Virus record (IMG/VR): IMGVR_UViG_3300050033_000419
Span: 1-57,437 of that record
Strand: one strand, 5' to 3'
Length of the DNA: 57,437 nucleotides
Source of the DNA: a virus
Every line of letters begins with the position of its first letter. Positions within the stretch are counted from its first letter, which is position 1. The notes beneath the pieces were generated by a model, which saw nothing but the letters and a program-made list of their open reading frames with translations, made no database searches and was not told the origin of the DNA. Shown in pieces: positions 1-57,437 of the stretch. The position numbers were made by a program, and so were the translations under genes.

Positions 1-281
1 CTGCCGGAGGTGCTGGATGTTGCTGATCTCGGCGGCGAGTGGATCCTTGCCTTCGGTGTTGAGCGAGCTGCGAACTTTCTCAAGAAGGCCGTCAATCTCT
101 TCGACAGCTCCGTCATCTCCGCGATGCCGGCCTTGCCTTCGTTGAGGAAAGGGATTCTGTGCGGCATCGAGATCGGAGAAAAACTTGTCTTCCTGTTTGT
201 GCAGCTCCGCGATCTGCTTGTCGATGTCTTCGTTCTCGGAGGCCTTGCGCTCCGCATCGATCGCATCGGGCGCTTCGAGCT
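1..281. repeat. Terminal overlap copy with chimeric core
   Basis: Bases 1-101 equal 57133-57233, and bases 155-281 equal 57311-57437, the last base of the window. Between them 53 bases (102-154) replace the 77 bases 57234-57310. These 53 bases are an exact copy of 652-704, another part of the same gene. The difference is 24 bases, so the reading frame is kept, but the copied piece is read in a different frame from its native site. The joints share only a single t. Closing of a circular or permuted genome explains the flanks; the core looks like an assembly or template-switch chimera, or less likely a real variant. Confidence 0.85.
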
Positions 282-1317
282 GCGAACCTTTATTGCCCCG
301 GATGCCCTGAATCGCTAGGCTGACGCCCGGGACGCTGACTGCCTGCTGTGCGTAGTTCTTCAGCTTCACCAGGTGCAGGTACATCAGGTCGAAGCCAGTG
401 GCGACCGCTTCTGCCGTCTTCGCAATCCCGATCAACACCGTACCGACCGCGGAACCGAGACCTGTGGCTAAGGATTGGCCCTGGCCATCGGCGTGGGTGA
501 ATGCATCAGCCAGGTTATTGAGCGAAGGGATGACGGCTTTAGCCAACTGCTCTTTGAACGCCGTGGTCCGCAGGTCGAGGATCTCTACGGTGTGCTGGAG
601 CTGCTCGGCGGCTTGCAGGTCTTTCTCCGACCAGGTAAGGCCGAGCCGGTTCGACAGCTCCGTCATCTCCGCGATGCCGGCCTTGCCTTCGTTGAGGAAA
701 GGGATGAGCGCCGCGCCAGACCGACCGAAGAGCTGCATGGCCAACGCGGTTTTGCCGGTTCCGTTCTCCATCTTCGAGAACTTCTCCGCAACATCCTCCA
801 TCAGCGCGCTCATCGGTCGAAGATGGCCCGCCGCGTCGGTAACTTTCAATCCGAGGGTGGTGAAGGCCCCCGTGGTGTCTTTGCCGGTGGTGGCAAAGGT
901 CGCACTCGCTTTCGCCAGACGACCCATGCCGACGGTAAGCGTCTCAAGACTCACCCCCGTGAGCTTCGAGGCAACCCGCAAAGAGGAAACCGTCTCAATG
1001 GGGAGGCCATAGCTCTGCGAGAGCTTCGACATCTCCTTGCCCTGCTCGGCCACGCTCTTCGCGACGGCGATGGTGGCGCCCACGGCCGCGATCGCGACCC
1101 CGCCCACCACTCCACCGACGATCTCGAAATCCTTCTTCCACTGCGCGGCATTATCAAACTTGAGCTTGGTGAGCGCGGTGCCGATATTCTTCAACGAATC
1201 GACAATGGCGGCGCTGCTGTCGAAGGCCATGGTGCGAGCGTCGCCCATGCCTTTGACGAAGGCAGAGGTTTGAGCCTCTAGCCGGATTAACAGCGTCCCT
1301 AAAACGTTTTGCGCCAT
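1..1317 (-). CDS. Tape measure protein, N-terminal part (runs off left edge)
   Basis: The gene starts at ATG 1317 behind a GAGG Shine-Dalgarno six bases upstream and stays open to the window edge. It continues in the same frame at 57437, giving about 905 aa if the circle is closed through the terminal overlap. The product sets tail length and forms the inner tail rod. Visible are a hydrophobic GGVVGGVAIAAVGA stretch near residues 50-65, the motif LFGRSGAALIPFLNEG near 200 typical of the phage TMP/TP901 family, and long helical segments. It follows the tail chaperone genes, the usual order. Bases 1-281 carry a variant copy of the right end, so the reading below base 282 should be taken from the right-hand copy. 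Confidence 0.93.
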   Translation of the reverse strand, partial: MAQNVLGTLLIRLEAQTSAFVKGMGDARTMAFDSSAAIVDSLKNIGTALTKLKFDNAAQWKKDFEIVGGVVGGVAIAAVGATIAVAKSVAEQGKEMSKLSQSYGLPIETVSSLRVASKLTGVSLETLTVGMGRLAKASATFATTGKDTTGAFTTLGLKVTDAAGHLRPMSALMEDVAEKFSKMENGTGKTALAMQLFGRSGAALIPFLNEGKAGIAEMTELSNRLGLTWSEKDLQAAEQLQHTVEILDLRTTAFKEQLAKAVIPSLNNLADAFTHADGQGQSLATGLGSAVGTVLIGIAKTAEAVATGFDLMYLHLVKLKNYAQQAVSVPGVSLAIQGIRGNKGSQLEAPDAIDAERKASENEDIDKQIAELHKQEDKFFSDLDAAQNPFPQRRQGRHRGDDGAVEEIDGLLEKVRSSLNTEGKDPLAAEISNIQHLRQ

Positions 1318-1329
1318 GGTCTTCCTCGG

Positions 1330-1671
1330 CTACGAAAACTTGATTCGTGCAAATTGCGCTTCCATCAACTTCGCCTGGCGAAGCGCTTGCTCGGGTGTCA
1401 TCTCCGCAACCTGTGGCTGTGGGATGGAGGGAAAGAAGTCATACGGCATGAGCGGAGGGCTGCCCTCTTTGCGATTGCCCGAGGAGTTCACCGCAGCCGC
1501 TGCCAGCACTCCGAAGCGATAATCCCAATCGGTGCGCTGAATCCGCAGCCGCCGGTGTAACGCGCTGAACTGCCGCACCGTCGTGTGACGGAACTCTTCC
1601 GGCGTGAGCCGAAGGTCGAAGCGCGCGATCGCCCAGATCTCGTCGCGAGTTAACTGGCAGTGGCCGCGGCC
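1330..1671 (-). CDS. Tail assembly chaperone, frameshift-only C-terminal part (gpG-T type)
   Basis: This frame has no convincing start of its own. It is entered by a -1 shift from the upstream gene at 1671-1677 and adds about 113 aa ending at 1330, for a fusion of about 261 aa. Recognisable is the pattern LTPEEFRHTTVRQFSALHRR, then FGVLAAAAVNSS and YDFFPSIP, which match the T portion of tail chaperones upstream of the tape measure gene. A GTG at 1578 could start a short form but lacks a good ribosome binding site. The fusion is expected to bind tail tube and tape measure during assembly and is not found in the virion in related phages. Confidence 0.85.
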   Translation of the reverse strand, partial: GRGHCQLTRDEIWAIARFDLRLTPEEFRHTTVRQFSALHRRLRIQRTDWDYRFGVLAAAAVNSSGNRKEGSPPLMPYDFFPSIPQPQVAEMTPEQALRQAKLMEAQFARIKFS

Positions 1672-2114
1672 AAAGGGCGCTCACCGCCCTCTTGCTCACC
1701 TTCGGCGGTGGCCTCGGCCGGATCGTCCATGGCGCCCAGTGATCGCGCAAAGACCGCCATCACTTCCTCGCGGACCTTCACAACGTTGCGCACAAAGACA
1801 AACTTGCCCACTTCCTCAACCGTCAGGGTTGGCTGGTGGGTAATCAGCCCCGCCCACAGCAGTTGCACGGTGCGCTGCATGATTTGCCGCGCGCCCTTGC
1901 CGAAAATCCTTTCGTAGAACTCATCGGTCCGAGCCCGCGCCTGCTCTTCAGGAGTTGCGTTCGGATCGAACAGCCCGTCTTGCTCTTCCTCTTTCAGGAC
2001 GACGACGCCAGCCTTGTCTTCAAAGGCCCACACTGCGGGAAGTGGGAAGCTGAGCAGATACTCTTTGCCGCCGAGCTTGATGGGAAAATCGGTTTTGATG
2101 GGTGAATCGCTCAT
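1650..2114 (-). CDS. Tail assembly chaperone (gpG type)
   Basis: A 154-aa protein directly upstream of the tape measure gene and downstream of the tail tube gene, the standard position of gpG. It begins MSDSPIKTDFPIKLGGKEY and is rich in charged helical sequence, like other tail chaperones. The end (EQEGGERPLAAATAS) overlaps the -1 frameshift site that makes the longer G-T fusion. The short form should be made in excess over the fusion. Confidence 0.85.
   Translation of the reverse strand: MSDSPIKTDFPIKLGGKEYLLSFPLPAVWAFEDKAGVVVLKEEEQDGLFDPNATPEEQARARTDEFYERIFGKGARQIMQRTVQLLWAGLITHQPTLTVEEVGKFVFVRNVVKVREEVMAVFARSLGAMDDPAEATAEGEQEGGERPLAAATAS
1671..1677 (-). promoter_or_regulatory. Programmed -1 ribosomal frameshift site CCCTTTG
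   Basis: On the minus strand the heptamer reads C CCT TTG in the zero frame of the chaperone gene, which fits the X XXY YYZ rule exactly: the two tRNAs can re-pair on CCC and TTT. It lies seven codons before the zero-frame stop (1650-1652), and the -1 frame leads directly into the open T frame. GC-rich sequence (GGCCGCGGCC) follows at once and may add a pausing structure. Confidence 0.85.
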
Positions 2115-2184
2115 AGGTCCTCAGGTGCAGCAGAAAAAAGGGGCCGCGAGTGTGCTCGGTCGGCCCCTCATGGCAAGAAAAAAG

Positions 2185-2661
2185 CTAGCTGGAGTAGGTC
2201 CAGACGGGAGCGCTGATCACGCTGATCTTGATGGTCAAGGACATCGCCTTATCCACTGCCAACTCGAGGTCCGGGGTGTCGAGCAGGACACCGGAAAAAG
2301 CGATCGTGAAGAGCGGAACCAGCGGGCTCGAAAGAGGGTCATTGGGTCCACAGATCTTGAAATTGTGGCCCGCCCCGTCCACGGCTGCGAGCAGCGCACG
2401 ATGGGTGGCGTCGCCAGGCACGTAGTTCACCGTGCAGTCGATGGTGCCGCCGGTGACGATGGTGCCGAGCAGCTCCTCGTAAATCCGGCCATGGGTATCG
2501 GTGCTGGAGTCCTGGTTGGTGGTCTTCTCCGAGGCCTGTTTCTCGCCGGACTTTTTGAACTGCGTCAGTTGGGCGAGCTTGGTGAATACTTCGGGCGAAG
2601 CGCCGTTCCCCTGTAGTAACTGTGAACCGGCGCCACTCTTCGCTTTAACGGCAAGAGGCAT
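2185..2661 (-). CDS. Major tail tube protein
   Basis: A 158-aa protein beginning MPLAVKAKSGAGSQL at ATG 2661, chosen because AAAAGGAG lies eight bases upstream; the longer reading to 2748 has no ribosome binding site and unlikely sequence. The C-terminal half (PLFTIAFSGVLLDTPDLELA, then DKAMSLTIKISVISAP) has the alternating strands expected of the tail tube beta-sandwich. It sits between the tail completion protein and the tail chaperone, where siphophages place this gene. It forms the rings stacked around the tape measure protein. Confidence 0.8.
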   Translation of the reverse strand: MPLAVKAKSGAGSQLLQGNGASPEVFTKLAQLTQFKKSGEKQASEKTTNQDSSTDTHGRIYEELLGTIVTGGTIDCTVNYVPGDATHRALLAAVDGAGHNFKICGPNDPLSSPLVPLFTIAFSGVLLDTPDLELAVDKAMSLTIKISVISAPVWTYSS

Positions 2662-2758
2662 GGTGTTTCTCCTTTTACTCGCCGGGAACCGGCGGCACTT
2701 CAAACAAGCGAAAAGGCCACCCGAAGGCGGCCTCGTCTGCACATGCACCCGCTAGGGG

Positions 2759-3184
2759 TTAGTGGTGCAGAATTTTGAAATCGAGCATCGCGCGGTATTG
2801 CTTGCGATCGGGCTCGTAACTGTTGATCTCGTTATCCCAGAGCAACACATCGACCGCAGTGTTGCCGTTCAGTGAGCCCGCGAAGCCGTCGAGCGCAATC
2901 TTGAGGTTCAGTGAAATCGCATCGCGGGTCAATGCGTCCGCAGCCCACACGTCGATCTGGACGCGGGGGGTAAAGAGTCCGTCAATCATGCCATCGAGAG
3001 TGTGCGCGCTGCTGTTACTGATGAGCTGGTACGTCAACGCCGGCAGGTCCGATCCTTCATCGAGGACGTCGGGCTCCATGCGGTCGGCTATCGCCGTGCG
3101 GAGCGCAGCGATCGCCGCTGCCTGGTCGCTGGTAAGCCCAGCAGTGCTGGCAGAGACGACGAATTGTCGGAGATCGGCCAGCAT
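2759..3184 (-). CDS. Tail completion protein, DUF3168-like
   Basis: A 141-aa protein: MLADLRQFVVSASTAGLTSD at the start, then LPALTYQLISN, a central PRVQIDVWA strand, and YRAMLDFKIL at the end. This matches the DUF3168 (SPP1 gp17-like) fold that joins the tail tube to the head-tail connector. Its start at 3184 abuts the stop of the gp10-like gene, and the tail tube gene follows. Confidence 0.75.
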   Translation of the reverse strand: MLADLRQFVVSASTAGLTSDQAAAIAALRTAIADRMEPDVLDEGSDLPALTYQLISNSSAHTLDGMIDGLFTPRVQIDVWAADALTRDAISLNLKIALDGFAGSLNGNTAVDVLLWDNEINSYEPDRKQYRAMLDFKILHH

Positions 3185-3619
3185 CTATTTCAGTTCCTTG
3201 TCGATATCCACCTGCATGGTTTCGGCGAAAACGCGCTCCGCTTCGACCTGCTTAGAGTCAAAGGCTGGGCGCATAAACGGCCGCGCCGGCTGGTGCTTGG
3301 TTCCCAGTTCATCGAAAGCGCCGTAGTAGGCGGACTTCGTTGGTCCAATTTCCACGGTGTAGGCGCTGTCGCTCACTTTGATTTGCCGGCCGATGTGCTT
3401 CTTCAGATAGCCGGGCTCGCGTTGTTCTTTGCCCTTCGCCGTATTGCGAAATCCCGTCTGCCCCACTTCCACGCGTACTGGAGCCTTGGCGCGGATCTCG
3501 CGGCGAAAGACCTCGGCACCTGCGTTGACGGCGTGACGCACCAGTTTCTTTTCTACCTTCTGCGAAAACTGCGTCATCGCGCTGCCAAGTTCTTTGAGGC
3601 CGACCATCTCGTCAGCCAT
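3185..3619 (-). CDS. HK97 gp10-like head-tail joining protein
   Basis: A 144-aa protein starting at ATG 3619, which overlaps the TGA of the head-closure gene (TGATG); a TTG three bases further up is possible. The pattern KAPVRVEVGQTGFRNT, then VEIGPTKSAYYGAFDELGTK, and PARPFMRPAFD is diagnostic of the HK97 gp10 family. The family takes part in head-tail completion. Confidence 0.88.
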   Translation of the reverse strand: MADEMVGLKELGSAMTQFSQKVEKKLVRHAVNAGAEVFRREIRAKAPVRVEVGQTGFRNTAKGKEQREPGYLKKHIGRQIKVSDSAYTVEIGPTKSAYYGAFDELGTKHQPARPFMRPAFDSKQVEAERVFAETMQVDIDKELK

Positions 3620-3975
3620 CAATTCACCGCCTCGTCGCCGGAAACTCCCAGGCGTTCCTTGCAGATCAGAATCAGGGTGTCGTCAATGCGACGCTCACCA
3701 TAGTTCACGTACAGGATGTCGAGAAGCTTGCCATCTTCAGTGGTGAGCCGGTGCATGGGTGTGACCCCATCGAGCCAGCGCATGGTCACCTGGTGGGTAA
3801 CCTCAGGTGAATATTGTTGCCCTTTGAACTGCTCGGCTCCCCCCATGGAGACAATGCGCGCCCAAACCGTCTGCCAGTCGGTAAACGTCTTCGAAGGTTG
3901 CCCCATACCGTCGCGCGCTGTACTCGGCGCCTGGATGGTGACACGGTTGCGTAGCTGGCCGGCCTTGATCGTCAT
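3619..3975 (-). CDS. Phage head closure protein
   Basis: A 118-aa protein beginning MTIKAGQLRNRVTIQAPSTA at ATG 3975; the upstream in-frame extension to 4014 is ignored because it has no ribosome binding site. The RNRVTIQ start, the central WARIVSMGGAEQF and the ending YVNYGERRIDDTLILICKE match the SPP1 gp16 / head-tail joining family. It plugs or extends the portal-connector channel. Start and stop overlap both neighbours, indicating translational coupling. Confidence 0.85.
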   Translation of the reverse strand: MTIKAGQLRNRVTIQAPSTARDGMGQPSKTFTDWQTVWARIVSMGGAEQFKGQQYSPEVTHQVTMRWLDGVTPMHRLTTEDGKLLDILYVNYGERRIDDTLILICKERLGVSGDEAVN

Positions 3976-4181
3976 TGCTCGTCTTCTTCCTCGACACCGG
4001 CAGACTCCAACCACTCCTCGTCAACGATCACAATTCCCGGATGGAGGCCAAGCGCGGCCACCACAGTTGCCCCTTCCCCAAAAAAGATAGCGTTCTGTCC
4101 TTCCGTCACAAGGCGCTCGGCACGCAGCCGAATCGGCTTCTCCTGGTCAGGCACAGCGATGGCAAAAATTCTCACGATCAC
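3972..4181 (-). CDS. Hypothetical protein, 69 aa, acidic C-terminus
   Basis: It starts with GTG 4181 behind GAGGGAGC and ends in an ATGA overlap with the head closure gene. The sequence (MIVRIFAIAVPDQEKPIRLR, ending EEWLESAGVEEEDEQ) belongs to no family I recognise. Its place between the modification genes and head closure suggests it is late expressed. Confidence 0.65.
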   Translation of the reverse strand: MIVRIFAIAVPDQEKPIRLRAERLVTEGQNAIFFGEGATVVAALGLHPGIVIVDEEWLESAGVEEEDEQ

Positions 4182-4206
4182 GCTCCCTCTTTAGTGATTC
4201 GCATAT

Positions 4207-4398
4207 TCAGTGATTCGTGAATCTAACCAGCGGGAGAACGATTCCATGTGCCTCGGTAAAATGGCGAATCAGTTGCTGTAGCCGGTGAATGTCCTCCTCT
4301 GGCGAAACCGTGCCGATCTCCCAGCCGCATGCGCACTCCACGGTCATAATCCCAGCCGTTACCTGCGGCACCGGATCGTCGGTGAGTGGCTGATGCAT
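4207..4398 (-). CDS. Hypothetical small Cys/His protein, 63 aa
   Basis: Start taken at ATG 4398, five bases after GGAGG; a TTG at 4410 is the only alternative. The central part ECACGWEIG followed by HRLQQLIRHFTEAHG offers Cys-X-Cys and two His residues, a possible zinc knuckle. Similar small proteins accompany many phage structural operons, but no function can be assigned. Confidence 0.6.
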   Translation of the reverse strand: MHQPLTDDPVPQVTAGIMTVECACGWEIGTVSPEEDIHRLQQLIRHFTEAHGIVLPLVRFTNH

Positions 4399-4424
4399 GG
4401 CACCCTCCAAGCCGTGATTTCCCG

Positions 4425-5519
4425 TTAGGGATTGAGATCGTCGGAATATGACGTTTGGGCGCAGGCGAGTCGACCCTCGATTGGCCGCTCACTGATGATG
4501 CTCGCTACCCTTTCAACCGGGACGGCATAGCAGATCAACTCGAATGGGACACCAGCATAACGTCGGAAGTAGAGCCGATACGATGGCTGAATGGCCCGGA
4601 TCAGGAGTGGAATCTGCCAGAAATGCTCAGGCTTGTGATAAAGACAGATTGCCAGCACCGGACTGTGAAGGAAGATGGTCTGCCGAGCGCCCCAAAGGGC
4701 TTCCAGTTCCGCGCCTTCCACGTCCATCTTGAGGTAGGTTGGCGTCGCGGATAGATCATCAATTTTCATGCAGGCCACGCTGCCAAGCACCGAGTCTTTC
4801 AGCCCTGCCTCTCCAAGGCGAGCGCGGTAATCTCCGGTCGAGAGGAAGGAATCCTTGCCGGTGTGGTCGCTGACAGCGCAGTTACGCACCAGAATCGTCT
4901 CATCGCCTTCATAGGTGTCATGGAGGTGAAGCCAGTTCTGGTAGTCCGGCTCGATGAGGATGATTTCGCGGTAGCTTGGCCAGAGCTTGATGAAGGCGCT
5001 ACATTCTTCCTGGTCGGCTCCCGCTGCACCGCAATCCACGAAACACTCATCGGGCAGTCGGGTGATGAAGTCGGGGAAATAGATTTCACTGATCGGGCGC
5101 TGGAGGTAGTCGGCGTCGTAGTCGGGCGAAGCGTAGAAGTCGGCTTGATCCTCGACCACGTGCCTGCTTTCCGCGTCAGCGCAAGCATCCAGAACGGCAA
5201 TTAGGGCCCCCGATGGAGGCGTGTGCAACGGCAGGTCCAAGCACTGCCACAGCGGGACAGTCTTAACGCCGTGTTCGCGCATCCATGCGGGAACTTCATG
5301 GGAGGCAGGCAAAGAGAGCACAGTAGCGCACCACCGCGCATCGGGATACCGCGCAAGGCATTGTTCCGGCTTAAGTACGGGGATGCCGCATACCTCTGAC
5401 TGTTTGGGGTTGCTGTCGGCAAAAGCCATGACATTCTCGCCACGAGCGCGCAGGACGTTGAGCACACGCCGGCCGATCTCACCGGATCCAAACAGAATGA
5501 ATTGATTAATTGTGAACAT
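4425..5519 (-). CDS. FkbM family methyltransferase
   Basis: A 364-aa protein in two parts. Residues 1-110 carry a nucleotide-binding-like start, ILFGSGEIGRRVLNVL, resembling sugar-modifying Rossmann modules. Residues 150-330 are an FkbM-type SAM methyltransferase: FVDCGAAGADQEE is the SAM-binding motif I and TYLKMDVEGAELEALWGA the conserved motif that defines the family. It overlaps the following glycosyltransferase by 14 bases. With three glycosyltransferases upstream it probably O-methylates a sugar attached to the virion or to the host surface. It is cargo inside the head-tail module and not a morphogenesis gene. Confidence 0.88.
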   Translation of the reverse strand: MFTINQFILFGSGEIGRRVLNVLRARGENVMAFADSNPKQSEVCGIPVLKPEQCLARYPDARWCATVLSLPASHEVPAWMREHGVKTVPLWQCLDLPLHTPPSGALIAVLDACADAESRHVVEDQADFYASPDYDADYLQRPISEIYFPDFITRLPDECFVDCGAAGADQEECSAFIKLWPSYREIILIEPDYQNWLHLHDTYEGDETILVRNCAVSDHTGKDSFLSTGDYRARLGEAGLKDSVLGSVACMKIDDLSATPTYLKMDVEGAELEALWGARQTIFLHSPVLAICLYHKPEHFWQIPLLIRAIQPSYRLYFRRYAGVPFELICYAVPVERVASIISERPIEGRLACAQTSYSDDLNP

Positions 5520-6120
5520 AATAAAGGCTCTCCACCCGTCCCCACTTCACTCTCGGGTCACGTACCATGTACTGCAACGTCGTTCGATCTACGCCGGAAC
5601 AGGCGGTCATTGTCGGCTTGTTCAGCCATCCCGGAAACTTGGAAGCCTTAACGATGAATGACGGCTTGTACCCAGGGAATGCAAGGCTCCCGAGTTCAAG
5701 GGAGAAGTACCGGTTGCTCCCGCAAGTCTCTGGGCCGCTTATGCTTCCACCGCAGAGTGCTAGGTCCCAGTTATTCGATACCGCCGCGCCTAGCATTCGC
5801 TGTGCCCATTCGGGCGGGTAGTAGCAATCCTCGCAGGGAAAGCAGAGCCAGCGGCCGGTCGCGTGTTTCATCCCAAATTCAGCCGACCAGTAGCAGTCGG
5901 ATACTTTCAGCTTCCCCGCCGTGCGGAAGTAGCGGAACCGCTTATCCTTCATCGATGCAACAATCGCTTTTTGCCGCGCCGCGATCTTTTCATCTTCCGT
6001 ATTGTCGGTGACGATGACTTCAAAATCCTGATGCGTTTGCCCCATCAGGGACCAAAGACACGTCGCCAACAGAACCGGACGACTGTATAGGCTGACGATG
6101 TAGGAGATGTCAGGATTCAT
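5506..6120 (-). CDS. Glycosyltransferase family 2-like protein
   Basis: A 204-aa protein starting at ATG 6120 in an ATGA overlap with the previous transferase. ISYIVSLYSRPVLLATCLWS and DFEVIVTDNTEDE are the GT-A nucleotide-sugar binding start; TGRWLCFPCEDCYYPPEW replaces the usual DxD metal motif by a CED sequence, so metal binding may be altered. It is diverged from the two upstream paralogues. Expected to transfer a sugar in the cytoplasm, possibly to a phage structural protein. Confidence 0.8.
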   Translation of the reverse strand: MNPDISYIVSLYSRPVLLATCLWSLMGQTHQDFEVIVTDNTEDEKIAARQKAIVASMKDKRFRYFRTAGKLKVSDCYWSAEFGMKHATGRWLCFPCEDCYYPPEWAQRMLGAAVSNNWDLALCGGSISGPETCGSNRYFSLELGSLAFPGYKPSFIVKASKFPGWLNKPTMTACSGVDRTTLQYMVRDPRVKWGRVESLYYVHN

Positions 6121-6794
6121 CGCGACACTCCGGACGGTTCGATTAGCTTCCAAAACTCTTCTGGCAGGGCTTCCCTGGGAACGAACGGCCAATCCCCGCT
6201 GCCAACTGGGCGCCGTGCGTTTCCAGAATGTAGCCGCACTACGATCTGCCCTGATCCATCGATGCTTACAATCTGCCTGCAATTCTGCGCAACCCGCACG
6301 AACTCGTTGTCTTCTGCCGACGTGGTCTGCTCCGGCCACGGGTTGGCAAGCGCGAACGACTTGCGATAACAGAGGCACGGCCCCCAGCTATAATTTTTCG
6401 ACCCGTGGTAACAGGATGCCTGCTGATCGATTTCGTCCCAGAAAAAGGCCGTGTGGTAACCGGAGATCTGCGCTTCTGGGTTTCCGATCAGCGTTTCTAC
6501 TTGGTGCCGAACTCGCGTCGATGCGGACCAGTCATCTGAATCGAAGTGAATAACCGCCTCGCCCTGGGAGGCGCGAACCGCAACGTTTCGCTTCACGGAG
6601 AGGTTCTTAACTGCGTTTGGCAGGTAAACATAGGTGCAGCCTGGGATGTCCTCGAATAAGTCCTGCACTCGATCTGTACCGTCGTCAATCACGACCAGTT
6701 CTTTGTCTGGCCAATCCTGCGAGAGATAGCTCGCAATTGCTACAGGGAGAAGATGTCGGTTGTTATTCGTGCACAAGACGCAAGAAACTAGCAT
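6117..6794 (-). CDS. Glycosyltransferase family 2
   Basis: A 225-aa protein beginning MLVSCVLCTNNNRHLLPVAI at ATG 6794, seven bases inside the end of the upstream paralogue. The GT-A core is clear: PDKELVVIDDGTDRVQDLF, then VKRNVAVRASQGEAVIHFDS and DSDDW as the DxD metal-binding motif. It is a tandem paralogue of the 6788-7435 gene (shared SYLSQDWPDKELVVIDDGTD layout). The region around residues 120-150 (YHTAFFWDEI, ASCYHGSKNYSWG) also aligns with its neighbour. Confidence 0.88.
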   Translation of the reverse strand: MLVSCVLCTNNNRHLLPVAIASYLSQDWPDKELVVIDDGTDRVQDLFEDIPGCTYVYLPNAVKNLSVKRNVAVRASQGEAVIHFDSDDWSASTRVRHQVETLIGNPEAQISGYHTAFFWDEIDQQASCYHGSKNYSWGPCLCYRKSFALANPWPEQTTSAEDNEFVRVAQNCRQIVSIDGSGQIVVRLHSGNARRPVGSGDWPFVPREALPEEFWKLIEPSGVSR

Positions 6795-7435
6795 GCGAGA
6801 GCCTCGAAGAACGCGGCAGGAATCTCCTCGCGCCTGACCATCGGAAAATCGAACGGAGCCCGGGTAACGTTGGTGCCGTGGATCCGCGCGACCATTTTCC
6901 GGCCGCCCGGCACGGTGATCATCTTGCCTGCAGCCTGCGCAGGTTCCACAAACAGGCCGTCTTCCCCAAAGCTGGCGTTCGGATGCGGATTCGCCTCCCA
7001 GTACTTGCGCCGATAGCACTGCGTGGAGCCCGGACCATAGCCTTCTTCCCCGGTCCAGCAGGAGGCCTTCCCTTGCGCAGCATCCCAAAAAAGCAATGAG
7101 TGATAGGCCGTGACCTCTTTGCCGCTGGACGCCAGCCGAAAGACCTGTTCGGTGATGCGGGTCGGGGCACTCCAATCATCATCGTCCCAATTAATCAGCA
7201 TCTGGCCACTGGCGCGCTCGCACGCCATATTGCGTTTTTCCCCGATGCGCAGGTTCTCCGGGTAATAGATGTAAACCGTGCGGACCAACTGCTCAAAGCA
7301 ATCCGCGACGATATCCGTGCCGTCGTCCACAACAATCAACTCCTTGTCAGGCCAGTCCTGCGCGTAGAACGAGTTAATCGCCATACCGAGCAGATGGCGG
7401 CGATTGTGCGTCGGCATGATGCAGGAGACGCGCAT
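6788..7435 (-). CDS. Glycosyltransferase family 2
   Basis: A 215-aa GT-A transferase: VSCIMPTHNRRHLLGMAI at the start, PDKELIVVDDGTDIV for nucleotide-sugar binding, and LINWDDDDWSAPTR as the DxD motif. It is the first of three tandem transferases placed directly after the head-tail connector gene, with one base between them, so it is transcribed with the structural genes. Known mycobacteriophage transferases in comparable places glycosylate capsid or tail proteins (family knowledge); the target here is unknown. Confidence 0.9.
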   Translation of the reverse strand: MRVSCIMPTHNRRHLLGMAINSFYAQDWPDKELIVVDDGTDIVADCFEQLVRTVYIYYPENLRIGEKRNMACERASGQMLINWDDDDWSAPTRITEQVFRLASSGKEVTAYHSLLFWDAAQGKASCWTGEEGYGPGSTQCYRRKYWEANPHPNASFGEDGLFVEPAQAAGKMITVPGGRKMVARIHGTNVTRAPFDFPMVRREEIPAAFFEALAC

Positions 7436-7436
7436 A

Positions 7437-8303
7437 TCAGAGCCTCAGGTCGCGATATGGATAGAGCAACCGCTGCACGGTGTATGGCATGTTGCCGAGA
7501 TCCTTCTCCACCGGTTCGCGGGTGTTATAGGCCTCATTAACGAGAAACTTGATGGCCGTCTTGATCGATTCTGGGACCGGCTCGCCCCAGTACATGGCGG
7601 AACCCGCAACGGCATTCGTCGCGGTATCGGCCAGGGTGGCGTTCCCGCTGCCATCGACCGATGCAATGGTGGTGATCAATGGAGTCGCTGGAGATCCAAC
7701 GGCGCCCGGAATTGTGATCGATGCGCCAACGTCGGTCTGTAGGAAGCTACCCCCCGTCAGTACCTTCGAACTCGCAGCAATGCTCACCGTCATCGGAGTG
7801 CCGTAGCCCACCGCCCAGTCGATCCATACAGCATTCGTCTGAATGCGCGAGATCGGCCAAAACTTACCGAAGGGCGGGGTGATCCGCGCGGGTCGAGAGA
7901 CAATGTCCGCCAGGTAGTCGATGCCCTGTTCCATGACGACGGTGTCGCCATTGGGATCAGGACCGACGTATGCCAGCTGTACGATGGCGCGAACTGGGGC
8001 CCACTCCGGCACGATCGCCCAGCGGATGCCGGCCATGTAGGATGTGGCGCCAATCGCGATCGGGGCGCTGACGATGTTGCCGCCGAGGCGCTGATCGATA
8101 TAGCCCGGGAACGCATCCAGATACATGCGCCAGACTTGAGTGATTATCTTCTTGTTGAGGAAGGTTTCCACTTGCTCGCGCGCGGACGTGATGAGGCTTG
8201 TGACCAGATCATCGTCATCATCGATGGTGATGCGCGCAAACAGCTTCGCCTCGTCGAGCGTGACAGGCTCGGCGGCAGGCCGCTGTATTAGCTGGAAACC
8301 CAT
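7437..8303 (-). CDS. Head-tail connector protein (gp6-like) with inserted beta domain
   Basis: A 288-aa protein. Residues 1-80 are the gp6-like helical part (LIQRPAAEPVTLDEAKLFAR, then SLITSAREQVETFLNKKI). Residues 115-170 give IDYLADIVSRPARITPPFG and WIDWAVGYG, typical of the longer connector family. A Thr/Ser/Gly-rich stretch at about residues 180-245 (VLTGGSFLQTDVGASITIPG, then IASVDGSGNATLADTAT) looks like an inserted beta-sandwich. The end (IKTAIKFLVNEAYNTRE) returns to the family consensus. It docks on the portal ring. Confidence 0.82.
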   Translation of the reverse strand: MGFQLIQRPAAEPVTLDEAKLFARITIDDDDDLVTSLITSAREQVETFLNKKIITQVWRMYLDAFPGYIDQRLGGNIVSAPIAIGATSYMAGIRWAIVPEWAPVRAIVQLAYVGPDPNGDTVVMEQGIDYLADIVSRPARITPPFGKFWPISRIQTNAVWIDWAVGYGTPMTVSIAASSKVLTGGSFLQTDVGASITIPGAVGSPATPLITTIASVDGSGNATLADTATNAVAGSAMYWGEPVPESIKTAIKFLVNEAYNTREPVEKDLGNMPYTVQRLLYPYRDLRL

Positions 8304-8316
8304 AGCATTTCCTCAG

Positions 8317-8463
8317 TTACTTCTTCGATTTCTTCGCTGGTTGCGGCTTTTCTTCTGTCACCGCGACGGGCGATTCCGCTTCCGCATCGTCGGCTTCCTG
8401 GATCTGCCGGCGCACGTTGCGCGGATCGCGAGCGTACTGCTGAAGCAATTCATTGCTGGACAT
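8317..8463 (-). CDS. Small hydrophilic protein, 48 aa
   Basis: A short gene between capsid and connector: MSSNELLQQYARDPRNVRRQ, then an acidic stretch and a Lys-rich end (KPQPAKKSKK). ATG 8463 follows AAAGG. Small genes of this kind with an acidic-to-basic composition are common after the capsid gene, but no function is assignable. Confidence 0.6.
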   Translation of the reverse strand: MSSNELLQQYARDPRNVRRQIQEADDAEAESPVAVTEEKPQPAKKSKK

Positions 8464-8479
8464 GTGGAGCCTTTAAGAA

Positions 8480-8501
8480 GGGCGGCCCCGAAGGACCGCC
8501 C
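8480..8501 (-). terminator. GC-rich hairpin after the capsid gene
   Basis: On the minus strand GGGCGGTCC-ttcg-GGGGCCGCCC forms a stable stem with a UUCG-type tetraloop, followed by TTCTT. The U-tract is short, so it may be a partial terminator or an RNA-stabilising 3' end for capsid mRNA. Confidence 0.55.
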
Positions 8502-8521
8502 CAGAGTTGAGTTCAGTTGAC

Positions 8522-9802
8522 CTAGCTCGCAGCCTGGACCAGAACCGCGATCGGGTGCGTGCCGGCATCGAGCAACTGCGCGTCTGCCCGGAGGAAGGCC
8601 TGGTAGCCAACCTGCAGGTAGTCGGCATAGCGCTCGTTGAGGCGCATGACGGTGGTATCGCCCGCAACGCGGCGCACCTTGTACTTGCTCATGTCACCGA
8701 ACAGCATGAAGTTGTTGCCGACGAGCGGTGATCCATTGCGACCAATCTGCGGCATGTCATTGTTGATGACATACGAGTAGCCGTTGATCGTGTTGGGATC
8801 GCTTGCCGCCAAGCCAGGCAGCCACAGGTAACGACCGTAGCTGTCCTTCAACTTCTTGATCGCCTTCAGCGTGGAGTCGTGGAACATGTACTTCGCGCTG
8901 GGACGATAGGCCGGATCGACGGTGTGCTCGAGGTTGAGCAGGTCATCGCCGATGATGGTGGTGGTCTGGCCGGAAGCGGTGGCGACGGTGAGGCCCGCTG
9001 AGACTGCGGCGGTCACGATGCCAGAAGGCTCGCTGCTGCCACTGCCCACGGTGAACTTGTTGTTAAACAAGCGGCCGAGGCGGATGCCCAACAGCTTCGC
9101 AACTTCCGTGTCCAGATTGAAATAGGCGTCGCGAATCAACTGGATCGGAATCAGGATCGAGTCGGAGCAGAAGGTGAAGGCGCCGAACATAACCTGTCCG
9201 AAGGTCATATCGGTTTCGGTCAGCTGGGTGTTGATGCCGAGAATGCGTCCCATATTCGCGGTATCGTTGATCGTCGGCCAGGGCAGCGGATTGCCAGTCT
9301 CAGTTTCGAAGCTGCCAACCACACCGTCAACCCCACCGAACCACTTCATGGCCACTTCCAACTGGCCGCTGAAGCCCTGGGGGATGGTGTAGCCACCACC
9401 GGTGGTCGTTTCCGTCTGTGCAGCGCGGATCGAGCGACCATCCGCAGAGCGGTAGTTGCCTTCGATGAGCTGCTGCTCTTCAGTGGTCAGCCCGCCGACG
9501 TTGCGCCGCAGATATTTCGAGAACACCTTCTCGTATTTGGCGGCGAATTCCTTCTTCTGCTTTTCCTGATCTTCCTCGCTCACGGCGCCGCCGATGTTGA
9601 CCATCGGAGGCGGCTGGGTGTCGGCGAAAGCGGCCTGCGCCTTCTCCGCGGCTTCCACCGTGCGGAGACGCGCGATGTCGGCGTCCAGCTTCTCGACTTC
9701 TGCATTGATCTCGTCGAATTTGGCAGTGTCGCCTTTTTCGAGGTAGGAGCGCATTTCGGCGGTCGCCCGTGCCCGCTTTTCTACCAATTCTTTCAATTTC
9801 AT
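8522..9802 (-). CDS. Major capsid protein, HK97 gp5 family
   Basis: A 426-aa protein. Residues 1-60 are a charged coiled-coil delta domain (MKLKELVEKRARATAEMRSY) used as scaffold and normally removed by the prohead protease; the cut probably lies near residue 100-115. The mature part starts around AAQTETTTGGGYTIPQGFSG and carries HK97-fold signatures such as PWPTINDTANMG and the ending MRLNERYADYLQVGYQAFLR, then GTHPIAVLVQA. It follows portal and protease, the standard order. A terminator-like hairpin upstream may set its level relative to the protease. Confidence 0.95.
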   Translation of the reverse strand: MKLKELVEKRARATAEMRSYLEKGDTAKFDEINAEVEKLDADIARLRTVEAAEKAQAAFADTQPPPMVNIGGAVSEEDQEKQKKEFAAKYEKVFSKYLRRNVGGLTTEEQQLIEGNYRSADGRSIRAAQTETTTGGGYTIPQGFSGQLEVAMKWFGGVDGVVGSFETETGNPLPWPTINDTANMGRILGINTQLTETDMTFGQVMFGAFTFCSDSILIPIQLIRDAYFNLDTEVAKLLGIRLGRLFNNKFTVGSGSSEPSGIVTAAVSAGLTVATASGQTTTIIGDDLLNLEHTVDPAYRPSAKYMFHDSTLKAIKKLKDSYGRYLWLPGLAASDPNTINGYSYVINNDMPQIGRNGSPLVGNNFMLFGDMSKYKVRRVAGDTTVMRLNERYADYLQVGYQAFLRADAQLLDAGTHPIAVLVQAAS

Positions 9803-9900
9803 TGTCTTTTTCCTTTTGGTCGATTTGTGGTGCGTGCTGCCGCGGCACCGCGTCGGGCGAGGCCGTCCAAATCCCGCGTCCGGCGGAATCTGGTTCCAAT

Positions 9901-9932
9901 AGAAAGGGCACCCGGTTTCGGGTGCCCTTCTC
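9901..9932 (-). terminator. Perfect hairpin between protease and capsid genes
   Basis: The arms aagggcaccc (9904-9913) and gggtgccctt (9920-9929) pair perfectly over ten bases around a six-base loop. On the minus strand the second arm ends in a short TTTCT run. It lies in the gap between protease and capsid and may act as an attenuator or as an mRNA processing and stability element. Confidence 0.65.
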
Positions 9933-9952
9933 TGAACTTGTTGGGAAATCTG

Positions 9953-11308
9953 TTACGCGACTGGCTGCGTCAGCTCCTTCAGCCGAAGAGTGCGCTCGCG
10001 GATGGCGCTCGATTGTGCGTCGTCGCCTTCGGAGAGTTCTTTGTGGGCGCCGTTGACCGCTTCTTTCACTTTTACGGTCACGTCTTCGCTGTCGGCGATG
10101 ACGGCTTTCAGCGATTCCGAGGTGTAGTCATCCGCAGCCGTCGAGAGCGTGTCGGCAAAGGCCTCGCAGGCAGAGGCGGCGGAGTTCAGTGCAGCCACAA
10201 TCGCGGAATCGTCGTCACCATCATCATCGGGATCGACAGCGGCAGATTGAATGCCGCTCTTTGCCTGACTGGTGGCATCCTTGCTGATCTCGATGTCGTA
10301 CTGCTTCGCGGCGGCCTTGATGCGGTCCCAGGCCTTGTCCTTCTCCGCCTTGTCCGACATGTCCGTCTGGTCGAAGCGCGCGATCGCGTTGCGGATGTGG
10401 GTCTTGGTCTTTTCGTCAGTGGAGAACTTGATTGGCAGCTTCCACTCCGCCGTCTTCTTCGGGTCACCTTGATAGGCGAAGTCGCCAATGGTCAAGTCTT
10501 CGCCGTCAACGCGCTTGGTCTTCTTCTTGTCTGCGCTGGCTTGGGCCTCTTCGGCTTCATCACACTGGCAGCCGACGCAATCGCAGCCGTCGTGGCTGCA
10601 GCCGGCACAATCCCCGTGCGCACATTCCGAACATGGGCATTGGCAGGCGGTGCTGGACGCCTTCAGAGAGTCAGGAACATGCTGGAACATCTTCGCCAGA
10701 TTGAATTGCGAGACCAGCGCCGAAGCTTCCTTCGACTTCTCGGGAGTGGTCGACATGACCGAATCCGCAAAGCCTTTTTCGACGGCATCCTGCGGCGAGA
10801 GCCAGGTCTCGGCACTCATCAGAGCTTCTACGTCGCCGGCTGCGAGCCCTGAACGCTTGCTGTACACGTCGCGCATGGAGCCGCTGACCTTGTCGAGCGT
10901 ATCGGCCATGGAGCGCATGTCGGCAGCGTCGCCCATCGCGATGGACCAGGCGTTATGCAGCATCATCATGGCGCCGTCGCAGACCTGAATCGTGTCGCCG
11001 GCCATGGCAATTGTGAAGGCCGCCGAGGCCGCTAGACCTTCGACGATCACATTCACGGGAACCTTCTGTTGGCGCAGCACGTTATGAATCGCCACACCAT
11101 CAAAGGCCGAACCGCCGGGGCTGTTGAGGTGCACAGCGATGCTGTCAAAGCCGCCGTCTGCCTTGGCGGCCTTAATGGAGTCGGTGACGCTCTGCGGCGT
11201 GATGCCTTCGCCAAACCAGTCTTCGCCGATCTCGCTGTAAATGAACAGTTCGAGGACGCTGGCCTGCTTCTTTGCCGCGAACATCCGCTTGATTGCGTGT
11301 TGCTTCAT
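9953..11308 (-). CDS. Prohead protease, ClpP-like, with Cys-rich insert and DUF6582-like tail
   Basis: A 451-aa protein starting at ATG 11308 (GGAGGG six bases upstream, ATGA overlap with portal). The ClpP-type S14 domain spans about residues 15-200: HLNSPGGSAFDGVAIHNVL, then GLAASAAFTIAMAGD with the likely nucleophile Ser, and MMLHNAWS with the likely catalytic His. Residues about 230-265 contain an extraordinary cluster of cysteines (CQCPCSECAHGDCAGCSHDG and more), probably metal binding and not usual in this family. After it comes a segment with WKLPIKFSTDEKTKTHIRNA and RFDQTD resembling DUF6582, then an acidic linker and a helical end that could serve as scaffold. Confidence 0.9.
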   Translation of the reverse strand: MKQHAIKRMFAAKKQASVLELFIYSEIGEDWFGEGITPQSVTDSIKAAKADGGFDSIAVHLNSPGGSAFDGVAIHNVLRQQKVPVNVIVEGLAASAAFTIAMAGDTIQVCDGAMMMLHNAWSIAMGDAADMRSMADTLDKVSGSMRDVYSKRSGLAAGDVEALMSAETWLSPQDAVEKGFADSVMSTTPEKSKEASALVSQFNLAKMFQHVPDSLKASSTACQCPCSECAHGDCAGCSHDGCDCVGCQCDEAEEAQASADKKKTKRVDGEDLTIGDFAYQGDPKKTAEWKLPIKFSTDEKTKTHIRNAIARFDQTDMSDKAEKDKAWDRIKAAAKQYDIEISKDATSQAKSGIQSAAVDPDDDGDDDSAIVAALNSAASACEAFADTLSTAADDYTSESLKAVIADSEDVTVKVKEAVNGAHKELSEGDDAQSSAIRERTLRLKELTQPVA

Positions 11309-12963
11309 CGACTTCCCTCCAAAGCGACCTTGCTCAGCGAGGCGTAAGCCCCGTCGAGTTCTGCCTCTGTGATCATCGCTGCCTCTTCCTGCTTCCACCC
11401 TGCAGCCCGCTGCCAAATCTGTTCACTGCGCTCCCCTGCAGCCCGCGAAACAGGCTCCGCGATCTCATCCGCACCTACCGTGCAAAGGCTGGTGAGCTGG
11501 GCTGCAACTCCCATGGCGGGACGCCAAATGCGCGCCACCGTCTCTTGATCTCGCTTCGAACGACTGATCGTTCGGTTAACGGCGTCGCGGAACAGCGCGC
11601 GGCAGGCATTCTTGACCCGATCGCGACGCAACGCCGAATTTGTATCGCCTGGGGTGCCGTCACCGCCTCCCTGGTTGCTGCCAGAATCGTTGGGAGTGCC
11701 GTCGTCGCTTCCTGGCGCCGGTGCTGCTGGCGGAGGCTCGTCGACCATCTTCTGCATCATCTCCAATGGGAGCATGTTGACCTGCACGAACCGCAGATCG
11801 CCACCTTCGCCGGTCGGAATCGGATTCCAATTCTCCAGCTCTCCAATCATGTTCGGGCTAATTGCGCCGGTGTTGAAGAGCGTCGCGTAGCCTTCCATAC
11901 GGGTCTTGAAATCGCCGCGCAAGAGGCCTTCCATGGAGTGCTCGCAGAAATAATCAGTGCCGTCGAAAAGCTTGCGGTTAAGTTCCTGCTCCCACTTAAT
12001 AGCATCTGGACGCAGGCCGTACATCACGAACTCCAAGGCCTGCTGTTCAATGTTGTTATTGGTCGCGCGCGTCAAATCTTGGATCAAGTGCAGCGGCACG
12101 CCGAAGGCTCGGGCGATATCGCCAATAATTTGCGCCATCGCTTCAACGAACTGCGCCTCGTTGGGGGGCACCGAGATTGGCTTCCACTCCAACCCGTTCT
12201 CGAGCAATAGCGGCCGCAGAGCATTGGCACCGGTCGCCGCTGACTGTAAGGACTGCCGCAGGTTATTGCGGGCCTCGGAGTTCAGTTCACCGCCGGCATA
12301 GACAAACGCGCCGCTTGGCCGAACACCGTTACCGAAGAACTGCGCCCCAAATCGGTCCATGGCCAGGGCACGGCCAATGGTCTGTTTGCAGAGCTGAATC
12401 GGTGAGATGCCCACGAGCCCATCGAACGCCATGCCTGGCACGTGGATGATGTTTTGCGGAGCGATGTAACGCGGTGTGCCCTGCGGCGTCGCCGTGGTTA
12501 CATAGCGCAAGTTCCCATCGGTACGCTCTGGATGTGTGCGATCGGAGGGCAGCGGCCACAAGCCAGTAGCGCGGCCGGCGCGATCACGCTGGATCTCCAG
12601 ATAAAGATTGCCCCAAAGCTGACGCTGCGCCTCAGCGCCTTCCCGCATGGCCATGGAGGTCATCTGCGGGTTCGGCTCGTCGTGCAAGATCGGATACAGC
12701 CGGTGGTCGGTAACGCGCCGCTTGCCTTTTGCCGTCCGCTCGTACACGCAAAGCGGGAGCGACGCCAGCCCTTGTGACTTCACCCGCACGCATGCCAACA
12801 CGGTCGGCTGACGCATCGCGGTCTTTTCATTGACCATCATGCCGCTGTCAGTAATCGTCATACCAAGCATGTCCATTAACACGCTGTATGGCTGAAGCGG
12901 TTGTGCCGGATCCTCCATCGTCAACGCACGAACATTCTTGGCCAGCGAAGAAATCAGGCTCAC
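11305..12963 (-). CDS. Portal protein, HK97 gp3 family
   Basis: A 552-aa protein with the portal pattern: PTVLACVRVKSQGLASLPLC in the wing, LYPILHDEPNPQMTS, then NIIHVPGMAFDGLVGISPIQ, and FGVPLHLIQDLTRATNNNIE in the stem. An acidic Gly/Pro linker (residues about 400-440) leads to a C-terminal helical part of unknown role. It forms the dodecameric ring through which DNA is packed. ATGA overlaps join it to the genes on both sides. Confidence 0.95.
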   Translation of the reverse strand: MSLISSLAKNVRALTMEDPAQPLQPYSVLMDMLGMTITDSGMMVNEKTAMRQPTVLACVRVKSQGLASLPLCVYERTAKGKRRVTDHRLYPILHDEPNPQMTSMAMREGAEAQRQLWGNLYLEIQRDRAGRATGLWPLPSDRTHPERTDGNLRYVTTATPQGTPRYIAPQNIIHVPGMAFDGLVGISPIQLCKQTIGRALAMDRFGAQFFGNGVRPSGAFVYAGGELNSEARNNLRQSLQSAATGANALRPLLLENGLEWKPISVPPNEAQFVEAMAQIIGDIARAFGVPLHLIQDLTRATNNNIEQQALEFVMYGLRPDAIKWEQELNRKLFDGTDYFCEHSMEGLLRGDFKTRMEGYATLFNTGAISPNMIGELENWNPIPTGEGGDLRFVQVNMLPLEMMQKMVDEPPPAAPAPGSDDGTPNDSGSNQGGGDGTPGDTNSALRRDRVKNACRALFRDAVNRTISRSKRDQETVARIWRPAMGVAAQLTSLCTVGADEIAEPVSRAAGERSEQIWQRAAGWKQEEAAMITEAELDGAYASLSKVALEGSR

Positions 12964-13148
12964 GGTTTACCCGCCTTCTTTTTGGCGCCGGCCTTGGCGC
13001 TGGCCGCTTCGTCGCGGGCGGTGGCCACTGCCCCGAGAACGAGGACGATGCCCAACACGATCACGCCAGCTGCGATGTTGAGCATGCTGACGCCGGCGAC
13101 CACGGCAAGAGCGCCGAAGACCGCCAGGATGTTGCTGGGATTTTTCAT
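12960..13148 (-). CDS. Small membrane protein, 62 aa
   Basis: MKNPSNILAVFGALAVVAGV followed by another hydrophobic run (IAAGVIVLGIVLVLGAVATA) predicts two membrane helices, with a Lys/Ala-rich cytoplasmic tail. It lies between terminase and portal with ATGA couplings. A holin or antiholin role is possible from topology, but proteins of this kind also occur here without known function. Confidence 0.65.
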   Translation of the reverse strand: MKNPSNILAVFGALAVVAGVSMLNIAAGVIVLGIVLVLGAVATARDEAASAKAGAKKKAGKP

Positions 13149-14959
13149 AGAACGGAAATCCTCGGCGTGCCCTTTGGTGCAGCGGTTACAGACGCCCGTA
13201 AAACCGCCATTAGCAACGCAGTTACAGGGTCGATCTTATTTTCCTGACGTTCCTTCGTCGGGAAGATGTTGCCTTTGCGGTCCCTGCGGCATACCACGTT
13301 GCTCATCGCCCACGCCAGCACTGGATCGCCGTCATGGTGGATCCGCACAGATGCAATTGCCGCCTCTAATTCCTTCATGGCTGCGGACATGTTGCGAACA
13401 TTCTGGTCAATGACGACCGGAACGACGTTTCGGTTCCAATCCTCGCGGGCCTGCGCGAATTGCATCAGCGGTGCCGCGTGATAGGGATCGTGTGGTACCT
13501 CGAGAACTACAAACCGGTCGGCGTCGGCAACCAGATCGTCGGTGATCCAAACATAGTCGGTCTCGTTCCCGGGCGTCTCGATGAGCTGGCCGGCATTCGA
13601 CCAGGCGGCATAGTGCGTACCATGCGCTTCCTGCACCTTCGATTCGTTCAGGTAATGCGAGCCGAACACGTAGTAGTGCCGCGTGGCAACGATCGTTTGG
13701 CCGTCTTTCTCTGATAAGCCTTCAAGGTCGCGACGGAAAACGATGATCTTGCTCGCGAGATCGACTTTGCTCGCGAGATCGAGGCCGATGAAACACTCCT
13801 GTTTCTCAAAATCCCCCAATTTCAACTTTGGGTCACAGCACGCATCCCATGCGGCTTGCGTGATCCAGCGCTCGTCCGCGTTCACCCAGATGTTCAGGTG
13901 CTTCGTCTTGAACGAGTTCTCTTTGCGCGGGTTCCGAATGGCCTCGCGATGATCTGCAGTGAGGATCTCCGGGTCCACCGAGACGCCCCAGTTCGGGTTC
14001 GCCTTGATCAGCGATTCAAGCTTGGTCCAGTCTTCACCCTCGTCGATCGTGTAGATGATGCCGAACCAGTTCTCGTTTTCGACCGTCCCCTCGAGGACCT
14101 TCTCTAAATCTTTTTGCAGCGCATAGCACGGGCCGCTGCGGTCGGTGCCGGCAGTGGTGATGACCAAGAGGATGGGGTTTTCGCGACCCACCATACCGGT
14201 CTTCATCGTGTCGTATAGCGTTGCGTCCGGGTGCTCGTGATACTCGTCAATCAGCGCGCACGACGGAGCAGCGCCGTCGCCAGGCTTTCCAATCACCGGC
14301 TCGAAGCGGCTGGAATCACCGATCACCGCCATCTGCTTGGCGCCAACCGTGATGCCAAAACGCTTCGCCATGTCAGGCGTCTGCAGAACCATTTGGCGCG
14401 CTGGGCGGAAGACCTCCCATGCTTGCTTTTCTGTTGATGCGCCGCTATAGACCTCGGCGCCAAACTCGCCGTCCGCCAAGAACATGTAGTCGCCGATCGC
14501 GGCGGCGAGCGGGCTCTTGCCATTCTTGCGGGGCACGATGACCGTTGCTTCGCGGAAACGACGACGTCCGGACTTCTTGCTGATCCATCCGTAAATACTA
14601 CATACAACGAAACACTGCCAGCCCTCGAGCGTGATCTTCAACCGGGCCGCGGCCCATTTGTTCTTGGTGTGCGGCATCAGCTCGATGAAGCGGCAGACCT
14701 TCTCGGCCCTGGCAGCATCGAAGCGAAAGAAGAACTCCTTGGTCTTGCTTCGGCGCAAATCTCTCAGGTGGCGCTCGCACGCCAGGTGCACCCACTTGCA
14801 CGCCACAATCTTGCCGGCGACGATATCGCGCGCATATTTGTTCGCACGCTGAACGTGCGGCGAGCCGCTAGTTAGGCTTGTTGCCGATGATCGTCGCTTT
14901 GCCTTTCGCGCCGGCGCCGGACGACCTGAACTCGCTGAACGGGTCTTTTTCGTCGCCAC
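13145..14959 (-). CDS. Terminase large subunit
   Basis: A 604-aa Terminase_1 (HK97-like) protein. The start is GTG 14959, nine to ten bases after GGAG inside the small-subunit gene, giving a 92-base overlap; no later start fits. Residues 135-150 show the ATPase P-loop region ATVIVPRKNGKSPLAAA, CALIDEYHEH is Walker B with its catalytic acid, and LLVITTAGTDRSGPCY is the coupling motif. The nuclease domain begins near CFIGLDLASKVD and includes further acidic residues toward WAMSNVVCRRDRKGNIFPTK. It cuts and pumps DNA into the prohead. Confidence 0.95.
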   Translation of the reverse strand: MATKKTRSASSGRPAPARKAKRRSSATSLTSGSPHVQRANKYARDIVAGKIVACKWVHLACERHLRDLRRSKTKEFFFRFDAARAEKVCRFIELMPHTKNKWAAARLKITLEGWQCFVVCSIYGWISKKSGRRRFREATVIVPRKNGKSPLAAAIGDYMFLADGEFGAEVYSGASTEKQAWEVFRPARQMVLQTPDMAKRFGITVGAKQMAVIGDSSRFEPVIGKPGDGAAPSCALIDEYHEHPDATLYDTMKTGMVGRENPILLVITTAGTDRSGPCYALQKDLEKVLEGTVENENWFGIIYTIDEGEDWTKLESLIKANPNWGVSVDPEILTADHREAIRNPRKENSFKTKHLNIWVNADERWITQAAWDACCDPKLKLGDFEKQECFIGLDLASKVDLASKIIVFRRDLEGLSEKDGQTIVATRHYYVFGSHYLNESKVQEAHGTHYAAWSNAGQLIETPGNETDYVWITDDLVADADRFVVLEVPHDPYHAAPLMQFAQAREDWNRNVVPVVIDQNVRNMSAAMKELEAAIASVRIHHDGDPVLAWAMSNVVCRRDRKGNIFPTKERQENKIDPVTALLMAVLRASVTAAPKGTPRISVL

Positions 14960-15326
14960 GCTCTGGAACTCCTACCTTCGATCGATCCGCCGGGGTCATG
15001 CCCATCCGACTGAGAAGGCCATTCATCTGCGCCACTTCGCCAACACTCGCACCAAACTTGCCGCCGATGCCGCCCTTGGGATCACGGACCTTTGCCATGA
15101 TGCGGACGGCGATCTCAACGGCCCACCGGTCGGAATTCATCAGCACGCCTGGCGGGATGATCGACGCGAGGTCGAGCCAAGCCGCCTTTTCGCCTTTACT
15201 GAGGAACTTCGGAGGATCTCCCAGGGGCCCGGTCGGAATGGGCTCGTTCTTGCGCTTCCGCTCCGGGTGTTTCTTATAGGAACCCTTTAACTGGAGGATG
15301 GCCGTCGCTGTTCTTGGTCGCGCCAT
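14868..15326 (-). CDS. Terminase small subunit, P27-like
   Basis: A 152-aa protein: MARPRTATAILQLKGSYKKH at the N-terminus resembles the P27 family, with a basic Pro-containing tail then KFLSKGEKAAWLDLASIIPP. It binds the packaging site and hands DNA to the large subunit. Its last 92 bases overlap the large-subunit start in another frame. Confidence 0.85.
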   Translation of the reverse strand: MARPRTATAILQLKGSYKKHPERKRKNEPIPTGPLGDPPKFLSKGEKAAWLDLASIIPPGVLMNSDRWAVEIAVRIMAKVRDPKGGIGGKFGASVGEVAQMNGLLSRMGMTPADRSKVGVPERGDEKDPFSEFRSSGAGAKGKATIIGNKPN

Positions 15327-15463
15327 GCTCGTTTTCTCCCGAAAACCATCTCCAGAACCAAATATTCCAAAACTTGTATTTTGGAGAATTGAAAATCTTG
15401 GGCGGCGCTTGGTCGCGGCGCTGACGCGCCAGAGGATTTAGACCCCCATCCCCCCTACATACG
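15327..15463 (-). other. Candidate cos / packaging recognition region
   Basis: This 137-base gap separates the HNH gene from the small terminase gene. On the minus strand it reads GTAGGGGGGATGGGGGTCTA followed by AATCC (about 15436-15460), then GGCGCGTCAGCGCC, a near-palindrome at 15418-15431. Closer to the terminase start is an AT-rich inverted repeat, tccaaaa/ttttgga (15366-15385). HNH-cos-terS-terL is a common order in cohesive-end phages and G-runs of this kind recur there in my experience, so the site is a sensible candidate. No cut position can be read from sequence alone. Confidence 0.4.
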
Positions 15464-15820
15464 TCACACCCGGCCGCCTTGGCCACGCTTGCTGCTATGG
15501 TGCGACTTGCACAATGCCTGCATGTTGGCTGGGTCGAACTTGTCGCCGCCGTCGCTCAGCCTGATGATGTGGTGCACTTCGTTGGCTGGCTGATCACAGC
15601 CCTTACTGGCTTCGCACATCGAGTGTCTGTTCAGGTACCACTCTCGATGCCTTCGCCATTCCCAGTCGTAGCCGCGCTCGGCCGAGCTTCCCCGGCTGGC
15701 GTCGTACTGCTTCCGTTGGACGGTTACCACGTTGATCTTGGTGTGACCTGGGCAATAACGACCATCGGCCAGCTCGCCGCATCCTGGCTGGCTACATGGT
15801 TTCCTTGCAGCAGTGGGCAT
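15464..15820 (-). CDS. HNH endonuclease next to terminase
   Basis: A 118-aa protein. A zinc ribbon at the N-terminus (CSQPGCGELADGRYCPGH) precedes the HNH core CEASKGCDQPANEVHHIIRL and FDPANMQALCKSHHSSK. HNH proteins of this type directly upstream of the small terminase (HK97 gp74-like) are needed for cohesive-end cutting in several phages. Confidence 0.9.
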   Translation of the reverse strand: MPTAARKPCSQPGCGELADGRYCPGHTKINVVTVQRKQYDASRGSSAERGYDWEWRRHREWYLNRHSMCEASKGCDQPANEVHHIIRLSDGGDKFDPANMQALCKSHHSSKRGQGGRV

Positions 15821-16140
15821 TAACTGCCGCCGATCAATTTATTTCTCTGTACTGAACCTGCAATCGCATTCGCACGAAAAGGGCGCGCGAAGAACTTAAT
15901 GCGCAGCGCGGCTTCAACCTGGGCAACGCAGTCAGCGTGCAGTTCCTTGAACCGCTCAATAATGCTGAGCTTTCGTTCCGGGCAGATCCAGTCGCGGCGA
16001 TCCACAAACCTCTTCTTCGAGCACTGCGTGCACTTCAGCGACTGCTCACGATCATTGTGCTCGATGAGATTCATAGAAGGCGCGGATAAGCATTCGAGGC
16101 CGGTCTCTTCCGAGCTGCCTACGTAAAGGCGTCTGCTCAT
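15820..16140 (-). CDS. Hypothetical protein, about 106 aa, Cys pair
   Basis: From ATG 16140 the product starts MSRRLYVGSSEETGLECLSA and contains LKCTQCSKKRFVDRRDWICP, a zinc-knuckle-like Cys set, then a helical end. The frame stays open to a TTG at 16263 and the extra stretch also holds several Cys (VCCLNECCLIHTKEAGGDCQ), so the true start may be earlier. No clear ribosome binding site decides it. It overlaps the HNH gene by one base. Confidence 0.5.
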   Translation of the reverse strand: MSRRLYVGSSEETGLECLSAPSMNLIEHNDREQSLKCTQCSKKRFVDRRDWICPERKLSIIERFKELHADCVAQVEAALRIKFFARPFRANAIAGSVQRNKLIGGS

Positions 16141-16220
16141 TATGGAAATGGAAACCGGCCACGAATACCAGCTCTGGCAATCTCCGCCGGCCTCCTTCGT
16201 GTGGATTAAGCAACACTCGT

Positions 16221-16376
16221 TCAGGCAGCAGACCCCATCAATGGCCCAGGGACGACCAGACAATCGATCACGATCTTGGTTTCCATTTCCTTGGCGATCA
16301 GGACGCGCGTCTCGCTCTCGCGCAGTATCCGATCAACCAGGGCCATCTGATCGTCGATCAATGTGCCGCTATGCAT
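16221..16376 (-). CDS. Small helical protein, 51 aa
   Basis: MHSGTLIDDQMALVDRILRE starts at ATG 16376, 19 bases inside the end of the HTH gene. The start resembles MNNGTLITDSHFTVQ of the gene that follows the second HTH copy (17317-17619), so it may be the shortened counterpart of that protein after a duplication. The rest (TRVLIAKEMETKIVIDCLVV) has no recognisable domain. Confidence 0.5.
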   Translation of the reverse strand: MHSGTLIDDQMALVDRILRESETRVLIAKEMETKIVIDCLVVPGPLMGSAA

Positions 16377-16603
16377 GTGAGCTCCTGCTTTTCGGCTGCG
16401 AATTTCTCTTCGAGAAGCATGACGACGGCGTGGAGCCGATTATTCGCGCCGAGCTTCTCAATCACATGGCTGACTATCACTTTTAGATAATCGGGGCCTA
16501 GGCCCACTTGCGCGGCGATTTCCTTGTACGTCAGCCCGGTCTTCAGCCAGCCAAGTAGACCTTGCTCACGTGGTGTCAGTAAATTCCAGAGTGGACGATT
16601 CAT
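16358..16603 (-). CDS. LuxR-type helix-turn-helix protein, 81 aa
   Basis: LWNLLTPREQGLLGWLKTGL, then TYKEIAAQVGLGPDYLKVIV and KLGANNRLHAVVMLLEEK: the LTPRE...GLTYKEIA...V...VIEKLGANNR pattern is the GerE/LuxR DNA-binding fold without a sensing domain. It is a close paralogue of the 17612-17854 product, from which it is separated by three tRNA genes. Likely a transcription regulator. Confidence 0.8.
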   Translation of the reverse strand: MNRPLWNLLTPREQGLLGWLKTGLTYKEIAAQVGLGPDYLKVIVSHVIEKLGANNRLHAVVMLLEEKFAAEKQELTCIAAH

Positions 16604-16604
16604 C

Positions 16605-16874
16605 TCAATTGCTCACCATGTTCTCGACCACGATCACGCCATCCCCGTAGATCTCGACATCAACGTTCTTCGACTGCCCGTGCGCTTCGCGAATCTCGCG
16701 CTCGACATCGGCGAAATGCTGCTCCGCCTCGAGCACCTGCTGGTGCGCTTCGAAGAGATTCGTCTTCTCCGCCCAGGTCATGTCCTCGTGGCGCTTGTTC
16801 TCGGCCCACTGGCCGGCAGCGAAAGACGATGCGATAAGTAGCATGAGACCGAGATATTTCATGTGGATTTTCAT
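16605..16874 (-). CDS. Signal-anchored coiled-coil protein, spanin-like
   Basis: An 89-aa protein (MKIHMKYLGLMLLIASSFAA; start 16874, or 16862 at the second Met) with an N-terminal membrane anchor or signal and a charged helix (EAHQQVLEAEQHFADVERE). Its end, EAHGQSKNVDVEIYGDGVIV, clearly matches the lysis-cassette protein at 45358-45627 (RSHGQTDHTDVQLCDGYVMV), so the two are paralogues. The topology fits an inner-membrane spanin. Two copies far apart are unusual. Confidence 0.6.
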   Translation of the reverse strand: MKIHMKYLGLMLLIASSFAAGQWAENKRHEDMTWAEKTNLFEAHQQVLEAEQHFADVEREIREAHGQSKNVDVEIYGDGVIVVENMVSN

Positions 16875-16885
16875 CGGAACGCTTT

Positions 16886-16911
16886 GGGCCGAGATGTCGC
16901 GATCTCGGCCC
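16886..16911. repeat. Perfect 10-bp hairpin between tRNAs and spanin-like gene
   Basis: The arms gggccgagat and atctcggccc pair perfectly around gtcgcg. No U-tract follows on either strand, so it is more likely an RNA processing or blocking structure, or a protein site, than an intrinsic terminator. The remaining part of the gap (16912-17034) shows nothing else I can name. Confidence 0.5.
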
Positions 16912-17034
16912 TGGCGTTTACGCGGCTACCGGTAATTCATAGTCGGCAGTTATACGGTTTTGCCTGCGAATCAATCGCGCGCAATACTCGCCGCTGCGCT
17001 TCTGGCTTCCCCTGCTGGCAGGAGCTTTATGAAA

Positions 17035-17110
17035 TGGAGCCACCGACAGGCATCGAACCTGCAACCGTGGCTTTACGGGAGCCCTGCTCTACCAATTGAG
17101 CTACGGTGGC
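17035..17110 (-). tRNA. tRNA-Thr(CGT), cytosine at position 33
   Basis: A 76-base tRNA with encoded CCA. The acceptor stem GCCACCG/CGGTGGC, D arm GCTC...GAGC and T arm GCAGG-TTCGATG-CCTGT are all present. The anticodon arm reads GGGCT-CCCGTAA-AGCCA with anticodon CGT (Thr, ACG codons) and a G-A mismatch at its base. Position 33, which is almost always U, is C here. The three tRNAs are consecutive on the minus strand. Confidence 0.85.
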
Positions 17111-17154
17111 GTTGGTTGTGTGCGTGTCTGTGTCCATAATTTCCTCGTGAACCT

Positions 17155-17243
17155 TGGCGGAGGGCGGAAGAATCGAACTCCTGACGCTCATCACGTCACC
17201 CTGGGTTTCGGATCCAGTTGCCGGCCATTCAGCGGCGCCCTCC
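17155..17243 (-). tRNA. tRNA-Ser(CGA), diverged
   Basis: An 89-base class II tRNA with encoded CCA: acceptor GGAGGGC/GCCCTCC, variable arm TGACG...CGTCA, T loop TTCGATT. The anticodon arm CTGGA-TCCGAAA-CCCAG has anticodon CGA (Ser, UCG codons), an A-C mismatch next to the loop, and C instead of U at position 33. The D arm also has a shortened linker. It may be a decaying gene or a phage-specific variant. Confidence 0.75.
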
Positions 17244-17248
17244 GAAAT

Positions 17249-17338
17249 TGGCGGAGAGTGCTGGATTCGAACCAGCGATGCCTTGTTCAGGCATACCGCA
17301 TTAGCAGTGCGGCGGTTTATCCGCTCACCCAACTCTCC
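17249..17338 (-). tRNA. tRNA-Ser(GCT)
   Basis: A 90-base class II tRNA with encoded CCA. All parts are regular: acceptor GGAGAGT/ACTCTCC, D stem GGT/ACC, anticodon arm CCGCA-CTGCTAA-TGCGG (AGC/AGU codons), variable arm ATGCC/GGCAT, T arm GCTGG-TTCGAAT-CCAGC. Its first 22 bases overlap the end of the upstream HTH gene, whose stop codon TAA lies in the D arm. Confidence 0.93.
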
Positions 17339-17619
17339 ATTGTCGAATTAGAACTGCTAGATGATGAGCTCACGGCATTCCTCGAAACTTGCATTTCCGC
17401 GATTAGGACTGCCAACTGGAGCTTGGTCTCGGCACCGAGTTTATCCAGGAGCATTTTCATGTACTTCTTGACGACATTCTCGGTCGTCCCCACCGCAACG
17501 CCAATCTGCCGATTTGTCATTCCAGACGGAATCAGCACGGCAATCGATCTCAGGCGCGGCGAAAGACGCTCGAATTGCACCGTGAAGTGAGAATCGGTGA
17601 TCAATGTGCCGTTATTCAT
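17317..17619 (-). CDS. LuxR-type helix-turn-helix protein, 100 aa
   Basis: It begins MNNGTLITDSHFTVQFERLS at ATG 17619, eight bases inside the preceding HTH gene. Residues 17-75 form the GerE fold: LSPRLRSIAVLIPSGMTNRQ, IGVAVGTTENVVKKYMKMLL, DKLGAETKLQLAVLIAEM. A Ser-rich tail follows. Its stop codon lies inside tRNA-Ser(GCT), so transcript processing at the tRNA 5' end would remove the last codons from the mRNA. It is a more distant paralogue of the two other HTH proteins. Confidence 0.8.
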   Translation of the reverse strand: MNNGTLITDSHFTVQFERLSPRLRSIAVLIPSGMTNRQIGVAVGTTENVVKKYMKMLLDKLGAETKLQLAVLIAEMQVSRNAVSSSSSSSNSTMESWVSG

Positions 17620-17854
17620 TCGAGCTACACCGTCGTTCGGCTGCGTGTTTTTCTTCGAGAAGGATGACGATGGCATGGATGCGATTATTCGCGGCGATCT
17701 TCTCAGCCACCAGGGCGGTCATCTTTTTTACGTAATCGGTGCTGACGTCCATTTGGGGGGCAATTTCCTTGTAGGTCAGCCCCATCTTTAGCCAGCCGAG
17801 GAGAGCTTGCTCGCGTGGTGTCAGTTTTTCCCACAGCGGGCGCTTCGATTCCAT
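17612..17854 (-). CDS. LuxR-type helix-turn-helix protein, 80 aa
   Basis: The start is ATG 17854 six bases after GAGG; a TTG at 17866 is less likely. LWEKLTPREQALLGWLKMGL, TYKEIAPQMDVSTDYVKKMT and KIAANNRIHAIVILLEEKHA match the 16358-16603 product almost throughout. A single small DNA-binding domain, probably dimeric. It is the first gene after the 17905-17942 terminator. Confidence 0.82.
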   Translation of the reverse strand: MESKRPLWEKLTPREQALLGWLKMGLTYKEIAPQMDVSTDYVKKMTALVAEKIAANNRIHAIVILLEEKHAAERRCSSNE

Positions 17855-17904
17855 AGGTTTCCTCAACGTTTAAGCACGCAATCGATTGGCCGTGGGGCGT
17901 CTCT

Positions 17905-17942
17905 AAAAGCAAAAGCCCGAACCTGTTTTGGTTCAAGCCTTT
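17905..17942 (-). terminator. Rho-independent terminator
   Basis: On the minus strand AAAGGCTTGAACC and GGTTCGGGCTTTT form a 13-bp stem (with G-U pairs) around AAAACA, followed by GCTTTT. It separates the structured element at 17960-18024 from the HTH genes. Confidence 0.8.
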
Positions 17943-18045
17943 ATGCGGTACGTTTGCGACGGAGTTGCCGGCTAAAAATGTCGCTGGGCGCGACGGGTAG
18001 TAAGACTTACGCTCGGCAACTCCGCCAGTCTGGCATAACTATTAC
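17943..18045 (-). ncRNA. Candidate small structured RNA between two terminators
   Basis: The segment contains 11-bp perfect arms cggagttgccg (17960-17970) and cggcaactccg (18014-18024). Inside are two smaller hairpins, gtcgc/gcgac (17980-17994) and gtaag/cttac (18000-18010), giving a three-way-junction fold. On the minus strand an upstream TTGTCG (18061-18066) and TAATAG (18039-18044), 16 bases apart, could be a weak promoter, and a strong terminator follows at 17905-17942. No protein of useful length is encoded. It is not a tRNA (no T-loop consensus). It matches no RNA family I know. Confidence 0.4.
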
Positions 18046-18085
18046 GCACTCTGCTGTTAGCGACAATCCCTATATGGGTCTTTTA

Positions 18086-18113
18086 TGCGAAAAACGTGGT
18101 TTTTGTTCCACGT
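18086..18113 (-). terminator. Rho-independent terminator of the early operon
   Basis: On the minus strand ACGTGG-aacaaaa-CCACGT is followed by TTTTCGC. It lies downstream of the 18168-18608 gene and ends the block of small early genes that runs down from about 37.8 kb. Confidence 0.8.
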
Positions 18114-18167
18114 AGAACAACCCAAGGTGAACAGTGGCGCATCACACATTTTTGGCTTCCGGAACGC

Positions 18168-18608
18168 TCATAGGAGCTTATCCAGCCCGCACGTGCGAAG
18201 CGACGACACCTGGTGAATACAGGCCATTATGAGGCTCAGAGAACCTTCTTCTTCTGGATCTTCGTCCCGCTCAAGGCTGTAAAGTTTCAACAATAGCAGC
18301 TCAAGCGCTTCCAGTTTGTCTGGTAGGTGCTGGGCGTACCTCTCCAGAGCGTCTTTCTTTTCCCTACAGTTTTTCAGCATCCGCACGGCTCCGTTCAGTC
18401 GAGCCTTCTGTAATTTCCAATCCTGCGTAAGTGTCCCGAGGCCGAGTTGCAGCCGCTCAATTTTTTTCCGTAGCGGAGCGGCTACTGTCTCGGCATAGGC
18501 AGTCAGTTCTTTTGCAATTTCGTTCAGTTGATACGGGTTGTTTCCTGGATCAACCATAATTGTCACGGCGAGGATTCGTGTAGCAATCTCTCTTGCGCTT
18601 ATAGTCAT
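18168..18608 (-). CDS. Hypothetical coiled-coil protein, 146 aa
   Basis: The start is ATG 18608 in an ATGA overlap with the preceding gene: MTISAREIATRILAVTIMVD. The middle, LTAYAETVAAPLRKKIERLQ, recurs in the 19272-19643 product (DYSETVAAPLKTKIVELECE), and the SARE motif recurs in two neighbours. Long charged helices follow. The function is unknown; it is part of a repeated early-gene family. Confidence 0.7.
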   Translation of the reverse strand: MTISAREIATRILAVTIMVDPGNNPYQLNEIAKELTAYAETVAAPLRKKIERLQLGLGTLTQDWKLQKARLNGAVRMLKNCREKKDALERYAQHLPDKLEALELLLLKLYSLERDEDPEEEGSLSLIMACIHQVSSLRTCGLDKLL

Positions 18609-18970
18609 TTTTCTTTCCCTTGCAGCGCCTGATCCGCGCGGATTCGGAGCAATTGCGCACGAAGATCGCGAATTTCTTCGCTTGCAGCATGGTTGACTTT
18701 CGCGAGCCCGTTGAGTCGTAACTTGATCGCTTGTGCAAATGCCTCTGCAAAGTCGAAAGCGGCCTCCCACGTCCCCAAATCCTGCTTGCTGGGCTGCCGT
18801 TCCTCCCGCTGTCTGCTCCACACTTGCTCGTAGAACTCTCTTGCGCTGGGCGGCTTGGGGTCTGAGGCGGCGTGTTCGCGGTGCTTCTCGCATTTCGGTG
18901 AGAAGAATCCCGGCGTGGTTGCGTCTGAATAGGCGTGACGGGCAGCTTCGTTGCAATCCTTACAGGTCAC
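18605..18970 (-). CDS. Hypothetical protein, 121 aa, zinc-knuckle start
   Basis: It starts at GTG 18970 (GTGA overlap, GAGGAG upstream): MTCKDCNEAARHAYS, then CEKHREH, a possible Cys/His metal site. PKPPSAREFYEQV matches KPPSAREWLIDER of the 19272 gene. The C-terminal half is a charged helix. Function unknown. Confidence 0.68.
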   Translation of the reverse strand: MTCKDCNEAARHAYSDATTPGFFSPKCEKHREHAASDPKPPSAREFYEQVWSRQREERQPSKQDLGTWEAAFDFAEAFAQAIKLRLNGLAKVNHAASEEIRDLRAQLLRIRADQALQGKEK

Positions 18971-19275
18971 GGCTCCTCCTCGGTAGTCGGCGGGTTGGAA
19001 ATTTGGTTCATAACGTCCTTCGACCACGCCTCAAACCAGTTGATATTTGCCCACGCGAACTCATCGAACGTTGGCGCATCGGTGCGAAGCGTAGGGGGAT
19101 ACCCAGTCTCGAGGGAATAAAGAGATGCCCACGACTTCTGCGCTTTCGTCAGTTTCACGGCTTCCTCCACACGGCTTTCGCTCGGTGCGAACTCTTCCGC
19201 ACTCGAAGCCCAGCAGTGGCGGCCCTGAACGTGATCCGATTCAGGCTTTCCGCAGTTGTCACAAGCTACACTCAC
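18967..19275 (-). CDS. Hypothetical protein, 102 aa, Cys/His start
   Basis: GTG 19275 overlaps the TGA of the previous gene (GTGA), with AAGG seven bases upstream. The N-terminus MSVACDNCGKPESDHVQGRH looks like a small zinc finger. Further on it has KLTKAQKSWASLYSLETGYP and an acidic end. No family recognised. Confidence 0.65.
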   Translation of the reverse strand: MSVACDNCGKPESDHVQGRHCWASSAEEFAPSESRVEEAVKLTKAQKSWASLYSLETGYPPTLRTDAPTFDEFAWANINWFEAWSKDVMNQISNPPTTEEEP

Positions 19276-19643
19276 TTTTTCACCTTTCTGCACTTCTCAA
19301 GTTCGCACTCCAGCTCTACGATCTTTGTTTTAAGCGGAGCGGCTACTGTCTCGGAATAGTCTTCGATCACGTCGAGCAAGTCCTCAAACCAATGGTCAAT
19401 AATTTTGGCGAAGGCTTCTGTGCTGTTGTTATTCCGCTCGTCTATTAGCCACTCTCTTGCGCTGGGTGGCTTGGGGGGAGGTTGGTTCTCCTCTTTCGCT
19501 ACAACTGGAGTACAACGCGATGCATTGAGGGCGAATGCAATTTGTACCTCGGTCTGGAGTTCATCCGCATTTGGGATTCCGAAGTCGGCAAATACATTGC
19601 CAGAACTTACCGTTACGGGGATTTCTTTCTTTGGGTTAGTCAT
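19272..19643 (-). CDS. Hypothetical protein, 123 aa, combines motifs of two neighbours
   Basis: ATG 19643 follows GAGG. The central KPPSAREWLIDER matches the 18605 product and the C-terminal DYSETVAAPLKTKIVELE matches the 18168 product, with near-identical DNA (for example gcggagcggctactgtctcgg at about 19337 and 18474). It therefore looks like the undivided relative of those two genes. Confidence 0.68.
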   Translation of the reverse strand: MTNPKKEIPVTVSSGNVFADFGIPNADELQTEVQIAFALNASRCTPVVAKEENQPPPKPPSAREWLIDERNNNSTEAFAKIIDHWFEDLLDVIEDYSETVAAPLKTKIVELECELEKCRKVKK

Positions 19644-20007
19644 GACTTCCTCTCAGAAGCTCGCGCACCTTGTCAATCTGATCTCTGAGCAATCGGGCCT
19701 GTTCGAAAGAGGCACACTCTATCTTCCCCATCTCATGCAGCGCCTGCTGGATCTCGGTGGGAGATTTCGCTGGCTGCGGGCTTGGATAGTGCGTGAGGAT
19801 GTAATCCGTTGCGATCAGCGAGTGCGCTTCTTCAAGTGCGCGAGCTCTATCCTGCAGGTGGTCGGGTAGCGGGCGTTGGGAACAACTTCCCCGCACGCAT
19901 CCCTTATCGGGAGAGTCGTAAAGCGGCCAGCCACACCACGCACACCGGTAAGATTCGTTGGGCTGGGACCTCAATGCTTGCCAGTCTACACCGTAGTTGT
20001 TAGTCAT
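19636..20007 (-). CDS. Hypothetical protein, 123 aa, zinc-ribbon-like
   Basis: ATG 20007 in an ATGA overlap, with GGAG upstream. SYRCAWCGWPLYDSPDKGCV supplies a Cys-X2-Cys knuckle, followed by CSQRPLPDHLQDRARALEEA and a helical end. Function unknown. Confidence 0.65.
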   Translation of the reverse strand: MTNNYGVDWQALRSQPNESYRCAWCGWPLYDSPDKGCVRGSCSQRPLPDHLQDRARALEEAHSLIATDYILTHYPSPQPAKSPTEIQQALHEMGKIECASFEQARLLRDQIDKVRELLRGSHD

Positions 20008-20297
20008 GGCGTCTTCTCCAATGCTGCTCTGTAAATGACGTGCCAGAATGTGCACCCCATCGCATCGCAGTTGTGATCTGGCTGCTCGTCTGGGTCGCCT
20101 ATTACGACGATCTCCCCGTTACGAAGCCATGCCTCCAAGAGCTTTGCACCCTTCGGAACCGAGCCGTCCGCTAGCCACTTAGACTCCAGGTTCTTCAGCG
20201 TGAGACCGCTTTGCAGCCGATCCACTTCGCCAATCAGAAAAGTTATGTCCTCAAACGGGAACTGGTGGTTTCGTGCTCGAATCGCTTCCAGGCTCAT
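20004..20297 (-). CDS. Hypothetical protein, 97 aa
   Basis: MSLEAIRARNHQFPFEDITF with ATGA overlaps at both ends. It resembles short phage proteins that bear an N-terminal EAIRAR helix, but no domain with known function is visible. Confidence 0.62.
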   Translation of the reverse strand: MSLEAIRARNHQFPFEDITFLIGEVDRLQSGLTLKNLESKWLADGSVPKGAKLLEAWLRNGEIVVIGDPDEQPDHNCDAMGCTFWHVIYRAALEKTP

Positions 20298-20551
20298 GGC
20301 TTCTCCTCCAATGCTTCATGCTCCGCGAGGGTGAGTTTATGACCATCCTGCCGGCGACCTTGCAGCTTGTATTCGGCGCTGATGGGCTCCAAGTCGAACA
20401 AATCAGCACCCGCTGCGATTAGGTCTTCCAGCGTCACACCGTTTGAATCCATCGCATCGACGCCACTAGATTCGCACCCGCCACGTATCACGGTTCCAAT
20501 TGCTAGAGCAAATCCACAGTAAAATTCTTTCTGCGATTTCGTGAGTGTCAT
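20294..20551 (-). CDS. Hypothetical protein, 85 aa
   Basis: MTLTKSQKEFYCGFALAIGT starts at ATG 20551 after GGAG. The end is acidic and Lys-rich. It is coupled to the next gene by ATGA. No family recognised. Confidence 0.6.
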   Translation of the reverse strand: MTLTKSQKEFYCGFALAIGTVIRGGCESSGVDAMDSNGVTLEDLIAAGADLFDLEPISAEYKLQGRRQDGHKLTLAEHEALEEKP

Positions 20552-20587
20552 GGCTTCTCCAGGGGGCTAAGTTTCACGATTTCTCCT

Positions 20588-20746
20588 CTATGTATGTCTA
20601 TTCCGGCGCCGGGCGAGCTCCTCCTGTGTCAGAGTGCTTGGAGACAACATTTCAACCTCGACCTGGAACTGTGCACCGCAGATCTGGCAGGTCACCACTC
20701 CACGGTGCAGGTAGAGCAGGTTCGAGCAGCAAGGACAATGGGTCAT
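20588..20746 (-). CDS. Small zinc-ribbon protein, 52 aa
   Basis: MTHCPCCSNLLYLHRG followed by CQICGAQFQVEVE gives a Cys-X2-Cys pair twice, a complete zinc ribbon, and a charged tail ending RRNRHT. It is too short for routine gene calling but has the spacing and position of a real gene between two coding neighbours. Confidence 0.62.
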   Translation of the reverse strand: MTHCPCCSNLLYLHRGVVTCQICGAQFQVEVEMLSPSTLTQEELARRRNRHT

Positions 20747-20751
20747 GGGGC

Positions 20752-20970
20752 CTATAGCTTCCTATCGATCACGCCGTAAAGGTAGCGACCGTCAATCTTC
20801 GATCTGACGCACTTCGTGCAGTTTCCCAACGTGCTGAGATCTCCGATTCGCCGCAGATCGCCTTCGTAGGTGAAGACGAACTCCGGCTCCTCGATCGGCT
20901 TACCGCACGCGGCTTCGGTTGGCTTCCCGGGCTTCAGTGGTTCGGACGATGGCACCAGGTGCACTTTCAT
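20752..20970 (-). CDS. Hypothetical protein, 72 aa
   Basis: MKVHLVPSSEPLKPGKPTEA, with CGKP and NCTKCVRSKIDG as possible metal-binding cysteines. Small early protein of unknown function. Confidence 0.58.
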   Translation of the reverse strand: MKVHLVPSSEPLKPGKPTEAACGKPIEEPEFVFTYEGDLRRIGDLSTLGNCTKCVRSKIDGRYLYGVIDRKL

Positions 20971-20998
20971 TTCAGGAACAGCCAGTCTTTGGCGCGCT

Positions 20999-21163
20999 TC
21001 ACTGTTTCACCATTCTGTCGAGGTCCGGCGATTCCTTCGCGATCCGCTCGCGAATGAGCCGAAGGTTGTGGAGTTGAATGTGTGCCGGCTCGTTCGAATC
21101 GATGACCGAGACGAACAGCGCATACCAGAGCTTCAGGGATTCGATCTTCTTTTCGTCCGTCAT
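20999..21163 (-). CDS. Hypothetical helical protein, 54 aa
   Basis: From ATG 21163: MTDEKKIESLKLWYALFVSV and then NLRLIRERIAKESPDLDRMV. An all-helical small protein; no function can be given. Confidence 0.5.
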   Translation of the reverse strand: MTDEKKIESLKLWYALFVSVIDSNEPAHIQLHNLRLIRERIAKESPDLDRMVKQ

Positions 21164-21197
21164 CGCTATTCCAAGAACAGCCAACCGAAGCGCCTCG

Positions 21198-21374
21198 CTA
21201 CGCGGCGATGGCCTTACTGTAGGTTTCCCTCAACCACGGAAACGTAAACAGGGCGGCGTCGGCCAGCAACCCGGCTTCACATCCGGCCCTAATAGCGTCT
21301 CCTTTGCTGATTTCAAGCCGGATTTTCTCAATCGAGAAATCAAGCATGCGGACATAAGCCCAATATTCTTCCAT
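21198..21374 (-). CDS. Small paralogous protein A, 58 aa
   Basis: MEEYWAYVRMLDFSIEKIRL, then ISKGDAIRAGCEAGLLADAA and FPWLRETYSKAIAA. It aligns along its whole length with the next gene upstream (21397-21576), so the pair arose by tandem duplication. AAAGG precedes the ATG. Function unknown; probably a small helical early protein. Confidence 0.65.
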   Translation of the reverse strand: MEEYWAYVRMLDFSIEKIRLEISKGDAIRAGCEAGLLADAALFTFPWLRETYSKAIAA

Positions 21375-21396
21375 ATTTCACCTTTTACTCGCCCTG

Positions 21397-21576
21397 CTAC
21401 GCGGCAGCCGCGGCCATACTGCGGGTTTCCCTCAACCACGGGAACGCAAACAGGGCATTACGAACCAGCAACTGTGCTTCATATCCGGACCTAACAGCGT
21501 TTCCTCTGTTAATTTCACACCAGATTCGCTCAATCGAGGAATCAACGATGTGGACATAAGCCTCGTATTGTTCCAT
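21397..21576 (-). CDS. Small paralogous protein B, 59 aa
   Basis: MEQYEAYVHIVDSSIERIWC, then INRGNAVRSGYEAQLLVRNA and FPWLRETRSMAAAAA. The start is ATG 21576 (GAGG seven bases upstream), chosen because it matches its tandem copy; the frame is open to 21627. Confidence 0.68.
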   Translation of the reverse strand: MEQYEAYVHIVDSSIERIWCEINRGNAVRSGYEAQLLVRNALFAFPWLRETRSMAAAAA

Positions 21577-21631
21577 GTTGCACCTCTGTGATTTCCACGC
21601 CGTGCGCGACCTCTCAGCCGCCGTCATGTGA

Positions 21632-21829
21632 CTAACTAGGCTTCTCGATTAACGTCAGCCATTGCCGCAGCTTTCTCGCGGTCAACCGAATCATATTGTC
21701 TCGGCGGGAGGAATAGATTTCGACGCCACCTTTGTCCAGGTAAGCCCACGCCTCGCCACCGTTCTGCGTCCGCAGGTTCCGCACTCTCCGAAATTTCAAT
21801 GGAATACTTTTCGTTGGCAGTTTGGTCAT
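21632..21829 (-). CDS. Hypothetical basic protein, 65 aa
   Basis: MTKLPTKSIPLKFRRVRNLR at ATG 21829, with GGAG nine bases upstream; GTG 21844 is an alternative. WAYLDKGGVEIYSSRRDNMI and a basic helix suggest nucleic-acid binding, but no family is recognised. Confidence 0.58.
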   Translation of the reverse strand: MTKLPTKSIPLKFRRVRNLRTQNGGEAWAYLDKGGVEIYSSRRDNMIRLTARKLRQWLTLIEKPS

Positions 21830-21854
21830 TAGCACATTCTCCACAATGGTTTCG

Positions 21855-21888
21855 GAAAACAGAGCCGGGGCCCTTGTGAACCCCGGCC
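21855..21888 (-). terminator. Rho-independent terminator
   Basis: On the minus strand GCCGGGG and CCCCGGC (21881-21887 and 21864-21870) pair around a ten-base loop and are followed by TCTGTTTT. It lies just downstream of the 21896-22075 gene. Confidence 0.75.
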
Positions 21889-21895
21889 CAGAGGA

Positions 21896-22075
21896 CTACG
21901 CAGCCTTGGTGTGAACTTCCTTGTAGACTCCGCGGGCGATCGCTTGGATTTCAGGGGAGTTCAGCGATTCCAACAAGTCGTTCAAAGAAGCGTTGGGATT
22001 GTTCTGGACATAGCTTCTGCAAATTTCGCGGAGAGCGTTCTCGTTGAAAGGGGATTGCTTGGTGCTCGTATCCAT
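21896..22075 (-). CDS. Small acidic protein, 59 aa
   Basis: ATG 22075 has a strong AGGAG seven bases upstream. MDTSTKQSPFNENALREICR, YVQNNPNASLNDLLESLN, IQAIARGVYKEVHTKAA. It is a helical protein ending directly before a terminator. Unknown function, but the strong ribosome binding site suggests high expression. Confidence 0.65.
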   Translation of the reverse strand: MDTSTKQSPFNENALREICRSYVQNNPNASLNDLLESLNSPEIQAIARGVYKEVHTKAA

Positions 22076-22110
22076 AACTTATCTCCTGTGGCTTAGTTGT
22101 TGATGGTTGT

Positions 22111-22129
22111 CCGGCTATGCGATAGCCGG
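22111..22129. repeat. Short perfect hairpin
   Basis: ccggctat (22111-22118) and atagccgg (22122-22129) pair around three bases just after the 22137-22358 stop codon. There is no U-tract; it may protect the mRNA end. Confidence 0.5.
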
Positions 22130-22136
22130 GGCTTAC

Positions 22137-22358
22137 TTACGCAACTTTTTTGGCAAAATGTCGAAGGTTGTTCTTCTTCCGCTGCGCCCAGCGAAGTTTC
22201 ATGGCGCTCGAGATCCTGGCCCGGGCATCGGCGCTCATGTGGCGACGTCCTGGGGCGCGGCACTTGGTTGGTTGGCTGGTTCCTTCGAGAGCGTTGATCG
22301 CAACCGTAATGCGATCGCGCTCCTGTGTGAGATCGGCGATGATGCGTTGTGTGTCCAT
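22137..22358 (-). CDS. Small basic DNA-binding-like protein, 73 aa
   Basis: From ATG 22358 (AGGAG close upstream): MDTQRIIADLTQERDRITVA and a basic tail, RRHMSADARARISSAMKLRW, a motif common in small nucleoid-type or NUMOD-like bacterial proteins. Probably binds DNA. Confidence 0.6.
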   Translation of the reverse strand: MDTQRIIADLTQERDRITVAINALEGTSQPTKCRAPGRRHMSADARARISSAMKLRWAQRKKNNLRHFAKKVA

Positions 22359-22369
22359 AATTCTCCTGT

Positions 22370-22702
22370 TCATTTCTTCGCCGGGTCCGCTGCGCAATCG
22401 AGCGTTTGCGGGTCGAGATGGAACGTCTTGTCACCCGCGGCCGGGCAAAGGGTTTTCTGCAGGTTGTCGAGCGCGGCGCCGGCTTGCTTGCCTTGCTCCT
22501 GTATGGCCGTGTAGTCGATCTGCATCTGCTTCATGCGGTTTTCGAGTTGCAGCTCCGTATTCTGCAGGGTGCGGAACTGAAGCTTCTGCGCGTCGGTGAC
22601 TGCCGGCGGTGCGGAGGGCGGGGCTGGTTTCTTCTCATCGGCGGCAAAGGCGATGCCGATGAGCGTCAGGACTCCCGGGATGATCATCAGTGTCGGTTTC
22701 AA
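22370..22702 (-). CDS. Exported coiled-coil protein, about 110 aa
   Basis: A TTG at 22702 (AGGAGAG upstream) gives MKPTLMIIPGVLTLIGIAFA followed by a helical segment LQNTELQLENRMKQMQIDYT; the ATG at 22726 is an alternative. A Sec signal or anchor plus coiled coil. A role in lysis or envelope interaction is possible but not shown. Confidence 0.55.
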   Translation of the reverse strand: MKPTLMIIPGVLTLIGIAFAADEKKPAPPSAPPAVTDAQKLQFRTLQNTELQLENRMKQMQIDYTAIQEQGKQAGAALDNLQKTLCPAAGDKTFHLDPQTLDCAADPAKK

Positions 22703-22750
22703 GTTCTCTCTCCTGGTGTTAAGCATTTCGTTCAGTCTGGTTTCCGCGCG

Positions 22751-23590
22751 CTATAGGCAGATCACGCCGATGTTGTTCACGTCGCAGGAATAAGCCTGGC
22801 CCTTCGTCGTGTCCAACTGCACGCTTGCTAGGAACCACGGCTTCGAGGTATCGGCTTTCCCGGCTTGTGGTGCGTTGACCTGGCTGTATTTCCCATTCAC
22901 CGCGATGCCGAGATTCGTCTTCGTCCCATTTACCGGGTCGATCAGGAACAACTCATCCACGGCTATCCAGTCGCCCGGGGTATAGGTGAAGGGCACTTTG
23001 CTGTCGATCCAGGCCCTGTTGAGATAATCGAACCAGCGCAGCGTCATGGTGTTGAAGTCCAACTGCCATGCCAGGTCGAACGCCGAGCTGCCGTCGTAGT
23101 CTTTCGCCTCGTTCTCGAGAGCGTTGCGGACACTGAAGGCAGCCGCACTCAGCCGATACTCGACGTGGTAAGCCACTAGGCGCACACCGGGCGCCGGAAG
23201 CTGCGTCTTCAAATACCAGTAGCAGTTGTAGCCTGGAGCGCTGGGCGTGACCGAGATCGTCGCGCTGCCATCCGCATTCACCACCCACTTGCTCGTTCCC
23301 GTGGCGGGATTGCCTGAAGAGTTTCCGGCCTGCCCGCCGGCGAGGATCCAGCCGACAGCTCTCTGCAGGTTGGCGAGCTGCATCAGATTTCGGAACAGTG
23401 GGGAGTTCGGGAGTCCGCTTTTGCCCGCAGCGGCGAGTTGCTGCTGTAACAGGGCGATCTGCTGTTTGTCCAGGGCGAGGGTTGAGTTTAGGGAGTCAAT
23501 AACCGCCTGGACGTTAGAAGCAGCGGCCTGCTGCGCCGCGGCATCGTTGAAGATGGTTTCAAGGTCAGGATTCGTGATCGTGGTTGCCAT
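22751..23590 (-). CDS. Fibre-like protein with the lectin-type domain of the tail protein
   Basis: A 279-aa protein beginning MATTITNPDLETIFNDAAAQ at ATG 23590. Residues 15-65 form a coiled coil (NSTLALDKQQIALLQQQLAA). Residues 100-279 form a beta-sandwich that shares AWIDSKVPF...DELFLIDPVNGTKT and other signatures with the C-terminus of the baseplate protein at 51498-53681 (AWIDSGIPV...DALFDLDPVAGTVT). It is probably a carbohydrate-binding domain. Finding it among early genes, away from the tail genes, is odd. Confidence 0.65.
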   Translation of the reverse strand: MATTITNPDLETIFNDAAAQQAAASNVQAVIDSLNSTLALDKQQIALLQQQLAAAGKSGLPNSPLFRNLMQLANLQRAVGWILAGGQAGNSSGNPATGTSKWVVNADGSATISVTPSAPGYNCYWYLKTQLPAPGVRLVAYHVEYRLSAAAFSVRNALENEAKDYDGSSAFDLAWQLDFNTMTLRWFDYLNRAWIDSKVPFTYTPGDWIAVDELFLIDPVNGTKTNLGIAVNGKYSQVNAPQAGKADTSKPWFLASVQLDTTKGQAYSCDVNNIGVICL

Positions 23591-23610
23591 TGGTTTTCCT
23601 TTGTCCTTTA

Positions 23611-23796
23611 TCAGTGAGTTTCTAAATAGCGCCCAAACAGCCAGCAAATTAGTACCAGGGGAAGCGCGATGAACCAGATGCGCCAGAGCAGGAACGCCGC
23701 AATCCCGATCGCCCCAATGGCGAGCAGCATCATTACTAGCCCGAAGACACCAAGGCCCGTTTGCGTAATAAATCGCATTACGGAATCTTTGTTCAT
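23611..23796 (-). CDS. Small membrane protein, 61 aa
   Basis: MNKDSVMRFITQTGLGVFGL with two hydrophobic segments (VMMLLAIGAIGIAAFLLWRI, then WFIALPLVLICWLFG). The ATGA overlap links it to the DUF3310 gene. Topology fits a small holin or inner-membrane effector; nothing more can be said. Confidence 0.6.
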   Translation of the reverse strand: MNKDSVMRFITQTGLGVFGLVMMLLAIGAIGIAAFLLWRIWFIALPLVLICWLFGRYLETH

Positions 23797-24005
23797 GCTT
23801 CCATTTCCATGACTGCTATCTCCCGCTCGAGGTACCACGCCGCTTTCTTGAGGTCCTCGAGACGATTGCCTTTATGGTCAGCGCGACCGATGTACTTGAT
23901 CGCATTGCCGAGGCAGAAACCGAGTCCCCAGGCTTCAATGACCTTGATCACTTCATAGGTCGTGTCGCCGCCATAGTGCTTTGGGTGATTTACGGTGTCA
24001 GCCAC
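23793..24005 (-). CDS. DUF3310 protein
   Basis: A 70-aa protein from GTG 24005: DTVNHPKHYGGDTTYEVIKV, then FCLGNAIKYIGRADHKGN and LEDLKKAAWYLEREI. This is the DUF3310 signature (a small phage protein of the nucleotide kinase-associated type). The start is the GTG that overlaps the upstream stop, behind AAGGAG. Confidence 0.85.
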   Translation of the reverse strand: MADTVNHPKHYGGDTTYEVIKVIEAWGLGFCLGNAIKYIGRADHKGNRLEDLKKAAWYLEREIAVMEMEA

Positions 24006-24396
24006 GCTGGCGCGCTCCTTCCAACTCCCGGTAGCGCCGCGGAGGAAACAGCACCGAACCGTGCAGCGCTTCCCCCACACACCGCTTGATGTTCCAGACC
24101 CAGTAATCCAGTGTGCCGATCGGGATCTTCATCCGCTCGGAGGTCATCCGATAGGGCAGGTTCTGCACGAAGTAGAGATCGAATAGGATCACCCGCTTTG
24201 GCCAGGGCTTAAGTGTTCGTCGTCCCAACTTCTGAAAGTCGGCGATATACTCCACCATCACGTTGCCGGTTTTGGTCGGGCCGCCTCGGGAGCTGGCATC
24301 GCAGCGGATCGCGGTGACCCGATCGGCGAGTGCCTGGTACTCCCGCACCCGCTCCAGCACGATGTCGAAGACATATTCCGGCCGCATCCGCACCAT
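23998..24396 (-). CDS. Sigma-70 region 4-like regulator
   Basis: A 132-aa protein. VILFDLYFVQNLPYRMTSER, MKIPIGTLDYWVWNIKRCVG and EAL form a helix-turn-helix like sigma region 4 or late-gene activators; the front half is helical (RVREYQALADRVTAIR). It lies between VRR-NUC and DUF3310. It may activate the late promoter, but the target is unknown. Confidence 0.6.
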   Translation of the reverse strand: MVRMRPEYVFDIVLERVREYQALADRVTAIRCDASSRGGPTKTGNVMVEYIADFQKLGRRTLKPWPKRVILFDLYFVQNLPYRMTSERMKIPIGTLDYWVWNIKRCVGEALHGSVLFPPRRYRELEGARQRG

Positions 24397-24397
24397 T

Positions 24398-24862
24398 TCA
24401 TTTCACCCGGTTCTGTTTGATCCACTGCTGTAATTCGGCTGCGTCTTTCACGAGCAGGAATAACTCGCCCGCTTTCTCAGCCTCTAGTCGGAACTCGATC
24501 TGTTCGTCGCTCAGCTTGCCCACGGATGATTTGCATTCGATCCACACCGGGCAAGTCACAGGCATCTTCTGGCCATGTTCCATCCACTGCATATGGCTGG
24601 GCCCGCCAAACCAACTCGACGACGGAACTCGCAATGGATCAGGAAGAGGAACCATCACCTTGACGTGCATCAGAATGTCGGCGGTTCCCTCTTCCTGGCC
24701 CTTGATCATTCGACCTTTCCCGGTCTTGGGATTAGTCACGAAGGTCTTCCCGGAGTTCATCCGGTAGTAGCGGATCCGCTCTGCATCAAGTAGGTCGGTG
24801 CAGGCCCGCATCACTCCCTGCCGTCCGAGCTCGGGGATGTAGGCCGTCGCGCGCTTAGACAT
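24398..24862 (-). CDS. VRR-NUC domain nuclease
   Basis: A 154-aa protein. GTADILMHVKV and PVWIECKSSVGKLSDEQIEF supply the G-x-x-D...E-x-K catalytic core of the PD-(D/E)XK superfamily, followed by LVKDAAELQQWI. VRR-NUC proteins act as Holliday junction or structure-specific nucleases. It overlaps the ASCH-like gene by eight bases. Confidence 0.85.
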   Translation of the reverse strand: MSKRATAYIPELGRQGVMRACTDLLDAERIRYYRMNSGKTFVTNPKTGKGRMIKGQEEGTADILMHVKVMVPLPDPLRVPSSSWFGGPSHMQWMEHGQKMPVTCPVWIECKSSVGKLSDEQIEFRLEAEKAGELFLLVKDAAELQQWIKQNRVK

Positions 24863-25691
24863 GCGCCTGCTCCACGCGCTTAAACTCGAGTACCCACACC
24901 AAAGGATTGCTGTTCCACGGGTGCTTCGTGCCGTTGATGGAATCCCAAAGCCGCGTATAGTCGTGGCGAGCAGTGAACTCGCCAGGGCCGAGAGCTTTGG
25001 CTAACTCCTTCTCTATTGGGCTGGCGTCGCTGATGAGAAAGTCGGCGACGTCCTTTCCGGTAACTCTCCCTGCGCGGCACCCTTCAGCAACCGCATCTTC
25101 TTCGCTGATTTTCTGTAATCGTTCCACGCGAGCCTTGGTGATCTCCAGCGTGATACGCGAAGCCCAGCGCGGCATAAAGATGCTCGGAATCCAGCCGTGC
25201 CAACCCTCTTCAGGGTGAAGGTGTTGCTTCACGCAGTCACCCCCTGAGCAGACCGTTCGATACGGATAGGTCGGAGCGTCAGTCTGAAAGTGAACGCGCG
25301 GGTATTCCCCATCGGCGCGATAGATGACGCGGTATTCGACTGGCGGAGGACCGGGGATTCCAGCGCGGCCCTTGAGCGAGAACCGTACTTCTCCGACCTG
25401 AACCGGATGCACTTGTTCCCACGTCTCACGCACCCACAATCGATTGCCGGGAACACCATAAGGGCAATGGATACGCTCGCAGCGGCCAAAGTTCTGCATC
25501 TCCCGGTCGCATCTCGGCCAGCGCTCCAAAAGGAACTCTTCTTCTATCGGGCGAATGGTGGCGAGCGGCGAAGGGTAGCTAAGTTTCACGACTCTGCGCG
25601 TCTGAGTCTTTCGCCCTTCGAGGATGGCGCTCACCATCGATCCGCTGAACAGAATCGGCCTTTCCGTGACTACGAGCCCGGCGGTTGTCAT
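24855..25691 (-). CDS. ASCH-like phage protein
   Basis: A 278-aa protein from ATG 25691: ERPILFSGSMVSAILEGRKT then QTRRVVK, CPYGVPGNRLWVRETWEQV, MPRWASRITLEITKARVERL, and GTKHPWNSNPLVWVLEFKR. This is the widespread phage protein built on the ASCH fold, thought to bind RNA or nucleotides. No enzymatic function is proven. Confidence 0.78.
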   Translation of the reverse strand: MTTAGLVVTERPILFSGSMVSAILEGRKTQTRRVVKLSYPSPLATIRPIEEEFLLERWPRCDREMQNFGRCERIHCPYGVPGNRLWVRETWEQVHPVQVGEVRFSLKGRAGIPGPPPVEYRVIYRADGEYPRVHFQTDAPTYPYRTVCSGGDCVKQHLHPEEGWHGWIPSIFMPRWASRITLEITKARVERLQKISEEDAVAEGCRAGRVTGKDVADFLISDASPIEKELAKALGPGEFTARHDYTRLWDSINGTKHPWNSNPLVWVLEFKRVEQAHV

Positions 25692-25693
25692 AC

Positions 25694-26005
25694 CTACGCT
25701 CCCACCTTCTTGATCCACTGGTGCTCGAAGCGGAAATACTTCATCCCTTCGACTGGGATCGTTGGGCACCAATAAAGGCAAATCCCGGTGTCTGTAAGGC
25801 CGGTGTAAGGGTCGCGATATGCCTTCAAACTCTCGATAGCGAAGATCGGAGTGCAGAGTTCTTTCCGGCGCGGTGACCATTGAAAGCGCCACCAACCAAA
25901 CAGGGCGAAGATCAGCCGCGCGTAAACCGGCCATTTGTTGAAGCGGTCGCCGTAACGCCGGCCGAGCAGCCTTCCAATGAGAGGGGGTCTGTATAGCGCG
26001 CTCAC
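25694..26005 (-). CDS. Hypothetical basic protein, 103 aa
   Basis: GTG 26005 overlaps the preceding stop (GTGA). MSALYRPPLIGRLLGRRYGD and a hydrophobic YARLIFALFGWWRFQW stretch followed by CTPIFAIESLKAYRDPYTGL. A basic, partly hydrophobic protein without recognised family. Confidence 0.6.
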   Translation of the reverse strand: MSALYRPPLIGRLLGRRYGDRFNKWPVYARLIFALFGWWRFQWSPRRKELCTPIFAIESLKAYRDPYTGLTDTGICLYWCPTIPVEGMKYFRFEHQWIKKVGA

Positions 26006-26307
26006 GCTCCCACCTGGGCGCCTGCTCGAAACGGCGCGCACTCGATCGCCACCGAGTCCTGTTTCTTGCGCTGCGATTGCTTGAACTGCCGCGCGGAGAT
26101 CTGCAACTCGTTCATCGAACGCATCAAGGTGTTGCGGTGAATTCCAAGGACTCGAGACGCTTTGCCCAGATGGCCATCCGTATTCGCTAGCGCCACCTTG
26201 ATCGTTTCCGTCCGGACAATCGACTCCACCTGGCGCAGACTCAGCTTCGAGGCCTGCATCCGCTCCACCACCATCACCAGTAATTCCCTATCACTCAGTT
26301 GTTTCAT
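26002..26307 (-). CDS. Fis-type DNA-binding protein, 101 aa
   Basis: MKQLSDRELLVMVVERMQAS from ATG 26307. Residues 38-70 read VALANTDGHLGKASRVLGIH then RNTLMRSMNELQI, the Fis-family helix-turn-helix (A...GN...AA..LGI.R.TL...). Located beside the initiator gene, it may regulate replication or transcription. Confidence 0.75.
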   Translation of the reverse strand: MKQLSDRELLVMVVERMQASKLSLRQVESIVRTETIKVALANTDGHLGKASRVLGIHRNTLMRSMNELQISARQFKQSQRKKQDSVAIECAPFRAGAQVGA

Positions 26308-26455
26308 GGCTCCTCCACCAAACCTCGGCGTCGTACTTTTTCGGGTCGCGTTCACGTTCCAGTTCCTTCAAAAGCTTCCGCTGCTGCAGCCGGTACTCCA
26401 GCGACGTCAGGTTCTCGAAGCGTTCGTCCTCGAGGTCGGGGATTGGGTTAAACAC
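26291..26455 (-). CDS. Small hypothetical protein, 54 aa
   Basis: It starts at GTG 26455, overlapping the initiator stop, and ends inside the Fis-like gene. FNPIPDLEDERFENLTSLEY and RLQQRKLLKELERERDPKKY; a charged helical protein filling the gap between two coupled genes. Confidence 0.58.
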   Translation of the reverse strand: MFNPIPDLEDERFENLTSLEYRLQQRKLLKELERERDPKKYDAEVWWRSHETTE

Positions 26456-27551
26456 TCGCGGCCTCGACGAGTGATTCGGCTTTCACCGCTTTCACCACCA
26501 CGCCATCCAGTTCCGCATCGAGCCGTCGTAGAGCCGCCACTATCACGGCGCCGTACTTCTCGATCAGCACTGGGATCACTTCCTCGCTCGGAGCCAACAG
26601 CACCAGGTGGCCTTCGCGGGTCACGTACCCGGCACGCAGCGGCTTGATCCAGATCGCGAACGAGTGCGAATTGATTTCCTTCTCCAGTTCGTCCTGCACC
26701 TTGCGCCATAACCTGCCAACATCCTGCACAATGTGCCCTTCCCGCTCGCGTTGTCGCATCCACGCCTCTAGTACCTGGCCCATATCCACCGGTCTCGGCC
26801 GCACTGCCTCCACAGGTTTCGCCGGCGGATCGTGGGTGTTGCGCGGCGCGCGGTCCTGCTCGCGGTTCAGCCAGTTCACGCAGAACTTCAGCATCCCGCC
26901 ACGGGTCTTACGCTGTTTCGGATTCGCGTCGAGCCAGGCCGCCATGCTGCGCAACTGCTGGGCCACGTCGACGCCCGGGTAAAGCTCCTGCCAGTTACGC
27001 GCCTGTGCCTGGGCGATCGGGAAGTGTTTACCGTCGTTCTGGGCGAGTTTGATAGCGATGGGTTCCGGCGCCGGCGGCGAGTCGCTTGGCGGCTCGGCGC
27101 TAGGAATCAATGAATCAGGAATCAATGAATCAGGAATCAATGAATCAGGAATCAATGAATCAGGGGGATTTCCACGGAAGCACAACGTTGTGATCACGTT
27201 GGATTCACCGTTAGTTATCGGTGATGATGGAGGGGGTGGAATAACACCTTTCTTTTCCGTGTGATGAGGGCTCTGGTGTTTGGCGAAGTTGAGCACCGAA
27301 ATGTAGTTTTCCCCACCCAGGGAGTAGCGATGGATGAACTTCAGTTTTTCAAGTTCCGAGAGAAAACCGTCGATGTCCAGATTTTCACGGTAAGGGAAGA
27401 TCTCCGCCCGAAGGCGAAGCGGGCGGTCCTCGAGTCTTCCATCCCGGTCCGCCAAGCACCACAAACCCTGGAAGAGTAGGGTTAACAATGGGTCCCGTGT
27501 GCCCAGAACTTCGTTCTTAAACGTACCCGGTTTGATATTTCTCGCCCGCAT
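26448..27551 (-). CDS. Replication initiator (lambda O-like) with DnaA-N-like C-terminus
   Basis: A 367-aa protein from ATG 27551: MRARNIKPGTFKNEVLGTRD, LFQGLWCLADRDGRLEDRPL and LNFAKHQSPHHTEKKG are the phage replisome-organiser N-terminus. A hinge with a four-fold repeat of the residues PDSLI (residues about 130-150) is encoded by four 15-bp direct repeats, the likely origin iterons. The C-terminal 100 residues (LWRKVQDELEKEINSHSFAI, WIKPLRAGYVTREGHLVLLA, EEVIPVLIEKYGAVIV) resemble DnaA domain I/N, which recruits helicase. No separate helicase gene is visible, so host DnaB is probably used. Confidence 0.8.
   Translation of the reverse strand: MRARNIKPGTFKNEVLGTRDPLLTLLFQGLWCLADRDGRLEDRPLRLRAEIFPYRENLDIDGFLSELEKLKFIHRYSLGGENYISVLNFAKHQSPHHTEKKGVIPPPPSSPITNGESNVITTLCFRGNPPDSLIPDSLIPDSLIPDSLIPSAEPPSDSPPAPEPIAIKLAQNDGKHFPIAQAQARNWQELYPGVDVAQQLRSMAAWLDANPKQRKTRGGMLKFCVNWLNREQDRAPRNTHDPPAKPVEAVRPRPVDMGQVLEAWMRQREREGHIVQDVGRLWRKVQDELEKEINSHSFAIWIKPLRAGYVTREGHLVLLAPSEEVIPVLIEKYGAVIVAALRRLDAELDGVVVKAVKAESLVEAASV
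27103..27162 (-). repeat. Four 15-bp iterons, candidate replication origin
   Basis: The unit ggaatcaatgaatca occurs four times in direct, unbroken tandem, with no mismatch. Each unit contains two TGATTC-like half sites on the minus strand. They lie within the initiator gene and keep the frame, as the origin iterons do inside lambda gene O. An AT-richer flank follows toward 27190-27250. Confidence 0.75.
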
Positions 27552-27600
27552 TCCTAGCCTCTGTCCCACTACCCGCGCCCTTGACGCGCGAGCCGCTGCA

Positions 27601-27855
27601 CTACGCTCTCGCCACCGGCTTCATCCCGGCAAGTTGCAGTCGATTCTGTTGCGTTTTATCGAAGAAGTCGGACGCGACAGCATCGCCGTGCACTTCCATA
27701 AATTTCACTTCTACCTTCGCCGACTCGATGAGCTGATGTGCTACCCCACAGATCGCCTTCGAGCGTTCAACCTCCATCGGTTTTTCGTCGTCCTTCAACT
27801 TCTCGAGGGTCTCGAATAAGTGGTTACGTAGGTCTTGCATCTTGTTCCTTGGCAT
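27601..27855 (-). CDS. Conserved phage protein, 84 aa
   Basis: MPRNKMQDLRNHLFETLEKL, then KPMEVERSKAICGVAHQLIE and SAKVEVKFMEV: a widespread small phage protein near replication genes, of unknown function. It overlaps the end of the HNH gene by 32 bases. Confidence 0.75.
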   Translation of the reverse strand: MPRNKMQDLRNHLFETLEKLKDDEKPMEVERSKAICGVAHQLIESAKVEVKFMEVHGDAVASDFFDKTQQNRLQLAGMKPVARA

Positions 27856-28681
27856 CGGGCCTCTCCCGTTTATTGATCTGGCGTTGCAATGCACCGACCG
27901 CCTGAATGGCGAGCGCGATATCTTTCGGGTAGCGATGGAGTGAATTACGCCGCATGTTGTCGACGAGTGTGATGAGCTCTAAATTCCCGATCACGCAGTT
28001 TGCACGGTTACCGTCTTTGAAAATCACGATGTGGCCGGCGGGAATGGGCCCGTTGTGCTGCTCCCAGATGTGGCGATTCAGCAGCGGCCAGATTTTCGTA
28101 TTGCCGAATCCCGTATTCTCTCCGGGGTGCCACTCACGAATCTTGATCCTCAGAAACCCATCGCCGTCCGGCCTGACCGTTCCAACCGGACACCAATTCT
28201 TCGCCGCGATACCTTGGCGCACGCCCGGCTTGAATTGAGTCTCAGCCATGCGGCCAGGAGCCCAACCAGGACGACGTAGGCCCTTGTTTGCGGGCACGTG
28301 ACCCTTTGGGTATCGGTAGGCTTTCCCGACGTTGTCGCCGCGCCGAAGGCGACAGGCGGCTTCACTTGCCAGGTATTCAGCCGTTTTCTTCAGCCCTATT
28401 TTGTCGGCATGTTGGTAAATGCCTGACACGGTACGCCCCAACTCGGCGGCGATTTTGGAAGTCTCGTGGTGCGGATACTGCTCGCGCACAATTGCCAATT
28501 CCTCGGCGCTCCACGGCTTGCGCGTGTCCCGCTTTACGCGGAGAACCTTCGCTCGGCTTTTGATTGCGATGGCGGATCGCCCGAGAGACTTTCCGAGTTC
28601 TTCCGGCGTGACCTTCGCGTACATCTCGCGCAGGATGGCCTCGTCTTGCGGCGTCCACGCGCGGCCTACCACTACCGTCAT
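27824..28681 (-). CDS. HNH endonuclease with two Myb-like repeats
   Basis: A 285-aa protein. Two SANT/Myb-like helical units head it (AWTPQDEAILREMYAKVTPE and KPWSAEELAIVREQYPHHET, each followed by a GRS/GRT recognition helix). The HNH nuclease core is near 190-245: RHIWEQHNGPIPAGHIVIFK, DGNRANCVIGNLELIT. This is a typical free-standing HNH homing endonuclease of the Myb-HNH class. Confidence 0.85.
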   Translation of the reverse strand: MTVVVGRAWTPQDEAILREMYAKVTPEELGKSLGRSAIAIKSRAKVLRVKRDTRKPWSAEELAIVREQYPHHETSKIAAELGRTVSGIYQHADKIGLKKTAEYLASEAACRLRRGDNVGKAYRYPKGHVPANKGLRRPGWAPGRMAETQFKPGVRQGIAAKNWCPVGTVRPDGDGFLRIKIREWHPGENTGFGNTKIWPLLNRHIWEQHNGPIPAGHIVIFKDGNRANCVIGNLELITLVDNMRRNSLHRYPKDIALAIQAVGALQRQINKRERPDAKEQDARPT

Positions 28682-28851
28682 GCGCTCACCGCCCGGTTGC
28701 TCGCCGCGTGGTGCTCGTCATAAAGCAATTCATGGAGTTCGGTGAGCGTGTCCATCTCGCCGACCATGTCGGACGTAGTGCGATTCGGATGCCGCCGGAT
28801 TTCTCCCAGAAGGTCCATGCAGGCGGTGATCTGGCGAAGGCGGTCGTTCAT
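28678..28851 (-). CDS. Small hypothetical protein, 57 aa
   Basis: MNDRLRQITACMDLLGEIRR, then TSDMVGEMDTLTELHELLYD. The ATGA overlaps at both ends with its neighbours show it to be a real coupled gene. Helical, function unknown. Confidence 0.6.
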   Translation of the reverse strand: MNDRLRQITACMDLLGEIRRHPNRTTSDMVGEMDTLTELHELLYDEHHAASNRAVSA

Positions 28852-29108
28852 CGCTTATCCTCCTGTTTGTCCCAAGGCAGGCGCGCCTGGTTGTGAGTTG
28901 GGCAATGGTCCTTGTCCTGGCCCACTTCCGTTGAGCAGCGATCGCACATCTTCCGGTCGCAGGTTCTTCCGCCGCCAAAGCCGTAATCGCACAGCTTGGT
29001 GTGTGGGCGCATGTGGCAGAAGCTGCAGGGTGCAGGCCTTGCTTGGCGTCCACGTCCGCAAGCGATCGCGAAGTCTCCGTTACCGAGGTTGACTTTTTCG
29101 CAGCTCAC
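28848..29108 (-). CDS. Zinc-finger-rich protein, 86 aa
   Basis: GTG 29108 overlaps the Gp68 stop (GTGA). CSFCHMRPHTKLCDYGFGGG then TCDRKMCDRCSTEVGQDKDH and CPTH provide at least four Cys/His pairs, a possible double zinc-binding unit like small phage RING- or LIM-type proteins. Role unknown. Confidence 0.68.
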   Translation of the reverse strand: MSCEKVNLGNGDFAIACGRGRQARPAPCSFCHMRPHTKLCDYGFGGGRTCDRKMCDRCSTEVGQDKDHCPTHNQARLPWDKQEDKR

Positions 29109-30571
29109 CCGCGGGCCCCCGCCGGATACTGGCGAACTCGGAAGCGCTCCGGCCATTCCGAAGCGTCTCCACCCTTGCGGCTCTCAAGGCCAAGAGTTGT
29201 GATTGTTTCGGTCCTCTGGCCACGCTTACCGGATGGGATTGGCGGATCGTGCTTAACAATCTGGACGACGACCGGCATCGCTCCAAGCTGTTTCACAAAA
29301 CAGGCAACCGAAGCGGCCTTGCATTGCTCGATGATTGACTCGATCCATTTAAGTTCGCAGTGGCGCGCGCCCGGACCACTCTCTCCGCCAATTACGCACC
29401 ACGAGAGTTCGCCCACAGCTGGCCTCGGGCGATCTTCGACACCGTCCTGTCCGAAACCCCGAAGTCCTTCGCGATGACCAACAATCTCTCTCCCAACGCC
29501 CGCCTCGTCCGGATCTGCGCTACGTCTGAGTTCGTCAATTTCGCCATCGAGTTTGCCACGCCCGCCTGATTGCAGGCGTGTCCAACCTTCAACACTCTCG
29601 TGGCGTGAATCTGTTGCTCTGTATACGTCGCCAGCATGAGATTGTCGGGATGGTTGTGCATCTTCTTCCCGTCTTCGTGGTTCACTGTCAATCCGGGAGG
29701 AATCGCTTTCTTGAAGTGTCTGTAAACCAACCTGTGAGCTGCTACATGAACCCGAACTCCGTTGATCATTACTCGAACTTGAAGATAATTGCCGAACGGT
29801 CTTTCCGCGCGGACGCGTTTGCAGGGACGGCTCACTACTTCCTTCTTCCATCTGTCCCATCCGCGCTTGCGTATCCGCCATATCGTTCCGTCCATCTCTA
29901 TCGCCAAATCGCCGTTCAAAACCGCTTGATAGGCGAACTCCTCGTTCCCGGTCGGTTTCATTTATCCACCTCGTCAGGTCTATTGGGCCGAGTAACGGCT
30001 CGGCGCTAATCCATCGCACCGCCGCCGGTGTTTGCAAGAGCAGCGGGATCCGCTCGTCAGCGCGCGGCTGATCTTCCACACTCACACCCAGCCACACGTT
30101 CTTGAGCGGCATCACCGGCGCGAATGGCGACATGCCGGTCACCTTGCTCATCACCGACTTGATGCGGGTGGGCAGGAGCGGATCCTGTAAGTAGGTCATC
30201 ATCCGCTCGGCCCGTTTCGTCAGGATCTGGTAGGTGTGCCAGTTCGCCACTGCCATCACAGCGAACATGCGATCGATAAACTTGTCCGGGACGCCATCGT
30301 GAAAGAGGTCGCTCATCGAGTTCACGAAGATACGTTGCGGCTTACGCCATTCGATCGGCTCGCGCAGCTTCTCTTCCACCAGCCTGATCTTCCCTGTCCA
30401 TTGCGGATGTCCGTTGGTGCTTTTTACCAGGCCTGCATAGGAGCCGCCCGGGCGGGAGTGACGGATCGCTTGGCGCTCGGCGTAGCAGTTCGCACAGCCA
30501 GGACTGACCCGCGTGCAGCCTCGCACCGCGTTCCACACCTTGTCGCACCATTCGATCTTTGAGTCTGCCAT
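29105..30571 (-). CDS. Gp37/Gp68 family protein (DUF5131) carrying an in-frame insert
   Basis: A 488-aa reading; relatives are about 300 aa. Residues 1-203 (KIEWCDKVWNAVRGCTRVSP, GCANCYAERQAI, IFVNSMSDLFHDGVPDKFID, WISAEPLLGPIDLTRWI) and the end (ELSWCVIGGESGPGARHCEL, CFVKQLGAMP) are family sequence, including the Cys cluster of this radical-SAM-like fold. The 190 residues between are not family sequence: they are the alternate-frame reading of a nested HNH gene. Start ATG 30571 follows GAGG. If the whole frame is translated, the protein carries a low-complexity insert. Confidence 0.8.
   Translation of the reverse strand: MADSKIEWCDKVWNAVRGCTRVSPGCANCYAERQAIRHSRPGGSYAGLVKSTNGHPQWTGKIRLVEEKLREPIEWRKPQRIFVNSMSDLFHDGVPDKFIDRMFAVMAVANWHTYQILTKRAERMMTYLQDPLLPTRIKSVMSKVTGMSPFAPVMPLKNVWLGVSVEDQPRADERIPLLLQTPAAVRWISAEPLLGPIDLTRWINETDRERGVRLSSGFERRFGDRDGRNDMADTQARMGQMEEGSSEPSLQTRPRGKTVRQLSSSSSNDQRSSGSCSSSQVGLQTLQESDSSRIDSEPRRREEDAQPSRQSHAGDVYRATDSRHESVEGWTRLQSGGRGKLDGEIDELRRSADPDEAGVGREIVGHREGLRGFGQDGVEDRPRPAVGELSWCVIGGESGPGARHCELKWIESIIEQCKAASVACFVKQLGAMPVVVQIVKHDPPIPSGKRGQRTETITTLGLESRKGGDASEWPERFRVRQYPAGARG
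29392..29961 (-). CDS. HNH endonuclease nested in the Gp68 gene
   Basis: A 189-aa protein in another frame of the Gp68 gene: YLQVRVMINGVRVHVAAHRL then VYRHFKKAIPPGLTVNHEDG and NHPDNLMLATYTEQQIHATR give the HNH motif, with a C-terminal helix-turn-helix (LTNSDVAQIRTRRALGERLL, DFGVSDRTVSKIARG). ATG 29961 has GAGG seven bases upstream. It begins in the last codons of the conserved left part and ends in the first codons of the right part. The insertion therefore contains nothing but the nuclease gene, and the host frame remains open right through. Confidence 0.85.
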   Translation of the reverse strand: MKPTGNEEFAYQAVLNGDLAIEMDGTIWRIRKRGWDRWKKEVVSRPCKRVRAERPFGNYLQVRVMINGVRVHVAAHRLVYRHFKKAIPPGLTVNHEDGKKMHNHPDNLMLATYTEQQIHATRVLKVGHACNQAGVANSMAKLTNSDVAQIRTRRALGERLLVIAKDFGVSDRTVSKIARGQLWANSRGA

Positions 30572-30594
30572 CTCTCGCCTCAAGTACTGCAGAA

Positions 30595-30628
30595 CTTCAA
30601 AAGTGGGGCGGTCCGGAGGAGCCGCCCC
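30595..30628 (-). terminator. Rho-independent terminator
   Basis: On the minus strand GGGGCGG (30622-30628) and CCGCCCC (30605-30611) pair around CTCCTCCGGA and are followed by ACTTTTG. It lies between the 30652-31041 gene and the Gp68 gene. Confidence 0.65.
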
Positions 30629-30651
30629 GTTTGGGGGAACAACAGCAACGA

Positions 30652-31041
30652 TTAAGTAGTCGGCGGGGTCGCGGAAGCTGCTGCGGTCGACGGCGGGTTG
30701 ACCGTCTGGTCTTCCGTGGTCAGCGAAGCATTCGCGGTAGTGACGGCCGTCTGGATTGAGGTGACCGATGCCGCGAGCTGATCGAGCTGCGCCTGGGTAA
30801 CGGGCGTGCCGGCGGCGATCTGCGCCTTAAGCGCGGCGATCTCGGCGTTCACGTCGGCCGAGAGCGTGGCGATCTCGGCGTTGGTTGCCTGCACCGCTGT
30901 GGTGAGGTCGGTGAGCTGCTGTGAGAGGGTTGCGAATGTGTTTCCTTGCGTTGCCATCATTTCCTCCAAGTGCATTACGTGTGCGAGCAGATGAGCTTCG
31001 AACGCCATCTCTCGGTGATCGGGGTGAGAGCAGCCAAACAT
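30652..31041 (-). CDS. Coiled-coil protein, 129 aa (or 101 aa)
   Basis: Two starts have good ribosome binding sites: ATG 31041 (AGGAGG) and ATG 30957 (GGAGG). The longer form has an N-terminus with His/Cys residues (MFGCSHPDHREMAFEAHLLA). Both share a heptad-rich helix (LTDLTTAVQATNAEIATLSA, DVNAEIAALKAQIA) and a Thr/Ala/Pro-rich end. Possibly a small fibre or scaffold; no family assigned. Confidence 0.6.
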   Translation of the reverse strand: MFGCSHPDHREMAFEAHLLAHVMHLEEMMATQGNTFATLSQQLTDLTTAVQATNAEIATLSADVNAEIAALKAQIAAGTPVTQAQLDQLAASVTSIQTAVTTANASLTTEDQTVNPPSTAAASATPPTT

Positions 31042-31049
31042 GCCGCCTC

Positions 31050-31478
31050 CTATGGGGTTGGACCTAAATCTGCTGCTATAGCCGTTACGCGCTTACTGCC
31101 CTTCGCAGAGTTGCACCAGCGATGCATCGCCTGAATGTTGTCCTGGTGATCGTCTCGCCAGGCTCCCCCATTGCCGCGCGGATCGATGTGGTCCGGGACC
31201 ACGTCTGCAATGTTTTCGAACGGCTGGCCGCAGCCGCCCATCTCTGGATCGGGGCACAGTCCCTTCTGCTCCCGAATCTTGCGGTGCAGCAGTTTTTTCA
31301 TCTCGGCCTTGTTGCGAATCTCCCGGTAGCCGCGGGGATGATGCTCATCGTCGACCTTCGTGACCGGAGCCTTGAACTTTGGCGTCTTCGAGAAGCTGTT
31401 GATCTTCTTCGCGTCGCGGCCGCAGCAGTTGAATCTGCTATGGATCGGACAGCGTTCGTTTTTGCCCAGAGCTTTCAT
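31050..31478 (-). CDS. HNH endonuclease
   Basis: A 142-aa protein: CGQPFENIADVVPDHIDPRG, NIQAMHRWCNSAKGSK is the HNH core, with CPDPEMGGC as part of the metal site and a basic N-terminus (MKALGKNERCPIHSRFNCCG). The start is ATG 31478, just after the stop of the DUF6745 gene. Confidence 0.85.
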   Translation of the reverse strand: MKALGKNERCPIHSRFNCCGRDAKKINSFSKTPKFKAPVTKVDDEHHPRGYREIRNKAEMKKLLHRKIREQKGLCPDPEMGGCGQPFENIADVVPDHIDPRGNGGAWRDDHQDNIQAMHRWCNSAKGSKRVTAIAADLGPTP

Positions 31479-31485
31479 GCGTCCC

Positions 31486-32811
31486 CTAAGACTCCTGCGC
31501 GAGGGAGCGCGCATATTGCGCCCCGGTCAGGCCGAACGTTGAGGCAATCGCATTCATCGCCGTGAGCTTTTGCGGCGCTCCGAGATCGCCATCCGTTTGC
31601 AATGGACAAAGCTCAGGATGAACACGCAGGAAGTAGGACTTACGAGAACCGTCCGGCTCCTGGGTTGAGTTCAAGACCTTGACCATTACGAGCGGTTCAT
31701 CGTCGTGGATCTCGGTGCGATACAGCTCGCCGAACTCGTCTTCGTGAATCCGCTCAGCCTTGCTGTCGACGAGGTAACGCGCGATTCCGTAGCGATCGAG
31801 CATCACCCGGCGGACTTCGACGTTCTCTTCCTTCTGGATGTGCTCGACGGTGATGAATTCCGGACGCATGATCACAAACTCCGGAACCATGACGCCATGC
31901 CAGAAGTGAAGGTTCTCGATGTCGGAGTCGAGCGCCGGACCGGTCGCGTTGTGCAGGCGCTTGCCGGTGGCGGCTTCTTCAACGTGAACGGTCGGCTTTG
32001 CGAACCAATAGAGGGTGTCCTCGGTCCAGTGCAACACCCACGCGCCGGCGAGGAAGGCGTGGAAGATAGGCTCGGACCATTCCTCCACTTTGGCTTTACC
32101 GAGCTGGCGCGCACCGAGATAGGTCGTTGCCAGCAGCGACGCTTCGAATCTCCACCACCACCAGCCCGGCGACTGGATACACCATGCAGCAAAGCGCTGG
32201 ATGGCTTCGTTTTCGTCCATCGCGTCCCTCGCGTCCCTCGCGGCCATCGCGTCCCTCGCGTCCATCGCGTCCCTCGCGGCCCTCGCGTCCATCGCGTCCC
32301 TCGCGTCCCTCGCGGCCATCGCGTCCCTCGCGTCCATCGCGTCCATCGCGGCCATCGCGTCCCTCGCGTCCCTCGCGGCCATCGCGTCCCTCGCGTCCAT
32401 CGCGTCCATCGCGTCCATCGCGGCCATCGCGGCCATCGCGGCCCTCGCGGCCATCGCGTCCATCGCGGCCCTCGCGTCCATCGCGTCCATCGCGGCCCTC
32501 GCGGCCATCGCGTCCCTCGCGTCCATCGCGTCCCTCGCGTCCATCGCGGCCATCGCGGCCCTCGCGTCCATCGCGCGATTTCGCTTCGCGAAATCGGAGA
32601 GCACTGCTTCCACGTAGCGCTTCAATGAAGGGTGCTGCTCCAACTTCCAATCGGCACGAAGCCGCTCGATCTTTCTCTCGACACCGAGAGCTTTCAGGTA
32701 ACGGTCGAGGTGCAGTTCCACGGCTGCTTCATCGATCACGCCTGGATAAGTGCATGCCGCGGTGTACCGTGCCAGGTCTTCGCTTGCCTTCGTCGTCGCT
32801 ATGATTGCCAT
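31486..32811 (-). CDS. DUF6745-like protein with a 40-unit A-(M/R)-(D/A) repeat
   Basis: A 441-aa protein from ATG 32811 (GAGG upstream). Residues 80-199 are 40 copies of Ala-(Met/Arg)-(Asp/Ala), predicted to be one long helix or a right-handed repeat rod. Around it are a helical N-terminus (HLDRYLKALGVERKIERLRA) and a C-terminal half that matches DUF6745: WYWFAKP-type TLYWFAKPTVHVEEA, TGKRLHNATGPALDSDIENL, LVMVKVLNSTQEPDGSRKSY, FLRVHPELCPLQ. DUF6745 genes often stand next to the gene type found at 32867-33181, as here. No biochemical role is known for the family. Confidence 0.78.
   Translation of the reverse strand: MAIIATTKASEDLARYTAACTYPGVIDEAAVELHLDRYLKALGVERKIERLRADWKLEQHPSLKRYVEAVLSDFAKRNRAMDARAAMAAMDARDAMDARDAMAARAAMDAMDARAAMDAMAARAAMAAMAAMDAMDAMDARDAMAARDARDAMAAMDAMDARDAMAARDARDAMDARAARDAMDARDAMAARDARDAMDENEAIQRFAAWCIQSPGWWWWRFEASLLATTYLGARQLGKAKVEEWSEPIFHAFLAGAWVLHWTEDTLYWFAKPTVHVEEAATGKRLHNATGPALDSDIENLHFWHGVMVPEFVIMRPEFITVEHIQKEENVEVRRVMLDRYGIARYLVDSKAERIHEDEFGELYRTEIHDDEPLVMVKVLNSTQEPDGSRKSYFLRVHPELCPLQTDGDLGAPQKLTAMNAIASTFGLTGAQYARSLAQES
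32215..32574 (-). repeat. Array of 40 nine-base units, open in all six frames
   Basis: The minus-strand unit is GCG-A(T/G)G-G(A/C)C. Seven of nine positions are identical in all 40 units; only position 5 (T or G) and position 8 (A or C) vary, and both change the amino acid. Larger repeats are visible: the unit order ARD-AMA-ARD-ARD-AM occurs at units 21-25, 28-32 and 36-40. No stop codon can be formed in any frame by these units. Confidence 0.95.
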
Positions 32812-32828
32812 TGGTTCCTCTGCCAGAT

Positions 32829-32862
32829 CGAAATGAAAATGGTGGGCGGCACCACCGCCCAC
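32829..32862 (-). terminator. Hairpin with U-rich tail upstream of the DUF6745 gene
   Basis: On the minus strand GTGGGCGG and CCGCCCAC pair around TGGTG and are followed by CATTTTCATTTC. It lies just after the 32867-33181 gene and may attenuate transcription into the repeat gene. Confidence 0.65.
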
Positions 32863-32866
32863 GCGG

Positions 32867-33181
32867 TTAATCCCTTACGTTGCGGATCTCTTCGGGCGCA
32901 TATTCGCGTTGTCTGGTGACTTCGTAGCTTCCGGGCGCCAGGGTGATGGGCGAATGTTCTTCGTGGATGATCCGGACTCCCTCATCACCCACCCTCAGAT
33001 AGAGACCGCCCTCGATCTCCAAAACCTCGGCGGCTTGTACGTCTTCCAGGCGGTGAATATGCCCGGTCGCTTCTCCTTCGAGAATGTGCCCGCTCGCACG
33101 GTTGGTGGCCTTTTGCTCCGGCAGGCCATCGATACGCCGGATGAGTACGTCCCCTTGTCGATACAATTCCAGTTTCTTCAT
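32867..33181 (-). CDS. Conserved protein usually paired with DUF6745, 104 aa
   Basis: MKKLELYRQGDVLIRRIDGL, ILEGEATGHIHRLEDVQAAE, GLYLRVGDEGVRIIHEEHSP and SYEVTRQREYAPEEIRNVRD. Proteins of this kind, with the RQGDV start and the RQREY end, are found next to DUF6745 genes in phage and bacterial genomes. A small beta-barrel seems likely. Function unknown. Confidence 0.75.
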   Translation of the reverse strand: MKKLELYRQGDVLIRRIDGLPEQKATNRASGHILEGEATGHIHRLEDVQAAEVLEIEGGLYLRVGDEGVRIIHEEHSPITLAPGSYEVTRQREYAPEEIRNVRD

Positions 33182-33185
33182 CGGT

Positions 33186-33419
33186 TTACCCCTGCACTCG
33201 AACGTTGCTTGCGATCGGACCGCGCGGCCCAGGCTTCACATCGAACGAGACCCGCTGTTCCGGTACCAACTCCCGGTATCCGTTCGAGCAGATCGCGGTG
33301 TAGTGCACAAACACTTCTTCCCGGTTGTCATGGCGGCGGATGAAGCCGTAACCCTTGATCGCGTTGAACGAGACCACCGTGCCGATTACGGCTTCCGCTG
33401 CTGTTTCGCTTGGTTGCAT
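33186..33419 (-). CDS. Cold-shock domain protein
   Basis: A 77-aa protein: VIGTVVSFNAIKGYGFIRRH is the RNP1-type strand of the cold-shock fold (normally KGFGFI), then EEVFVHYTAI as RNP2 and QRVSFDVKPGPRGPIASNV. It binds single-stranded nucleic acid and probably acts as an RNA chaperone during infection. Confidence 0.88.
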   Translation of the reverse strand: MQPSETAAEAVIGTVVSFNAIKGYGFIRRHDNREEVFVHYTAICSNGYRELVPEQRVSFDVKPGPRGPIASNVRVQG

Positions 33420-33426
33420 GAGCTCC

Positions 33427-34164
33427 TTACGCGATGATCGGAATATCGAGCGCGAACGTCGCGAGATGACGGCGCACGGCGTTGATGGTCTCGACCTTCC
33501 ACTTGCCGCCGTCTGCTTCGAACAATCCGAGGTTCGGGGGCTGCTGATCGCTGACCGCGCGGATCCTGAAGACGAACTCCGAAGCGGGTGGAAAAACTTC
33601 CGGGAACGTGCGGATCGGAGAGAGTCCAACCCTCGGCTTCACCATCTCGTTCGAAACCATCGCTATTCCGGCCTTGATGGTGACCTTCTGCGAGATCCCG
33701 TCATCTTCATGGAGCGAGGATGCCTGCTTCTGCAAACCGGAAGCGATCCGCAACACATAGTCGCGGTCGATGGAGTTGGCGAAGTGCGCCTGAACACCGA
33801 TGATGAAGTTCTCCTGTTCGAGGTAAGTGTTGAACTTGAAGGAGTCAACCTGGACGGGTTTGGCGGTGATGAGCGCGAGACGTCGGCCCCACTCATCCGT
33901 TTCTCTGTTGATCAGCGAGACTTGGTCATAATTCACGACGTGAATCAAAACGCCATCGCCGAAATCCACTGCGGCGCCATCGACCTCTTGGCGAATAAGC
34001 TCCGCAAAGCCTTCGAGTGTGAAGACCGCAATCGGCTTCGGTTCTGGTGTTGCGGAGGGTGTGATTTCGTGAAGAACCTTCGAGCTGAATTCACGATCGC
34101 CAAACATCGTGAACCGTTCGGTCTTATCGAGCGTCAGAAGATATTCCAGAGCTGCCTTGATCAT
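33427..34164 (-). CDS. Conserved phage protein, 245 aa
   Basis: MIKAALEYLLTLDKTERFTM, the middle FKFNTYLEQENFIIGVQAHF and SIDRDYVLRIASGLQKQASS, then KVTIKAGIAMVSNEMVKPRV and SPIRTFPEVFPPASEFVFRI. This belongs to a family found in many siphophages next to the gene type at 34213-34614. It resembles DUF2303 in layout, but I cannot confirm membership. No function is known. Confidence 0.65.
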   Translation of the reverse strand: MIKAALEYLLTLDKTERFTMFGDREFSSKVLHEITPSATPEPKPIAVFTLEGFAELIRQEVDGAAVDFGDGVLIHVVNYDQVSLINRETDEWGRRLALITAKPVQVDSFKFNTYLEQENFIIGVQAHFANSIDRDYVLRIASGLQKQASSLHEDDGISQKVTIKAGIAMVSNEMVKPRVGLSPIRTFPEVFPPASEFVFRIRAVSDQQPPNLGLFEADGGKWKVETINAVRRHLATFALDIPIIA

Positions 34165-34212
34165 CGCGTGGTGCTTCCTTTCAAAACGAATCGTCGTGCG
34201 TGCCGGTGCCGC

Positions 34213-34614
34213 TTAGTTGCCCTTCTGTGAAGGTGCGGTGGGCGGCAGAGTCGCGACCTTGCCGGCTTGAGGCACGATCTCGGTGGTGAGTCCTTCGCGC
34301 TCGCCGAATGGAAGCGGATTCTGCCGCGTGTCGAACGGATAGAGGTTGAGTTCGCCCTTGTCCATCGCGATGTAAGCCGAAGACTTCTTCGTCTCCACCC
34401 CGGGAAGTGACGTCTTCACGTCGTACTCGATCTCGGTCAGGCTGCGGGCGTCGTTGGGCTTCAGCGCGATCTTGACCGTGATGCTGCGTTTCGCCGTCGC
34501 CTTCGTGTTCGGGTCGGCAATGTTCTCGAGCACCCGGCGCATTTCGTGGGCGAATACCTCGCTCACGCCGCCACCAGCGATGCTGCCTAGTTCCAATCGT
34601 TCGGGTTTAAGCAC
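34213..34614 (-). CDS. Phage protein often labelled replication terminator, 133 aa
   Basis: GTG 34614 follows AGGAGG. SIAGGGVSEVFAHEMRRVLE, NIADPNTKATAKRSITVKIA and KPNDARSLTEIEYDVKT match a phage family that automatic pipelines call replication terminator protein; the experimental basis of that name is unclear to me. It is the usual partner of the 33427-34164 gene. Confidence 0.7.
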   Translation of the reverse strand: MLKPERLELGSIAGGGVSEVFAHEMRRVLENIADPNTKATAKRSITVKIALKPNDARSLTEIEYDVKTSLPGVETKKSSAYIAMDKGELNLYPFDTRQNPLPFGEREGLTTEIVPQAGKVATLPPTAPSQKGN

Positions 34615-34643
34615 GCTACTTTCCTCCTAAGAAGGTTTTGCAG

Positions 34644-35081
34644 CTACTGCGCGGTCCTGCGCAGCTGTCTGAACTGATCGTGCGCGAGCATTCGTGCGAC
34701 ATGCCGACGCTGGCGCCGCGGTGCGTTCGGATATTGCCGGTTGATTTCCGCCTGAGCCGACACGCCGAGCCGTGCGCGATTGACCTGGCGAGATTCCTTC
34801 TGCTCTCGAGGTTTGGGAGCGGGGCTGCCGCAAGCAGGTGAGCAAAACAGCTGGGGATTCACGCGCGCCGGGTGGATCTCGATTCCTTGTTCCTTGGCTG
34901 AGATCGAGAACTTCTCCATGGCCGCTGCAGCGCGAGAAAGCTGATAGCGGCTTCCGCACTGACGGCAGCGACGGTGGGTCGATGGCTGGCGCTCATTGGG
35001 ATTGCGGAATTTCCCGAACACTTTCTCGAAGATCGCCAGCACATCGAACTTCTTTTTCTTCTCTTCCGGAACCGTCTTCAT
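34644..35081 (-). CDS. Hypothetical protein, 145 aa, Cys pairs and basic tail
   Basis: MKTVPEEKKKKFDVLAIFEK, a zinc pair CRQCGSRYQLSRAAAAMEKF and later LFCSPACGSPAPKP, then an Arg/Gln-rich tail (RRQRRHVARMLAHDQFRQLR). A nucleic-acid binding zinc protein is possible. Function unknown. Confidence 0.62.
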   Translation of the reverse strand: MKTVPEEKKKKFDVLAIFEKVFGKFRNPNERQPSTHRRCRQCGSRYQLSRAAAAMEKFSISAKEQGIEIHPARVNPQLFCSPACGSPAPKPREQKESRQVNRARLGVSAQAEINRQYPNAPRRQRRHVARMLAHDQFRQLRRTAQ

Positions 35082-35325
35082 CGTTGCCTTTCGTTCCTTT
35101 AATCCGGCGCCCTGTACCCCACTTTGCCTTCGGTTCCGTCTCGCGCCAGCCAGGGGGAGAACGATCCTGCTGGTATCACAAGAACTGCTCGGAACCTACT
35201 GAGGCCTGGGAGCGCCGGTTACTGCTCTCGGTTGGCATCTCTGTTGCGAGTCACCGGCTACCTCTTCCAACAACCGGTGACTCGCTTGCCCGCTCATCTG
35301 TGGGCAAACTTCAAAACGTTATGAC
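35082..35325. other. Intergenic region with a 12-bp perfect inverted repeat
   Basis: A 244-base stretch without a convincing gene. Arms gcgagtcaccgg (35246-35257) and ccggtgactcgc (35274-35285) pair perfectly around 16 bases. No U-tract follows, so an operator or RNA element is more likely than a terminator. On the minus strand ATG 35240 opens a 20-codon frame that stops at TGA and then stays open into the next gene's start region, which could be a decayed gene. Confidence 0.5.
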
Positions 35326-35577
35326 CTACAACGGCGGCTTGGCTTTCGCCTTCGGGATGTCCGACTCCGCCTGCAGCCAGGTCATCGCCGCATCCCAAGC
35401 ATCGGCATAACCACTCGTGAAAGCCTTGTAGAGCGCCTTGCGTTCGGCTTCTGGGAGCGCCCAGTAGCATTTTGTGCAGAAACTCTTCCGGCCACTCTTC
35501 GGTTGTCCGCAATGCGGGCAGGTGATCGAGGAATACGAATCAAGCGCGAGCTTGCGAAGCGATGGGGTCAGGCTCAC
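35326..35577 (-). CDS. Zinc-ribbon protein, 83 aa
   Basis: MSLTPSLRKLALDSYSSITC then CPHCGQPKSGRKSFCTKCYW: four cysteines in a classic zinc ribbon. It continues ALPEAERKALYKAFTSGYAD and AWDAAMTWL. Similar proteins occur in many phages. Function unknown. Confidence 0.75.
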   Translation of the reverse strand: MSLTPSLRKLALDSYSSITCPHCGQPKSGRKSFCTKCYWALPEAERKALYKAFTSGYADAWDAAMTWLQAESDIPKAKAKPPL

Positions 35578-35882
35578 TGGGTCACTCCTTCGGCGGTGGT
35601 TCTCGCGGCAACGGCGGCGCTAGCCTCTTCCAACTCAGCAGCAAGAGCCCGACCGAGATCCCAAGTATCAACAGGGTCCACAGCGTTTCCATCCGCACTC
35701 CCCTTTGACTTCGCGCGGTCCGTCGTGGCCACCGCGTGGGCCAGTACTTTTTGCAATTCGGCCAGGTTCCCGCGGTTCTGCTGGAGGATCGCGGCGCGGT
35801 CTTGTTCGGAGCGCTCGAGCCGCTTCATCAGCAGGTCGCACTGCGCCGCAAGGAGCTCTTCAGTTCGTGGAGAGGCCGTCAC
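35574..35882 (-). CDS. Helical protein, 102 aa
   Basis: GTG 35882 (GTGA overlap). MTASPRTEELLAAQCDLLMK, RLERSEQDRAAILQQNRGNL and ELQKVLAHAVATT make a long amphipathic helix. Function unknown. Confidence 0.6.
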   Translation of the reverse strand: MTASPRTEELLAAQCDLLMKRLERSEQDRAAILQQNRGNLAELQKVLAHAVATTDRAKSKGSADGNAVDPVDTWDLGRALAAELEEASAAVAARTTAEGVTQ

Positions 35883-36148
35883 TGGGCAATCTCCTTCGCC
35901 ACCAGGTAGCGATCCGCCGCGCTCAGAACCCGCACCATCTGCAGCAGGAAGAACATCGGCAGGAGCACGAGCATGCGGAAGAATCCATTGATGGCCCGGC
36001 CAGCAGCGTTCCAGGTCGCCGCCATCTCGAAGAGCAAGCGGCCGCCCACTGCCTCGGCGTCGCTCTTGCGCGCGGCGTCACGAATGGAATTCGCGTGCAT
36101 CGCGAACTCGGTGAGCATGGTGGGAGTTGTTTCCACGGCCGGCGTCAT
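35879..36148 (-). CDS. Membrane-anchored protein, 89 aa
   Basis: From ATG 36148: MTPAVETTPTMLTEFAMHAN, with one hydrophobic segment GFFRMLVLLPMFFLLQMVRV near the C-terminus. One of five consecutive small membrane or helical proteins. Confidence 0.6.
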   Translation of the reverse strand: MTPAVETTPTMLTEFAMHANSIRDAARKSDAEAVGGRLLFEMAATWNAAGRAINGFFRMLVLLPMFFLLQMVRVLSAADRYLVAKEIAQ

Positions 36149-36228
36149 CGCATCACCAGCCAGATGATGAGGGCCCAAAGGGCGAGACTTAGAGGAATCG
36201 CGAAGAGTAGTCCGCGGAAGAAGTTCAT
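36145..36228 (-). CDS. Single-span membrane peptide, 27 aa
   Basis: MNFFRGLLFAIPLSLALWAL then IIWLVMR is almost all membrane helix. It has GAGG eight bases before ATG 36228 and ATGA overlaps on both sides, strong signs of a real gene in spite of its size. Confidence 0.6.
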   Translation of the reverse strand: MNFFRGLLFAIPLSLALWALIIWLVMR

Positions 36229-36434
36229 TGCAGGTACCTCTTCATCCGTGCCGCTACTTCCGACTCCACCGAAGCGATGACCAACTTGGCGATCGTGTCC
36301 TTCTGCGTGCAGGTCATGGGCAGCATGTCGCTGTAAAGCAGCTGCAGGAGCTGGTGGAACTGCTCCGTGATGGTCTCGGGCTCCTGGATCTGAGCCTGGA
36401 GCGGTGGCAACCGTGGTACGCGGCCCGCGCTCAT
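36225..36434 (-). CDS. Helical protein, 69 aa
   Basis: From ATG 36434 (ATGA overlap): MSAGRVPRLPPLQAQIQEPE and TITEQFHQLLQLLYSDMLPM, ending ESEVAARMKRYLQ. No family known. Confidence 0.58.
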   Translation of the reverse strand: MSAGRVPRLPPLQAQIQEPETITEQFHQLLQLLYSDMLPMTCTQKDTIAKLVIASVESEVAARMKRYLQ

Positions 36435-36658
36435 CGGCACAACCCCAGCGCATGACACTTCTGGAGTTCGAGCAGCAACCCGATGATTCCGCCAATGGTG
36501 ATGACGATGGCGAGCTTGGTCACGGTGAACGCGCTGGAGCGGCGGCGCGGGGAGCGTTGCTGCCACGCGAACTGGGCGCGTTGTGCGATGCCGACCACCA
36601 CCAGCAGAACAATCACGGAGACAATGAAACTCAGGAAATCCACCGCGATGTGGTTCAT
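36431..36658 (-). CDS. Two-span membrane protein, 75 aa
   Basis: MNHIAVDFLSFIVSVIVLLV then a basic loop (QQRSPRRRSSAF) and a second span (KLAIVITIGGIIGLLLEL). ATGA overlaps both neighbours. Unknown function; the topology is holin-like, but it lies in the early region. Confidence 0.65.
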   Translation of the reverse strand: MNHIAVDFLSFIVSVIVLLVVVGIAQRAQFAWQQRSPRRRSSAFTVTKLAIVITIGGIIGLLLELQKCHALGLCR

Positions 36659-36858
36659 TGGCTCACCCTCAGGAGCGCAATCACCAAGAGGACGTTCACT
36701 GCCGAAACGACTACCGCAATGACCAGCAACATGGCCCCGCGGTACGACTGCGCCTTGATCTGCGCGGACTTCATGTCGCAGCTATGGCACGGGAGGCTGA
36801 ACGAGGTAACGTCTTTCATCGCTTCGATGGTTGCTCTTGAGTGGTCTTCTCGAAACAT
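36655..36858 (-). CDS. Membrane protein, 67 aa
   Basis: ATG 36858 follows GAGG by seven bases. The end AMLLVIAVVVSAVNVLLVIA is a membrane span; a Cys pair (LPCHSCDM) lies in the middle. Unknown function. Confidence 0.6.
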   Translation of the reverse strand: MFREDHSRATIEAMKDVTSFSLPCHSCDMKSAQIKAQSYRGAMLLVIAVVVSAVNVLLVIALLRVSQ

Positions 36859-36877
36859 ACACAAACCTCTTCTTGAA

Positions 36878-37417
36878 CTACGCAGTCTTGTCTTTGGCCG
36901 AGTTGATGCGCACGGAAACCGCTGGTTTCTTAGGGGGTAACTGGGAAAGGGCTTGTTTGGCGCACGCAGCTTTGTACTGCCGCGAATATCGATAGCTCGG
37001 CCACACTTCGCCCTTCAGATGGAAGGCTGCATACGCTTGACGCTTGTATGTCATCACGTCAGGCGTAGAGCCGTACATCCACGCATAGGCTAAGTGGTAG
37101 GCGTTAGTGCAGTTATCGAAGTAGGCGCGGCGGAGGATTCGGCGGGCGAGCTGGTACTCTTCACGGCCTTGCACCGTGTCTTCCCTTAGTTCTGACTCTA
37201 GGAGCCGAGTTTCGATCCTCTCGACAAACTCTTGGCCCGGGCCCATGAACGCGCCCGGATAGTATGTGGAGCTTGTGGTTTCCCACAAAGTACCAAAGTT
37301 TGAGGTCGGACTACAGATATTATGTCTATAACGATTTTGCGACAAAAAAAAGGCATGGACCGGGAATCCGAATAACTCTCCGATCTGGCTGGGCTGAGGG
37401 TTGGGTTGGGTGGACAT
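36878..37417 (-). CDS. Hypothetical protein, 179 aa
   Basis: MSTQPNPQPSQIGELFGFPV at ATG 37417. Rich in Tyr and Arg (RRILRRAYFDNCTNAYHLAY, EVWPSYRYSRQYKAACAKQA), which suggests nucleic-acid contact. It is the second gene of the early leftward operon. No family recognised. Confidence 0.6.
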   Translation of the reverse strand: MSTQPNPQPSQIGELFGFPVHAFFLSQNRYRHNICSPTSNFGTLWETTSSTYYPGAFMGPGQEFVERIETRLLESELREDTVQGREEYQLARRILRRAYFDNCTNAYHLAYAWMYGSTPDVMTYKRQAYAAFHLKGEVWPSYRYSRQYKAACAKQALSQLPPKKPAVSVRINSAKDKTA

Positions 37418-37443
37418 CTTCGACCTTCCTGAGTTGCTGAAAT

Positions 37444-37815
37444 CTACGCCTTGGTCTGGGTAACTGATTTCTTTGCGAGGAGCATTCTCTTCCTCCGCCT
37501 GCCGGATGCGTGATGTTCTAACGCGTGACACTCGGGGCAGAGATACAGAAGACTGCGAAAGTCGTTGAAGTCTTCTGGAAACTTCTTGCTGTTCTTGTGG
37601 TGCACATGGCCGGAATCTATCGGAACTTTGCAGTGCTGACATTTCGCACCAGCCCGTTCCTTGACGCGGGCGTAAACCTCTGCCGGGGGGCGGATCAACT
37701 GCTGGGCCCGTTGGCGACTAACCCCAATAAGTCTTCCGATTTCCGCGTAGCTCAGGCCCCTAATAAAGAGTTCCCCTGCGCGTTCCCGTATTTCGGGGTT
37801 GAAGTTTCTTCCCAC
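37444..37815 (-). CDS. HNH endonuclease with N-terminal HTH, leaderless start
   Basis: A 123-aa protein. Residues 15-45 are a helix-turn-helix (LFIRGLSYAEIGRLIGVSRQ), residues 55-105 the HNH part: KCQHCKVPIDSGHVHHKNSK and LLYLCPECHALEHH. The start GTG 37815 has no ribosome binding site. The -10 box ends eight bases before it, so the mRNA probably starts at or next to the GTG. It is the first gene of the long early operon. Confidence 0.85.
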   Translation of the reverse strand: MGRNFNPEIRERAGELFIRGLSYAEIGRLIGVSRQRAQQLIRPPAEVYARVKERAGAKCQHCKVPIDSGHVHHKNSKKFPEDFNDFRSLLYLCPECHALEHHASGRRRKRMLLAKKSVTQTKA

Positions 37816-37822
37816 GAACGAG

Positions 37823-37852
37823 ATGGTAATCCCGAAAGATTGCGGTTGTCAA
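37823..37852 (-). promoter_or_regulatory. Leftward early promoter
   Basis: On the minus strand a perfect TTGACA (37847-37852) is followed after 18 bases by TACCAT (37823-37828). The predicted start falls at about 37815-37816, on the GTG of the first gene. Confidence 0.75.
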
Positions 37853-37864
37853 GTGCAAAATTGA

Positions 37865-37894
37865 ACCCCCTCCGGGGTCGAATCCGGAAGGGGT
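37865..37894. repeat. Imperfect 11-bp inverted repeat upstream of the early promoter
   Basis: accccctccgg (37865-37875) and ccggaaggggt (37884-37894) pair with one mismatch around eight bases. It lies 13 bases upstream of the -35 box, a place for an operator or activator site; as a terminator it would have only TTCAATTTTG behind it on the minus strand. Confidence 0.5.
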
Positions 37895-38017
37895 CATGTT
37901 GCAACTCAGAGCGGCTATTATAGAGCGATAGCGGAATAATTGGAATCGGTGAATGCTCCGTGCTTTTACACAGGCATGTGGAAATCAGACCGATTCCCTT
38001 CCCCCGTATCGATTTGC

Positions 38018-38046
38018 TGGAGAATAAAAAGCAGTAGGCGTATAGT
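38018..38046 (+). promoter_or_regulatory. Rightward promoter, leaderless
   Basis: TATAGT (38041-38046) is a good -10 box; the -35 is weak (TGGAGA at 38018-38023, 17 bases away). The ATG of the only plus-strand gene lies eight bases after the -10, so the transcript has no leader or almost none. Confidence 0.55.
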
Positions 38047-38054
38047 TTCTCGCC

Positions 38055-38597
38055 ATGAGCACGCAGGCGAAGGTGTGGACCACGGTGCTGGCTTTCGTCT
38101 TGCTCGCGTTCCTCCTCGTTGCATTCGTCGACCCTGAACGGCCGGCGAACCTGGCTGCAGCGCCAACGGCTCCTGCCACCGCTTGGGAGTACACCTCTGA
38201 GGCCGACGCGCTCACCGGCAAGTCTACTCGTTTCGCCTGCGTCGACTCCATCAACAGGCTGGACTTTGGCTTTCCTTACAACGGCGGGTCGACCGGCATG
38301 TTGTGCTTTCGCGATTCGCCACGGTTTGGCAAGAGCGCCTACCTGCAGATCAAGAAGGGGCAGTTTCTCTGTGGGATCGAAGGATGCGCGCTGAGAGTGC
38401 GCGCGGATAACGGACCGATCACCATGGTCAGAGCGATCAAGGCGTCGGATGGATCATCGGATTATGTCTTTTTCCGCAGCTACGGGACGATGCTGGCCGT
38501 GGCAAGGGCGGCGAAGAGCTTGAAGATCGAAGCGGAGTACTTCAAAGAAGGCTGGCAGGTGCTGCAGTTTGACCCGAGCGGACTTAAGTGGCAGTAG
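38055..38597 (+). CDS. Membrane-anchored conserved protein, only plus-strand gene
   Basis: A 180-aa protein. MSTQAKVWTTVLAFVLLAFL plus LVAF forms an N-terminal anchor; then comes a periplasmic-type domain with RFACVDSINRLDFGFPYNGG, GMLCFRDSPRFGKSAYLQIK, GQFLCGIEGCALRVRADNGP and EYFKEGWQVLQFDPSGLKWQ. This matches a family of uncharacterised envelope proteins from Gram-negative bacteria. Transcribed against all other genes and with its own promoter, it looks like a moron, possibly acting on the host envelope (for example superinfection exclusion; inference). Confidence 0.75.
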   Translation: MSTQAKVWTTVLAFVLLAFLLVAFVDPERPANLAAAPTAPATAWEYTSEADALTGKSTRFACVDSINRLDFGFPYNGGSTGMLCFRDSPRFGKSAYLQIKKGQFLCGIEGCALRVRADNGPITMVRAIKASDGSSDYVFFRSYGTMLAVARAAKSLKIEAEYFKEGWQVLQFDPSGLKWQ

Positions 38598-38598
38598 C

Positions 38599-38622
38599 GG
38601 GGCTGGGATCATCTCCAGCCCC
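38599..38622. terminator. Hairpin between convergent genes
   Basis: ggggctgg and ccagcccc pair perfectly around gatcatct, two bases after the stop of the plus-strand gene and 18 bases before the end of the late block. U-tracts are weak on both sides, but the position fits a bidirectional terminator. Confidence 0.6.
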
Positions 38623-38639
38623 ATTCCCATTGTGCAAAG

Positions 38640-39146
38640 CTAAAACGCAGTCGCTGTCAATACCGGGGAGCTCCGCGGCTGCTCGGGGAGCTCGTCCCAT
38701 ATCCCCGCCAGGTCGGGCAGGGCATTCGTTCGGCGCGTCAGATCGGCGAGCTCATCTTCGCTCTTCGGTTGCCGCAGTTCGGCGGTTTGCGAATTGCTGA
38801 GCGACTTGGGAGCGGCCGGGCTCACTGGAATGGTCGCGCTAATCTCGTTGGAGTAACCGCTCTCTTCCGTTACACCGCTTGCCGTGATCTGCGCGGTGAC
38901 CGCGTAGTAATAGGTCGCCCCGGAAGTCACGGCAGCATCGGTGAAGGTCGTGGAGGGGGCGCCACAGTTGCCGGGGAAAACATAGGTGCCCGAAGCCGTG
39001 CCGCGGTACCAGCAGTTTCCCGTGAGACCCGCCGTAGTGCTTTGCGTGAAGTTGCCTACAACCTTGTGCACGGTCGGGCCGGTCTGGGCGCAGCTGAAGC
39101 CGCAGAGCAGCAGGACCGCAACTAAACTTCCAAAGATCTGTTTCAT
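38640..39146 (-). CDS. Exported fibronectin-III-like protein
   Basis: A 168-aa protein from ATG 39146 (AAGGA upstream). MKQIFGSLVAVLLLCGFSCA is a clear Sec signal with a Cys near the cut site (possibly a lipobox LLCGFSC). Residues 25-110 form a type III-like beta domain: FTDAAVTSGATYYYAVTAQI and EESGYSNEISATIP. The last gene of the late block. Exported proteins are unexpected among virion genes. Confidence 0.7.
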   Translation of the reverse strand: MKQIFGSLVAVLLLCGFSCAQTGPTVHKVVGNFTQSTTAGLTGNCWYRGTASGTYVFPGNCGAPSTTFTDAAVTSGATYYYAVTAQITASGVTEESGYSNEISATIPVSPAAPKSLSNSQTAELRQPKSEDELADLTRRTNALPDLAGIWDELPEQPRSSPVLTATAF

Positions 39147-39236
39147 CGTCATTCCTTTCATCGTTGTGCACACTGTTCACTGCCTCGACGAACGAACTCA
39201 TTGAGTCGATCATGAGACCTCCGAAGCCGCCTCCCC

Positions 39237-40649
39237 TTACTGAGCGATCCAGACAAAGGGTTTAGCGGTACTGGCACTCCCGCCAATCACATAGCTGGCA
39301 GACCCAACCGCGCTATCTGCGAGTGAAGACGTACCCGCTACCGCGTACACCGTCTCGCTGGCGCTAACCGTGATCGTGCCGCCATTACTGAGCGCGGTGC
39401 CTGTGGTGCATCCCGTTCCAAGTCCATTCGTGGCGGGAGACCCGGTTGTATTCCAACAAAGTTGCGCACCACTGGTAGTGCTGGTGATCGCGACCGTCTG
39501 CGTGGAACTATAGGTTCCAGCAACCGGGCTATAGGTTGGAGATACTGCGGCTGATGGGGAAGCGGAGCCAACGGAGTAGAAACTCGTCGGCGCGTTTTGA
39601 TTGTTGTACTCGTCCAGCAGCCAATCTGCCGAGCGTGCGACACTGGCAAAATGAAGTTCATCCATCGAGCCGTTCCAAAAACGGCCTGCGGTGACAGAAT
39701 TACCAATCAACACAGCGTTTGCTACGCCGCCATTTAGCCCTTGCGCTCCCGCAGCGGTGGAGGCGTCCTGCGCTCCGTTAACATATCCAATCAAGGAACC
39801 ACCCGGCGTGTAGGTAAACGCGAGCAGATACCATGTTCCGGTACTGAGAGTATGCGAGCCTGTGCCGTCGTAGTCGTAGCCGTTGCCCGGAGTCGCTTCG
39901 TTGACATACACGGCCAGTTTGCCGTTGCTCTTGACAAGCAACGTGTAGCCGCCGAAGCTCGATGACCCCTCGCGGCCAACCACGGAATTGTACGCACCCG
40001 TAAACGTTGTACCCTTCGCCCATGCCGAAAAGGTAAAACTGGATGTGTCCAGCGTTGTGGATGCCCCGAAGTTTTCGTATTGGCTGCTGGCGCTTGCGAA
40101 ACCTGCGCCACCATCGATCTTCCCGGTTACAGCCGTCGAGCTATAGTTTGTGCCGTTGTTCGTACCTAGTGAGTCGGCAACTGACAGGGTGGTGCCGTTG
40201 GAAAGATGGGCAACGGTGATATAGCCATTGCTCCATACCCCCGCCTCATTCGATAAATCCGACGCGCCCGTGCTCCCGACCAACGCATAGATTATCTTCG
40301 TTGTGCTGTGACCTATGGTTGGGACCTGAATCCACCACTCCCCCGCTCCGGTTGTCGCGACGTAAGTTCCCGCCGTCAGTTTATAGTTCAAGAGAGTGCC
40401 ACCCGACGACGCGGTGCAAAACACCACATCCACTCCGGTTGAACTCTGTGCATACCCGCTATTAGCGACCGTAGCTAGGAGCGAGTTTCCCGCAAAGTAC
40501 ACGGGAAAATTCGACTGGTCGGCGCTTGTTCCCGTCTGTGCCGCGATAGTGATGGGCACACTATAGGCATACCCTGTGGGGCAGCTCGTAGCGTGCGCGA
40601 GCGCCCCACAGAACAGCAGACTGATTATGGCGAGGATGATCCGCTTCAT
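39237..40649 (-). CDS. Exported DUF2341/LamG protein with chitobiase-C-like domain
   Basis: A 470-aa protein. MKRIILAIISLLFCGALAHA is a signal peptide. CPTGYAYSVPITIAAQTG, SNFPVYFAGNSLL and GEWWIQVPTIGHSTTKIIYA are DUF2341-like. LDTSSFTFSAWAKG, LIGYVNGAQDAST and GSMDELHFASVARSADWLLD are LamG/concanavalin-like. The C-terminus YSPVAGTYSSTQTVAITSTT, then ETVYAVAGTSSLADS is a chitobiase/hexosaminidase C-like module. A paralogue lies at 46653-47819. It probably binds carbohydrate; the same architecture is typical of secreted acidobacterial proteins. Confidence 0.75.
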   Translation of the reverse strand: MKRIILAIISLLFCGALAHATSCPTGYAYSVPITIAAQTGTSADQSNFPVYFAGNSLLATVANSGYAQSSTGVDVVFCTASSGGTLLNYKLTAGTYVATTGAGEWWIQVPTIGHSTTKIIYALVGSTGASDLSNEAGVWSNGYITVAHLSNGTTLSVADSLGTNNGTNYSSTAVTGKIDGGAGFASASSQYENFGASTTLDTSSFTFSAWAKGTTFTGAYNSVVGREGSSSFGGYTLLVKSNGKLAVYVNEATPGNGYDYDGTGSHTLSTGTWYLLAFTYTPGGSLIGYVNGAQDASTAAGAQGLNGGVANAVLIGNSVTAGRFWNGSMDELHFASVARSADWLLDEYNNQNAPTSFYSVGSASPSAAVSPTYSPVAGTYSSTQTVAITSTTSGAQLCWNTTGSPATNGLGTGCTTGTALSNGGTITVSASETVYAVAGTSSLADSAVGSASYVIGGSASTAKPFVWIAQ

Positions 40650-43561
40650 TAGTAACTCCCCGCGATAGTTACGCCGCCCGTCAAGGTAGCATCACCGCTG
40701 TAAATTACCGAGAGAGTATCCCCGCCAACTAGCGTGGTCGTTGATCCGCCCGTGCTCCAGCTAATCGTCGAACCGCTAGCTGCGATAGTACCCGTGCAGA
40801 CGGTAGTGGAACCTTTCTTGACGGTGAATGTGGTGCTCGCGGTTGCCGTAGCAATATCCACAAAGCTACTGCCAGCACAGTTCGCCGGGATGGTGACTGT
40901 ATAAGGCGTTGCAGTCAACGTCGGCAGGGTATAAAGTAGAACGGTTTGGGAAGTAGTCTGCGGAGTGCCGATAGTGATGCTCGGCGTCCACATCCGGGTG
41001 TCCCAAATGTTGAAGGTGCCTGAATCTATGCTCGCGTTGGTGATGAACGTAGTATCAATTGAGTTCGCTGCAAAATGGTTCTTGTTGCTAGCGGAATCGA
41101 GTGTGATACCGTTGGTCGCATAACCGTAGAGCGTGTTCCCTGTGAAGGTGCTCTTGGTCGTCCCGATCAACCCGATCATCGTAGTCGAAGTATTGTACTG
41201 ATCGTGATAGATCGTGTTGTCTGACACGTTTACGCTTGCACAGTTATTCAACTTCACCGGGTAGGTGCTATTATAGAAGGTAGCATTTGTCACAGACACG
41301 CCCGTGGAAGCGTTGCAATACAAGCCGCCGCCGACGCCCGCTCCACCATTCGACTCAAACAGGTGGCCTAGGATCTTCACACCATTGGAACTTTCCAGGT
41401 CAATTCCGGCAGTAGAGCCTGCGTTTAGGGTTGCAGAGTATCCTCCTACGATTTCCATTGCGGCATCTGCCGAGTTACTAAGTCCATTGATGTAGATGCC
41501 AGACGTGTAGTAGCCATCATTGATTGGGCTGATGAAATGGAGGTCACCATTAGAGATCAGCGAACCACCGCTGGTACTGACATAGATACCGTAATCAAGT
41601 GCTGAGGTCTCAAAGTCGTATGCCCACAGATCATTGATCTTCGGGCCGTGTACATATAGACCTTTCACTGCAATTTGAGCGCCGAAAGTACTCGCCACCG
41701 TAAGGTGCGGCCCAAGTCTATTTGAATCGCTGGCGATCGTGGTGCCGTCATATTCCACGCCCACGCCAACGGTGCCGTTGGTGTTGGTAAAGATCGCTGT
41801 CGAATCATAGAGCCAGAGGTTTGCCGTGCCGTTCAGATAGTAGTTGCTCACACTATCCCAAGACTCCACGTTGTGCATGGAGACCCAGCAAGAATCTGTA
41901 AGGTTGAACCCTTTCCCGGAGGTTGAATAAACCGATCTCCGCAACGAAAAACCGTCGATGTCGTTAAAATAGGTTGCCCCAGCGACACAATTCGGTCCAG
42001 TGCCCACAACCGTGAATATGTCCCCGGTTGCTGCGTTACAGTTAATACTCTGCCCTCGGTAACCGCCCGTTCCGTGAACGTTGATATACGACTTGTTCAC
42101 ATTAAAGCCGCACCCGTAGTAGTTAGGCTTGGTAAGAACTACCGTGCCTTGCGCTAGCGCGTTGACAGCTTTATTGAATGGCACTTGATCCGTATAGGAA
42201 CCAGAGCTACCCGTTGAGCCAAACCATTCAGGATATGCCGTGGCAGTGTTGTTGAGCGTCACTGCCCCTGTACCTGAAAGGGTGAATATTTGAGTGATTG
42301 GTGCTTGCGGTGACGCGTTCATTGTGACGGTTACGCCCGTGGAAACACCCAGCGTTCCGCCAGCCATAAACCAGTACGTCGCGTTCAGCGTCTTGTTCGA
42401 CTTAATCATGCAAGCGCCCGACCCGTTGGGGATCGCGACGTTCGCCGTAGCGGCCTCCGCCGCCGTGAACGCAGCAGTATCATCAGTCGAACCATCACAC
42501 GCGGCTCCGTATGCAAGCAGCGAGTTCGCAAAAGACGAACTTCCTGCCACAAATTGACCGCCTGAATTTGTTCCGACTAACCCTTGAGACGTTGGAACCG
42601 ACGCGCCGTTCACCGAAGTCGCGTTGCCGCCGGCGGCGATCGCTGCCGCCACAAAGGCATCGCTGGCAGCCTTGGCGCTGCTGTCGCCGGGGGCCTGCGT
42701 AGTAACCATAGTGCCGTTCGGAAGCGCAGGCGTGCCGCTGACATTCGATGCTGTGCCAGAAGTATTCACGCTCTGCGCGTAAGTCTCAGCAGTGGACTGT
42801 GCAGTGGCTGCTGCACCTGAAGCATCGGCCCCCACACTGGAAGCCGTAGCCGAAATCACGCCAGCGGTATTCAAGATCGAAGTCCCGTCCGGCTTCACGC
42901 CGCCAAGCACGGATGACGTGGCCGTGGGCAAAGAATAGGCAGAAGGCACCGCAGTATTGCAATTCAGCAGCGTGCCCGATGATACGTAGGTACACAAATC
43001 ACCGTTCGTATAGGTGCCCGCAAGAATAGACAGATTGGCCTGTCGCGCTGCTGCCGCGCCAGAAGTATCGTAGGCCGACGCTGCGGTAAAAGCCGCCGTT
43101 CCAAGTGCTCCGCTCGCTGATGGCTTTTGCCCATGTGTTCCATCGGCTACCATAGGGACTTCTGCCGTCGCTCCCGGATCAGTAGAAGTTGCCACTCCAA
43201 CCGCAGAGCCGTACTTTGTCAGCGATGTTCCCCATGCCGCCCCGGAAGAGACCCCGATACCCGCGCCCGGATAAATCATCGATCCTGCGCTCAGGAATGC
43301 AGCCCACGCCGAGCCGGTGTAATAGCACGTCACCAGCGTAGTGCCGGAGCCCGCGGTGCAATCCGTCGCGGAATTTCCGTTGGAGACGTTCGCGAGCGTT
43401 CCCTTTTGCTGCCCCGTGGGAAGCGTGGCCACGGTGTATGGACCAGCCGACATGGCCGTCTGCGCGGACCCACCAGAGGTCGCTCCTGTGACTACCGTCT
43501 GCCCATAAAGCGCGCACGAAAAAACCGCCAAGAAGGCGGCAAGGAACATGTTCTTTTTCAT
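40649..43561 (-). CDS. Exported tail-spike-like protein with right-handed beta-helix
   Basis: A 970-aa protein. MKKNMFLAAFLAVFSCALYG is a signal peptide. The N-terminal 330 residues are Ala/Ser/Thr-rich fibre sequence with short TAFTAASAYDTSGAAAARQA repeats, as in phage fibres. Near 345 YGAACDGSTDDTAAFTAAEA is the start of a pectate-lyase-3-like beta-helix, continuing through VNATFYNSTYPVKLNNCASV, NVSDNTIYHDQYNTS to about residue 850. A C-terminal beta-domain follows. Such spikes bind or cut surface polysaccharide. With the signal peptide it could be exported instead of assembled in the cytoplasm. Confidence 0.75.
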   Translation of the reverse strand: MKKNMFLAAFLAVFSCALYGQTVVTGATSGGSAQTAMSAGPYTVATLPTGQQKGTLANVSNGNSATDCTAGSGTTLVTCYYTGSAWAAFLSAGSMIYPGAGIGVSSGAAWGTSLTKYGSAVGVATSTDPGATAEVPMVADGTHGQKPSASGALGTAAFTAASAYDTSGAAAARQANLSILAGTYTNGDLCTYVSSGTLLNCNTAVPSAYSLPTATSSVLGGVKPDGTSILNTAGVISATASSVGADASGAAATAQSTAETYAQSVNTSGTASNVSGTPALPNGTMVTTQAPGDSSAKAASDAFVAAAIAAGGNATSVNGASVPTSQGLVGTNSGGQFVAGSSSFANSLLAYGAACDGSTDDTAAFTAAEAATANVAIPNGSGACMIKSNKTLNATYWFMAGGTLGVSTGVTVTMNASPQAPITQIFTLSGTGAVTLNNTATAYPEWFGSTGSSGSYTDQVPFNKAVNALAQGTVVLTKPNYYGCGFNVNKSYINVHGTGGYRGQSINCNAATGDIFTVVGTGPNCVAGATYFNDIDGFSLRRSVYSTSGKGFNLTDSCWVSMHNVESWDSVSNYYLNGTANLWLYDSTAIFTNTNGTVGVGVEYDGTTIASDSNRLGPHLTVASTFGAQIAVKGLYVHGPKINDLWAYDFETSALDYGIYVSTSGGSLISNGDLHFISPINDGYYTSGIYINGLSNSADAAMEIVGGYSATLNAGSTAGIDLESSNGVKILGHLFESNGGAGVGGGLYCNASTGVSVTNATFYNSTYPVKLNNCASVNVSDNTIYHDQYNTSTTMIGLIGTTKSTFTGNTLYGYATNGITLDSASNKNHFAANSIDTTFITNASIDSGTFNIWDTRMWTPSITIGTPQTTSQTVLLYTLPTLTATPYTVTIPANCAGSSFVDIATATASTTFTVKKGSTTVCTGTIAASGSTISWSTGGSTTTLVGGDTLSVIYSGDATLTGGVTIAGSY

Positions 43562-43563
43562 GG

Positions 43564-43938
43564 TTAGCTCACCCCGAAGATTCGGCAGGACGCCGTCGAC
43601 CCGTTCACCGTGTACGAGGAGATATTGCAGCGCACGAAGCGCACACTCTTATAGGCGATGTGGCGCATCTCTCCCGACGTGCTGGTTGAGCTGTCGAGAG
43701 TATAGTAATGCGTTCCATCCACTGAGCCTTCGAGATTTACGTTGATCGCGGTCGGGGTTCCAGTGAAGAACGTCACCCACGTGAAGTTGCGCTCGCCGGT
43801 CCCCCCCACGGAGCGCACCGCGTTCCCTGCTCCCGTCGCGGAGACAGCGTTTAGCGACGTAAAAAGCTGGTCGTCGTCGGCGCCAGCAAATGCCGCCAGC
43901 AAGAAGATTACGGCAAGGACTTTTGTGAATTTTCGCAT
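43564..43938 (-). CDS. Exported beta-sandwich protein, 124 aa
   Basis: MRKFTKVLAVIFLLAAFAGA is a Sec signal ending in AGA-DDD. The mature part (NFTWVTFFTGTPTAINVNLE, GSVDGTHYYTLDSSTSTSGE, VRFVRCNISSYTVNGSTAS) is all beta, like small receptor-binding or structural beta-sandwich proteins. It is coupled to the spike gene that follows two bases later. Confidence 0.65.
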   Translation of the reverse strand: MRKFTKVLAVIFLLAAFAGADDDQLFTSLNAVSATGAGNAVRSVGGTGERNFTWVTFFTGTPTAINVNLEGSVDGTHYYTLDSSTSTSGEMRHIAYKSVRFVRCNISSYTVNGSTASCRIFGVS

Positions 43939-43984
43939 TTCTAACCTTTAAGATCGCAGAAAAACTCAGCAGGAATCTCCGAAC

Positions 43985-44015
43985 GAAAAAGGGCCGCCCT
44001 CCGAAAAGAGCGGCC
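43985..44015 (-). terminator. Rho-independent terminator
   Basis: On the minus strand GGCCGC and GCGGCC pair around a twelve-base loop and are followed by CTTTTTCG. It lies after the 44033-44428 gene and before the second group of exported proteins. Confidence 0.82.
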
Positions 44016-44032
44016 ACGTTGAGGAGCGAACG

Positions 44033-44428
44033 TTAGGCGACAGTGGCTACTGGAACCGCCGTTACCGAGTCCAACATATCCGCCAAAGCGCCGGTCATGG
44101 TCTGCACCGCGGCGCTCCACTTCGCGGAATCGGCAATCACCTTATCCCCGAAGAATCCCGACTGCTGAATCGCCTGCTCCACCAGCGGCGCAGCAACAGC
44201 CAACTTCGATACGCCGGTTGCAGCACTTCCCTGCACGGCGGTCACAGCGCCGCCCGCGGCGACGAGAATATTGCCGACCTTGGCGATGAATGGCATAAAT
44301 TCCGGGAACCCCGCGGCAGTCACTCCGACGTCGGCGATGATCACAGCTTCGGGCTCGAGCTTGGCGGCTTCCTTGAAAATGACAGCCACTTTGGCCTCTG
44401 CGGCTTTGAGAAACGAAAGAAACGACAT
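44033..44428 (-). CDS. Hypothetical Ala-rich protein, 131 aa
   Basis: MSFLSFLKAAEAKVAVIFKE, PFIAKVGNILVAAGGAVTAV and QAIQQSGFFGDKVIADSAKW. A helical, partly amphipathic protein that occurs in other phages near lysis genes, without known function. Confidence 0.62.
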   Translation of the reverse strand: MSFLSFLKAAEAKVAVIFKEAAKLEPEAVIIADVGVTAAGFPEFMPFIAKVGNILVAAGGAVTAVQGSAATGVSKLAVAAPLVEQAIQQSGFFGDKVIADSAKWSAAVQTMTGALADMLDSVTAVPVATVA

Positions 44429-44457
44429 ACTGCCTCCTATTTCCTGAGTGAATTCGG

Positions 44458-45147
44458 TTAAGGGATGAACAGGAGCTTCTGCCTGATGTGCTCTGCGTCC
44501 ACACCCAGGTCCAGCGTTGCTCCCACGTAGTGAAAAGGTTTTTTCCAGAACGGCGTTGGCGGCGGGAAGAATGTGTTGTGGATCAAGATCTTGCCGTCCG
44601 TCGTTATTGCTGCGAAGTTGCCGCTGATCACAGCCAAATTCACTGAAGTCGTATTCAGATTTGTCAGGGTGCTGTGGATCTGAGGATCGCTCATCAGGCC
44701 CGCCGCGGCATCCATCGCCTTCGAAGACTCCGCTAACGTCTGTTGCGCCTGGTCCGCCGTCAGGGTCAGCGAGTCGGTGAGCACTTTCGTCCGATAGTCC
44801 AGGTTCGCTACCAGCTTGTCCGCATGACCCAAGAGCGCCACTGTCTCGTCCGAGGACTTCTGCACGTTCGCCCGCTCGTTCAGGCTCGTCTTGAGCGCGA
44901 CGTCGATCAGCGTCCGGGCTTGCCGAATCGCCTTGCGTGTCTCCTCGAGTACTGGCGAGATCCCCACGACCTGGGCGCGCACCATCCGCGCCGTCGTCCC
45001 GACCTCGGTCATGGTCAACTGCGCTTGGATCGCGGTCTGGTGAACGTCCTTGGTCGCCTGATTCACAAAGCGCGTCAGGGAGAACACCAGCACGATCGCC
45101 ATCCCGTAAAGGACCAGCTTGAGGATTTCCTTTATCGAGTCACGCAT
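44458..45147 (-). CDS. Membrane-anchored coiled-coil protein, 229 aa
   Basis: MRDSIKEILKLVLYGMAIVL carries a membrane span; residues 30-170 are coiled coil (QTAIQAQLTMTEVGTTARMV, DSLTLTADQAQQTLAESSKA). The layout resembles MlaD-less mammalian cell entry-type tails or methyl-accepting-like rods, but without a known domain. In the lysis cassette it could span the periplasm. Confidence 0.62.
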   Translation of the reverse strand: MRDSIKEILKLVLYGMAIVLVFSLTRFVNQATKDVHQTAIQAQLTMTEVGTTARMVRAQVVGISPVLEETRKAIRQARTLIDVALKTSLNERANVQKSSDETVALLGHADKLVANLDYRTKVLTDSLTLTADQAQQTLAESSKAMDAAAGLMSDPQIHSTLTNLNTTSVNLAVISGNFAAITTDGKILIHNTFFPPPTPFWKKPFHYVGATLDLGVDAEHIRQKLLFIP

Positions 45148-45358
45148 CCGGGCCTCCCGGAGGGTTTGGCGGGTTGGGCTTGTTACTTCCGTTAAGGGCG
45201 ATCATCAGCGCCCCGTTCACGCCCGTAAACGCCCCCAGCATGGTGGTGCAGACCTCCGCCGGCATGCGGAAGTGATAAGCGGCAAAGACTGCGATCATCT
45301 GTATGAGCAGCAACGCCATTAGGACGGTGATCGTGCCACCACGGCTATCGAGTTTCAT
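45140..45358 (-). CDS. Holin-like membrane protein, 72 aa
   Basis: From ATG 45358 (TGATG overlap): MKLDSRGGTITVLMALLLIQ and a second hydrophobic segment (VCTTMLGAFTGVNGALMIAL), ending in a Pro/Asn-rich tail. Two spans next to endolysin and spanin genes make a holin likely. Confidence 0.62.
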   Translation of the reverse strand: MKLDSRGGTITVLMALLLIQMIAVFAAYHFRMPAEVCTTMLGAFTGVNGALMIALNGSNKPNPPNPPGGPDA

Positions 45359-45627
45359 CAGTTGCCTCCGCTCTCTCGTTCGCCCACCATCACGTACCCG
45401 TCGCACAACTGGACATCCGTGTGATCGGTCTGGCCGTGGGACCGGCGCACGCGCGCTTGCGTCTCCTCGAGGAAGTCGGTCGCCCGGCGCTCGGCAGCTT
45501 CCGCATCATGCAGTTCGAGAATCTCCTGGTCGGTTTCTTCTTCCCGGTGCCGACTATCGGACAACTGGCCAAAGGCCCACACCGCCGCGAGCAGCCACGC
45601 CACCGCCAAGAGGAGCCGGGTGCGCAT
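45358..45627 (-). CDS. Inner-membrane spanin-like protein, 89 aa
   Basis: ATG 45627 overlaps the endolysin stop (TGATG). MRTRLLLAVAWLLAAVWAFG anchors it, followed by a charged coiled coil (EILELHDAEAAERRATDFLE). Its RSHGQTDHTDVQLCDGYVMV end is shared with the product at 16605-16874. Confidence 0.68.
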   Translation of the reverse strand: MRTRLLLAVAWLLAAVWAFGQLSDSRHREEETDQEILELHDAEAAERRATDFLEETQARVRRSHGQTDHTDVQLCDGYVMVGERESGGN

Positions 45628-46109
45628 CACTGGCCCCCTGCGGCAGCCGGCGGCTCATCGTTGGCCCCGGCACAATGGGCCCGAAAGATAGAGAGCACCT
45701 TGTCGGCGCGTCCGGGATCGGTGCTCCAGGTCGCCGAGACCTGGCGGATAAAGTCTTCGCCTGTGTCGGCGCGAAGGGCCGCTGCGTAATGCGGATATTT
45801 CTTAGCGGCCGCGCGCAGGAGCTGCATGCGCGCAGCAAACGACATTGCCCAGTTAGGGAACTTCGGCCAGTTCGCCGACGTCGGGGTGAGAATGCCATGC
45901 ACCCATTCGTGCGTTGGCAGCGCGAGCGTCGGCAGGCTGTCCGTCCAAGGGCCTACCTTCTGTCCGAACAGGTTATTGGCGAGCTTGCAGAGCTCGGATT
46001 CACCCCAACCGGATTCGAGCGCGGCTTCGCAGGCGGCATAGTGCGGCCAGATGTGTTGGGCCTGGACAGCGGCCGCGACGGCGAGTGGAAGAAACACGTC
46101 AGGGGTCAT
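45627..46109 (-). CDS. Endolysin, glucosaminidase (GH73-like)
   Basis: A 160-aa protein with the lysozyme-like glucosaminidase core: HYAACEAALESGWGESELCK, LANNLFGQK and FAARMQLLRAAAKKYPHYAA. The Glu of AALESGWG is the expected catalytic acid. It degrades peptidoglycan at lysis. ATGA couples it to the holin-like gene before it. Confidence 0.88.
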   Translation of the reverse strand: MTPDVFLPLAVAAAVQAQHIWPHYAACEAALESGWGESELCKLANNLFGQKVGPWTDSLPTLALPTHEWVHGILTPTSANWPKFPNWAMSFAARMQLLRAAAKKYPHYAAALRADTGEDFIRQVSATWSTDPGRADKVLSIFRAHCAGANDEPPAAAGGQ

Positions 46110-46537
46110 CGATGGGTCTCCTTGTAGATCGTGACGCCTAAGGCGATGACGCCGCTGCAGGCGCCGATGGTGGCGGAGACGCCGATCCAGATGCCGACCA
46201 GCTTCTGCCGAAACTCGGAGTTATCTTTTTCTTCCTGGCTCTCATCGCGCGCGGCTTCCGGAAGCCGCATCGACAATCCGTTAATGCGGGCGTGCATCGC
46301 CGAATGAGACTCCTCGTGCCTCTCTTCCGCGTCTTCAAAGCGGCGCATCAGGCCAGGGGAGCCATTGCCGATGACCGCCTGCTTGAGAACCGCAACATCG
46401 CGACTCATATTCGAGATCTCTTTCTGCATGGGATCGGTGATGGCGACCCGAATACGGTTGACGATCTTCTCGCTGATCACTTCGGCGAGGGCATCCATGT
46501 CGCGACGGTCAGGGGCTGGCGCTGCTCCTGCTGTCAT
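46106..46537 (-). CDS. Holin-like tail-anchored protein, 143 aa
   Basis: The start is ATG 46537, six bases after AGGAGG (46543 is too close). MTAGAAPAPDRRDMDALAEV heads a long helical region; a single C-terminal span (LVGIWIGVSATIGACSGVIA) follows, as in some phage holins and haemolysin XhlA-like proteins. Directly upstream of the endolysin. Confidence 0.7.
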   Translation of the reverse strand: MTAGAAPAPDRRDMDALAEVISEKIVNRIRVAITDPMQKEISNMSRDVAVLKQAVIGNGSPGLMRRFEDAEERHEESHSAMHARINGLSMRLPEAARDESQEEKDNSEFRQKLVGIWIGVSATIGACSGVIALGVTIYKETHR

Positions 46538-46558
46538 CGGCATCCTCCTGGGTAGTAA

Positions 46559-46588
46559 AGTGGCGTTCCTAAAAAGCGAAAAGCCACT
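46559..46588 (-). terminator. Weak hairpin before the lysis cassette
   Basis: agtggc (46559-46564) and gccact (46583-46588) pair around a U-rich loop on the minus strand and are followed by TTTAC. A modest terminator or attenuator between the fibre and lysis genes; the rest of 46544-46652 shows nothing clear. Confidence 0.45.
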
Positions 46589-46652
46589 CCGAGGAGCAGC
46601 TCTGGTGAAACTTAAGCTATAAAGCTTGGTTACTTCCGCATTTGCAGAGAAG

Positions 46653-47819
46653 CTAGTAAATCACGCTTCTATGTTTGACCGCGCCGCCGGATAGCCCCGT
46701 GCCCGTGAACGTCCCATAAAACGACGTTGGCGAGCTCTGGTTCAGATAGTCAGCATTAATCCAATCGGCTGACAGCGCGGAGGATGCAACACGAAGTTCG
46801 TCAACTAGAAGGTCACTGAATTGAAGGCCACCCGCATATTCTCCGATTAAGAAATCCGTTGTCGGCGTTGCCTGTGTCGTCGCGGCAGTGGCACTCATAC
46901 TCATGCTCTGAGATGCCCCATTGAGATAACCGGCATAGCTGGTTGCCAAACTGGCGTTGCTGCCGTTGTACTGCAAAGCGAGGTGGTAAAGGGTGCTATT
47001 AGACGGAGAAAACGCAAACTTGGCCGTTGAGTATCCAGATCCATTGCAGATATTCATGGAAAGAATATGCGCAGCATTTTGGTAACACCACGCGGTTCCT
47101 GCCGTAGCTGCAGTATTTTGATTCGCCATGAGTATCTGACAGCCACTAGCTTGGCTCCAGAGGGTCGCACTGGCCCACGTCTCCAGCGTATAGCTTGAGG
47201 ACGCGAATGTTCCTCCAGCGTCCACATAGCCAGATAGTCCTGTCTGGATTCCGCCGTTTACTCCAGCCGCGCCCGCGGTGGTTGAGTGGTTAGTTGGCGT
47301 CGTGCCATAGGTGGAATTTACAACACTTAGGGTTGAGGATGTTCCTCCGTGGAATACGCCAAGATAGCCATTCCACAGGGTCGATCCGCAGTTATTAGCG
47401 CCCGAAGGCCCGCAGCTTTGATCGGTCGCGCCGCTTTTGCCCACGAAGGCGTAGATCGTCTCCGTCGTCGCGGAATGATAGACGGTCGGAACCTGAACCC
47501 ACCACTCTCCCGCTCCCGAAGCCGGCGTGTAGGTGTTGGCAACGAGTTCATAAGGCAGCAGATTCCCGCCGCTAGCAGAATCACACCAAACCACATCGAG
47601 TCCCGTGGAACTTTGAACGTAGCCGCTATTCGCTACAGTCTTTAGTGCTGCATTCCCCGCGAAGTACATCGGGAAATTCGTTTGATTGGAGCCGAGTGCT
47701 GTAACCGGAGGGATCGTGAGCGAATAGACATACGAATACCCCGTCGGGCAGGTTGTTCCGAAAGCGGAACAGGACACGAAAAGAATCGCGACTGCGATAG
47801 CTAGCCTTACTGATCGCAT
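46653..47819 (-). CDS. Exported DUF2341/LamG protein
   Basis: A 388-aa protein: MRSVRLAIAVAILFVSCSAF is a signal peptide, then CPTGYSYVYSLTIPPVTALG, NFPMYFAGNAALKTVANSGY and GEWWVQVPTVYHSATTETIY (DUF2341-like), then a LamG-like part with YTLETWASATLWSQ, YHLALQYNGSN and DLLVDELRVASSALSADWIN. It is a paralogue of the 39237-40649 product without the chitobiase-C-like end. It overlaps the upstream gene by 13 bases. Confidence 0.75.
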   Translation of the reverse strand: MRSVRLAIAVAILFVSCSAFGTTCPTGYSYVYSLTIPPVTALGSNQTNFPMYFAGNAALKTVANSGYVQSSTGLDVVWCDSASGGNLLPYELVANTYTPASGAGEWWVQVPTVYHSATTETIYAFVGKSGATDQSCGPSGANNCGSTLWNGYLGVFHGGTSSTLSVVNSTYGTTPTNHSTTAGAAGVNGGIQTGLSGYVDAGGTFASSSYTLETWASATLWSQASGCQILMANQNTAATAGTAWCYQNAAHILSMNICNGSGYSTAKFAFSPSNSTLYHLALQYNGSNASLATSYAGYLNGASQSMSMSATAATTQATPTTDFLIGEYAGGLQFSDLLVDELRVASSALSADWINADYLNQSSPTSFYGTFTGTGLSGGAVKHRSVIY

Positions 47820-48370
47820 TCGAGCACCCCGTTCACATACTTCGCGGTCGCCACGGCCGTGACGCTCATGGCGATGATGTCGTTCGCCGAAACAGCCGTG
47901 CTGGTGAAATCGGTCACAGTGGCCGAGTGGATTGCCGTTCCCGAAGAGATGCCGACGCCGCTGGTGCTGATCGAGTTCGCGCTTGTCGGAATCGCCGTTC
48001 CGGTGGCGACCTTCCAGAATTTCACGGTGATTGTTCCTGCGTCGACCACCAGGTTGTAGGCCGAGATCGTGCACCCGAAGGGTACAGTCACATAGTCGGT
48101 GGTGGTTGAGGCCGCGGAAAGAGCTGAACCGCCCGGATCTCCAATGGTGAAGCTAATGGCGCGGGTCTTGCCGGCAGTGAGAGTCCCCCAGGTGTTGCTC
48201 GCCACGCACGGATAGAGCCCTACCCCGGTACCGGTCTTGAAGAACACATCGCCGGTCGAGGGGTTACACGCGCCGGGCAGCGAAGCACCGGAACGGATAT
48301 GCGAGACGGTTCCTTGCGTGAAGGCAAAAGGCGCTGCAAGAAGCAGGGCGAGCAGAAGTAGCCGCTTCAT
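47807..48370 (-). CDS. Exported small fibre-like protein, 187 aa
   Basis: MKRLLLLALLLAAPFAFTQG is a signal peptide. GACNPSTGDVFFKTGTGVGL then YPCVASNTWGTL is a repeat-type motif I associate with acidobacterial secreted proteins. The rest is all beta (DYVTVPFGCTISAYNLVVDA, AGTITVKFWKVATGTAIPTS). TAATG coupling to the upstream structural gene puts it in the tail operon. Confidence 0.68.
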   Translation of the reverse strand: MKRLLLLALLLAAPFAFTQGTVSHIRSGASLPGACNPSTGDVFFKTGTGVGLYPCVASNTWGTLTAGKTRAISFTIGDPGGSALSAASTTTDYVTVPFGCTISAYNLVVDAGTITVKFWKVATGTAIPTSANSISTSGVGISSGTAIHSATVTDFTSTAVSANDIIAMSVTAVATAKYVNGVLECDQ

Positions 48371-48783
48371 TAGTTGCCTCCGATGATGTCCCAAACTCCC
48401 GCAGCTGCATCGAGGAGCCGGACATACTGATATTGATTGACGAGCGTGTAATTCGGCCCACCGTCGATAGAATCTGCGGGAGAGCCTGCGCCCGCGACGA
48501 CGACTGTGCCTGCACCAGAATCTACTTTCTTCGAAAGGAAAATAGCCCACGACCCAGTGGCTGCCGGGAGGGTTCGGGTGATGGTCGATGAGCTGGTGGT
48601 CACGCGCTCGATCGTCTCGATCGCCGCCGCGACCATCGTGCCGTTGGCACTGACCGCTGCGACCGATACGTCCTGGTCGAAATACGCGGAGATGTCTTCC
48701 GGACTCAGAGCGTCCTTCTGCCACTTCACGTTTTTCCGCAGCGCCGGAGCTGACGGCGTTGTGTCGTTCAGATTGATTGCCAT
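48370..48783 (-). CDS. Tail-associated protein, 137 aa
   Basis: MAINLNDTTPSAPALRKNVK has no signal peptide. KWQKDALSPEDISAYFDQDV and DSIDGGPNYTLVNQYQYVRL are typical of small phage tail-fibre proteins that wrap or join fibres. It sits between the baseplate gene and the exported group. Confidence 0.65.
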   Translation of the reverse strand: MAINLNDTTPSAPALRKNVKWQKDALSPEDISAYFDQDVSVAAVSANGTMVAAAIETIERVTTSSSTITRTLPAATGSWAIFLSKKVDSGAGTVVVAGAGSPADSIDGGPNYTLVNQYQYVRLLDAAAGVWDIIGGN

Positions 48784-48786
48784 GTT

Positions 48787-51486
48787 CTAGGCTCCGTTAA
48801 CGCTGAAGGTGTTGGGCGAAGAATTGTTGACGCTTACCAATTCGTCGTAGGAAGCTGCGAAGCCGTTCATATAGACGTCGGCAGTGCCTCCTGTGGGGGT
48901 GAAGGAATAAGCCACGCAATCAGCCAGCGAGTTCTGCTGGGTGCCGATCTTGTTGTAAGCCGCGAACTTCAGATCGACCGTTTTCCCGATCCACTGCGCG
49001 GGCAGGGCGATCTTAAAAGTCTGCGAATCGATCGCCGCGAAGCGCGAGCCGGTCGGATGGTCCATGGCCGCCGTCCCCTGCACGGCGCGCCGGATGTAGG
49101 TGCCCAGCGAGTAATGCTCGGCCGAGGTCAGGGTGACTGCCGTGGGGCACACCACCTCGAAGGGGACATCGATGCTGCCGGAGGTTCCTCCCACATAGCA
49201 GGGGTCAGCAAAGCCGTCGGCAATCTGCGTGCTCTGCGTCGAGAGTGCGCCATCCGACTCGGAAAGGTCTACCGCCAGCGTGTGCGTGGTATCCGGGTCG
49301 GTGGCCGAAGGAAAATCGGCTGTCAGATCGCCGGTGTTGGCAGGCCCGATGTTGCCCAGCGGACTATACGTCGCGCCACCATCAACGGAGACGAACGCCA
49401 GGCAGCCTCCATAGTTCTGATCCGAGCCGCTGATCAGCATCCACACTTCCGGGCCCGAACCGGCTGGCAACATGTCCGCGGGCGGTTCAAAGATGATCGG
49501 GGTATTCACCAAGCCCGGGTTTACATTCACATTCACCAGCGTGCCGGACGCAGCACTGGTGGCCTGCACGTCGGGGTGGTTCAGACCATAGACGAAGAGG
49601 TCGGCGGTGATCGTCAGCGACCGATCCTCGTTCTCTTTGACGTCGGTAATGCGCACCGGCACCTTCACCAGGCCGAGGCGCGGATCGGTGATGGTAACGA
49701 GATCCATAGCCTCAAGGTGCATCCACTCGGCAGTAAGTTTGAAGGTGTACTCATTCACGCCGGCAGCGCCGCGCTTGGCCAGGATGGAACCGATTGCCTG
49801 CGCCTGCACGGCGCTGTGAATGCTCAGAAGCGCCTTTGAGCCCGAGGGTGCATTCACTCCCAGGTCGGCTGCGTCGAGAGTTCCTCCCTTGCGTGGACCA
49901 TAGAGCGCGACGCCCATGGCGTCTGGCGCGGAGGTAACATTGTGGGCATAGTCTAGATCGCGCTCGATGTGCTCAATGGCGACCACGTTGTCGCAGCTCG
50001 CGCGCCGCTTGCGCTGGAAGGTAACGGGCGGGTTGTCTCCATCCTTCGCAAAGTTCCGGTCATCCAAATCCGCGATCGGGCCGCTGGCCGTGGGAGCAAT
50101 ATAGATCTCACCATTGCCGGCCGCGCTTACTTCGTCATAGCAGATGAACTTGAGCGTATCTCCCGAATAGACGGCGGCGGCGTTCTGAACGGTATTCAGT
50201 TCGTCGACCAGGTCTTTCGCGGTACGCTGCGAATCCTGGCAAAGCGAAACGGACATACTGTTGGCGTGACTCCACGCCCTGCAATTCTCCAGAGATCCGA
50301 CATCCACCAACAGACCGTTACCGGGAGGCCAGGACGGATTGATCGCGCCGCCATTGTCATAGTCGTTGAGATTGGCGCCATGCCCGATGATGCTGAGACC
50401 GCCGAAGTCCAGGCCGATCTCGGTGATCTGCAGGGTGCTGCTGATGCCCTGGGAATTGACGAAGGACCATAGCGCGGAACCGCTCGCCACGACCGAGCAG
50501 GTTTCCTGGTTATCGGTGAAGAGGCCTCCGCCGCCGTTGATGGGCAGACCTACGGCGTTGTTCGCCAGGATCGTCAGGGCGCCCGCGGTGATCGTATCCG
50601 CGTCGACGATCGCGCAATCCCAGTAGCCGTCTCCACCCACCATGACGTAGTCCGCCAACACGGCAGAGAGGAAGGTGAAGTTGCTCGCGTACACCGGTGC
50701 GGGAATGCCTGTTGCGTCCGGCCGCAGGTGGAGGAAGCTGTTGTGATGCCCGCACTGGCCAAGCGTCGCCAGGGTGTTCGCGTTGATCTTCCAAAGGTGC
50801 CCGGAAAAGTAATCGCCCTGGCACGTCGCCCAGATGGCGCCGTCTTGCGGGCTGATTGCCAGGCCCGCGAAGCCCGCTCCGCAGGTCGCAATCGTGGACC
50901 ACAGCACGCTGCTGATGGCAGTGTTGGTGCTTGCGGAGAAGGTGCCGAGATGGGTGCCGTCGCAATATGCCAGGAAAGAACTTGCGCTATCGATTGCCAG
51001 TGGCGAAGCAGCCGCAAGCGAGACGCCCGTCACCGCCGCGCGGGTGCTCGAGCCGAGGGTGTAGCGGTAGACCAAGAAAGGCCCGCTCGAGCCCTCTACA
51101 CCCCACACAGTTTCCAACGCCTGGCTGAAAACATAGTTGTTCTGCGGGGCTGCCAGCGAGGACCCGAACGTTGACCAGTAGTCCTGAATTTTGGTAAGTG
51201 TTTGCCCATTCCACCGCTGAAAGATGGAATTGCTTTTGTCGATGATTACGAACTCATTCGCATCGACATTGGTGGCGAGGGCCGAGAAACCATAACCTAT
51301 GAGCACTCCCGGCACGGACACTGCCGCAACCACCGTGCGCGTGTTGAGCGAGAACTTCCGGATCTTCCCGTCGTTACAGGCATAGATGATCGACTGATCC
51401 GCCTCGACGTAGCCGAGCATCCAAGAGATATTCGACGATGACGGCGCCGGGAGGTTGATGTCGGTGATGTCGAAAGTTGTGCTCAT
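48787..51486 (-). CDS. Tail tip / baseplate protein with inserted propeller-like domain
   Basis: An 899-aa protein. Residues 20-370 look like a beta-propeller (ACNDGKIRKFSLNTRTVVAA, LAISPQDGAIWATCQGDYFS), followed by a tail-hub part (TAKDLVDELNTVQNAAAVYS, GDTLKFICYDEVS, WMHLEAMDLVTITDPRLGLV) that matches the phage tail protein family of lambda-J-like hubs. The C-terminus is beta-rich (YGGCLAFVSVDGGATYSPLG). The propeller insert is unusual and may bind surface ligands. Confidence 0.78.
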   Translation of the reverse strand: MSTTFDITDINLPAPSSSNISWMLGYVEADQSIIYACNDGKIRKFSLNTRTVVAAVSVPGVLIGYGFSALATNVDANEFVIIDKSNSIFQRWNGQTLTKIQDYWSTFGSSLAAPQNNYVFSQALETVWGVEGSSGPFLVYRYTLGSSTRAAVTGVSLAAASPLAIDSASSFLAYCDGTHLGTFSASTNTAISSVLWSTIATCGAGFAGLAISPQDGAIWATCQGDYFSGHLWKINANTLATLGQCGHHNSFLHLRPDATGIPAPVYASNFTFLSAVLADYVMVGGDGYWDCAIVDADTITAGALTILANNAVGLPINGGGGLFTDNQETCSVVASGSALWSFVNSQGISSTLQITEIGLDFGGLSIIGHGANLNDYDNGGAINPSWPPGNGLLVDVGSLENCRAWSHANSMSVSLCQDSQRTAKDLVDELNTVQNAAAVYSGDTLKFICYDEVSAAGNGEIYIAPTASGPIADLDDRNFAKDGDNPPVTFQRKRRASCDNVVAIEHIERDLDYAHNVTSAPDAMGVALYGPRKGGTLDAADLGVNAPSGSKALLSIHSAVQAQAIGSILAKRGAAGVNEYTFKLTAEWMHLEAMDLVTITDPRLGLVKVPVRITDVKENEDRSLTITADLFVYGLNHPDVQATSAASGTLVNVNVNPGLVNTPIIFEPPADMLPAGSGPEVWMLISGSDQNYGGCLAFVSVDGGATYSPLGNIGPANTGDLTADFPSATDPDTTHTLAVDLSESDGALSTQSTQIADGFADPCYVGGTSGSIDVPFEVVCPTAVTLTSAEHYSLGTYIRRAVQGTAAMDHPTGSRFAAIDSQTFKIALPAQWIGKTVDLKFAAYNKIGTQQNSLADCVAYSFTPTGGTADVYMNGFAASYDELVSVNNSSPNTFSVNGA

Positions 51487-51497
51487 TTATTCTCGGG

Positions 51498-53681
51498 TTA
51501 CGGCAGCCACAGAACGTTGGCCTTCACTTTGACTTCAAACGGCTGGTAGATCTTCTTCGAATCGAGCTGAATAGCGGGATCGAGATAGTGGCTCTGATAC
51601 TTAGCGATTGCGGCCTGTGTCACGCCGATCTTGTGGGTCGCTCCGTTGAGCGTCAGCGTGTCGTGGGTGACCGTGCCTGCTACTGGATCGAGATCAAACA
51701 GCGCGTCCACGATCATGTAAGAGTTCTCAACCGCATTGACGGGAATTCCGCTGTCTATCCAAGCGCCCCCGGCGTGGCCGATGTAGTGGAAATAGTGCCA
51801 AGAGTTGTATGCGCCCCAAGCCATGTTGTAGGTGTAGTGGCCGTCGCTGAATTGCAACTGGAATTCGAAGCCCTGGCTCTTCGCGAGGCTCCCAGTCGGA
51901 TACATAAACTCCATGTGATACTTGAACTGCTTCGGCGTTGCGGTTGGGTGACCCGCAATATTCGGAATCCGCCAGTAGTAATCGTCATAAGCGCTGGCCG
52001 GAACGACAGCAAAGGTTTCGCTGCCATCCCCGTTGGCGGTCTTCGACCAACTACCATGTGTCCCGCCACCACCTCCGGTATCGCCGAGGCTGCCATCCTG
52101 CTCCCAAGCCGACGACGACTGGATATTATTAATCGCGACCCAGCTACCGCTGCCTACGCCACCGCCGCCGCTACCCGAGCCGGTGGGAGCTAGTGAGACG
52201 TTGAACAACGTATTCGCGCCCGCACCCACCACGTAGATCGACTTCGCATAGGTGGTGTAGCCGGTGTCGCTGACAGTGAAGGTGTAGGTGCCATACGCCA
52301 CCGACGAGAATGACCAGCTGCCGTCCGCTGCGGTGGTGGTACTACCTCCTGAGTAAGAAACCGTTGCGCCCGAGACCGGCAGTCCCGTGCTCTGGTCGGT
52401 AACCACACCGCTCACCGTTCCCGTGCCGCTCGGCGTGACTGGAGTGGTGCTGGTGTAGTTCTGCGGCGCTAGCTGGACGAGTACCGGGCCGCTGGCCAGA
52501 ATGTCGATGATAATGTCGGCTGGGTCGCAGTCGCCGCTCGGCCATAGGACGAACGTGCCCACCGTCTCAAGGTTCAGGTTCGGCATGGCATTAGCCGCGC
52601 CGAGATCGAAGCGCACCGAGCCGAGGCCGGTAACCCAGTTCTGAATCAACTGTTGACCAGGATGCGCGGCATACTCAGCACCGCTGGCAAAGGCTGGTTC
52701 TAATTCCAGGTTGAGTAACTGCAGCGGGGTATCCGTGCTCGTTCCGAAGGTGCCATCGGACTTATAGATTGCCGGAACACCGTAATAGACGGTGATCGGC
52801 AGCCCTTCGAGTCCGGGTGGAAAGTAGATGGTAGGGTCAGAATGATTTCCTGCCCACCACCAGGAATAAGGATCGCGCGCGCGATACGCGCCAGCATCGA
52901 TGCGCCCGGGTACGGCATATCCCGCATCCCACAGCGGGCGCTCCCAAGTACCGAAGACCTCGACGAGGCCCGGACCACCAAAGTCATTGAAACTTGCCGA
53001 GAACCTCTCCGCCACCGTACAGCCGACGATGCCGGCGAGCACTGCAGCCGAGCCTGAACCGGTGGCCCGGTAATAGATGACCAGGATGTCGCCGTGCTGA
53101 GCGGCGTTGAAGCTGTAATTGCCAGCATCGTCGACGCTGTACTGCCCGGCGCCCGGCGGATAAGCCGCAGGCTGTAACGGGATGGCAGCGGCGCTTACCG
53201 CATTCAGATCGCTGACGAAGTTCGAGACGGTGACCGTGTACGGCCCCGTCGCCGGCACATTGCCGTTGTAGATAACGCCGCTATTGCCTCCCACCGGGAT
53301 GAAGGTGAACTTGCCGCCGGCAACGACGCCGCTCGCGCTGCAGCGCACGACCGCGAGCTTTTGATTGTTGTAGTACGCGCTGAGGACGTTGCGGATCGGC
53401 GCGTGGCCCAGCACCAGGTCAAGCGTGGCTGAGTAGTACTTTGTTCCCGACTTCTTCGACGACTTGCCCGACTTCTTGCCGCTGCCGCCGCCACCCACCA
53501 CCAACCAAAGCGCGGAGTTCGTGGGATTGTCGTTCGCTTGCCAATCGTTGTACCAGACCAGGTCGGGCGTGGAGAGAGTGGTGCCATAGACCAGCTTGAC
53601 GGCCTTGCCGTACACGGATTGGCTGACGTTGATGCCGTGTGGCTTGGTCAGCGAGCTGGTGTTGGTGCCGCCCTTAAACAT
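51498..53681 (-). CDS. Baseplate protein with carboxypeptidase-regulatory-like and lectin-like domains
   Basis: A 727-aa protein. The N-terminal part (SVYGKAVKLVYGTTLSTPDL, VWYNDWQA, HAPIRNVLSAYYNNQKLAVV) is typical of phage tail-tip proteins. Residues about 420-490 form a carboxypeptidase-regulatory-like fold (GTVSGVVTDQSTGLPVSGAT, GSWSFSSVAYGTYTFTVSD). After a Gly linker the last 190 residues form a beta-sandwich shared with the product at 22751-23590. The end of the gene may set host-binding specificity. Confidence 0.75.
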   Translation of the reverse strand: MFKGGTNTSSLTKPHGINVSQSVYGKAVKLVYGTTLSTPDLVWYNDWQANDNPTNSALWLVVGGGGSGKKSGKSSKKSGTKYYSATLDLVLGHAPIRNVLSAYYNNQKLAVVRCSASGVVAGGKFTFIPVGGNSGVIYNGNVPATGPYTVTVSNFVSDLNAVSAAAIPLQPAAYPPGAGQYSVDDAGNYSFNAAQHGDILVIYYRATGSGSAAVLAGIVGCTVAERFSASFNDFGGPGLVEVFGTWERPLWDAGYAVPGRIDAGAYRARDPYSWWWAGNHSDPTIYFPPGLEGLPITVYYGVPAIYKSDGTFGTSTDTPLQLLNLELEPAFASGAEYAAHPGQQLIQNWVTGLGSVRFDLGAANAMPNLNLETVGTFVLWPSGDCDPADIIIDILASGPVLVQLAPQNYTSTTPVTPSGTGTVSGVVTDQSTGLPVSGATVSYSGGSTTTAADGSWSFSSVAYGTYTFTVSDTGYTTYAKSIYVVGAGANTLFNVSLAPTGSGSGGGGVGSGSWVAINNIQSSSAWEQDGSLGDTGGGGGTHGSWSKTANGDGSETFAVVPASAYDDYYWRIPNIAGHPTATPKQFKYHMEFMYPTGSLAKSQGFEFQLQFSDGHYTYNMAWGAYNSWHYFHYIGHAGGAWIDSGIPVNAVENSYMIVDALFDLDPVAGTVTHDTLTLNGATHKIGVTQAAIAKYQSHYLDPAIQLDSKKIYQPFEVKVKANVLWLP

Positions 53682-54135
53682 GGGATCCCCAGAAGTCGAA
53701 ATAGCGAAGCTTCTTCCTGCCGTACTGCGGCGAGAGGAAGACGTTGTTCCACACCGTGACGCAATGCTCGTTCGCGGCGCCGATGACTTTTGGCCAATCC
53801 ATCACCAGCGCCGAATGTCCCCAATCCATGCCCAACTTGGCGACCACCATGCTCGCTGGCTTCGGCGTCCGCCCCGCTTGCGGCTCGTACTCGGTGGCGA
53901 ACTGCTCGATCAGCTTGATAAAGCTTTCATCTGAGTGGTGCAGGAACCATTGCGGCGAAAGGTGCGGTAGTTTTGCGATGTCGATCTGCCGCACTCCGGC
54001 GCCGTTGAGTGCTGCAGCAATGAAGCGTCCGCAATCCACACCCACGCCCTTGATGGCGGCTTCCCACACAAAGGGCGTGCCCCTCCAAGTGAGGGCTTCG
54101 GTGATGACCGCTCGGCGTTCTTGCTGCTCCGTCAT
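53674..54135 (-). CDS. NlpC/P60-like tail tip peptidase
   Basis: A 153-aa protein. TWRGTPFVWEAAIKGVGVDC carries the catalytic Cys, and DWGHSALVMDW the catalytic His, followed by a third polar residue region. This is the standard small peptidase of siphophage tail tips, thought to open peptidoglycan during DNA entry. ATGA overlaps the DUF2163 gene. Confidence 0.87.
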   Translation of the reverse strand: MTEQQERRAVITEALTWRGTPFVWEAAIKGVGVDCGRFIAAALNGAGVRQIDIAKLPHLSPQWFLHHSDESFIKLIEQFATEYEPQAGRTPKPASMVVAKLGMDWGHSALVMDWPKVIGAANEHCVTVWNNVFLSPQYGRKKLRYFDFWGSHV

Positions 54136-55073
54136 GCGATCACCACGCTCGAATTCACCGCGCTGGGCACAAACGGGAAACAGGCGACGCCGGCGCCCGC
54201 TGCCACCGCACCCGAGAAGTCACGCGGCACCGGAACACGTGCGTCGAGCAAATCGCCCGTGGTAGCCGCAAACGGCAATGGCTCACTCAGGTAAAAGGCG
54301 TGGTGGCCGCTCTCCACTGTCTGCTGGCGAATGCGACGATAGGTTCCCCCGAGTTGGCCAGTCGTGATAACCAGGTACCCAGCGTCATAAGTATCGGCGG
54401 GCATAGTCGGCGAAGCATCAGCGTAGATCTTGGAAGGCGTTGACCCGCTCGCGATGGTGAAGAATGACGGTGCGCCCGCGGGAATCATGCCCACGGAGTA
54501 CTGCGCGAAGATGTTGGTCGGCTCGATCAGGTTCGTGGGCACCTGAATGTTCAAGGTCTCCATGCGGCTGATGACCGAGATCTTTACGTTGAGCCGGTCG
54601 GGTTGCAGATCGCCGATGCGTCCGCTGAACAGCAGGCAGGCCCCAAGGCTATTGGCGTCGCCCGGAGTCAGCATTACGCAGCGCCACACTTCGAGCACGC
54701 CATTATCGAATACACCCGCCCCAAAGCCCTGTAGCGCGGTAAGCAGTGTGACCGCCGGACTGCCGCCATCATCGGCCAGAATATCCGTCAACTGCGGCGA
54801 CCAGGTCACGTCGAGCGTGTCGGCGTCGAGACCAATCTTCGACTCCACTCCGCCGCGCGAGATGGTGGCCGGATTGAAGCGACCGTATTGGTCCCACAGC
54901 AGTGGCCGCTGATAGTCGGTGAGCAGGAACTGCTTGCCCATGTACTGCCCGGCATAATTCGGTGCCGTGTTGATGACGTAAAGGTCGGCGAGAAGCAGCA
55001 TCCGGTTGGCCGCGAGGTAGGTTTGCACCGCCAGCGTGCTGTCTAGGCCGTTCCCGTCGGTGAAGGCTCTCAT
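54132..55073 (-). CDS. DUF2163 tail protein
   Basis: A 313-aa protein: MRAFTDGNGLDSTLAVQTYL then LYVINTAPNYAGQYMG, GGVESKIGLDADTLDVTWSP and SLGACLLFSGRIGDLQPDRL, matching DUF2163, the usual gene between DUF2460 and NlpC/P60. ATG 55073 lies in an ATGA overlap. Part of the distal tail. Confidence 0.82.
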   Translation of the reverse strand: MRAFTDGNGLDSTLAVQTYLAANRMLLLADLYVINTAPNYAGQYMGKQFLLTDYQRPLLWDQYGRFNPATISRGGVESKIGLDADTLDVTWSPQLTDILADDGGSPAVTLLTALQGFGAGVFDNGVLEVWRCVMLTPGDANSLGACLLFSGRIGDLQPDRLNVKISVISRMETLNIQVPTNLIEPTNIFAQYSVGMIPAGAPSFFTIASGSTPSKIYADASPTMPADTYDAGYLVITTGQLGGTYRRIRQQTVESGHHAFYLSEPLPFAATTGDLLDARVPVPRDFSGAVAAGAGVACFPFVPSAVNSSVVIA

Positions 55074-55759
55074 ACGCGCGTCCCCACGAGCTGCACCTGC
55101 TGCGCGTTCCAGAGCAGGGCATGCCACATATCCAGTTCCTGCTCGTCTTGTGCGAACCGCACCCGGTAAAGCCACCCGAAGTTGGCGGTGATGGGACCAC
55201 TCACACTGCTGAGGAACTGCACGACCCAGCCGCTATAAGCAATGCCGTTGTTATCCAGTATTCCCGTGCCTGTTTGGGCTGGGGAATAGACCACATAATC
55301 CGTGTTAAGCGTCAGTGTGGTTCCGGCGTTCTTGATGACCGGGAGGATCGGATTGCCCGAGCCATCAATGCTGAGTTCGTAGATCAACTCGGTGGTGCTG
55401 GTACCTGGCTTGGTGCGCACCAGCGGCGCGCCGTTATTCACATCGACGGCGAGCGCCTGGCCAGTGACGGACGATTCCACAGGGTCGCTGGTGATCGCGC
55501 CGGCGTCGAGCAGGAAGGAATCGAACTGCCCCTGGCGCGCCATGAAGAATGCTTCCAGAACGCTCAACTCGTCGTGCGCGAGGTATCCCTTGCGCAGGAT
55601 GGCATAGTTCAATTCAAACTTATAGATAGCATCGGAGCCCATGGAGAGGCGCGTCTCGTAGCCAGGCGCGGCTGCGGGCTGCACCAATGTTTTGTAGGTG
55701 GGTGTCTTCTTCAGCGACCACGACAAACCGTGAAGGTGGGGAAAGAGTAGATTGCTCAT
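55070..55759 (-). CDS. Distal tail protein, DUF2460-like
   Basis: A 229-aa protein: HGLSWSLKKTPTYKTLVQPA, YKFELNYAILRKGY, FFMARQGQFDSFLLDAGA and GWLYRVRFAQDEQELDMWHA. Matches DUF2460. ATGA couples it to the tape measure gene. It forms the ring that closes the tail tube. Confidence 0.84.
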   Translation of the reverse strand: MSNLLFPHLHGLSWSLKKTPTYKTLVQPAAAPGYETRLSMGSDAIYKFELNYAILRKGYLAHDELSVLEAFFMARQGQFDSFLLDAGAITSDPVESSVTGQALAVDVNNGAPLVRTKPGTSTTELIYELSIDGSGNPILPVIKNAGTTLTLNTDYVVYSPAQTGTGILDNNGIAYSGWVVQFLSSVSGPITANFGWLYRVRFAQDEQELDMWHALLWNAQQVQLVGTRV

Positions 55760-57437
55760 TTGCGAATCACCCCGCCCGAGCGGAACTCTGCCTTCACACG
55801 TGCGACGGCAAGATCAGCAGCCTCCTTGGGGCTGGAGACGTTGTGGAAGTGGATGTCGCCACCGTAGTAGTGATTCGTGTCGCCGCCGCTGCTGGATCCG
55901 CCACCGCCCAGCGCGAGCGCCGGACTGCCATAGCCACCACCGCCGCTGGGGGCGGTACGGAAGAACTCGGACATGTTTTCAAGGCCAGCCTTGAAGCGTG
56001 CCGGGAGGACCTTCTCGTCCTTGTGCAGCATGGCCATCTGATCTTCGGGGACGTCGTAGCCGCCAGCCGCCGAAGCGATCGCGCCGAACGCCATCACCCC
56101 CACAAATGCCGCCGCCGCCGCCACCGGTGCCAGAAACGGCCCCACGACCGGGATGTCGCTGACAGATTCGTAAGCCTTGGCCGCTGCGACCGCCGCGGAG
56201 TGCATGATCTTTTTGAGCGCCGCCGCGCTGGAAATTGCGGTAGATTGCGATTCCGCTGTGGTGTCGCTCGCAACCTTCGCCTGGTTGGCCGCAGTGTGCG
56301 CGACCAGGCCTTCCACTTCGAGCACGATCTGCTTTGCGACCATCTGAGTGAGAGCCTCGACGACCGACTTCAGCATATTGGCGCCCATTTGCGCCCAGGC
56401 GCGAGAGACGCTCTCGGTGCCAAGGATCATCGCGCTGAAGCCGCTGCTCATCGAGCTTTGAATGCCGGAGAAGGCACTGCTGAGAGCGGTGTGCATACGC
56501 TGCGCGGAGCTCTCTGCCATCTGCTGACTCTGCTGGAAGAACACCCGCATGCCGTCCATGGCGCTGCCGGTCCGCAGCTTCTCTTCATCCAGCGACTTGT
56601 TGAGATCGTCGATGCCCTTCTTGAGCGCGGCAGCGTAAGCCGTGCCGTCGAGCTTGCCGGCCAGGTGCAACTGCCGGATCTGCTCGAGTTCTTTGCGGTA
56701 CCGCTCGGCTGGGTCAATGGTGCCGGTGAGCTTTTCCTTTTCCAGCTCGAGGCCGCGGTTGAACTCGTCCTGGGTGATGTTGCCGTCACGCAGCAAGGTG
56801 GTCAGCTTCGCCTGCGTGTCGGCAAACGCCTCGGCCGCCGTGCGCGTCTGCTGGTACACCTGCGCGCCCATCTGATTGCGCGCACCCGCATCCTGACCGA
56901 GCTTGATGTTTGCGGCGCCTTGCTGCACGGCCCCGGTAGCGGTAGGCGTGGCTGCGGGCAGGGCCAGAAGGCTGTCGATCGTCTTCTTCGGACCGCCCTC
57001 GATCTCGGCTGTAGTGATCAGGGCCGCTTGTTTGATCTTGAGATGATCCTCCGCGGCAGCGAGCTTGTTAACCGCGTCGTTCAGATCTTCCCAAATGCGC
57101 TCCGGGTGCGAGGCGCGGAAGTCTTCGAGCTCCTGCCGGAGGTGCTGGATGTTGCTGATCTCGGCGGCGAGTGGATCCTTGCCTTCGGTGTTGAGCGAGC
57201 TGCGAACTTTCTCAAGAAGGCCGTCAATCTCTTTCTCAACCTTGGAGAAATCGAGACCGCCGCCGAACTGCGGAACCGTGCCGGCGCCGCCGAGTTTGCT
57301 GGCAAACTTCTTCTGTGCGGCATCGAGATCGGAGAAAAACTTGTCTTCCTGTTTGTGCAGCTCCGCGATCTGCTTGTCGATGTCTTCGTTCTCGGAGGCC
57401 TTGCGCTCCGCATCGATCGCATCGGGCGCTTCGAGCT
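55756..57437 (-). CDS. Tape measure protein, C-terminal part (enters from right edge)
   Basis: An open frame from the right edge to 55756, in the frame of the gene that leaves the left edge. It contains long coiled coil (RRYRKELEQIRQL-like YRKELEQIRQLHLAGKLDGT), then a hydrophobic part (GPFLAPVAAAAAFVGVMAFG) and a Gly-rich end (SGGGGYGSPALALGGGGSSS) with AVARVKAEF. The C-terminal region may include the segment cut off in mature virions of related phages. Confidence 0.93.
   Translation of the reverse strand, partial: LEAPDAIDAERKASENEDIDKQIAELHKQEDKFFSDLDAAQKKFASKLGGAGTVPQFGGGLDFSKVEKEIDGLLEKVRSSLNTEGKDPLAAEISNIQHLRQELEDFRASHPERIWEDLNDAVNKLAAAEDHLKIKQAALITTAEIEGGPKKTIDSLLALPAATPTATGAVQQGAANIKLGQDAGARNQMGAQVYQQTRTAAEAFADTQAKLTTLLRDGNITQDEFNRGLELEKEKLTGTIDPAERYRKELEQIRQLHLAGKLDGTAYAAALKKGIDDLNKSLDEEKLRTGSAMDGMRVFFQQSQQMAESSAQRMHTALSSAFSGIQSSMSSGFSAMILGTESVSRAWAQMGANMLKSVVEALTQMVAKQIVLEVEGLVAHTAANQAKVASDTTAESQSTAISSAAALKKIMHSAAVAAAKAYESVSDIPVVGPFLAPVAAAAAFVGVMAFGAIASAAGGYDVPEDQMAMLHKDEKVLPARFKAGLENMSEFFRTAPSGGGGYGSPALALGGGGSSSGGDTNHYYGGDIHFHNVSSPKEAADLAVARVKAEFRSGGVIRK
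57133..57437. repeat. Right-hand copy of the terminal overlap
   Basis: This sequence reappears at 1-281 except for the internal 77 bases 57234-57310, which the left copy lacks. The right copy gives the coherent tape-measure reading (for example KKFASKLGGAGTVPQFGGGL through the 77-base part), so it is probably the true version. Confidence 0.85.

Follow-up and report, generated by a model that had tools for sequence, protein, structure and literature searches.

Tandem arrays of three- and four-residue coding units in DUF6745 genes of uncultured phages

The locus described here lies in a tailed phage, IMG/VR record IMGVR_UViG_3300050033_000419, whose full 57,437 nucleotides are referred to as the window; terminase, portal, head and tail proteins match PHROGs. 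The features at and around the repeat array are as follows.

31486–32811, minus strand: DUF6745 gene, 441 amino acids from an ATG at 32811, with AGAGG about 5 bases upstream of the start; a 439-amino-acid version starting two codons downstream was used in the searches.
32575–32811, minus strand: conserved N-terminal helical domain (YTAACTYPGVIDEAAVELHLDRYLKALGVERKIERL ... VLSDFAKRNR), as judged by an alignment of 29 phage proteins and by AlphaFold2 helices predicted at high confidence.
32215–32574, minus strand: 40-unit array GCG-A[T/G]G-G[A/C]C, read as Ala-[Met/Arg]-[Asp/Ala], residues 80–199 of the 441-amino-acid protein.
31510–31989, minus strand: stretch of the DUF6745 domain matched by Pfam PF20530, residues 273–432 of the 439-amino-acid version, with 122 bits against a curated cut-off of 27 bits and an E-value of 2.4e-35.
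32867–33181, minus strand: neighboring gene of 104 amino acids (YRQGDVLI ... GHIHRL ... HEEHSPI ... RQREYAPEEIRNV), phrog_27831, a conserved partner of DUF6745.

The array consists of 40 uninterrupted 9-bp units and is in frame in the DUF6745 gene. Tandem Repeats Finder gives 40.2 copies of period 9 with a score of 507. The units occur as Met-Asp (14), Arg-Asp (12), Met-Ala (9), and Arg-Ala (5), and seven of the nine positions never vary. The array is open in all six frames, and one plus frame reads (Arg-Pro-Ser)n. The observation of the earlier note, which had described the 40-unit array at this position, with seven invariant positions and six open frames, is thereby confirmed. One part of it is weak: the note took higher-order copies of five units as a sign of recent slippage or recombination, and such copies exist, but the longest shared run—6 units, 62 bp of DNA—is not more than shuffled units give (p = 0.12 and 0.11 in two tests). 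The two variable sites are not associated with each other (p = 0.76). The 62-bp run is also the longest exact repeat inside the array and is shorter than an ordinary short read, so the array could be assembled without ambiguity.

The array is not a one-off. A single-sequence search with the C-terminal half of the window protein found nothing in viral contigs. A scan of viral contigs for the exact DNA pattern gave the same gene in three other phages, with other lengths and orders, but would have biased the set to one codon spelling; hence, a pattern with free third bases was used next and, finally, a profile of the C-terminal domain only, which is blind to the array. The profile found 304 relatives in viral contigs, of which the best 80 loci were kept and 79 were analyzed together with the window. 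Of these 80, 61 feature arrays of 3-residue units A-x1-x2 (the window included), 15 feature 4-residue units x1-x2 followed by SV, QV, QL, AV, AT, or NL, and 4 have none detected—two of the latter (L180 and L232; retrieved loci carry numbers with the prefix L) being cut at a contig end. Arrays reach 76 units in the 3-residue class and 79 in the 4-residue class (L225, cut at a contig end). In 38 of the 79 fetched loci (L155–L233), the contig ends in or next to the array, indicating that short-read assemblies break there and that such genes are probably undercounted. An assembly artifact as the source of the arrays is, however, very unlikely, since arrays of the same design occur in dozens of independent contigs and an x1-x2-QL array occurs in gene 38 of a deposited Mycobacterium abscessus prophage, prophiGD102-1 (MW584211.1); arrays at contig ends are truncated, and individual lengths may still be wrong.

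In bacteria, DUF6745 is sparse: 3 of 297 genomes in the phylum of the Acidobacteria bin and 15 of 198 in the class of a Streptomyces genome. Most of these loci show no array; exceptions are L133, with a 4-residue [RLSG][AD]QV array, L147, with a 4-residue array ending in AV, and the phage-like L132. A pattern scan of about 85,000 bacterial and archaeal genomes for mixed A-x-x arrays gave only five stretches. A-[R/W/S/L/M]-[D/A/E] arrays of the same design also sit in several proteins of viral contigs and one bacterial bin that show no DUF6745 match (L048 and L126; L054 and L080; L008 and L131; L082; L095), so the array type seems to have arisen in, or moved into, other genes. The third-base-free pattern in addition brought in unrelated perfect Ala-Leu-Ala repeats of other viral contigs (L023, L031, L063, L018, and L122; GCT CTG GCT in 14–17 copies, GCT CTT GCT in L018) and, on the other strand, Ser/Pro/Thr repeats, which were set aside.

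The variable sites are always two adjacent residues: x1, Arg versus mostly Leu, Met, Ile, Gln, Ser, or Trp, and x2, Asp versus Ala. In 55 arrays of 3-residue units, the mean heterozygosity per base is 0, 0, and.017 for the Ala codon,.121,.464, and.024 for x1, and.046,.462, and.061 for x2. In 14 arrays of 4-residue units, it lies at x1 base 1 (.563) and base 2 (.218) and at x2 base 2 (.458), with all other bases at.044 or less. Nonsynonymous diversity among units (piN) exceeds synonymous diversity (piS) in 67 of 69 arrays—means 0.175 versus 0.040 for 3-residue and 0.155 versus 0.012 for 4-residue units—and piS is zero in 26. The regular expressions that define arrays fix some residues in advance (Ala at unit position 1 and the closing dipeptides); the invariance of those residues is, hence, partly by construction, whereas the third-base and x1/x2 results are not. 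Most tests treat arrays as independent. Within each phage the codon third bases are nearly invariant, whereas about 30 codon spellings are found between phages. Four-fold sites in the flanks are only 32–44% identical between the window and relatives, so the shared design is not simply recent common descent of the DNA. Codon preference is excluded: the array's Ala codon makes up 99% of unit-initial Ala codons but 28% of Ala codons in the flanks of the same gene.

These data make a neutral minisatellite—a young slippage product tolerated because the unit is a multiple of three—very unlikely. Third-base invariance, block duplications, and length variation would fit it, but neutral variants should fall on third bases about as often as elsewhere, and of 118 site-by-array variants at 10% or more in 3-residue arrays, 4 are at third bases and none at the first two bases of the Ala codon. 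In addition, x2 was variable in all 55 arrays of 10 or more 3-residue units, and the same two sites vary under about 30 spellings; a neutral origin would need a mutational bias confined to these sites in every spelling. Targeted diversification, for instance by a diversity-generating retroelement or another site-specific mutator, could account for variation confined to set positions and nearly always A/C or G/T, but is highly unlikely as well: no RVT_1 (reverse transcriptase) match is found in the record, unit adenines elsewhere (position 4 in the window) do not vary, and the states follow amino acids and not bases—Arg to Leu at position 5 in some arrays, Arg to Trp or Ser at position 4 in others.

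A function of the array as RNA or DNA, or of an overlapping frame in which the variation is synonymous, is also very unlikely. In its favor, all six frames are open in the window, and in one plus frame both variable bases are silent; VIPR RNAs alternate conserved motifs with variable dinucleotides in tandem (PMC13142463). However, 26 of 62 arrays have a stop in some frame (36 of 62 are open in all six), the alternative-frame peptides change with the spelling from phage to phage, and the array is in frame with conserved domains on both sides. No Rfam family matches the region, and the array RNA folds less well than shuffles (z = +1.9). The phage-encoded VIPR vrRNA repeats likewise combine fixed and variable parts, but are YNNGG pentanucleotide units of a non-coding guide RNA, whereas the units here are 9 or 12 bases, in frame, and show codon-structured variation.

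The arrays appear to change quickly. L210 and L211 have flanks 87% identical in DNA and 94% in protein, yet the x2 codons are GAG/GCG in 16 of 16 units of one (Glu/Ala) and GAC/GCC/GTC in 24 of 24 units of the other (Asp/Ala/Val), an array-wide codon replacement between sister phages. L160 and L161 have flanks 99.3–99.7% identical and differ by 19 units inside the array, which may be real or an assembly collapse. L184 and L038, with flanks about 90% identical, have clearly different unit orders but the same spelling. Family-wide, repeated blocks are longer than shuffling gives (combined p 7.5e-13), and within-unit and next-unit associations exist in many arrays—as expected from duplication and exchange, although order is, hence, not fully random.

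The interpretation given in the earlier note is partly supported. Its reading of third-base invariance as recent expansion or homogenization holds, and the result that would have spoken against it—identical arrays in relatives with ordinary synonymous drift—was not found, since arrays of relatives differ in length, order, and spelling. A process that keeps exactly two states at each site, as the note proposed, is not supported: many relatives have three or more states at x1 (R/L/Q, R/L/S/H, R/S/I/L) and sometimes at x2, and the two-base pattern is what one-step changes among helix-compatible residues give (CGN/CTN, AGG/ATG, AGA/ATA, GAC/GCC). This pattern and the six open frames are incidental.

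The share of Arg at x1 has a mean of 0.53 (range 0.29–0.74) and that of Asp or Glu at x2 a mean of 0.57 (range 0.25–0.76), each with only about twice the variance of binomial sampling. The two shares correlate (r = 0.42, p = 0.004), and net charge per unit varies less than if they were independent; near-duplicates were removed in this analysis only, and the correlation is moderate and not corrected for relatedness. Base changes are nearly all G/T at x1 and A/C at x2, that is, Arg to Leu, Met, or Ile and Asp to Ala, although transitions are usually the commoner mutations; this points to amino-acid choice. Amphipathic patterning was tested by a Fourier scan against shuffled units, and neither an order signal nor helical periodicity appears when arrays are pooled. 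AlphaFold2 with 29 sequences yields a mean pLDDT of 84.7 and a predicted helix through most of the window's array, with a low-confidence stretch at residues 130–146 of the model. The 4-residue relative is drawn as one helix of about 190 residues, but with low confidence (pLDDT about 50), and low-complexity arrays are easily predicted as helix.

The favored reading, to which a probability of about 0.58 is assigned, is that the array is coding and forms a long, alanine-rich, roughly charge-balanced α-helical rod between the N-terminal domain and the DUF6745 domain of a phage accessory protein. In this view, the DNA array turns over quickly by duplication, deletion, and exchange between units, which resets synonymous sites so that all units in one phage share one spelling. 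Selection on the protein would keep Ala at position 1 and a mixture at x1 (Arg versus a non-acidic, mostly aliphatic residue) and at x2 (Asp versus Ala), so these two sites do not become fixed while the third bases do; unit order seems largely free. The analysis itself establishes the array family, the pattern of variable sites, the diversity at amino-acid-changing sites far above synonymous sites, the exclusion of codon bias, and the array-wide codon replacement between sister phages, whereas the recombination mechanism, the rod role, and composition rather than exact order as the thing selected are inferred. Composition alone does not obviously require two free sites.

The main rival is a recognition array, in which x1 and x2 of each unit contact a partner—a host or rival-element protein or nucleic acid—and an arms race drives their diversity, as in PRDM9 zinc fingers or TALE repeat-variable residues. 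It remains possible but is held as doubtful. Two adjacent variable residues per unit in an otherwise fixed scaffold in both the 3-residue and the 4-residue clade, piN far above piS (which a recognition role would give equally), rapid turnover, and arrays that are near-universal in the phage proteins but present in few of the bacterial DUF6745 loci examined speak for it. However, a 3- or 4-residue unit is far smaller than any modular recognition unit known to the authors, no periodicity would put the variable residues on one helix face, the shares of Arg and Asp are held near one half, which a target-specific code would not need, no partner is known, and no structure with a partner exists. An extended form of this reading—DUF6745 proteins as a phage-wide class of programmable helical rods whose two-residue code per unit is rewritten by fast recombination of the DNA array in an arms race with a host or rival-element target—is not excluded but is considered unlikely.

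PRDM9 is the human gene with the highest value of this kind, with a mean between-repeat dN/dS of 2.7 (PMC5120217), and likewise features tandem units with diversity concentrated at a few residues. The DUF6745 arrays share with this regime the homogenization of synonymous sites within an array but not between arrays and the excess of nonsynonymous over synonymous diversity among units. PRDM9 units, however, comprise 28 residues that each fold and bind DNA, whereas the units here have 3–4 residues, no known partner, and a different fold and lineage. TALE repeats also carry two adjacent variable residues per otherwise fixed unit, but are helical hairpins of 33–35 residues reading DNA, whereas the units here are predicted to form a long helix. 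A published TALE-inspired screen tested only units of 30–43 residues and removed composite and low-complexity repeats (PMC5472282), so it would not have seen these arrays. Borg amino-acid tandem repeats are fast-evolving in-frame repeats in genes of mobile elements (PMC9879509). Borg units are perfect, mostly disordered, and scattered over many genes, whereas the units here vary at x1 and x2 in every array of 10 or more units, are predicted helical, and sit mainly in one gene family. Alanine-rich helices such as the winter flounder hyperactive antifreeze (4ke2) and single α-helix domains share a long Ala-rich or charge-balanced helix, but the fold match is non-significant (E 1.2), and unit and composition differ.

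The family amounts to a large natural experiment on how tandem coding arrays evolve: dozens of arrays share one amino-acid design but not one spelling, so homogenization and selection can be separated site by site. By the simple measure used here, the excess of amino-acid-changing over silent variation is at least as strong as in the textbook case of PRDM9. The gene appears common in uncultured phages and has a conserved partner gene but no known function. Searches found no solved relative of DUF6745, no significant PDB fold match, only two other DUF6745 proteins in the viral fold library, and no paper naming DUF6745 in the literature library searched.

The 104-amino-acid RQGDV protein (phrog_27831), with conserved His motifs, was found next to DUF6745 in 38 of 38 phage loci with enough upstream DNA and in 17 loci from bacterial genomes—a two-gene module of as yet unknown function; in a few phages, it lies downstream. 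Defense-system profiles do not match the array protein or its partner. Just upstream of the module, the reading frame at 33186–33629 (minus strand) carries a cold-shock (CspE-like) domain in its C-terminal half. The gene at 29105–30565 (minus strand) encodes a DUF5131 protein (E 4.5e-78) that also matches the PADLOC candidate models PDC-M41B and PDC-M30B (E 2e-64). A perfect 15-bp tandem repeat, 4.2 copies of AGGAATCAATGAATC, lies at 27102–27164. The first and last about 280 bases of the record overlap almost perfectly—exactly for the last 127 bases, with a mismatch beyond—so the genome may be complete and circularly permuted although listed as linear.
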